DNA of 28,389 nt from a virus: positions 1-28,389 of IMG/VR virus record IMGVR_UViG_3300042565_000310. The stretch is one strand, 5' to 3'. The translations under genes were made by a program, and so were the position numbers. Position 1 is the first letter of the stretch, and each line of letters starts with the position of its first letter. Positions 1 to 28,389 of the stretch are shown here, one piece after another. The notes under the pieces were generated by a model. The model saw only the letters and a list, made by a program, of their open reading frames with translations. It was not told the origin of the DNA and did no database searches.

Positions 1-1
1 A

Positions 2-346
2 TATCATAATGACATCATAGACAGAATCCAAAGTGATTTATTTGATCTTGGTGCAGAGTTATCTGGTGCCCCAACAATAACAATATCAGAAGATAGAATT
101 ACTCACTTAGAAAATATAATTGATGATTACAACGAATACCTTGAGCCACTTCATTCTTTTGTTTTGCCTACAGGCCCTTTGCACAATGCAAGAACTATTG
201 TGAGAAGGGCAGAACGTCAGGTTTGGAAAATAGATGGTCTAAATCCAAATATTGCAAAATATCTAAACAGGCTTTCAGACTTGCTCTTCGTAATGGCAAG
301 ATACCATAACAAGGGTAATGAAAAGTTATGGGTTCCAAAAAATTAA
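2..346 (+). CDS. PduO-type ATP:cob(I)alamin adenosyltransferase, C-terminal part (5'-truncated by the window edge)
   Basis: The reading frame is open from base 2, so the gene begins before the window and 114 residues are visible. They match the C-terminal half of the PduO/MMAB family, which transfers the adenosyl group of ATP to cob(I)alamin to make coenzyme B12. Visible hallmarks in order: IQSDLFDLGAEL, FVLPTG, LHNARTIVRRAER and YLNRLSDLLFVMAR. The arginines of the RRAER helix and the asparagine of NRLSD, which line the ATP/cobalamin site in the family, are all kept. The loop between FVLP and LH is about five residues shorter than in human MMAB as I recall it. A bacterial-style metabolic gene directly before virion genes, on the same strand, is best read as an auxiliary metabolic gene. 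The product might feed an AdoCbl-dependent enzyme such as a class II ribonucleotide reductase, but none is visible here. The family call is firm; the role in infection is inference. Confidence 0.9.
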   Translation, partial: YHNDIIDRIQSDLFDLGAELSGAPTITISEDRITHLENIIDDYNEYLEPLHSFVLPTGPLHNARTIVRRAERQVWKIDGLNPNIAKYLNRLSDLLFVMARYHNKGNEKLWVPKN

Positions 347-354
347 TCTGATAC

Positions 355-363
355 TGCTATAAT
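355..363 (+). promoter_or_regulatory. Extended -10 promoter (TGCTATAAT) before the LamG virion gene
   Basis: A perfect TGnTATAAT box lies in the 34-base gap after the adenosyltransferase stop. No convincing -35 element is seen. Transcription would start near base 370, just before a ribosome site (AGGAG, 372-376) and the ATG at 381. The same motif recurs before several other genes in this window. Confidence 0.65.
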
Positions 364-380
364 AAGGGGATAGGAGATAA

Positions 381-3300
381 ATGTCTAATCCATCAAATTT
401 ATATGCAGAAAAGATATTTTCTGAGCACCCACTAGTTCTTTGGGCGCTTGACGATCAAGCAGACTATATAAGTTTGATTACAGAGCAGCAACGGGACATA
501 GAGTCTGAATGGGTTGTTACTGGCGGAACAGCAGAAGCAAGTGTTGGATTTGCTGGACAACCTTTTGGCGATAGCATTACAACAATTTTAGAAGGTAGTG
601 TTCCAGCAGGACAGACTAACGATATTATATGCATTAGTCCTAACCTCCTAAACTTTCAAAATTTAAACTCAACTCTTGGAACATTTTCTGTGGGTGGATA
701 TTTTTATTCTAATAGCGTATACCTTCAATCTGTTTCTATTGGATATGAATATACAGATACTACGACATCTGCAATTGTTCAAAAATTTAATACTTTTAAT
801 ACTGAACTATTTCAGAGTTGGGGTTTTGTTTCTGGAACATTTGAAATACCAGATGAGAATACAGACTTCCGTGTAGTAGTAAAAATAACAACAACTTTAG
901 GTGGAGACAATACAGAAGACTATCAGTTTTATCTTAATGGAATAACTGTTGGTCAATGGGCTGAAGAATTTCATACAAACTCTCTTGGAGTAGAGCCAAC
1001 AACAGTTCCAGCAACAATTGCTATTGATGCATCAGATGGAATTGCAGCATCGGCATACGGAAGTTCAACAGATACTGCATATTATCTTGCATATAACAAT
1101 TCTTTAATTGCAAAAAATACAAGCGTTCCATTGGTCTTTGGCGCCTCTGGTGTAACAAAGATTATACCTAATGCAAACAATGAGCCATCGTTAATCGTTC
1201 CTGGAAAAGGTTTTTTAAATAAGGTTGGTCAACATAAAGAATATACTGTAGAGTTTTGGGCAAGAATAAACTCTGATTCATATGCTCCTAAAAGAATCTT
1301 TGGCCCAATTGCTTCAACGGATGGTCTTTATGTAGAAGGTGGATTTTTAACATTAGTTATTGGTAAAAGATTTTCTTCACACTTTGTTGGTGAGTGGTTT
1401 AGACCAATGCTTATTCATGTTCGTGTTATTAGAAATTCAGCAACAGTATTATTAAATGGAGAAGAAGTTATATCTTTAATCATAGATACAGACACACTAG
1501 AACTTCCAGAAAAATATGATATAAATGATAAGGATCAAGATTGGCTAGGGTTTTATGCCTATACTGATGTAAATCCTATTGAGGTTGACTGTGTTGCAAT
1601 TTATTCTTATCAAGTTGCAGTAACCGTTGCAAAACGTAGATGGGTATATGGACAAGGAGTTCTTTCTCCAGAAGGAATTAACTCAGCATATGGTGGAACA
1701 TCAGCATTTATTGATTATCCATTTGCTGACTATACTGCTAACTATAACTACCCAGATTTTGCACAATGGGATCAGGGTACATTTGATAACCTAACCACAA
1801 CAACTACAACACTTACAACCCCACAGTATTCTTTGCCAGAAATATTTTTATCAGATGAAACACTTGAAACACTTTATACAGATAATCTAGATATACAAGA
1901 TCCAGAAGATAGTAATTTTATAACCTTTAGGCCAAATGTCTCCTGGAATAACGTTCAGTGTTATTTTAATTTTCCAAGATTTAACATTTTAAACAATCAG
2001 ATATCTAGCATATATGGAGTCTTTAGCGCATCAGATTTAACTGAAACCCAGACATTGTTTAAAATATACAACACACTTACTGGAAACTATTTTTTAGTTC
2101 AGCAAGACGAAGATGTTATTAATTACAACCTTTATTTTGGCGGGGTAACAGAAACATTATATTCATATAACAGTATTGTAGAAGATGAAAAGTTTGCTGT
2201 AGGAATTAACATAAGTAACCTTACTTCTAACTTTGGAGAAAATGTTGCAGCCTTCTTTGGAAATCAAAATGGATTAAAAATATATGTCGCTGGAGATGAA
2301 GTAGCAGCAAATACATTTGAAGGAAAAATATATTCATTTGGCATGTCAACATCAGTCAATGCTTCAGAAATATCTTCGCATTTTACAACTTCTGGTTTTG
2401 CAATAGAGGAAGATGCGGTAAGTTTGCTGGCACATACAGCAAGTTATACACTGCTTCCATCTCAGGCATATGAGACATTCTTCTTAGACATTGGAGTTTC
2501 TGGATACTGGGAAGACTATCTACCCCTATCCTATTTTGCTCAATTTGTTACAAACGATATTGGCAATGAGTTTTATGACTTAGATTTTTTACAATTTAAC
2601 TTAGGCTACCCATCACCATCAAGATTAACAGAAAAAGAAACAACATCTTCTTGGACATACGGAACCCTTAGAGATACTTACTCAAACCCAGTACAAAGAA
2701 CATATTCACAACTAGACAATAATCTATTTACTGGATGGAATAACTATGAAGACATGGCTCAAAGAGCAGAAAAATATTATGAATACGACACCTCAGATGC
2801 ATCTGTTAAAAGTTATATAACTCTTCAATATATAACAGAAGGAGCAAATGCTCCACAAGATAGTTTTACTACAATTGAGCCAGCAAAGCAAGGATCAATT
2901 ATTGATATTGATTTATACCCACACTGGGAAACGACTAAATTTGAAGTTGTAAATAATACTTTAATATATCCAACAAAAACTGTTGACTTTAATGAACTAG
3001 CCCTTGTATATCATTTAGAGTTTAATGTAAGAGGAATCCTAAGCAAGCCAATCTCTTTACGTAGACTAGAACTAGCGTCACAGGCATTAAGCGATAACTC
3101 ATTTAATCCTATTGGAACAAGATTTGGTGTTGACCTATTTCCATATAAACGAGCAGGAATATACTATGACTACAAATCAAAGAACCCATTTAGCATTTAT
3201 AAAGGAAGCACACCCTATTTATACTTAACACGTAATTCTGGCATTGAAGTTCGTGGAGACTTTGATCCACTTGTTAACCGTGGTATTGCTGTCCCAATGA

Positions 3301-3968
3301 ATCAGTCTCAGGCTGCAGACTATAGTGTTAGTGCAATGCAAATGTGGATGAGATATGATGAAGACAAGTTTCCATCAACTCCAGTAGAGTTATTTGAAAT
3401 TGACTATAAAGACGATATTATAAAGTTTTATATTGTTGCCGATAGCGAAAAAGGTACTAGAGCAAAAATATTTGCTAAGTCACTTCTTACTGGACTAGAC
3501 TTTAATGGATTGACATATTATTTAAATGGAACTCTTGTTAGAGAGCCAGTATTAACAGTCAAGGAATGGTCTGTTTTGGGTATTGCATTTGCAGCAGCGC
3601 TTAACCTAGATTACTACCTTGGTGGAATTAATCTAAACGGACCAATGATATTTAATAACGTAGCCTATTATCAAGCAAACAACTTGCAGCAAGTTCAAAG
3701 TACATTAACAAGGCCATGGCTTAGGGTTAAAACTGATGGGGTTACAAACTTTCAGTGGAACTACTGGAAAAATAACTTTGTTTGGGAAGGTGTTCTCGTA
3801 ATTTCAGCATCAGATGCATATGGAGTTAATCCATCAGACATTTATAAGACATATCTAGGAACTAATAAGATTATTATTGATGATGATGGCGGTATGAATA
3901 TAGATCTTGACAGATTAAGAATCTATAACACTGTTTCTTGGCAGACCACTAACAACACAGCCGTATAA
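381..3968 (+). CDS. Large virion protein with multiple LamG/concanavalin-like segments
   Basis: The protein has 1195 residues, with ATG at 381 and AGGAG five bases upstream. The N-terminus (NLYAEKIFSEHPLVLWAL) resembles the opening of many LamG/ConA-like phage domains. A clearer LamG-like segment spans about residues 270-430, with YTVEFWARI near 288 and LLNGEEV near 357. A third beta-rich segment is near 505-690. A fourth is near 980-1140, with MQMWMRY near 986 and YYLNGTLV near 1046. It has no signal peptide or membrane segment, and it is rich in Asn, Thr, Tyr and Ser, as is usual for beta-structured fibre or decoration proteins. Such jelly-roll domains commonly bind glycans, so a surface-exposed role (receptor binding or decoration) is likely. 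Its place before the portal rather than after the tape measure is unusual. The domain type is fairly secure; its location on the virion is unknown. Confidence 0.75.
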   Translation: MSNPSNLYAEKIFSEHPLVLWALDDQADYISLITEQQRDIESEWVVTGGTAEASVGFAGQPFGDSITTILEGSVPAGQTNDIICISPNLLNFQNLNSTLGTFSVGGYFYSNSVYLQSVSIGYEYTDTTTSAIVQKFNTFNTELFQSWGFVSGTFEIPDENTDFRVVVKITTTLGGDNTEDYQFYLNGITVGQWAEEFHTNSLGVEPTTVPATIAIDASDGIAASAYGSSTDTAYYLAYNNSLIAKNTSVPLVFGASGVTKIIPNANNEPSLIVPGKGFLNKVGQHKEYTVEFWARINSDSYAPKRIFGPIASTDGLYVEGGFLTLVIGKRFSSHFVGEWFRPMLIHVRVIRNSATVLLNGEEVISLIIDTDTLELPEKYDINDKDQDWLGFYAYTDVNPIEVDCVAIYSYQVAVTVAKRRWVYGQGVLSPEGINSAYGGTSAFIDYPFADYTANYNYPDFAQWDQGTFDNLTTTTTTLTTPQYSLPEIFLSDETLETLYTDNLDIQDPEDSNFITFRPNVSWNNVQCYFNFPRFNILNNQISSIYGVFSASDLTETQTLFKIYNTLTGNYFLVQQDEDVINYNLYFGGVTETLYSYNSIVEDEKFAVGINISNLTSNFGENVAAFFGNQNGLKIYVAGDEVAANTFEGKIYSFGMSTSVNASEISSHFTTSGFAIEEDAVSLLAHTASYTLLPSQAYETFFLDIGVSGYWEDYLPLSYFAQFVTNDIGNEFYDLDFLQFNLGYPSPSRLTEKETTSSWTYGTLRDTYSNPVQRTYSQLDNNLFTGWNNYEDMAQRAEKYYEYDTSDASVKSYITLQYITEGANAPQDSFTTIEPAKQGSIIDIDLYPHWETTKFEVVNNTLIYPTKTVDFNELALVYHLEFNVRGILSKPISLRRLELASQALSDNSFNPIGTRFGVDLFPYKRAGIYYDYKSKNPFSIYKGSTPYLYLTRNSGIEVRGDFDPLVNRGIAVPMNQSQAADYSVSAMQMWMRYDEDKFPSTPVELFEIDYKDDIIKFYIVADSEKGTRAKIFAKSLLTGLDFNGLTYYLNGTLVREPVLTVKEWSVLGIAFAAALNLDYYLGGINLNGPMIFNNVAYYQANNLQQVQSTLTRPWLRVKTDGVTNFQWNYWKNNFVWEGVLVISASDAYGVNPSDIYKTYLGTNKIIIDDDGGMNIDLDRLRIYNTVSWQTTNNTAV

Positions 3969-3970
3969 TC

Positions 3971-3979
3971 TGCTATACT
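3971..3979 (+). promoter_or_regulatory. Extended -10 promoter (TGCTATACT), probably leaderless
   Basis: TGCTATACT lies immediately after the stop codon at 3966-3968. The last T of the box is followed by seven bases and then ATG at 3987, so transcription should start at or next to the start codon. There is no ribosome site in between. A TATAAT (3964-3969) also overlaps the preceding stop codon but lacks the TGn extension. Confidence 0.6.
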
Positions 3980-3986
3980 TGTGGTT

Positions 3987-4385
3987 ATGGAATCGTTAAT
4001 TAACCCAAAAACTGGTAAGCCATATGTCAAAAATGTACGTCGCAAGGTAATTGAAAAGCATTATGACTGGGGTCTATATGTATATAAGAAGTCAAATGGC
4101 AAGTGGTTTACAGATGATGAAGGCTCAATCTTAAACATACCTGCTGACCGTGGAGATCTTTCAAAGATTTCTGAACTTAGAAGCGCAGCAATATCACATG
4201 GCGATGATGGTGAAGGTAAGGCAGTTTTTGTTCCAGGGCTACATAGAATTAGCGAAGAAGAGTATTCAGAACAAAAAGAAAGACTTAATGCTGGTTTAAT
4301 TCCTTCAATGAACGACCTTGGTGCCTGGCATGCAGCGCAACAAACACTAGATAAACATGGAAGAGATTCATACGAAAATGGCTGA
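3987..4385 (+). CDS. Hypothetical protein preceding the portal
   Basis: The protein has 132 residues when begun at ATG 3987 (MESLINPKTGKPYVKN). A GTG at 3981 is in frame but would lie inside the predicted promoter-to-start gap. The ATG sits exactly where a leaderless transcript from the TGCTATACT box would begin, so I prefer it. The protein is charged and soluble, with no membrane segment. Features seen: a basic N-terminus (VRRKVIEKHYDWGLYVYKK), a middle rich in Asp/Glu and Gly (HGDDGEGK), and a helical-looking C-terminus (SEEEYSEQKERLNAG). It overlaps the portal start by eight bases or more, so translation is probably coupled. I do not recognise the family. The position suggests a role in packaging, portal assembly or the head, but nothing in the sequence proves this. 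Confidence 0.75.
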   Translation: MESLINPKTGKPYVKNVRRKVIEKHYDWGLYVYKKSNGKWFTDDEGSILNIPADRGDLSKISELRSAAISHGDDGEGKAVFVPGLHRISEEEYSEQKERLNAGLIPSMNDLGAWHAAQQTLDKHGRDSYENG

Positions 4386-5982
4386 TCAAGAATATGTACG
4401 TGCAGGATTAAACACGCAAGAGCGTGATGACAATATTTTTAAATCTCAAGATCCGTTTAATAAGCCTTGGGAAAACTTAAAAGATTATGATGGTCTTGAT
4501 CAAAACTTCCGTCGCAGAACAACTCGCAACATGTCAAAGTACGTTAATCCAGAAGGTAATGAAGCATATCTAAATGCTGCAAATGTAACTCCATCAGGAG
4601 TTGACTCTGGATCAAAACAGATTAATCCTGGAACTGTATATCGTAATGGATACGGTCTATTTGATGTAATTACACCACCATATAATATGTATGAGTTGGC
4701 TAACTTTTATGACACATCTTTTGCTAATCATGCTGCAATTGATGCCAAGGTAGAAAACGTTGTTGGTCTTGGATACCGATTTGATGTTACCGATAGAACT
4801 ATGCTGCGTTTTGAAAACAATGATGACCAAGCAGCAGTTGATCGTGCACGTCGTCGTATTGAAAGAATGAAGATTGAACTACGTGACTGGCTAGAGAATC
4901 TTAATGATGATGACAGTTTTACAAAAACAATGGAAAAGGTTTACACAGATCTTCAGGCTACTGGAAATGGTTTTATTGAAGTAGGAAGAACTGTAACTGG
5001 AGAAATTGGATATGTTGGTCATATTCCAGCAACTACTGTTCGTGTTCGTCGCCTTCGTGATGGATTTGTTCAAATTATTGGACAAAAGGTTGTTTACTTT
5101 AGAAACTTTGCTGCAAAGAACCCAAATCCAATGGGAACAGATCCACGCCCTAATGAGATTATTCATCTTAAAGAATACTCTCCATTAAATACATTTTATG
5201 GAATTCCAGATATTATTGCAGCCATGCCATCTTTAGTTGGAGACCAACTTGCATCTCAGTATAATATTGATTACTTTGAAAACAAGGCTGTTCCAAGATA
5301 CGTTGTAACCCTTAAGGGGGCAAAACTTTCAGGGGATGCAGAAGATAAGATGTTTAGATTCCTACAGACTGGACTAAAGGCTCAGTCACACAGAACCTTG
5401 TACATACCACTTCCAGGCGATACTGATACCAATAAAGTTGAGTTTAAGATGGAACCAATTGAAAATGGCATCCAAGATGGCTCATTTAAAGAGTATCGCA
5501 AGCAGAACCGTGATGACATTTTAATTGCTCATCAAGTTCCAATGTCCAAACTTGGTGGAGCAGATTCTGGTGGAATAGCAGCAGCATTATCCCAGGATCG
5601 TACATTTAAAGAACAGGTATCTCGTCCAGCACAGAGACACCTTGAAAAAATTGTCAATAAGATTATTAAAGAAAAGACAGATATTCTTGAACTTAAGTTT
5701 AATGAACTAACCCTAACGGATGAAATAGCCCAGTCACAAATTCTTGAGCGATATGTTAAGACTCAGGTTATGACTCCAAACGAGGCTCGTGAAAAGTTAG
5801 ACTTACCACAAAGAGCAGATGGAGATGAGCCATTTGTTATGTCTCCACGACAAGCAACTGACGCTAGAGCAAATTTAGCGGGTACACGTCAAAGAGATGC
5901 AGAAAGAACAAATAACAACTCTGACTCAACTACTACAGTGTCTGGACGAAATCCACAGGGTGAAGGCAGAGCGTCTCAATAG
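4378..5982 (+). CDS. Portal protein
   Basis: The protein has 534 residues from ATG 4378 (MADQEYVRAG). An in-frame ATG at 4357 would add seven residues and cannot be excluded, because neither has an ideal ribosome site (GGAAGAG at 4359-4365 favours 4378). Portals form the dodecameric ring at one capsid vertex through which DNA is packaged. Family signs include the stretch IPDIIAAMPSLVGDQLASQ, followed by YNIDYFENKAVPRYVVTLKG, the typical mid-portal helix and stem region of PBSX/HK97-like portals. VPMSKLGG and the conserved C-terminal region KEQVSRPAQRHLEKIVNKII come later. The C-terminal 40 residues are polar, Asn/Thr/Arg-rich and probably flexible. The order portal, protease, capsid downstream supports the call. 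The large terminase usually found just upstream is absent from the window. Confidence 0.92.
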   Translation: MADQEYVRAGLNTQERDDNIFKSQDPFNKPWENLKDYDGLDQNFRRRTTRNMSKYVNPEGNEAYLNAANVTPSGVDSGSKQINPGTVYRNGYGLFDVITPPYNMYELANFYDTSFANHAAIDAKVENVVGLGYRFDVTDRTMLRFENNDDQAAVDRARRRIERMKIELRDWLENLNDDDSFTKTMEKVYTDLQATGNGFIEVGRTVTGEIGYVGHIPATTVRVRRLRDGFVQIIGQKVVYFRNFAAKNPNPMGTDPRPNEIIHLKEYSPLNTFYGIPDIIAAMPSLVGDQLASQYNIDYFENKAVPRYVVTLKGAKLSGDAEDKMFRFLQTGLKAQSHRTLYIPLPGDTDTNKVEFKMEPIENGIQDGSFKEYRKQNRDDILIAHQVPMSKLGGADSGGIAAALSQDRTFKEQVSRPAQRHLEKIVNKIIKEKTDILELKFNELTLTDEIAQSQILERYVKTQVMTPNEAREKLDLPQRADGDEPFVMSPRQATDARANLAGTRQRDAERTNNNSDSTTTVSGRNPQGEGRASQ

Positions 5983-6013
5983 TTGAGAAAAACTTATAAA
6001 CAAATGCTATAAT
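5983..6013 (+). promoter_or_regulatory. Promoter (TTGAGA - 19 bp - TATAAT, extended -10) for the head block
   Basis: TTGAGA (5983-5988) directly follows the portal stop and is 19 bases from TATAAT (6008-6013), which carries a TGC extension. Nine bases separate the box from ATG 6023 and there is no ribosome site, so the protease mRNA is leaderless or nearly so. This is the best full promoter in the window. Confidence 0.7.
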
Positions 6014-6022
6014 AGAAACGTT

Positions 6023-7333
6023 ATGTTAACAAACAAGGCTCATTGGGTAACTGAAGGTGACAATGTTCGCCTCTCAATGCCCATCGGAAAAGTAGATATT
6101 GAACGCCGTATGGTGTCAGGCTTTGCAACGCTTGACAACGTAGATAAGCAGGGCGACATTGTAACAACGGAATCTAGCGTTGAAGCATTTAAAAACTTCC
6201 GTGGAAATCTTCGTGAAATGCACCAACCATCAGCAGTTGGAAAGATCGTTTCATTTAAAGAAGATAAGTACTTTGATCCAAATGACAAGAAATTTTACAG
6301 CGGAGTCTATGTATCTGCATACGTTTCAAAGGGTGCACAGGATGCCTGGGAAAAGGTTCTAGACGGAACATATACTGGTTTTTCAATCGGTGGAAACATT
6401 AAGACATGGGACGATGCTTATGATGAAAAAATGGATAAGTCAATCCGTGTAATTAAAAATTATGAACTACATGAACTTTCTTTAGTAGATAATCCAGCAA
6501 ATCAATTTGCCAATATTGTATCTATTGAAAAAGTCAATGGACAAAATGTTGTTGGTGGATATCTATCAAAAGCAGAAGTTGAAAATGTATTTTGGGATTC
6601 AGAAAGCGGTATCGTAATGATATCAGACGCTGAATCAGCAGTAAGTCCAACCAATGGCAATAAGATGCAAAACATAGGTTTTATAGAAAAGAATGATAAA
6701 GAAAATACAGAAATGATAAAATTCTTAGTTGATAGTGCTAAAGGCATTAGTACAATTAAGATTACTAAGGAGGTAAATCCCATGACAGAATCAACAGAAG
6801 CAGCAGTAGACGCTGTAGTTGAAAATGCAGAGGTTGCTCCAGAGGCACAACCAGCAGAAGTTGTAGAGACTCCTGCAGTTGCTGAAGAAGTTGCAGTTGC
6901 TGAGGAAGCACCTGTAGCGGAAGCAGTTGACGGCGGTGCAGATTCTCCTGTTGCTGAACAAGCAGCAGTAGAAGTAGAGAAAGCAGAAGAAGCAGTGGTT
7001 GACGCCGTTTCAGAAGTTAAAGAAGAAGTTGCTAAAGCAGTTTCAGAAATTAATGCTTCTCTTACTAATGCCTTTGGCGATCTTGCTGCAACTATTAAGT
7101 CTCTTAACGAGCAGGTAGCAGCAGTAACAAAGTCTCTTGATGCAGTAACATCAGATGTTAATGGAATTAAGAGTAACTTTAACGAGTTTGGCAAGCGAGT
7201 AGATCTTGTAGAGCAAGACACCGCTTTCCGCAAGTCTGGCGATCTAGGCGAGATCGTACAGGAATCACCACAAGTGGTTCAAAAATCCCTATGGGGCGGT
7301 CGTTTCCTCACAAATACCGACCTATTTAACTAA
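6023..7333 (+). CDS. Prohead (capsid maturation) protease with C-terminal scaffold-like extension
   Basis: The protein has 436 residues. Residues 1-175 are an HK97-type (Caudo_protease, S78/U35) maturation protease: VSGFATLDNVDKQGDIV, then REMHQPSAVG with the likely catalytic His at 67, then YTGFSIGG with the likely catalytic Ser at 121, then the hallmark ELSLVDNPAN. Residues 175-250 form a linker. Residues 255-430 are Ala/Glu/Val-rich and predicted helical (EVEKAEEAVVDAVSEVKEEV), followed by heptad-like INASLTNAFGDLAATIKSLN, as expected of a scaffolding or delta domain. The protease cuts scaffold and capsid N-termini inside the procapsid. The gene has no ribosome site at its own start and probably uses a leaderless mRNA. 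An internal ribosome site and start at 6767-6784 suggest that the scaffold part is also made alone. Confidence 0.9.
   Translation: MLTNKAHWVTEGDNVRLSMPIGKVDIERRMVSGFATLDNVDKQGDIVTTESSVEAFKNFRGNLREMHQPSAVGKIVSFKEDKYFDPNDKKFYSGVYVSAYVSKGAQDAWEKVLDGTYTGFSIGGNIKTWDDAYDEKMDKSIRVIKNYELHELSLVDNPANQFANIVSIEKVNGQNVVGGYLSKAEVENVFWDSESGIVMISDAESAVSPTNGNKMQNIGFIEKNDKENTEMIKFLVDSAKGISTIKITKEVNPMTESTEAAVDAVVENAEVAPEAQPAEVVETPAVAEEVAVAEEAPVAEAVDGGADSPVAEQAAVEVEKAEEAVVDAVSEVKEEVAKAVSEINASLTNAFGDLAATIKSLNEQVAAVTKSLDAVTSDVNGIKSNFNEFGKRVDLVEQDTAFRKSGDLGEIVQESPQVVQKSLWGGRFLTNTDLFN
6767..6774 (+). promoter_or_regulatory. Internal ribosome binding site for a nested scaffold protein
   Basis: AAGGAGGT, near-perfect complement to the 3' end of 16S rRNA, lies inside the protease gene seven bases before an in-frame ATG at 6782. 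It is as strong as the site in front of the major capsid gene and is far stronger than anything at the protease's own start. This argues for real internal initiation. Confidence 0.75.
6782..7333 (+). CDS. Putative capsid scaffolding protein, nested in frame within the protease gene
   Basis: Starting at ATG 6782 (protease residue 254) gives a 183-residue protein that shares its C-terminus with the protease. It opens MTESTEAAVDAVVENAEVAP, continues as acidic Ala/Val/Glu-rich sequence, and then has a predicted coiled coil up to about FNEFGKRVDLVEQD. This composition is typical of scaffolds. The arrangement is the same as lambda C/Nu3, where the scaffold is made in excess from an internal start while the longer fusion delivers a few protease copies. 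The major capsid gene that follows has no coiled-coil delta domain at its N-terminus, so a separate scaffold is expected. Internal initiation is inferred from the ribosome site and not proven. Confidence 0.7.
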   Translation: MTESTEAAVDAVVENAEVAPEAQPAEVVETPAVAEEVAVAEEAPVAEAVDGGADSPVAEQAAVEVEKAEEAVVDAVSEVKEEVAKAVSEINASLTNAFGDLAATIKSLNEQVAAVTKSLDAVTSDVNGIKSNFNEFGKRVDLVEQDTAFRKSGDLGEIVQESPQVVQKSLWGGRFLTNTDLFN

Positions 7334-7346
7334 GGTATATATCACT

Positions 7347-7354
7347 AGGAGGTG
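7347..7354 (+). promoter_or_regulatory. Ribosome binding site of the major capsid gene
   Basis: AGGAGGTG lies eight bases before ATG 7361, counted from the end of AGGAGG. It decides the start: an in-frame GTG at 7352 is part of this site and is not an initiation codon. The following GAGGTGAACAA is nearly repeated before the major tail gene. Confidence 0.85.
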
Positions 7355-7360
7355 AACAAT

Positions 7361-8515
7361 ATGTCGGAACAAAATACAAATATAGAAAAAAACTATCCAG
7401 GTTCAGGTGGCTCAGGAGCAGAAATTAACTCCCAAGGCTCATTAGTATCTGGTGGTGTTGGTGGTGCAACAGGACGTAATGCTGACGGTAACGTAAGTCC
7501 AGCAACAGCGCTTGGTAACACAGCAACAGCAGCATTTGGTTCTACAACAGGAGCAAATGCCGTAAATCCTACAGGAGTCTCTGGTGGTATTCTAGCACCT
7601 GAGCAAGCACGTCGTTTTATTGACTACGTGTGGGATGCAACTGTTCTCGCCAAAGATGGCCGTAAGGTCACTATGCGAGCAAATACAATGGAAATTGAGA
7701 AGGTCAACGTTGGAGAGCGTGTTATCCGTGCAGCAGCACAGGGTGCACCAGACTACACAAACGTTGGTGCTACATTTTCTAAGGTAGAACTCACAACAAA
7801 GAAGATTCGTTTGGACTGGGAAGTTTCTACAGAATCACTAGAAGACAATATTGAAGGTGCAGCACTTGAAGATCATCTAGTTCGCTTGATGACAAATGCT
7901 TTCGCTAACGACATTGAAGATCTTGCGATTAATGGAACTGGCTCTGGCGCAGACGCATTCCTTTCAATTATGCCTGGCTTCGTTGCTCAGGTAAATCAAG
8001 TTGCAGCAAATGATGCTCACGAAGCAGCAGTTACTGTAGCAAATAACGAGTGGACAACTGCAGCAATGCAGAACATCATTTTGGCAATGCCACGTAAGTA
8101 TCGTGCTATCAAGTCTAACTTGAAGTTCTATGCTGGTACAGACGCATTCCAGGGTATCGTTAAGAATAACGGTACACTCGCAGACGCAGTAGCAGAAGCA
8201 TTTGCTACTCGCACAGCAGGAACACCAGCAAACCGTCAAGATTACCTTGATGGAAATGCACAAACACTTGGCAACTCACGCACAACTCGTGTACTAGGTG
8301 TAGACGTTCTTGAAGTTCCTTACTACCCTGCAGGTTATGTAGATCTTACATTCCCAGCAAACCGTGTATGGGGATTCCAGAGAGACATCACAGTAAATCG
8401 TGAATACAAGCCAAAGAAGGACACAATTGAATACACAGTATTCGTCCGTTTTGGTATTCAATGGGAAGAATTAGACGCTGTATCTTATGCAGATGCAGAT
8501 TCAACTGATTCGTAA
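7361..8515 (+). CDS. Major capsid protein (HK97 fold)
   Basis: The protein has 384 residues starting MSEQNTNIEKNYPG. The first 75 residues are Gly/Ala/Ser/Thr-rich and low in complexity. They are probably flexible or trimmed by the maturation protease. The HK97-like body begins near ILAPEQARRFIDYVWDATVL, followed by the N-arm and E-loop region, then KVELTTKKIRLDWEVSTESL. Next comes LMTNAFANDIEDLAINGTG, the spine-helix region characteristic of this superfamily. The C-terminus carries KKDTIEYTVFVRFGIQWEE. These subunits form the icosahedral shell and several hundred copies are needed. Consistent with high expression, 18 of 19 arginines use CGN codons and only one uses AGA. A strong ribosome site precedes the gene and a hairpin follows it. 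Confidence 0.93.
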   Translation: MSEQNTNIEKNYPGSGGSGAEINSQGSLVSGGVGGATGRNADGNVSPATALGNTATAAFGSTTGANAVNPTGVSGGILAPEQARRFIDYVWDATVLAKDGRKVTMRANTMEIEKVNVGERVIRAAAQGAPDYTNVGATFSKVELTTKKIRLDWEVSTESLEDNIEGAALEDHLVRLMTNAFANDIEDLAINGTGSGADAFLSIMPGFVAQVNQVAANDAHEAAVTVANNEWTTAAMQNIILAMPRKYRAIKSNLKFYAGTDAFQGIVKNNGTLADAVAEAFATRTAGTPANRQDYLDGNAQTLGNSRTTRVLGVDVLEVPYYPAGYVDLTFPANRVWGFQRDITVNREYKPKKDTIEYTVFVRFGIQWEELDAVSYADADSTDS

Positions 8516-8532
8516 TCATTGACCACCCAGAT

Positions 8533-8566
8533 TGAGGGAGGATGGATTAATTTCTGTCCTCCCTTA
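8533..8566 (+). terminator. Hairpin after the major capsid gene, possible terminator or processing site
   Basis: AGGGAGGA (8535-8542) pairs perfectly with TCCTCCCT (8557-8564), giving an eight-base stem extendable by wobble pairs, with a loop of about 14 bases. Only a poor T-run follows (TTAGTCAT). It may therefore attenuate transcription or stabilise the capsid mRNA 3' end rather than terminate fully. Confidence 0.5.
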
Positions 8567-8575
8567 GTCATATTC

Positions 8576-8584
8576 TGGTATAAT
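8576..8584 (+). promoter_or_regulatory. Extended -10 promoter (TGGTATAAT) for the connector block
   Basis: TGGTATAAT follows the post-capsid hairpin. Transcription would start near 8591. That makes the ATG at 8590 an unlikely start and leaves a short leader carrying GGGAGA (8598-8603) before ATG 8608. Confidence 0.55.
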
Positions 8585-8607
8585 TACAAATGACTATGGG
8601 AGAAAAT

Positions 8608-8943
8608 ATGACAATTGAAGAATTAGCAAAAAAGACCGTAATGGAACTAAAATCTTATGCTAAGAAAAACAACATTGATCTATTTGGGGTATCCACTAAA
8701 TTAGAGATTTTAGAAGTAATTGCAAGTTTTATTCCAACAGGATTAACAAATAACATTAAAGAACAAAAAGCACCAATTGAAAAGGTAGCACTTTATTCAG
8801 ATAGAAACATCTATTGGCATGGTCTTGGGGAAATAAAGGTGGGATACAACATCGTCTCAAAGGAGGCATCGGAACAGTGGATTACTCGTAAGGCAGTCAG
8901 AATTGCACAGCCTGAAGAAGTAGCCTCATACTACGGTAAATAA
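8608..8943 (+). CDS. Small protein with SAP/Rho-N-like N-terminus, connector block
   Basis: The protein has 111 residues from ATG 8608 (MTIEELAKKTVMEL). Upstream in-frame ATGs at 8590 and 8596 are rejected because the GGGAGA ribosome site lies between them and 8608, and because the predicted transcript start falls at about 8591. Residues 1-40 form a helix-extended loop-helix pattern (TVMELKSYAKKNNIDL, then STKLEILEVI) typical of SAP/HeH/Rho-N folds. Such small domains are frequent next to the capsid gene in actinobacterial phages. The C-terminal half (VALYSDRNIYWHGLGEIK) looks beta-rich. It is followed with a two-base gap by the connector gene, so co-translation is likely. Function unknown; a capsid-associated or neck role is plausible from position. 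Confidence 0.7.
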   Translation: MTIEELAKKTVMELKSYAKKNNIDLFGVSTKLEILEVIASFIPTGLTNNIKEQKAPIEKVALYSDRNIYWHGLGEIKVGYNIVSKEASEQWITRKAVRIAQPEEVASYYGK

Positions 8944-8945
8944 TT

Positions 8946-9932
8946 ATGTCAGTCATTCTTCGCACCCCCCCATACCCACTTTCTGTAACCTACTCAGTTC
9001 CAGATGAGTCAGCAGACTATATTCTTGTTATTGAAGATGTTGCAGAGCAAACAGAACTTGAAGAGTTTATTAGTGGAGAGTCTGGACTAACATCTTCTTC
9101 AGAAGGAAAAATAGTATATGAGTTATCTGGAGACTTTGTAAGATATGACAAGTCTTATGCTGTAACAGTATATGAAGACATTGATGGTGAACGTGGAGAT
9201 ATAGTTGTTGAAGACAATCTACAGGTTGAACGCCCATACATTGATCCAAACACTTTAGGAACAACAGCAACAGAGATAGCAGAATACAAACAACATGAAT
9301 CTTTAGCGAGAGCAATTATTGATTCAATAGTTGATGGTTTTTACTACAGACGTAAATATCTAGAAGTTGTAGGTCAAGAAACAGATTACATTCCTCTATG
9401 GGATAGAACACATAAAATTTTAAAGGCTTATGAAAATGCTGAACTAGTATACGATATAGATGATCCAGAAGGTCCAGCACTTGCAGACTTTAACTATATT
9501 ATTACAAAAGATAAAACGGCAATTACAAAAGACCCAGTTGAAGCAACAGATTCATTAAATAGAGCAGAGCGACGCCCATCAAGAATTCCTTTAGCAGTTT
9601 CTGATTCATATGCAATATTTGATACAGAAGACAGTGGAAACACACAAACAATTACTCCTGGCGTAGGGTTCCGACAAGGAACAGACTACATTTTCTTAGT
9701 AGAGACTGGATATAAAGTTGTTCCTATTGATATCCAAGATGCAACTATGCTATTAATTAACGATATTAAATGTGGTAAGTTAGATTATTATAAGAGATAT
9801 GTAAAAAACTACAGCACTGATCAATTTAAAATTGAATACGATAAGAGAATGATTGAGGGTACTGGAAATATTATTGTAGACAAGATTTTGTCTAAATATG
9901 TTAATAATATTGTTCGTCCTGGAGTGTTGTAA
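8946..9932 (+). CDS. Head-tail connector (adaptor) protein
   Basis: The protein has 328 residues from ATG 8946. It has no clear ribosome site and probably depends on coupling with the preceding gene two bases away. Residues 1-90 look like an extra beta domain (PPYPLSVTYSVPDESADYIL). The rest resembles gp6/gp15-type adaptors: a helical stretch (ESLARAIIDSIVDGFYYRRK) near residues 118-137, then an insertion. Near 260-328 come ATMLLINDIKCGKLDYYKRY and YSTDQFKIEYDKRM, the usual adaptor C-terminal region. These proteins bind below the portal ring. At 328 residues it is about twice the usual adaptor length because of the N-terminal domain and the middle insertion. Its stop overlaps the next start as TAATG. 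Confidence 0.7.
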   Translation: MSVILRTPPYPLSVTYSVPDESADYILVIEDVAEQTELEEFISGESGLTSSSEGKIVYELSGDFVRYDKSYAVTVYEDIDGERGDIVVEDNLQVERPYIDPNTLGTTATEIAEYKQHESLARAIIDSIVDGFYYRRKYLEVVGQETDYIPLWDRTHKILKAYENAELVYDIDDPEGPALADFNYIITKDKTAITKDPVEATDSLNRAERRPSRIPLAVSDSYAIFDTEDSGNTQTITPGVGFRQGTDYIFLVETGYKVVPIDIQDATMLLINDIKCGKLDYYKRYVKNYSTDQFKIEYDKRMIEGTGNIIVDKILSKYVNNIVRPGVL

Positions 9933-10381
9933 TGACGTCATGCGATACTACAGACTTCATGTATCCAATGAAGGCAGATATCTATTTTCCAATTCTTGCA
10001 CAAGGTGACTATGGACAACCTAAAAAAGACTGGGTATACGACAGAACAATTATATGTAATGCAACCCCAGTAGGTGGAGCAGGAACTGAAGACATAAAGC
10101 CAGAATCGTTTTTACAGTATGAAAATAAACTAATTGCAAGAGTAAGCAGTGATCCACGACTATCTTCTAACAACTCGTATAATGCAATAACTAATATATT
10201 GATTACAAACATCAGAACTGCAAATGATTCGGTTATATATAAAGAAACTGCAGGGGCTAGATCTGGCAGAGGAACTATTTATGAAGTAGCAACAGTAGAG
10301 CCATTTACTGGACCATTTGGAAATATAGAATATTATAAGATGTTATGGCGTAGAACTGAGAACCAAACGGTAGGCGACTAA
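9932..10381 (+). CDS. Head closure (stopper-like) protein
   Basis: The protein has 149 residues. ATG 9932 shares its A with the previous stop (TAATG), and GGAGTG lies six bases upstream. The sequence is beta-rich (KADIYFPILAQGDYGQPKKD, then DRTIICNATPVG) and ends with MLWRRTENQTVGD. Length, order (after the adaptor and before the tail-completion gene) and the opening statement about a measured quantity on DNA-proximal neck proteins fit SPP1 gp16/HK97 gp7-type stoppers, which close the connector channel after packaging. The assignment rests mainly on position and size. No catalytic motif is expected. Confidence 0.55.
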   Translation: MTSCDTTDFMYPMKADIYFPILAQGDYGQPKKDWVYDRTIICNATPVGGAGTEDIKPESFLQYENKLIARVSSDPRLSSNNSYNAITNILITNIRTANDSVIYKETAGARSGRGTIYEVATVEPFTGPFGNIEYYKMLWRRTENQTVGD

Positions 10382-11058
10382 TGATAGTAAGCATGGATAC
10401 TAAAATGTTTGCTGCTCAAATGAATAACATCGTAAACTATTCTTTTGGTTTTTTAGAGGGTGTTCAAAAAGGTAAAAAGATTTTTCTTGATAAACTTGGA
10501 AAAGGCGTAATAGAAGCATTATCACAATATGTAGATGCTGAAGCAAGATCTAATCCAAAAGCATTACACCATGTTTATGAATGGAATCAGACTGGAAGTC
10601 CAGCGTCTAGGTTATTTGATTTAAACTATACGGTCAGCAACCTTGGCTTATCTATTAATTCTACATTTAGACAATCAAGAACAGTTTCAGAAAATATGAC
10701 TGTTCCATTTTACAATAAAGCAAAAATAATGGAAAATGGAATTCCAGTAACAATTGCACCAACAAGAGGGCAAGCATTAAAGTTTAATGGACCAACTGGA
10801 GAAGTGTTTACAAAAAAACCAATTAAGGTTGATTCTCCAGGTGGTGGAGAAGTCTTTGGCAGTTTTGAATATACAGTTGATATTTTTATTTCTAGATATT
10901 TCAAACAGTCATTTTTACGTGCATCTGGACTATACGACTATATCAAAAAACCAAAACTATATAAAACAAACTTTAACGCTGGATCAAAAATGGGTAAAAG
11001 CAAGGGTGTTGAAACAGGATTTAAATGGATTGCTAATGCAACAATTGGAGTAGAATAG
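10381..11058 (+). CDS. Tail completion / neck protein (HK97 gp10-like)
   Basis: The protein has 225 residues. ATG 10381 overlaps the preceding stop as TAATG. A later in-frame ATG at 10393 (MDTKMFAAQM) is possible. The N-terminal part is helical (MNNIVNYSFGFLEGVQKGKK) and leads into KIFLDKLGKGVIEALSQYVD, resembling the amphipathic helix at the start of gp10-like neck proteins. The middle has TVPFYNKAKIMENGIPVTIA, a beta segment, and the end is basic. Such proteins link the head stopper to the tail terminator. The call comes from gene order plus the general fold pattern. Confidence 0.55.
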   Translation: MIVSMDTKMFAAQMNNIVNYSFGFLEGVQKGKKIFLDKLGKGVIEALSQYVDAEARSNPKALHHVYEWNQTGSPASRLFDLNYTVSNLGLSINSTFRQSRTVSENMTVPFYNKAKIMENGIPVTIAPTRGQALKFNGPTGEVFTKKPIKVDSPGGGEVFGSFEYTVDIFISRYFKQSFLRASGLYDYIKKPKLYKTNFNAGSKMGKSKGVETGFKWIANATIGVE

Positions 11059-11062
11059 TACT

Positions 11063-11632
11063 ATGACTATATTAACAGATACTGGATTTCCACCAACATT
11101 TTTAAATGGATACATTCTTTCAGAGTTGGCACACTATGGATTGGTTGCTGAAGCAGACCTACTTAATCCAAGCCCAATGGTTCCAGCACAGTTTCCAACA
11201 AACATTGAAGATCTATATAATGACAACATTGTAATAAGACAAACAGAAAGCCCACTACTAGTTGTCTATGACAGACTTATGAGGTTTAGACCAACACCAT
11301 TTTATGCTCGTAAAAGAGAACAGTTAATATATTTCTTGTATTCAACAGATGTTGGAAAACTCATAGATTCTGTTCGTGTAATATCTAATGCTCTTGATCG
11401 TGAAGACTCATCGGCCCAAGACATAAACTCCTGGGCTGTTGCCAATCCAGTCTTAAATTCTCAAGGGGATACAATTCCATATAACATATTTTTTCACAAC
11501 ACCAGAGTCTATCAAGCAGACGAAAGTAGAGACGTTGCAGAGTTAGCCTCAGCAAGAACCCTGTTTGTTAACAAGATTATTGTTGAATATGACTATCACA
11601 TCAAGACAGAGCCAGATTCTAGATATACATAA
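11063..11632 (+). CDS. Tail terminator protein
   Basis: The protein has 189 residues from ATG 11063, four bases after the previous stop, with a weak GGAG at 11047-11050. It sits immediately before the major tail protein, where siphophages carry the terminator that caps the growing tail tube and joins it to the neck. A plausible alpha-beta pattern is visible: LAHYGLVAEADLLNPSP, then LLVVYDRLMRFRPTPFYARK, then REQLIYFLYSTDVGKLIDSV. Near the C-terminus comes NKIIVEYDYHI. Assignment depends on position, size and this pattern. Confidence 0.6.
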   Translation: MTILTDTGFPPTFLNGYILSELAHYGLVAEADLLNPSPMVPAQFPTNIEDLYNDNIVIRQTESPLLVVYDRLMRFRPTPFYARKREQLIYFLYSTDVGKLIDSVRVISNALDREDSSAQDINSWAVANPVLNSQGDTIPYNIFFHNTRVYQADESRDVAELASARTLFVNKIIVEYDYHIKTEPDSRYT

Positions 11633-11639
11633 AAGGCAG

Positions 11640-11645
11640 TATAAT
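11640..11645 (+). promoter_or_regulatory. Possible -10 box (TATAAT) before the major tail gene
   Basis: TATAAT lies 59 bases before ATG 11705. It lacks the TGn extension and no good -35 element is visible. If used, it gives a leader of about 50 bases, the longest in the window, containing a weak GTTTG/CAAAC pairing and the ribosome site. Confidence 0.4.
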
Positions 11646-11704
11646 TAGGTTTGAGGAAACACGCCAAACAACTTAATAATACTTTATGAAAGAGGTGAAC
11701 AAAT

Positions 11705-12337
11705 ATGCCATATAGCCGTGGTACGTCAAACAACATTATCGTTGGTGCAGCAGCGCTTTTTGTCGCAGATACAATTTTGACTCCAGGAACACTGGAATCT
11801 TTTGATGCAAGCGAATCTTTTAAAGAAACACTTGCAGACGATGCATCGTATACCAACGTAGGTTACACCATGAACGGTCTAGAATTGCAGTTCCAACCAG
11901 ACTTCGGCGAAGTCCAGGTAGACCAAATTCTTGACGTTGCAAAACTATATAAGCAAGGTATGCAGGTTAATCTTGCTACCGCTTTTGCTGAAGCAACACT
12001 AGAAAACTTGCTTCTTGCACTAGCATTTAAAGATACACAACTTACAGGAAACAAGGCAGCATCTACAGGTCAGACACTTAATCTATCTGCAGGTGAACTT
12101 GGAGAATGTCCAGTAGAACGAGGAATCGTTGCTGTTGGTCCAGGAACTGGAGATTGCGATGAGTCTGACAGCGTTGAGCGTGTTTACACAGCATACCGTG
12201 CTCTATCAATTGAGAACGTAACTGTGTCCGCTAAGCGTGACGAACCATCAATGTTTGAAGTTTCATTCCGTCTTCTTCCTGAAGATGCGTCAGGTTCTTA
12301 CGGTAAGATCGTAGATCGTACTTGGGGACAATCATAA
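11705..12337 (+). CDS. Major tail (tube) protein
   Basis: The protein has 210 residues, with ATG 11705 preceded by AAAGAGGTGA (11689-11698). The leader GAGGTGAACAA is almost the same as that of the major capsid gene. The sequence is beta-rich and acidic (NIIVGAAALFVADTILTPG, then YTMNGLELQFQPDFGEVQVD). A C-terminal beta pair has IENVTVSAKRDEPSMFEVSF, typical of tube subunits that stack as hexamers. Position is between the tail terminator and chaperones. All seven arginine codons are CGN, as expected for an abundant protein. The gene is followed at once by a strong terminator, marking the end of a transcription unit. Confidence 0.85.
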   Translation: MPYSRGTSNNIIVGAAALFVADTILTPGTLESFDASESFKETLADDASYTNVGYTMNGLELQFQPDFGEVQVDQILDVAKLYKQGMQVNLATAFAEATLENLLLALAFKDTQLTGNKAASTGQTLNLSAGELGECPVERGIVAVGPGTGDCDESDSVERVYTAYRALSIENVTVSAKRDEPSMFEVSFRLLPEDASGSYGKIVDRTWGQS

Positions 12338-12355
12338 TCTAAATTTAGATTAACT

Positions 12356-12391
12356 CAAAGCCCATCTCTAATGAGGTGGGTTTTTTGTTTT
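12356..12391 (+). terminator. Strong rho-independent terminator after the major tail gene
   Basis: CCCATCTC (12361-12368) pairs with GAGGTGGG (12373-12380) through eight base pairs including one G-T, around a TAAT loop. It is followed by TTTTTTGTTTT and preceded by A-rich sequence. This is the only textbook terminator in the window. It separates the abundant tube protein from the low-copy tail genes. Confidence 0.9.
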
Positions 12392-12396
12392 GCTTA

Positions 12397-12405
12397 TGAT
12401 AGAAT
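12397..12405 (+). promoter_or_regulatory. Extended -10 promoter (TGATAGAAT), near-leaderless
   Basis: TGATAGAAT starts within six bases of the terminator's T-run. Nine bases separate it from ATG 12415 and there is no ribosome site. This is the same spacing as at the protease promoter. The box would restart transcription for the chaperone and tape-measure genes. Confidence 0.55.
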
Positions 12406-12414
12406 AGAAAGATT

Positions 12415-13110
12415 ATGGCAACAACTGTATATCAAACAAAAAATGTTACATTAATTAATGGAACAGAAATAGAAATTATTCCATTAAAAATAAAATATCT
12501 CCGTGAGTTTATGGAGGCATTTGAAAATGTTAAAAGTGCTAAAAATGACGATGAGGCTATAGAATTTTTAGTTGAGTGTGTAAGAATTTCAATGAAACAG
12601 TTTTATCCAAAAATATCAAAAAATAAATCTGATATAGAAGATAATCTTGATATGCCAGCAATATACACAATCTTAGATATTTCTGCTGGAATTAAAATAA
12701 ATCAAAAGTCAGATAATACTGTTAAGGATCAAGCAACAGATAGCGGGTCAAGTTGGTCAGAACTAGATTTAGCAAAGATTGAATCAGAAGTTTTTTTACT
12801 AGGCATATGGAAAGATTATGAAGAGTTAGAAAAATCATTATCTATGCCAGAGTTAATGGCAACACTTTCAAGTCGTAGAGAACTTGACTATCAAGAAAAA
12901 AAGTTTCTTGCTGCAATTCAAGGGGTAGATTTAGACAAAGAGTCTGGATCTAGCAGGGGACAAAAAGAATGGGAAGACATGAAAGCAAGAGTATTTAGTA
13001 AGGGTGCAACTGGTGATAGCAAAGATATTTTAGCATTACAAGGACAAAATGCTAGACAAGCAGGGTTTGGTATTGGAGCAGGTCTTGAATATGAGGACCT
13101 TAGAAAATAG
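12415..13110 (+). CDS. Tail assembly chaperone, long form (G-T type)
   Basis: The protein has 231 residues from ATG 12415, with no ribosome site, probably near-leaderless. Residues 1-98 are the G-type domain (LINGTEIEIIPLKIKYLREF, then ECVRISMKQFYPKIS), clearly homologous to the short gene downstream. Residues 120-231 are a T-type domain: FLLGIWKDYEELEKSLSMPE, then RRELDYQEKKFLAAIQGVDL, then GIGAGLEYEDLRK. This resembles the frameshift extension of tail chaperones in actinobacterial phages. Chaperones coat the tape measure before tube polymerisation. Here G and T are joined in one continuous frame and no slippage is needed. Arginine codons are mainly AGR (six of eight), consistent with lower expression than the short form. 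Confidence 0.85.
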   Translation: MATTVYQTKNVTLINGTEIEIIPLKIKYLREFMEAFENVKSAKNDDEAIEFLVECVRISMKQFYPKISKNKSDIEDNLDMPAIYTILDISAGIKINQKSDNTVKDQATDSGSSWSELDLAKIESEVFLLGIWKDYEELEKSLSMPELMATLSSRRELDYQEKKFLAAIQGVDLDKESGSSRGQKEWEDMKARVFSKGATGDSKDILALQGQNARQAGFGIGAGLEYEDLRK

Positions 13111-13118
13111 CCTTTCTA

Positions 13119-13127
13119 TGCTATAAT
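13119..13127 (+). promoter_or_regulatory. Extended -10 promoter (TGCTATAAT) before the short chaperone
   Basis: A perfect TGCTATAAT lies in the 41-base gap between the two chaperone genes. Transcription should begin near 13134, just upstream of a perfect AGGAGG (13141-13146) and ATG 13152. This gives the short form its own strong expression signals. Confidence 0.65.
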
Positions 13128-13151
13128 TGACATAACCTATAGGAGGAAATA

Positions 13152-13481
13152 ATGGCAACAACTACGCATGAGGAAACAATCCTTACGCTAATTGATGGCA
13201 CAAAGGTTACAGTACGTCCTCTGAAAATCTCTCTACTTCGTCCATTTATGAAGAAGTTTGAGGGTGTGGGAGCAGTGGCGGATAATAATGAAAAATCTAT
13301 GGACATTCTTATGGAATGCGTTCAGATTGCAATGAAACAGTATAAGCCAGAACTCTCAGAAGACGTTACAAAACTAGAGGAGATCGTTGATCTTCCAACT
13401 GTTTACAAGATTGTTGAAGCAGCATCAGGTATTAAACTTGCTGAGGTTTCAGACGTTCTTGGCGTAACCATGGCTGAATAA
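13152..13481 (+). CDS. Tail assembly chaperone, short form (G type)
   Basis: The protein has 109 residues from ATG 13152, with a perfect AGGAGG five bases upstream. It is a paralogue of residues 1-98 of the preceding gene: both begin MATT, and LTLIDGTKVTVRPLKISLLR matches VTLINGTEIEIIPLKIKYLR. The pattern continues with MECVQIAMKQYKPELSEDV and LPTVYKIVEAASGIKL. It ends at 13481 with no T-type reading frame behind it in any register before the tape measure, so it cannot serve as a frameshift donor. Both arginines use CGT. By analogy with lambda G and GT, this would be the abundant partner. Confidence 0.85.
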   Translation: MATTTHEETILTLIDGTKVTVRPLKISLLRPFMKKFEGVGAVADNNEKSMDILMECVQIAMKQYKPELSEDVTKLEEIVDLPTVYKIVEAASGIKLAEVSDVLGVTMAE

Positions 13482-13503
13482 TTTAAAAGAGGTGTGAAAC
13501 TAA

Positions 13504-16500
13504 ATGGCTGATGTTAATGCAAATATTGACATTAATATTGATTCGTCTAATGCATTAGCACAACTAAAATCTCTCCAACGACAGATTTCACAGTTTCACA
13601 CCTCAATAGCCAAATCAAGCGAAGCAGCAGCCCTTGCTCAAAGAGGCTTGCAAAAAAATCTTTTAAGTAGTATAAACTCAATCGGTGCTTTTACAGCCGA
13701 AATGAGAACAGTAAAAACATCTGCAGAATCATTCACTGATTCATTAGAAAAAAATAAGTTCTCAATGCGTGAGTACTTCCGCTATGCGGGAGCCTCAACA
13801 AAAACATTTGGTCGTTTATTTAAATCAGAGTTTGACACAATTGGCAAGGTAGCCGAAGAACGTGTAAAAACATTACAAACCCAATATATTAAAATGGGTC
13901 GTAATGCTAGTGGTGCAATGGAAGCAATGGCTATCAGGCCTGCATCTCTTGACATGGAAGATTATGGCACAAGAACAGCAATTGCAGCACAGAAACAAGC
14001 ACTGTTTAATCAGTTAATGAGGCAAGGTTCTACCAATCTTTTAAATTTTGGTAAGAATACACAATGGGCTGGTCGTCAATTAATGGTTGGTTTTACTCTT
14101 CCACTTATGGCTGTTGGAACCGCAGCAACAAAAACCTTTATGGACATGGAAGCCCAGGCTATTAAATTTAAGAAGGTATACGGAGATTTATTTACTCCAA
14201 AAGAAGAAACACAAGCAGCATTAGATAATATAACAGAACTTGGAAGACAGTTTACAAAATATGGTGTTGCGGTTGCAACAACAGTTGGTTTGGCAGCAGA
14301 GGCTGCAGCAGCAGGTTTTCAAGGATTAGACTTACAGCGTCAAACAACAGAAGCAACTCGTCTTTCTATTCTTGGTCAAATAGATACACAAAAGGCTCTT
14401 GAGACAACCATTTCTTTACAGAATGCTTTTGGAATGTCCTCAGATAAACTTGCAGATTCAATTAATTTTCTTAACGCAGTAGAAAACCAAACAGTAGTAT
14501 CTCTTGATGATATTACTACTGCAATTCCAAAGGTTGCTCCAGTTATTCAGCAACTTGGTGGAGATGTAAAAGATTTAACATTCTTCTTAGCAGCAATGAA
14601 AGAAGGAGGCATTAATGCTTCAGAAGGCGCCAACGCACTTAAGTCTGGTCTTGCTGCATTAATTAATCCAACAGGTAGAGCATCTGAAATGCTTCAGGCT
14701 TTTGGCATTAATGCTAAAGAAATTGTAACATCAAATAAAGGTGATCTTAAAGCAACTGTAATAGAATTTGCAGAAGCATTAAATCAATTAGATCCACTAA
14801 ACAGGGCACAGGCAATTGAGCAGATGTTTGGCAAGTTCCAGTTTGCTCGTCTTTCAGCGCTTTTTGCAAACGTTACAAAAGAAGGAAATCAGGCATCCCG
14901 TGTTCTAAGTTTAGCAAATTCATCAGTAGAAGAACTTTCTAGTTTATCTGAGCAAGAACTAGGAATGACTGCAGATTCTTCAATGAATAAATTTAAAAAG
15001 AGTGTTGAAGATCTTAAGTTAGCACTTGTTCCAGTTGGAAAAGCATTCTTAGAGGCAGTAACTCCGATAGTTGAATTTGTTGGAAACATTCTTGAAAAAT
15101 TTGCAAATCTTTCTGAGGGAACAAAAAGAATTATAACGCTTTTGACTGTTGGCATTGGAGCAGCAGGACCTGTACTGCTTATGACTTTTGGTTTACTTGC
15201 AAACGGTATTGCTAATATAATTAAACTATTCCTTACTTTGCGTGGAGGATATCAAAGACTAACTGGACAAACACAAATACTTGGTGAACAAACACAGTAT
15301 ATGACAATAGAGCAGTTAGAAGCAGCAGCAGCAGCACATTCACTTGATCAAACACATGCAAGACTTACACAAACGTTTACTGCTGAAGCAAGTGCTATTA
15401 ATCAATTAATAAATGCATATAACTCTGCAGCATTAGCAGCATCAAAATTTGCAGCAGCAAATCCTGGAATGATGATGCCAACACGTGGCGCTAGAAAACT
15501 TGCTAATGGAATTGTTTCTGTTCCAGGAAGCGGCAAGGGAGATACAGTTCCTGCAATGCTCACACCAGGTGAAGCAGTTATTCCAACAGATTTAGCAAAA
15601 AAATATGCACCATTAATTCAGGGAATGGTTGCAGACAATATTCCAGGGTATAGAAGTGGAAGAATTGGATCAGGAGCATCAGGAAGAGTTGGTAAATCAG
15701 GTACAACCGTAGTAAGACCATACCTTGAAAATGTTTCTAATACAAGTGGTTTGGTAAATTTTGAAGACATTAATCCATCCGATTTAGCAGATGTTGCAAG
15801 TATATATGTTAAAGAAATTATGGATAAAGCAAAGGTATCAGCCACTGCAATTGCAAGAGAAATGGATCTCTGGAAAGCAAATAATCTTGCTGCAATTCAA
15901 GCAGCAGAGGCTGCAGTAAATGCAGGAAAGCCAGCAGCAGATGCTTTTGGACCACTTGTTGAAAAGTTTAATGCAGACATGGAAGCATCTGGTGGTGCTG
16001 TTCATAAGTTTAATATGACAGCAACAGAAATAATGCCAGAATTACAAAAAGATTTAATTGAAGCACAAACAAAAGCAAAAGAACTTTCTCTTAATATTAA
16101 AAAGGGGGCAGATGCAACAGCACTTGCAGAAGCACTTCCTAATAACATAGTTGCTAACGCAGCAGCAACTCCTGGAGCATATGGATCACGCAGTAAACAA
16201 CGTCAAGCAGCAGTTATGCGACAAAGTGGAACAGCAGGAATAGAAACATATGGAATTCCACGTTTTATGCTTCCAACAAATGTAGATCCTCAAAGCAAGT
16301 CTAGTAAACTTTCAACATCACAAGAACATTTTTCTACAACAAGAATTCAAGAAGCAAATCTTGCAACACAATCTAAACTTAGAGAAAAAGCAAAAAGGGA
16401 TGCAGAAGAATATAAAAAAGGAACAGAGCAAGCAGGATTAAAAGATCTTTATGTTGTAAGTCAAGATCGTCAAAGCCCACATCGCCTTGCTGCTCAAGAT

Positions 16501-19500
16501 GGAAAAGATGATGCAAATGCATACTCTAATGCTGCAGCAACAGCAGTAAGAAAGGGTCCAAGAAGAGCAACAAGACCACAAGGTCCAGCAGCAAAGTTGT
16601 CAGAAATTCAAGCAGAAATGCCAGCAAGTCCACAAGTTTTAGCAGCAGGACAACAGCAACTAAACAACATAAAGCAATCTTCCGAAAGATTGTCAAGAAT
16701 GAACAATGCAATTATGGGTGGAACATTTGCACTTACTTCACTTGCTGGTGCAGGAACAATGGCTGGAGGAACCATAGGAAACCTTTCCTCACAAGTAATG
16801 AAATACTCTGGTTTATTATTTGGTTTGATGTCTGTAACCCAACTTTTAACACAGACTAAGGTATTAGAACTGGCAAGAACTAGGGCTAACACAGCAGGCT
16901 TACTAGTTGCAAATGCTGCTACAGGGAAAATGGGACTTCAGACTGGTTTGTTTAGCGGTGGAATTAAAAAACTACTTCCGAACCTATTAAACTTTGGAAA
17001 AATTATAGCAAGATTCTTAGGACCAGTTGGATTAGTTATATCTGGTTTATTATTAACAAAGAGTGCTTTTGACTTATACCGTAAGTCTAAAGAAAAAGAA
17101 AGAATGGCAACAGAAGGTCTTGCTGATGCAATGACTATGACAACAGACAAGGTTAAACTTTTAGCAGGCTTATTAGGTCAAACACCAACAGCAAGAGCAG
17201 GGGCTGGAGCAAGAGTTAGTGCTAATCAACTTAATGCTACAGAACAAACTGCCGTAGATGAATTAAGAAGTAGCAAAGAGTTTTTAGATAAATATAAAAA
17301 CGATATTCTTGCTATTAAAAATGCAACAGTATCAGAAGCACAAATTGCCTTTAATGCTATTGCATTAGATCTTGGTGGTCAGGGCTTTTCAAAGGATGCT
17401 GTAAAAACATATATTGACGCTTTAGGTGAAGAGGCTGGTAAAACAGAAGTTTCTTTAAAGTTTAAACAACTTGATTTATCTACAGAAGAAGGAAAAGCCG
17501 CTGCAATTAAATTAGCAAAAGATACAACAATAGGATTTAATAAGGCATTTGAAGATGGAATTAAAAAAACAAGAAAAGTTGTTGGTGGTGGCAGAGGCGG
17601 AGTAATTCTAGGACCAGAAACAATTGCTTTAACTAAAGAACAACAAAAACAATTAAATATTACTTCTGCAGCACTTGGAAATACACTTACAGGATTAACT
17701 TCAGCATTTGGAAATCAAACAATAAAAGCAGACGAATACAATAAAAAAATGGCAGAAATCTCAGCAACTATACCTAAAGGAACTGAGGGACTATTGCTTA
17801 TGGACAAAGTTTTACTTAATGTAAGTCCTGCCTTTGCTGAAGCAAGTAAAGGTATTAAAGATTATGATACAAAAATGTTATTGTTAAGAGCGTCTTTAGT
17901 TAATGCATCTGTTGCTGAAACAATTTTTCAAGATTTAATTTCAAAGAATCCAGCAAAAGTTGCAGCCGCTAAAGCACAATTAGAAAAATATAGAGTTGTT
18001 GCTGACGCATTAGCAAAAAATGTTGTTATTCCAGATCCATTTAAAGAAGTAGATACAGGCGGAACAAAAGAAAAAAGCCCATTCCAAAAAGCAAAAGAAG
18101 ACTTAATAGCACAAAGAAAAGAATTGGAAAATACAAGAAAAACATATTCTAAGTTAAAGTCTGTAGGTATGGAAACTGGAAAAGCATTTGAAGCAGCAAA
18201 AAATCCAATATTGGCTGCAGCCTTAGCAACAACAAAAGTTGGATCATCACAATGGAAAACTCTTCTTGGATTAATTAAACAAGTAAACGCAGAAAGTAAA
18301 AAAGCATCTCTATCACCAGAAGAAATGTTTGACGTTGTAGAACAAAGTATTGAGGCTAAATATAGAAATGCAATTAAAACTGGTGAAGCAGCAATTGAAA
18401 CTGCACAACAAGCAGTAAGCGGAATAGAAAAAGAAATTTCAACCATTCAAGATTCTATAGAGAAGAAACAAAGAAATATAGAATTAACTTTTAACAGACC
18501 AATTGAGACTTTGCAGGCTGAGTCTTCAGTCTTGTCTGAGCAATTAAGGGATATTGATAGAGCAGCAGAAGCAGTTAATGCTAAGTATGACTTACAAGAA
18601 AAAGCCCTTAGTAAAATTTCTCAAATTAATCAAGATATTGTAGCGCAAGAAAAATCTAAACTTACACTTGCAGATGCTTTAAGCCAAGGAGATATATCAG
18701 CAGCAGCCAAGGCTGCACAAGAAATAAGAGCCACAGAAGCAGAAGCCTCTGTAAGAAGAAGCACTGAGGCTTTACAGGTTGCAAGAGATTCTGAAATTGG
18801 TGGACTAAGAAGTGCAACTGGATTAACAAAAGATCAAATTGCTCAAAGACAGTTTGAGATTGAAAAACAAATTTATGCAATAGAACAACAAAAGTCAATT
18901 GCTACTGCACAAATTCGTATAGAAGAAGACAAAATTTATTCAATTCAACAAGGAAGACTGCTTACTGCACAAAATACAGTTATTAAAGCAGAAGAAGAAT
19001 TACAAAAAATTAAAACAAAATTAACAGATGAACTTGCTGTTAACAATCAAGCAAAGCAATTCTGGGCAGATAAAGAACTTGCAGATAATTTAGCAAAAGT
19101 TAGAGCAATAGAATATCAAAATGAAATTAAGAAAACTCAAAATAATGCACAAGGTGTCTTAGATAGAATATTAGCCCTTAATAGAACAGTAACTACAACC
19201 CATATAATTAAAACTGTTAATCAATCATCTGGACCCGCCAGTCCAACGACTCCATCTAGCCCTTTTACTGGGTTTAGAATTAATGACAGGATGTATGGTG
19301 GAAAGATTAAACGAATGAGAATGGGTGGTCTAGTACCTAAATACATGGCTATGGGTGGTGCGGTTGGTTCAGACACAGTGCCAGCAATGCTGACTCCTGG
19401 AGAATTTGTAATGAATAAAAAGGCAACTCAAGAGTTTGGCCCTTTACTTTCAATGTTAAATGAGTCTAAATATCCATCAATGATTGGCTCTAGTTCGTCT

Positions 19501-19677
19501 TCACAAATTCCTGTTAATAGTATTTCTTCATCTGTTAGCGACAACTCTACAGCAGTGTATAATTATAGTTTAGGCTTTAACATTAATGGAACTAACTCAA
19601 ATCCTAATGATATTGCTAGAGCAGTTATGGCAGAAATAAAGCGGGTAGACGCACAAAGAATTAGAGGACAAAGATAA
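13504..19677 (+). CDS. Tape measure protein
   Basis: The protein has 2057 residues, with ATG 13504 preceded by AAGAGGTG. It sets tail length, acts as a tail-assembly core and is ejected during DNA entry. At about 0.15 nm per residue it predicts a tail near 300 nm. Residues 1-130 are a helical N-terminus. Residues 185-480 contain the TP901-type core (GRQLMVGFTLPLMAVGTA, then GLAAEAAAAGFQGLDLQRQT, then FLAAMKEGGINASEGANAL). Hydrophobic stretches lie near 543-575, 1095-1120 and 1160-1185. A long coiled coil spans about 1620-1880. The motif DTVPAMLTPGE occurs twice, at about 680-690 and 1957-1967. No lysozyme or peptidase motif was recognised. Its stop overlaps the next start (TAATG). Confidence 0.95.
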   Translation: MADVNANIDINIDSSNALAQLKSLQRQISQFHTSIAKSSEAAALAQRGLQKNLLSSINSIGAFTAEMRTVKTSAESFTDSLEKNKFSMREYFRYAGASTKTFGRLFKSEFDTIGKVAEERVKTLQTQYIKMGRNASGAMEAMAIRPASLDMEDYGTRTAIAAQKQALFNQLMRQGSTNLLNFGKNTQWAGRQLMVGFTLPLMAVGTAATKTFMDMEAQAIKFKKVYGDLFTPKEETQAALDNITELGRQFTKYGVAVATTVGLAAEAAAAGFQGLDLQRQTTEATRLSILGQIDTQKALETTISLQNAFGMSSDKLADSINFLNAVENQTVVSLDDITTAIPKVAPVIQQLGGDVKDLTFFLAAMKEGGINASEGANALKSGLAALINPTGRASEMLQAFGINAKEIVTSNKGDLKATVIEFAEALNQLDPLNRAQAIEQMFGKFQFARLSALFANVTKEGNQASRVLSLANSSVEELSSLSEQELGMTADSSMNKFKKSVEDLKLALVPVGKAFLEAVTPIVEFVGNILEKFANLSEGTKRIITLLTVGIGAAGPVLLMTFGLLANGIANIIKLFLTLRGGYQRLTGQTQILGEQTQYMTIEQLEAAAAAHSLDQTHARLTQTFTAEASAINQLINAYNSAALAASKFAAANPGMMMPTRGARKLANGIVSVPGSGKGDTVPAMLTPGEAVIPTDLAKKYAPLIQGMVADNIPGYRSGRIGSGASGRVGKSGTTVVRPYLENVSNTSGLVNFEDINPSDLADVASIYVKEIMDKAKVSATAIAREMDLWKANNLAAIQAAEAAVNAGKPAADAFGPLVEKFNADMEASGGAVHKFNMTATEIMPELQKDLIEAQTKAKELSLNIKKGADATALAEALPNNIVANAAATPGAYGSRSKQRQAAVMRQSGTAGIETYGIPRFMLPTNVDPQSKSSKLSTSQEHFSTTRIQEANLATQSKLREKAKRDAEEYKKGTEQAGLKDLYVVSQDRQSPHRLAAQDGKDDANAYSNAAATAVRKGPRRATRPQGPAAKLSEIQAEMPASPQVLAAGQQQLNNIKQSSERLSRMNNAIMGGTFALTSLAGAGTMAGGTIGNLSSQVMKYSGLLFGLMSVTQLLTQTKVLELARTRANTAGLLVANAATGKMGLQTGLFSGGIKKLLPNLLNFGKIIARFLGPVGLVISGLLLTKSAFDLYRKSKEKERMATEGLADAMTMTTDKVKLLAGLLGQTPTARAGAGARVSANQLNATEQTAVDELRSSKEFLDKYKNDILAIKNATVSEAQIAFNAIALDLGGQGFSKDAVKTYIDALGEEAGKTEVSLKFKQLDLSTEEGKAAAIKLAKDTTIGFNKAFEDGIKKTRKVVGGGRGGVILGPETIALTKEQQKQLNITSAALGNTLTGLTSAFGNQTIKADEYNKKMAEISATIPKGTEGLLLMDKVLLNVSPAFAEASKGIKDYDTKMLLLRASLVNASVAETIFQDLISKNPAKVAAAKAQLEKYRVVADALAKNVVIPDPFKEVDTGGTKEKSPFQKAKEDLIAQRKELENTRKTYSKLKSVGMETGKAFEAAKNPILAAALATTKVGSSQWKTLLGLIKQVNAESKKASLSPEEMFDVVEQSIEAKYRNAIKTGEAAIETAQQAVSGIEKEISTIQDSIEKKQRNIELTFNRPIETLQAESSVLSEQLRDIDRAAEAVNAKYDLQEKALSKISQINQDIVAQEKSKLTLADALSQGDISAAAKAAQEIRATEAEASVRRSTEALQVARDSEIGGLRSATGLTKDQIAQRQFEIEKQIYAIEQQKSIATAQIRIEEDKIYSIQQGRLLTAQNTVIKAEEELQKIKTKLTDELAVNNQAKQFWADKELADNLAKVRAIEYQNEIKKTQNNAQGVLDRILALNRTVTTTHIIKTVNQSSGPASPTTPSSPFTGFRINDRMYGGKIKRMRMGGLVPKYMAMGGAVGSDTVPAMLTPGEFVMNKKATQEFGPLLSMLNESKYPSMIGSSSSSQIPVNSISSSVSDNSTAVYNYSLGFNINGTNSNPNDIARAVMAEIKRVDAQRIRGQR

Positions 19678-20315
19678 TGGCAACACAGGCATACCTAACT
19701 GGTAGACGTAGATATCAAAGACCTCAAGCCATTCTTTGGTCTGAAAATCCAGGAACTTTGGTAGATGGGTTCTATGTACCAACTGGATATGAAATAGGCG
19801 CAGATGCCCCTGCAGAGGCTCCTGCGGCACTCCTTAACCAATTCTTAATACTTTCAGATCACAACCGTGGAGAAATAGGATTTAATCAAGAACGAATAGA
19901 ACAACGTCAAAGAACTATTAATGGACGTATGCGCTCTTATCATATTGCAGACAAACTTACAATATCTATGTCTTGGAATATGCTTCCATCTAGACAGTAT
20001 TTTCAAGATCCCGCTTTTAATGTAACCACTGGAACATCTCCATATGAAAATCAAACACAAGAATTTACTGCAGATGGTGGTGCAGGCGGTGTAGAACTTT
20101 TAGACTGGTATGAAAATCACAAGGGGCCATTTTGGATGTATCTTGCTTATGACAAATACAGCAATTTTGGAAAAGATAATGCAGCCTATGGGCACCTTGC
20201 ACAATACAATCAGATAATTCAAGTTTACTTTGCAGATTTTAATTATTCTGTTGTAAAACGTGGTGGAAATAATTTTGATTTTTGGAATATTTCGGTAACA
20301 CTGGAAGAAGTCTAA
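19677..20315 (+). CDS. Distal tail-like minor tail protein
   Basis: The protein has 212 residues. ATG 19677 shares a base with the tape-measure stop, so translation is coupled. Position directly between tape measure and hub is that of the distal tail (Dit) protein, which forms a hexameric ring at the tube end. The sequence is beta-rich and aromatic: DKLTISMSWNMLPSRQYFQD, then LLDWYENHKGPFWMYLAYDK, ending FDFWNISVTLEEV. This last part recalls the beta strands of tube-like folds. The segment LDWYENHKGPFWMYLAYD is a good signature for searching relatives. The role is assigned from order and length rather than from a recognised family motif. Confidence 0.65.
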   Translation: MATQAYLTGRRRYQRPQAILWSENPGTLVDGFYVPTGYEIGADAPAEAPAALLNQFLILSDHNRGEIGFNQERIEQRQRTINGRMRSYHIADKLTISMSWNMLPSRQYFQDPAFNVTTGTSPYENQTQEFTADGGAGGVELLDWYENHKGPFWMYLAYDKYSNFGKDNAAYGHLAQYNQIIQVYFADFNYSVVKRGGNNFDFWNISVTLEEV

Positions 20316-20316
20316 A

Positions 20317-23300
20317 GTGTTTGTAAGTGAAGAATTAAAGTCTCACTTAGAGACATCGGCAACAATTCAAACTAAGTCATTAATCTTGGCTGAGTGGAAT
20401 ATGAATATGCCAGATAATATTTATAAATTAGGAAACTATAGATATAGGCCTTCAGGTACAGAAGCACAATTTCTTACACTACCTTTAGATTTTGATCAAC
20501 TTGATTCTGGTAATTACTATACTGGAGCAACAGATGCAGATGTTGTTATTGATGGTGGTTTTACAAATGCAAATGTTCCACAATTATTTACTTCAATAAA
20601 AGATAAACTTAAAACAATTTATTCTTTAGAAGATTGCTTAAAACCATTTAGACCAAGGTCTGGAATCAATAAGCCATTGTTTATAGGCGGAAAATATCTT
20701 GCAAACTCAGGGGCTCAATTAGCACAAAGACCAAGATATTATATGCCATCAAGAGACGATGAATTTAAATATTGGACATCCTATAGAACTGAAGATGGTG
20801 TTGAGTATGGCATATCAAACATTGTTTCTAATGGTATTTACTATATTAATGATGCAGTTCCATTTGTTGTGTATAAGGACAAGGTGCCAGCCAATAGGCT
20901 TATTATAAAAATGCAAACAAACGTTGGAGATATTGATCAAGGACCTTTTACTACTCCTACTGGATCAATAGCAGATCCATTGTTTGGAACTGCAAACAGA
21001 ACAACTCCAGCAAGATGGAGAGTTCAGTATTTAGAAGATAATAATTGGACAGACGCTTATGTTTTTACAGAAAACGATTTAAGAGAAGACGGATCTCAGA
21101 TTATTGGTTCAGATGGATATGTTGAACTTCAATACGGATTAATTATTCCTGAAACATACAAAGATACTTTTGTTTTTGCTGAAACATTATCTTCAGAATC
21201 ATTGCTTCCTACAGAATCAATTAATGGTTATGCTTATCTTGTTATTGAAAACGATGCAGATCGTGGGCAATTTCATATTTGGAATTCAACAACTTCTGAG
21301 TATGAAACATTTACTCCAGAATATAATTGGAAGTTAGGTTCTGAAACAATTACCAATCAAACAAATTTTGTAACAGACCTAACATCTCCTATTTCTTTTA
21401 ATAATAATGTTACTGGAAAAACGATATATAGAGAATTTTCATACTTACGTGGAATTAGAGTAGTAGTAGAAACAATGAACAAGTTTGACTCTACGTTTGA
21501 TTTAATTGAAATGTCTCCAAGACTTGTGGTTGACATATCAGATAAGGCTATTGATTATAGTGTTCGTAAGGCTTTGTCGGATCTTGGAAATACATCTTTG
21601 CCTGTTGGACAACTTCTAGCCTCTACTGGACAACTATCTATTTTTGATGATGATCAAGCGTTTAATGATAACAATACAAACAGCATAATCTCTAACTATA
21701 TAAAGAAAAACATTAAGTTTAACTTTTATGAAGTAATCCTTAATGTTGATGGATTTGATTATTATGTACCAATTAAAACTTTATACTCAGAAGGATTTCC
21801 ACAAGCAGACATCACTGGTGGAACAATAAGTTTAGAGTTGAGAGATTTTTATTTCTTTTTAGAATCAATGCCTGCCCCAAGAATGTTGGTTACAGAGGCA
21901 TCACTAAGTTATGCAATTACACTTTTGCTTGACTATATTGGTTTTAGCAATTATACATTTTTAAGAATAACTGGAGACAAAGATCCAATCATTCCATACT
22001 TTTTTATTGCACCAGATCAAAACGTAGCAGAGGTATTAAATCAACTTGCAGTTTCAACACAAACGGCAATGTTCTTTGATGAATACAATAATTTTGTTGT
22101 AATGAGCAAAGACTATCTAATGCCAACAGAAGAAAATAGGGCAACAGATTTTGTGCTAAGCGGATCAACAAATCAAACAGATTCAGGTGTGGTAGAAAAT
22201 GCAACATCTGGAAATCTTCCAAATATTATTTCAATAGCATCTCAAGATAAAAAAATATATAATGATGGAAAAATAAATTATACAACAAGATACATTCAAA
22301 GATCTTATGGAAACATTCGTCAATCAAGCATGATTGATAGAGATAAAACATGGATATATAAACCATCACTACTATGGGAAGTTTCTGGAACTGAGTCAAC
22401 AAAAACAATAAATGAAGTTGCATCAAAACAAGGTAATTATGTTTTAGGCGCAATGCCAATTAATTCAGACCTAAATGGTTCTGCACCATCAGTTGTAAAC
22501 CATGTTGTTACAAATAACATTATTGATCTTGGAGAAAATGCTTACTGGCTAACAAGGTATCAAGGATATTTTTATTCAAATGGTGAAATTATAAAATATG
22601 ATGCAGCAGAGTTTAATATAACTGGTGTTGGAAATGTCTGGATTAGCAGCAACCAAGAATATCAAAACTATTTTCAATCATTGCCATTTAATGGAAAAAT
22701 ATATCCAACAGGATTAATAAGAATTTACTCTGTTCCATTTTATGAGACTGTTGATGGAATAACTAGACTGCAAAATGGAGATGTTTTAGAACATGGTCGT
22801 GGTCAATTTGGAACATCTATAGCACAACATACTGCTGGAATAAATAGTTATTGGTCAGATAACACATATGTTCGTGGATGTGATATGCAAGCACAGTATT
22901 TATTTACTACAACTCTAGACTCTGAAGTTACACTGCCAAACACAACGACTGGTCCTGCAGGAGTAAACAACCCATTAGCAACTCAAACAACTAGAAGTGG
23001 TATTATAAAAAACTTTATGGCTACAAATTATTTAACTGAAACACAGGTTAATAATTTAAAATCAACACAGTCTGGAACAATACAGTCATCTGCTTTAGTA
23101 ATGAATGGACCATCATTTGGCCCAACACAAACACCAATTAATTTAGTTTCTTATGTATACAAAGAGTTAAATAGTTCTTATAAAAACTTTGGAACAAGAA
23201 TGCGTATTGTTGGCAAAATTGAAAACAACGAAACACGCACACAAACACCAATAGGAAGTACGCCATATTTCCAGGTTAGCGGTACTGAGCCAAATCAAAA

Positions 23301-24633
23301 TATAAGTATTGGTGGTGGTTCTGGAGGAATAGCAGTTCTTCTTAATCCAGAAACCAACAATGGATATTATTTTGAAATTGTTGCTTTAACAGAAGACAAT
23401 ATTGAATCTTATCTTAAAACAAATAATCAAGGCCAATCACAAATATCAATTAACAATATTGTTTTTTATAAAATTAAAAAAGACTCGTCAAATACAAATG
23501 CAATACCAGTAAAACTTTGGGGAGGTCTTTCAAAAATTATTGTTGATGATGGAAGATTTACTGGTCAGTATAGAATGGCTGGAGAAGAAAATCCAACAGT
23601 TTATGATCTTTCAGTAGAGTATCAAGACATTGGAAAAATTAGAAGGTTTTATTTATATATTAATAATAAGTTAATTCAGATAGTTGATGATAAAGATCCT
23701 TTGCCAATTTATAACAATATGGCTTTGTTTACTCGTGGATCCTCAAGATGTATGTTTGAAAATGTGTATGCGCTTTCTGAAAATTATTCTCAAAATACTG
23801 TGTTTACCGTTGGAGAAACTTTAGCATCTGCATTTGGGGAAAAACAAATTAATGCTAGTGACTCATTTAGAAAATATGCAATGAGTGGAATTATACAATC
23901 AACATATCTTTCAGGGATTAGTTCTCAGCAACCACCAAAATATAATATGTATTTTGAAGAATTTGGAACAATTATGCGTGAGTGTGCTTATTTTAATATT
24001 AAATATGATCGTGCCTATCCAGCGCTATACGCACAACTTTCACCAACATTTAATAGAATAAAAGGTTACACAACATCTGGATTCTATGCTGATTCATATG
24101 GAGCAGAGTTCTTAATATTTAACTCAACAGACAGCGCAATAAACCTAGATGAAACCACTGGAAATTATTTACGAATTCAAGGAATTACATTTACACAAGA
24201 TACAACTCATGAACTAACAGTGGATGATTACTTTAAAAAACGTGGTAACTTATCAGATCCAGAGTTGTTAGGTAGTACGCTTACCCTATCACCCCTTGTT
24301 GAAAAAGCAAGGTACGACGAAATTAGACTAAGTAGACTTACATATGGAAAGAATGAATTTAGTATTGAAACTCCATACATACAAACACAGGACGATGCTG
24401 AATCTTTAATGGGATGGATTGTTAATAAAACAATGGTTCCAAGAAAAGACATAGGAATTAATGCATTTTCTATTCCAACTTTACAACTTGGAGATATTGT
24501 AACTGTAAACTATAAAGACTCAGATGGATTAGATTTAGTTACACCAGATGACTCAAGGTTTGTTGTGTATAATATAGAGTATGCAAGAAGACTTACGGGG
24601 CCATCAATGAGTATTTATTTGAGCGAGGTGTAA
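20317..24633 (+). CDS. Tail hub / tail-associated protein with inserted ConA-like domain
   Basis: The protein has 1438 residues from GTG 20317, one base after the previous stop, with GGAAGAAG seven bases upstream. No better ATG is near. Residues 470-620 contain SLELRDFYFFLESMPAPRML (spanning 518), then EASLSYAITLLLDYIGFS, then VAEVLNQLAVSTQTAMFFDE near 570-590. This pattern is shared with gp27-like hub and Tal proteins that close the tail tip. Residues about 950-1150 form a LamG/DUF1080-like beta sandwich (FGTRMRIVGKIEN, then FYLYINNKLIQIVDD). The C-terminus (LGDIVTVNYKDSDG near 1390) looks like an OB-like barrel. It probably carries both the structural hub and a glycan-binding or receptor-proximal element. 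Arginine codons in the first 400 residues are 16 AGR against two CGT. Confidence 0.75.
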   Translation: MFVSEELKSHLETSATIQTKSLILAEWNMNMPDNIYKLGNYRYRPSGTEAQFLTLPLDFDQLDSGNYYTGATDADVVIDGGFTNANVPQLFTSIKDKLKTIYSLEDCLKPFRPRSGINKPLFIGGKYLANSGAQLAQRPRYYMPSRDDEFKYWTSYRTEDGVEYGISNIVSNGIYYINDAVPFVVYKDKVPANRLIIKMQTNVGDIDQGPFTTPTGSIADPLFGTANRTTPARWRVQYLEDNNWTDAYVFTENDLREDGSQIIGSDGYVELQYGLIIPETYKDTFVFAETLSSESLLPTESINGYAYLVIENDADRGQFHIWNSTTSEYETFTPEYNWKLGSETITNQTNFVTDLTSPISFNNNVTGKTIYREFSYLRGIRVVVETMNKFDSTFDLIEMSPRLVVDISDKAIDYSVRKALSDLGNTSLPVGQLLASTGQLSIFDDDQAFNDNNTNSIISNYIKKNIKFNFYEVILNVDGFDYYVPIKTLYSEGFPQADITGGTISLELRDFYFFLESMPAPRMLVTEASLSYAITLLLDYIGFSNYTFLRITGDKDPIIPYFFIAPDQNVAEVLNQLAVSTQTAMFFDEYNNFVVMSKDYLMPTEENRATDFVLSGSTNQTDSGVVENATSGNLPNIISIASQDKKIYNDGKINYTTRYIQRSYGNIRQSSMIDRDKTWIYKPSLLWEVSGTESTKTINEVASKQGNYVLGAMPINSDLNGSAPSVVNHVVTNNIIDLGENAYWLTRYQGYFYSNGEIIKYDAAEFNITGVGNVWISSNQEYQNYFQSLPFNGKIYPTGLIRIYSVPFYETVDGITRLQNGDVLEHGRGQFGTSIAQHTAGINSYWSDNTYVRGCDMQAQYLFTTTLDSEVTLPNTTTGPAGVNNPLATQTTRSGIIKNFMATNYLTETQVNNLKSTQSGTIQSSALVMNGPSFGPTQTPINLVSYVYKELNSSYKNFGTRMRIVGKIENNETRTQTPIGSTPYFQVSGTEPNQNISIGGGSGGIAVLLNPETNNGYYFEIVALTEDNIESYLKTNNQGQSQISINNIVFYKIKKDSSNTNAIPVKLWGGLSKIIVDDGRFTGQYRMAGEENPTVYDLSVEYQDIGKIRRFYLYINNKLIQIVDDKDPLPIYNNMALFTRGSSRCMFENVYALSENYSQNTVFTVGETLASAFGEKQINASDSFRKYAMSGIIQSTYLSGISSQQPPKYNMYFEEFGTIMRECAYFNIKYDRAYPALYAQLSPTFNRIKGYTTSGFYADSYGAEFLIFNSTDSAINLDETTGNYLRIQGITFTQDTTHELTVDDYFKKRGNLSDPELLGSTLTLSPLVEKARYDEIRLSRLTYGKNEFSIETPYIQTQDDAESLMGWIVNKTMVPRKDIGINAFSIPTLQLGDIVTVNYKDSDGLDLVTPDDSRFVVYNIEYARRLTGPSMSIYLSEV

Positions 24634-24634
24634 C

Positions 24635-25387
24635 ATGGGTGCATACGACGATTACCGTTCATCAACAAGTCCATCTGGAACAACTGCTGGAAAAGAATCA
24701 AGCCCAATTGATAAATTTAGGTCTGCACAAAATGCACTTGATAAAGCATTAGCAAATCCAAAAACATCTATGTCAACATTAAATAAATTAACAAACAAAT
24801 TAGCAAGTACATTAAATGCAGCAATTGACTATAAGCCATCTAACAATAATTTAGGAACGTCTTTAATTAATGAAATACCCACAGAACCTATAGTCATTAC
24901 TCCTACCCCGCCAACTCCACAGCAACCTATGACTTTACAAACACCTCAAACCCCACAAACACCACCAGTAAAAACAGCATCAATAGACACTGTGTTATTT
25001 GATGATGAAACAATGCCAATAGACATTATGTCTGATTTAATATTTGAAGACATTGGTGGACAAGAATTAATAAATATTGCTAGAAATGATATTGTAAATG
25101 GTCAAACCATTTCGTATCAACCAATTAAAAATCTATCTTCTTTACAACAGCAGTACAACCCAAATAACATTTTAAGCCTTCAACAGACATCAGATAAATA
25201 TTTTGCCAATTTTTCTATAAAACTTGATGAAAGAATTCCAACAACAGGCAGTGGGCCAAATGGGGAATATGTATATCTTGAAGAGGCTACAGGCGATCTT
25301 ATAATTGAGTTGGTAAATATGCCAAGTAGCGAACAAGTAGACGTAGAGATCACCCTAGATGGTACAATATATCAGGCGGTATTATAA
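24635..25387 (+). CDS. Minor tail protein with Pro/Thr-rich linker
   Basis: The protein has 250 residues from ATG 24635, one base after the hub stop. The ribosome site is a weak GAGGTG at the end of the hub gene. Three parts are visible. First, a polar helical N-terminus (KFRSAQNALDKALANPKTSM) resembles a coiled-coil or trimerisation arm. Second, a proline-rich linker spans about residues 88-113 (PTPPTPQQPM, then TPQTPQTPPV), built of imperfect TPQ repeats. Third, a C-terminal beta domain of about 110 residues ends with YLEEATGDLIIELVNMPSSE. This suggests a flexible appendage tethered to the baseplate. I do not recognise the family. Its stop overlaps the next start (TAATG). Confidence 0.7.
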   Translation: MGAYDDYRSSTSPSGTTAGKESSPIDKFRSAQNALDKALANPKTSMSTLNKLTNKLASTLNAAIDYKPSNNNLGTSLINEIPTEPIVITPTPPTPQQPMTLQTPQTPQTPPVKTASIDTVLFDDETMPIDIMSDLIFEDIGGQELINIARNDIVNGQTISYQPIKNLSSLQQQYNPNNILSLQQTSDKYFANFSIKLDERIPTTGSGPNGEYVYLEEATGDLIIELVNMPSSEQVDVEITLDGTIYQAVL

Positions 25388-26562
25388 TGATAACAAACAC
25401 AGGTAAAAATATTATAGGTAAATACCTATTAGGTCAAGCACCAGCATATGCTTCATTTATTGCTGTTGGGTGCGGAGCCAAACCTCTTGCTACCGCAGAT
25501 CCTTTTGGAGATTACACAGCAAAAGAAAATCTTGATCTTGAAATGTTTAGAGTTCCAATATCTTCTAGAGGTTTTGTAAATGAAGGCGGAATATCAAAGA
25601 TAGTATTAACAGCAGAACTACCAACAGAAGAAAGATATGAAATAACAGAGGTTGGAATATACTCTGCGGGATCTAATCCATCTGCTGGGTCATTTGATAG
25701 CAAGACAGTCTTTTCTTTTACACAAGGTGAAAACTGGCAATACCACTCAGCAGCATCTGTTTCAGAAATTGAAACATATACATCTCCACTAGATGATCCA
25801 GAAGATGATAATGTTATTGCAGTTGCAGATTCAGTATTTCAAACAAACGCAGATAATACAATTTTTTATAAACAATCTCGTGCAGACAGATATGAAAGAT
25901 GTAGGTTTTTAAATAATATTATTATGATTCAAGGTGATGATTCTGATCTTTCAATTAGTGAAGAAAGTGGAGCAGCACAAGATCATTTTGTAGTTGAGCC
26001 AGGATCAAATCACATACACTTAACTGGCGGAACTATTGACTTTACAAGAAACTCTCCAATAGATGAATTAAAGTTAGCATTTTCTTTAGTCAATAAAGAT
26101 GGAGACTCTGTAAGCAGTCCAGAATCTGTTAGAATCTTAGTTGAGTTTGCAGCAACAGAGGAGGCTGGGTCAGAGTTTGCAAGGTTTGAGGCAGAAGTTG
26201 TAGATGATAGTAGTGGTGGAGCATATGATTTTTCTACAGAAAGATATTTTGTAGTAACAAAGCAACTTCAAGATTTATATACGTCTGCTAACTTTACTTG
26301 GAATGCTGTTACAGTTGTTAAAATTTATGCATGTGTATTTGCAGAAGAGAGTGGTCCAATTGGAATCCCATCACCAAATTATTATGTTGCTTTAGATGCA
26401 CTAAGACTAGAAAATGTTGCAACGGTTAATCCACTTTACGGATTAACAGGATATTCAGTAATTAAAAATACAGACGCAACAACTGTAGTAAAACCATCAA
26501 ACACAAGTAATTATATTGAGTTTAGATTTGCTATAGGCTTATCAGTAGATATGACATCATAA
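25387..26562 (+). CDS. Baseplate / tail fibre-like protein
   Basis: The protein has 391 residues from ATG 25387, coupled by TAATG. The N-terminus (MITNTGKNIIGKYLLGQAPA, then FIAVGCGAKPL, then EERYEITEVGIYSAG) follows the pattern of N-terminal domains in tail-collar and fibre proteins, which attach fibres to the baseplate. Residues about 130-390 form a beta-rich region. It contains YERCRFLNNIIMIQGDDSDL and NHIHLTGGTIDFTRNSPIDE, then WNAVTVVKIYACVF, like a jelly-roll or carbohydrate-binding module. No enzymatic motif was seen. It ends by overlapping the next gene (TAATG). An appendage role is likely; the precise ligand cannot be read from the sequence. Confidence 0.65.
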   Translation: MITNTGKNIIGKYLLGQAPAYASFIAVGCGAKPLATADPFGDYTAKENLDLEMFRVPISSRGFVNEGGISKIVLTAELPTEERYEITEVGIYSAGSNPSAGSFDSKTVFSFTQGENWQYHSAASVSEIETYTSPLDDPEDDNVIAVADSVFQTNADNTIFYKQSRADRYERCRFLNNIIMIQGDDSDLSISEESGAAQDHFVVEPGSNHIHLTGGTIDFTRNSPIDELKLAFSLVNKDGDSVSSPESVRILVEFAATEEAGSEFARFEAEVVDDSSGGAYDFSTERYFVVTKQLQDLYTSANFTWNAVTVVKIYACVFAEESGPIGIPSPNYYVALDALRLENVATVNPLYGLTGYSVIKNTDATTVVKPSNTSNYIEFRFAIGLSVDMTS

Positions 26563-26984
26563 TGGCTGATCAAGGTATTAAAAAAGTTAGAATTCCTAAA
26601 AATCAATTACCACCAGTTGGTGATGATAACGAACATTTAATAAGATATAGAGTTGTATCTGATGACAAAAACAGATCATCCCATTGGTCTCCAATTTTTG
26701 TTGTTCCAGCACAAGATACTCAACAGGTTAATGGACAACTAATCTATACTGGAGGTATTTTAATTGCTGTTTGGGGAGATGAACTAAATAGGCCATCGTA
26801 TGATATTTTTGTTAAATTTGATGGTGGAGCATATGAATACCACGGAACATCTCCAACACATACATATACATTTTTAAAGACAGGAACCACTAGTGCAAGG
26901 GTAGCAATTCAAGTTGAAGGTATTAATAAAACAAGAAATGCAGCATTAACAATATTTGAATCAAGCGTAGTATCTATAGTATAA
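26562..26984 (+). CDS. Small fibronectin-III-like tail protein
   Basis: The protein has 140 residues from ATG 26562 (MADQGIKKVRIPKNQLPPVG), joined to the previous gene by TAATG. The sequence reads like one Ig/FN3-type beta sandwich. IRYRVVSDDKNRSSHWSPIF is typical of domains in actinophage tail appendages, and DIFVKFDGGAYEYHGTSPTH and AIQVEGINKTRN follow. Such domains decorate virions and may bind cell-surface sugars weakly. There is no signal peptide or membrane segment. The fold is inferred by pattern only. Confidence 0.6.
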   Translation: MADQGIKKVRIPKNQLPPVGDDNEHLIRYRVVSDDKNRSSHWSPIFVVPAQDTQQVNGQLIYTGGILIAVWGDELNRPSYDIFVKFDGGAYEYHGTSPTHTYTFLKTGTTSARVAIQVEGINKTRNAALTIFESSVVSIV

Positions 26985-26985
26985 T
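26980..26985 (+). promoter_or_regulatory. Possible -10 box overlapping a stop codon
   Basis: TATAAT overlaps the stop of the preceding gene (26982-26984), 17 bases before ATG 27003. It lacks the TGn extension. The spacing equals that of the promoter at 355-363. In both cases the same GGAGATAA-like ribosome region follows. Support is modest. Confidence 0.35.
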
Positions 26986-27002
26986 TGAAATAAGGAGATA
27001 AC

Positions 27003-27446
27003 ATGGCAAAAGTACCACTACCAGAACGAGGGCAACCATTAGATGTTACATACATCTATCAGTTGGCAGACACGATTAACGACCTTTCAACACAGGTTTC
27101 TTCTGCAACTTATAACTACACAACAATTGATACAGTCTCTGCTGGAAAACAAAACATCAAAACATCAGATGCTCGTGTTGTTGGTGGATATGTTGAAGTT
27201 GCAAACAACTCAACTGTCAGTGCTGGCAATGAAAAAATATTTTCATACGATTTTCCTAGCGATTTTAAGTTTGCCCCCATTGCAACTGCAACTGCAGTAA
27301 ACATAGGAAACACACCTGCTGGACAAAACGTAACAGTAATTTTAAAAAATGTTACAACATCAAGAGTTGAGGGTCTAGTAAGATTTGGTGCATCTGGAGA
27401 TTTATCTTTAGCAGTACACCTAATCATTATTGGTATTCCAAATTAG
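27003..27446 (+). CDS. Short tail fibre-like protein
   Basis: The protein has 147 residues from ATG 27003 with AAGGAGAT upstream. Residues 1-40 contain a short Pro-rich lead (KVPLPERGQPLDVTYIYQLA) and a helix with heptad-like hydrophobics (LADTINDLSTQV), suited to trimerisation. The remaining 100 residues are beta-rich (FKFAPIATATAVNIGNTPAG, then VTVILKNVTTSRVEGLVRFG) and end with hydrophobic LSLAVHLIIIGIPN. This architecture suits a small trimeric fibre or tip protein at the end of the tail block. The fold of the C-terminal part resembles the small lectin-like tips of other phage fibres, but I cannot confirm a family. It is the last evident structural gene before the module changes. Confidence 0.65.
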   Translation: MAKVPLPERGQPLDVTYIYQLADTINDLSTQVSSATYNYTTIDTVSAGKQNIKTSDARVVGGYVEVANNSTVSAGNEKIFSYDFPSDFKFAPIATATAVNIGNTPAGQNVTVILKNVTTSRVEGLVRFGASGDLSLAVHLIIIGIPN

Positions 27447-27457
27447 AAAAACATTTA

Positions 27458-27649
27458 ATGATAAATTGCAAAAAGTGTGGTGGTCGTTTATTTATTGATA
27501 GACAATATAGCGGAGTTCAACATATTGAAACCTATTGTATTGTTTGCGGATCAAGAAGGTTTTTTCATCCGCCAACAGAAAGTGAAGAGGGAAGATGGTT
27601 ACTAGCAAAGGAATTATTCAGAGCGAAACATACAATAACGAGACTGTAA
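27458..27649 (+). CDS. Small zinc-ribbon protein
   Basis: The protein has 63 residues from ATG 27458, 11 bases after the previous stop and without a recognisable ribosome site. Two CxxC pairs, CKKC at residues 4-7 and CIVC at residues 28-31, form a four-cysteine zinc ribbon with the knuckle pattern CKKCGGRLFIDR and CIVCGSRRFF. The C-terminal half is helical and basic (GRWLLAKELFRAKH). Similar small proteins are common in phages, where they may act as nucleic-acid-binding or transcription-modulating factors; the target is unknown. Its last 55 bases overlap the next gene in another frame. Confidence 0.7.
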   Translation: MINCKKCGGRLFIDRQYSGVQHIETYCIVCGSRRFFHPPTESEEGRWLLAKELFRAKHTITRL

Positions 27650-28137
27650 TTAAGGGCAATAAAAAAATATGGTTTCTTAATGGTGATCTTGTTAGACTCT
27701 ATCATAGTTCCAGATCTACTGGTCTAGTTTCTGTTTATAATATTACAAAAGATAGACTTGAAACATGTCTACGTGCAGACTTTAGAAAAAATAGAGAGCG
27801 GGCATATACAGTTGCAGAGACTGCTAAATTAGTTAATCGTCATAGAAAATATATGCCAAAGTTAATTAAGACTGGAATGATACCACCACCAATTGGTGCT
27901 AAGATAAATGGTGAGCGTGGATTTAGAATAAGGTCTTACTACTCAGAAAGCATGGTAAGAGATATACGTGCTATACTGGCTACTATACATATAGGGCAAC
28001 CAAGAAAAGACAAATTAATAACAAATAATATGACTCCTACAAGCCAAGAATTGACAAGGCGAATGGGAGACGGTATACTTACATATACGAAGACAGAAGA
28101 TGGCAGGTTTATTCCTGTGTGGGCAGAGAATATTTAA
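27595..28137 (+). CDS. MerR/excisionase-like helix-turn-helix DNA-binding protein
   Basis: The protein has 180 residues from ATG 27595, with AGAGGG three bases upstream, overlapping the zinc-ribbon gene by 55 bases. Residues 1-60 form a small beta-rich N-terminus (KIWFLNGDLVRLYHSSR). Residues about 68-120 carry a winged helix-turn-helix: YTVAETAKLVNRHRKYMPKL, the turn GMIPPP, then the wing NGERGFRIRSYYSE. This matches the MerR/HTH_17 pattern. The C-terminal tail is basic and probably contacts DNA or partners. It could regulate late genes or assist recombination. The DNA-binding fold is well supported; the target is not visible. Confidence 0.75.
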   Translation: MVTSKGIIQSETYNNETVIKGNKKIWFLNGDLVRLYHSSRSTGLVSVYNITKDRLETCLRADFRKNRERAYTVAETAKLVNRHRKYMPKLIKTGMIPPPIGAKINGERGFRIRSYYSESMVRDIRAILATIHIGQPRKDKLITNNMTPTSQELTRRMGDGILTYTKTEDGRFIPVWAENI

Positions 28138-28155
28138 TAACAGAAATGGTGGGGT

Positions 28156-28368
28156 ATGGAAGAAAATAACAGCACAAAGGTATCAGCAACACTGGGATAC
28201 ACATTAAACTTAGGAAATTTTCAATCCCTTAGAGTTGATCTTGGGGTAGTTGATAATGTACGCCAAGGAGAAACCACTGGCGATGCAATGGATCGTGTTT
28301 ATACTTTTGTTGAGAATCAAGTTATTCAAAAGGTAAAAGACGCAAAAGAATCACTTCTAGAGGACTAA
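28156..28368 (+). CDS. Small conserved phage protein of unknown function
   Basis: The protein has 70 residues from ATG 28156, with GGTGGGG just upstream. The beta-hairpin-like start (KVSATLGYTLNLGNFQSLRV, then DLGVVDNVRQGE) is followed by a helix (DAMDRVYTFVENQVIQKVKD). I recall this pattern (GYT-NLGNFQS-RVD-GV) from small proteins beside recombination or nuclease genes in many phages, but their role is not established to my knowledge. The gene has a one-base gap to the next start, so the two are probably translated together. Confidence 0.7.
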   Translation: MEENNSTKVSATLGYTLNLGNFQSLRVDLGVVDNVRQGETTGDAMDRVYTFVENQVIQKVKDAKESLLED

Positions 28369-28369
28369 T

Positions 28370-28389
28370 ATGGCTGAACGCAAAGACCG
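28370..28389 (+). CDS. Start of a further gene (3'-truncated by the window edge)
   Basis: ATG 28370 follows the previous stop by one base and AGAGGA lies six bases upstream. Only MAERKD and a partial codon are visible, too little to identify it. Confidence 0.5.

Follow-up and report, generated by a model that had tools for sequence, protein, structure and literature searches.

The short and the long tail assembly chaperone of most tailed phages are made from one gene by ribosome slippage. This G/GT frameshift is among the most conserved recoding events of tailed phages, and a requirement for a fixed ratio of the two products is often given as the reason for it. In lambda, the tape measure protein is coated by many copies of gpG and few of gpGT, at about 30:1, with the T part serving to recruit the tail tube protein (PMC5009743); the -1 programmed frameshift behind gpG and gpGT was described by Levin (1993) and Xu (2004), as cited in PMC5009743. 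Other arrangements have been reported: some T4-like phages carry a short chaperone gene and a long fusion gene (Vladimirov et al., 2022, as cited in PMC10885494), and Microbacterium Cluster EA phages have two chaperone ORFs with no evident frameshift (PMC7302621). Here, a virus record of 28.4 kb, which is probably a fragment from an uncultivated phage and is referred to below as the window (the whole stretch of DNA that was analysed), was compared with related loci. It carries two neighbouring genes, GT and G2, and our results make it very likely that short G and long GT are made from these two paralogous, separately initiated genes instead of by a -1 frameshift.

The genes and signals of the chaperone locus lie on the plus strand. 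The GT gene (12415..13110) encodes 231 aa and joins a G-type domain (aa 1-100, 12415..12714; phrog_10504) and a T-type domain (aa about 108-231, 12736..13107; phrog_10474) in one frame, as the sequence-only reading of this DNA had proposed, and the same in-frame fusion was found in 251 loci. The second gene, G2 (13152..13481), encodes a G-only chaperone of 109 aa that is homologous to the G domain of GT (termed G1 in the following). The major tail protein gene (11705..12337) lies immediately 5' of GT; its product matches PHROG 2175 and, weakly, PHROG 885, and its homologues in the relatives are annotated as major tail protein. On the other side, G2 is followed by an ORF of 2057 aa (13504..19677), the position of which is annotated as tape measure protein in the relatives. 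GT and G2 thus sit between the major tail protein and tape measure genes, as tail chaperone pairs do. G2 and the tape measure gene are 22 nt apart in the window and never more than 36 nt apart in 227 loci, and no T-like frame was found 3' of G2 in this gap, neither in the window nor in the 227 loci. Moreover, an in-frame TAA directly 5' of the tape measure ATG argues against a fusion of G2 with the tape measure protein.

Sequence alignment of GT residues 1-100 with nearly the whole of G2 showed 42% identity (E 1e-29), and a profile-profile comparison of the G1 and G2 families gave a probability of 99.9% (E 2.7e-35). The earlier claim of a separate, homologous G-only gene with no T frame behind it therefore holds. 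GT residues 108-231 are homologous to the separate T ORF that lies in the -1 frame in Streptomyces phages, with which they align, and match phrog_10474. Two products with a common N-terminal G domain, one of them with a C-terminal T domain, were found, as in a chaperone pair, and the homologues in relatives carry the annotation tail assembly chaperone. In AlphaFold models, both G domains have the same predicted elements, two strands followed by helices, at matching positions; an unrelated fold, which would have spoken against the paralogy claimed earlier, was not found. A structure search with the GT model recognized a viral protein of 215 aa (E 7e-14), an unnamed protein (E 3e-7) and a named tail assembly chaperone (E 1e-4), and N15 GT and several others at only E 0.02-0.06. 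Among solved structures no significant match was obtained, the top PDB match of G2 being HK97 gp13 (2ob9; E 1.3, TM 0.46); PDB sequence searches returned chance matches alone (E 0.18 or worse) or none, and Pfam offered no reliable family for GT or G2. From the homologues, the position and the fold we infer that GT and G2 are tail assembly chaperone genes.

In comparison with lambda, the long product likewise consists of G and T domains and the genes likewise lie between those for the major tail and tape measure proteins; unlike lambda, there is no frameshift here, T being in frame with its own copy of G while a second gene gives the short form. Homology to T4 gp51 or gp26, which we take to be the tail chaperones of T4, was not detected (hhalign probability about 1%). 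The T4-like phages, as far as they are known through the citing paper, are alike in having a separate short gene and a homologous long fusion gene without frameshifting; they differ from the present case, where the genes are adjacent, belong to an actinophage tail module and have a single origin from frameshifting phages, and where GT and G2 are divided into a leaderless and a Shine-Dalgarno start, the T4-like side of this comparison again resting on the citing paper. The two-gene arrangement of GT and G2 apparently evolved independently of the T4-like one. Stanwilliamsviridae (Coruscant, Circinus, Braelyn, Stigma) share homologous G and T domains (about 36-48% identity) and the gene order, but their single G gene is followed by T in the -1 frame, and the Stigma annotation joins the two by a frameshift. 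Cluster EA phages are likewise actinophages without evident frameshift; for them, however, two separately expressed ORFs were described, and a G gene together with a full GT fusion was not reported there (PMC7302621). No description of the GT and G2 arrangement in actinophages was found in the open-access papers searched, although one may exist. The sequence-only reading had called the arrangement a different solution to the same assembly problem: this needs a qualification, since a short and a fusion gene had already been reported for some T4-like phages, according to the account given in PMC10885494.

Among 409 related loci from viral contigs including IMG/VR (the window's own locus included), two architectures were observed: an in-frame GT followed by G2 in 251 loci and a G gene with T in the -1 frame in 139, the remaining 19 showing part of the pair only, in nearly every case because the stored sequence breaks off at that point. 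The window and all 251 fused loci read G and T in a single frame, and G2 lies 3' of GT in every fused locus whose sequence reaches that far. Intermediates, that is, a frameshifted G-T with an extra G or a fused GT without G2, were not found in the 409 loci, which came from viral-contig scans covering both domains and both classes, and no relatives were found in GTDB genome contigs. A DNA search against sequenced phages had no hits and thus revealed no isolate carrying the fused state. The architecture and the differences in signals and codons described below exceed chance, given 251 loci and recurrence in 118-128 distinct sequences. In the frameshift class, Stanwilliamsviridae infecting Streptomyces have a single G gene with T in the -1 frame; in Stigma, G-T is annotated as a joined frameshift product, and the Rhodococcus phages Dorin and NiceHouse are annotated likewise. 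In IMG/VR loci where T is separate, its frame is likewise offset by -1 from that of G. A canonical slippery heptamer (CCCAAAC/T, GGGAAAC or AAATTTG) was found at the end of G, at one place, in 76 of 85 distinct genes of this class. The ancestral frameshifted state that had been suggested for the relatives was thus indeed encountered, with a -1 frameshift and canonical heptamers.

The start regions of the two genes differ, and here the details pointed out before bore up. The major tail protein gene and GT are separated by an intrinsic terminator (12357..12384), a hairpin of 12 pairs followed by a T run, with a dG of -18.1 kcal/mol and z of -5.6 (12338-12384, flank included); a terminator-like hairpin 5' of GT was present in 99% of 114 distinct relatives as compared to 23% of random stretches. 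It is followed by the extended -10-like element TGATAGAAT of the putative GT promoter (12397..12405), which scores 7/8 against TGNTATAAT and ends 9 nt 5' of the GT start codon in the window; in the relatives the element ends 6-9 nt 5' of the ATG. If transcription begins 7 nt downstream of the -10, the GT message is predicted to start at about 12412, which leaves a leader of about 3 nt. The implied leader is 5 nt or less in 97% of distinct relatives, with a predicted start 0-3 nt before the gene, and a Shine-Dalgarno of -8 or stronger occurs in 0% of relatives. Leaderless genes are common in Actinobacteria, and a TA-like signal about 10 bp 5' of the start has been published as their mark (PMC3160421). 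By contrast, G2 is preceded by the perfect extended -10 TGCTATAAT (13119..13127) and by the Shine-Dalgarno AGGAGG (13141..13146; anti-SD duplex -10.2 kcal/mol), both as described in the sequence-only reading. TGNTATAAT is exact 5' of G2 in 128/128 distinct relatives, compared to 1.2% of random 60-nt stretches; the predicted leader measures about 19 nt, 99% of distinct relatives have a strong Shine-Dalgarno, and this is stronger for G2 than for GT in 201/201 paired loci. A generic sigma-70 scan revealed no clear excess of promoter-like sites over shuffles, so the -10 assignments rest on conservation across relatives. The GT -10 in many cases falls short of the consensus, but since an exact match is present in 11% of the distinct loci and in 19% of the representatives used for the tree, a weaker promoter is not a constant difference between GT and G2; the constant differences are the leaderless versus the Shine-Dalgarno start and codon usage. 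The G genes of the frameshift class, sister clade included, have a start of the G2 type and, like GT, lie behind a terminator, which suggests that G2 has probably kept the ancestral control region and that the start of GT is probably new.

Furthermore, the arginine codons AGR/CGN number 6/2 in GT and 0/2 in G2 of the window, in agreement with the AGR-rich arginine codons of the long gene and the CGT codons of the short gene noted earlier. Among the relatives, AGR accounts for 74% of arginine codons in GT, 22% in G2 and 10% in the tail protein, and the CAI against tail-protein usage is 0.50/0.51 for the two domains of GT, 0.61 for G2 and 0.71 for the tail protein itself. Median dN/dS was about 0.1 in all three domains, indicating purifying selection. 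For the same phage pairs, dS of G2 was 0.23, about a third of the 0.63 of G1. The low dS of G2 fits strong codon selection, as expected, and recombination could also lower dS.

In a tree built from 598 columns of the neighbouring major tail protein and two connector proteins, with 121 representatives, the fused state formed a single clade with a support of 96 and one state change. The fused clade is sister to frameshifting phages, mostly with GGGAAAC, and the deeper branches, including the Streptomyces and Rhodococcus phages, frameshift throughout. Because the fused clade is nested within frameshifters, the direction of change runs from frameshift to fusion, and the frameshift was lost once, in the ancestor of the fused clade, as read from this tree; the two-gene state is accordingly one derived clade, in agreement with the sequence-only reading. 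A first T-domain tree of few columns had required three changes for the fused state, with the sister frameshifters inside the fused group, and this placement was superseded by the longer neighbour-gene tree with its one clean change. In the G-domain tree, G1 (99) and G2 (94) form clades of their own, G2 adjoins the G of the sister clade, and G1 is the faster-evolving of the two (mean identity 0.52, against 0.64 for G2).

Following this, we propose that the chaperone locus was duplicated in the common ancestor of the fused clade. One copy would have become GT, with a continuous G and T frame, a new start beside the upstream terminator and a nearly leaderless message, while the other, G2, would have lost T and the slippery site and kept a promoter, leader and Shine-Dalgarno of the ancestral type. 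G2 would then be the source of the abundant G coating the tape measure protein, and GT, made in small amounts, would recruit the tail tube protein with its T domain, so that the G:GT ratio would be set by two genes with different modes of initiation and not by recoding. The signals and codons point to expression strength as what probably sets this ratio, and they suggest that GT is scarcer than G. In mycobacteria, leaderless messages are translated about as robustly as leadered ones (PMC4633059), and GT therefore need not be scarce; its weak step could be transcription, codons or the 1-3 nt before the ATG. That the clade dropped the frameshift exactly once and now fixes the ratio through a leaderless, scarce GT as opposed to an abundant, Shine-Dalgarno-led G is the full version of this proposal, which we favour with some reserve.

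Other readings of the same locus were weighed against this one. GT might still recode, by a frameshift or an internal stop or start, to yield G, which would leave G2 as an extra, specialised chaperone. The GT genes are A/T rich and contain about two canonical heptamers each from composition, but near the junction a canonical heptamer occurs in only 11 of 125 distinct GT genes, with types and positions mixed, as opposed to the one place in the frameshifters, and we hold recoding in GT to be very improbable. Neither mark of lambda-type frameshifting, an offset T frame and a slippery heptamer near the end of G, was found for GT and G2: the window has no canonical heptamer at the GT junction nor at the end of G2, G2 carries one in 13 of 122 distinct genes, and no conserved slippery site exists in either gene, the relatives being at background frequency; a slippery site in the short gene, which would have spoken against the earlier reading, was thus not found. 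A new role for G2, for instance in acting on another tail protein, with GT as the sole chaperone, could be read from the separate G1 and G2 clades and their clade-specific conserved residues. This is nonetheless quite unlikely, as G2 is the slower copy and groups with the G of the frameshifters while G1 is the faster one, and G2 has a control region of the frameshifter type and adjoins the tape measure gene.

Acquisition of the second G from another phage by recombination, instead of duplication within the lineage, would agree with the long branch of G1, which has no firm place among frameshifting G proteins. However, joining G1 and G2 in one clade gives a tree that fits no less well (lnL 8.3 higher, p-AU 0.67), and the architecture arose once and was inherited vertically, so we regard acquisition as unlikely. 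The remaining alternative, that the ratio is uncontrolled, any ratio being tolerated and the signal differences reflecting operon position only, draws on the efficiency that leaderless starts can have in actinobacteria (PMC4633059) and on other genes in the window that also appear leaderless. It is opposed by the clade-wide maintenance of both the leaderless/Shine-Dalgarno split and the codon split, and the strongly reduced dS of G2 points to selection on expression level; its probability appears low, and a ratio set by two differently initiated genes is retained as the preferred reading.

The locus brings both chaperone states together in one homologous family, with a switch that maps to one branch and regulatory differences that can be read. 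With it one can test directly whether it is the ratio, and not recoding as such, that selection maintains, and whether a protein ratio can be set by leaderless initiation on one gene and Shine-Dalgarno initiation on the other. Annotators should not impose a frameshift on such loci, and a probable function can be given to two unnamed PHROGs, 10504 as G and 10474 as T.

Several further observations were made in the window and its relatives. In three loci (L008:4694-5472, and at the same place in L036 and L043), an insertion of about 780 nt between GT and G2 holds a methyltransferase-like ORF of about 210 aa with the motif VLELGCGSG, and GT and G2 are both intact despite the gene inserted between them. 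In Samistivirus/Coruscantvirus-type loci (L163, L165, L166, L170-L174), T is in the -1 frame and CCCGGAA, for which re-pairing in the A site is incomplete, replaces the expected heptamer. TTG was the start codon most frequently called in the frameshift class, and in a frameshifting environmental clade (L178-L249) a TTG preceded by a strong AGGAGG appears to be the start of most G genes. Elsewhere in the window, at 6005-6023, 8576-8590 and 3965-3981, an extended -10 ends 1-9 nt before a start codon with a weak Shine-Dalgarno; the genes with such starts begin at 6023 (protease-like), 8590 and 3981, and these leaderless-looking starts suggest that leaderless initiation may be a general mode in this phage. 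Finally, an ORF of 1195 aa (381-3968) just 5' of the portal gene shows a weak match to a carbohydrate-binding domain and has its own TGCTATAAT and Shine-Dalgarno.
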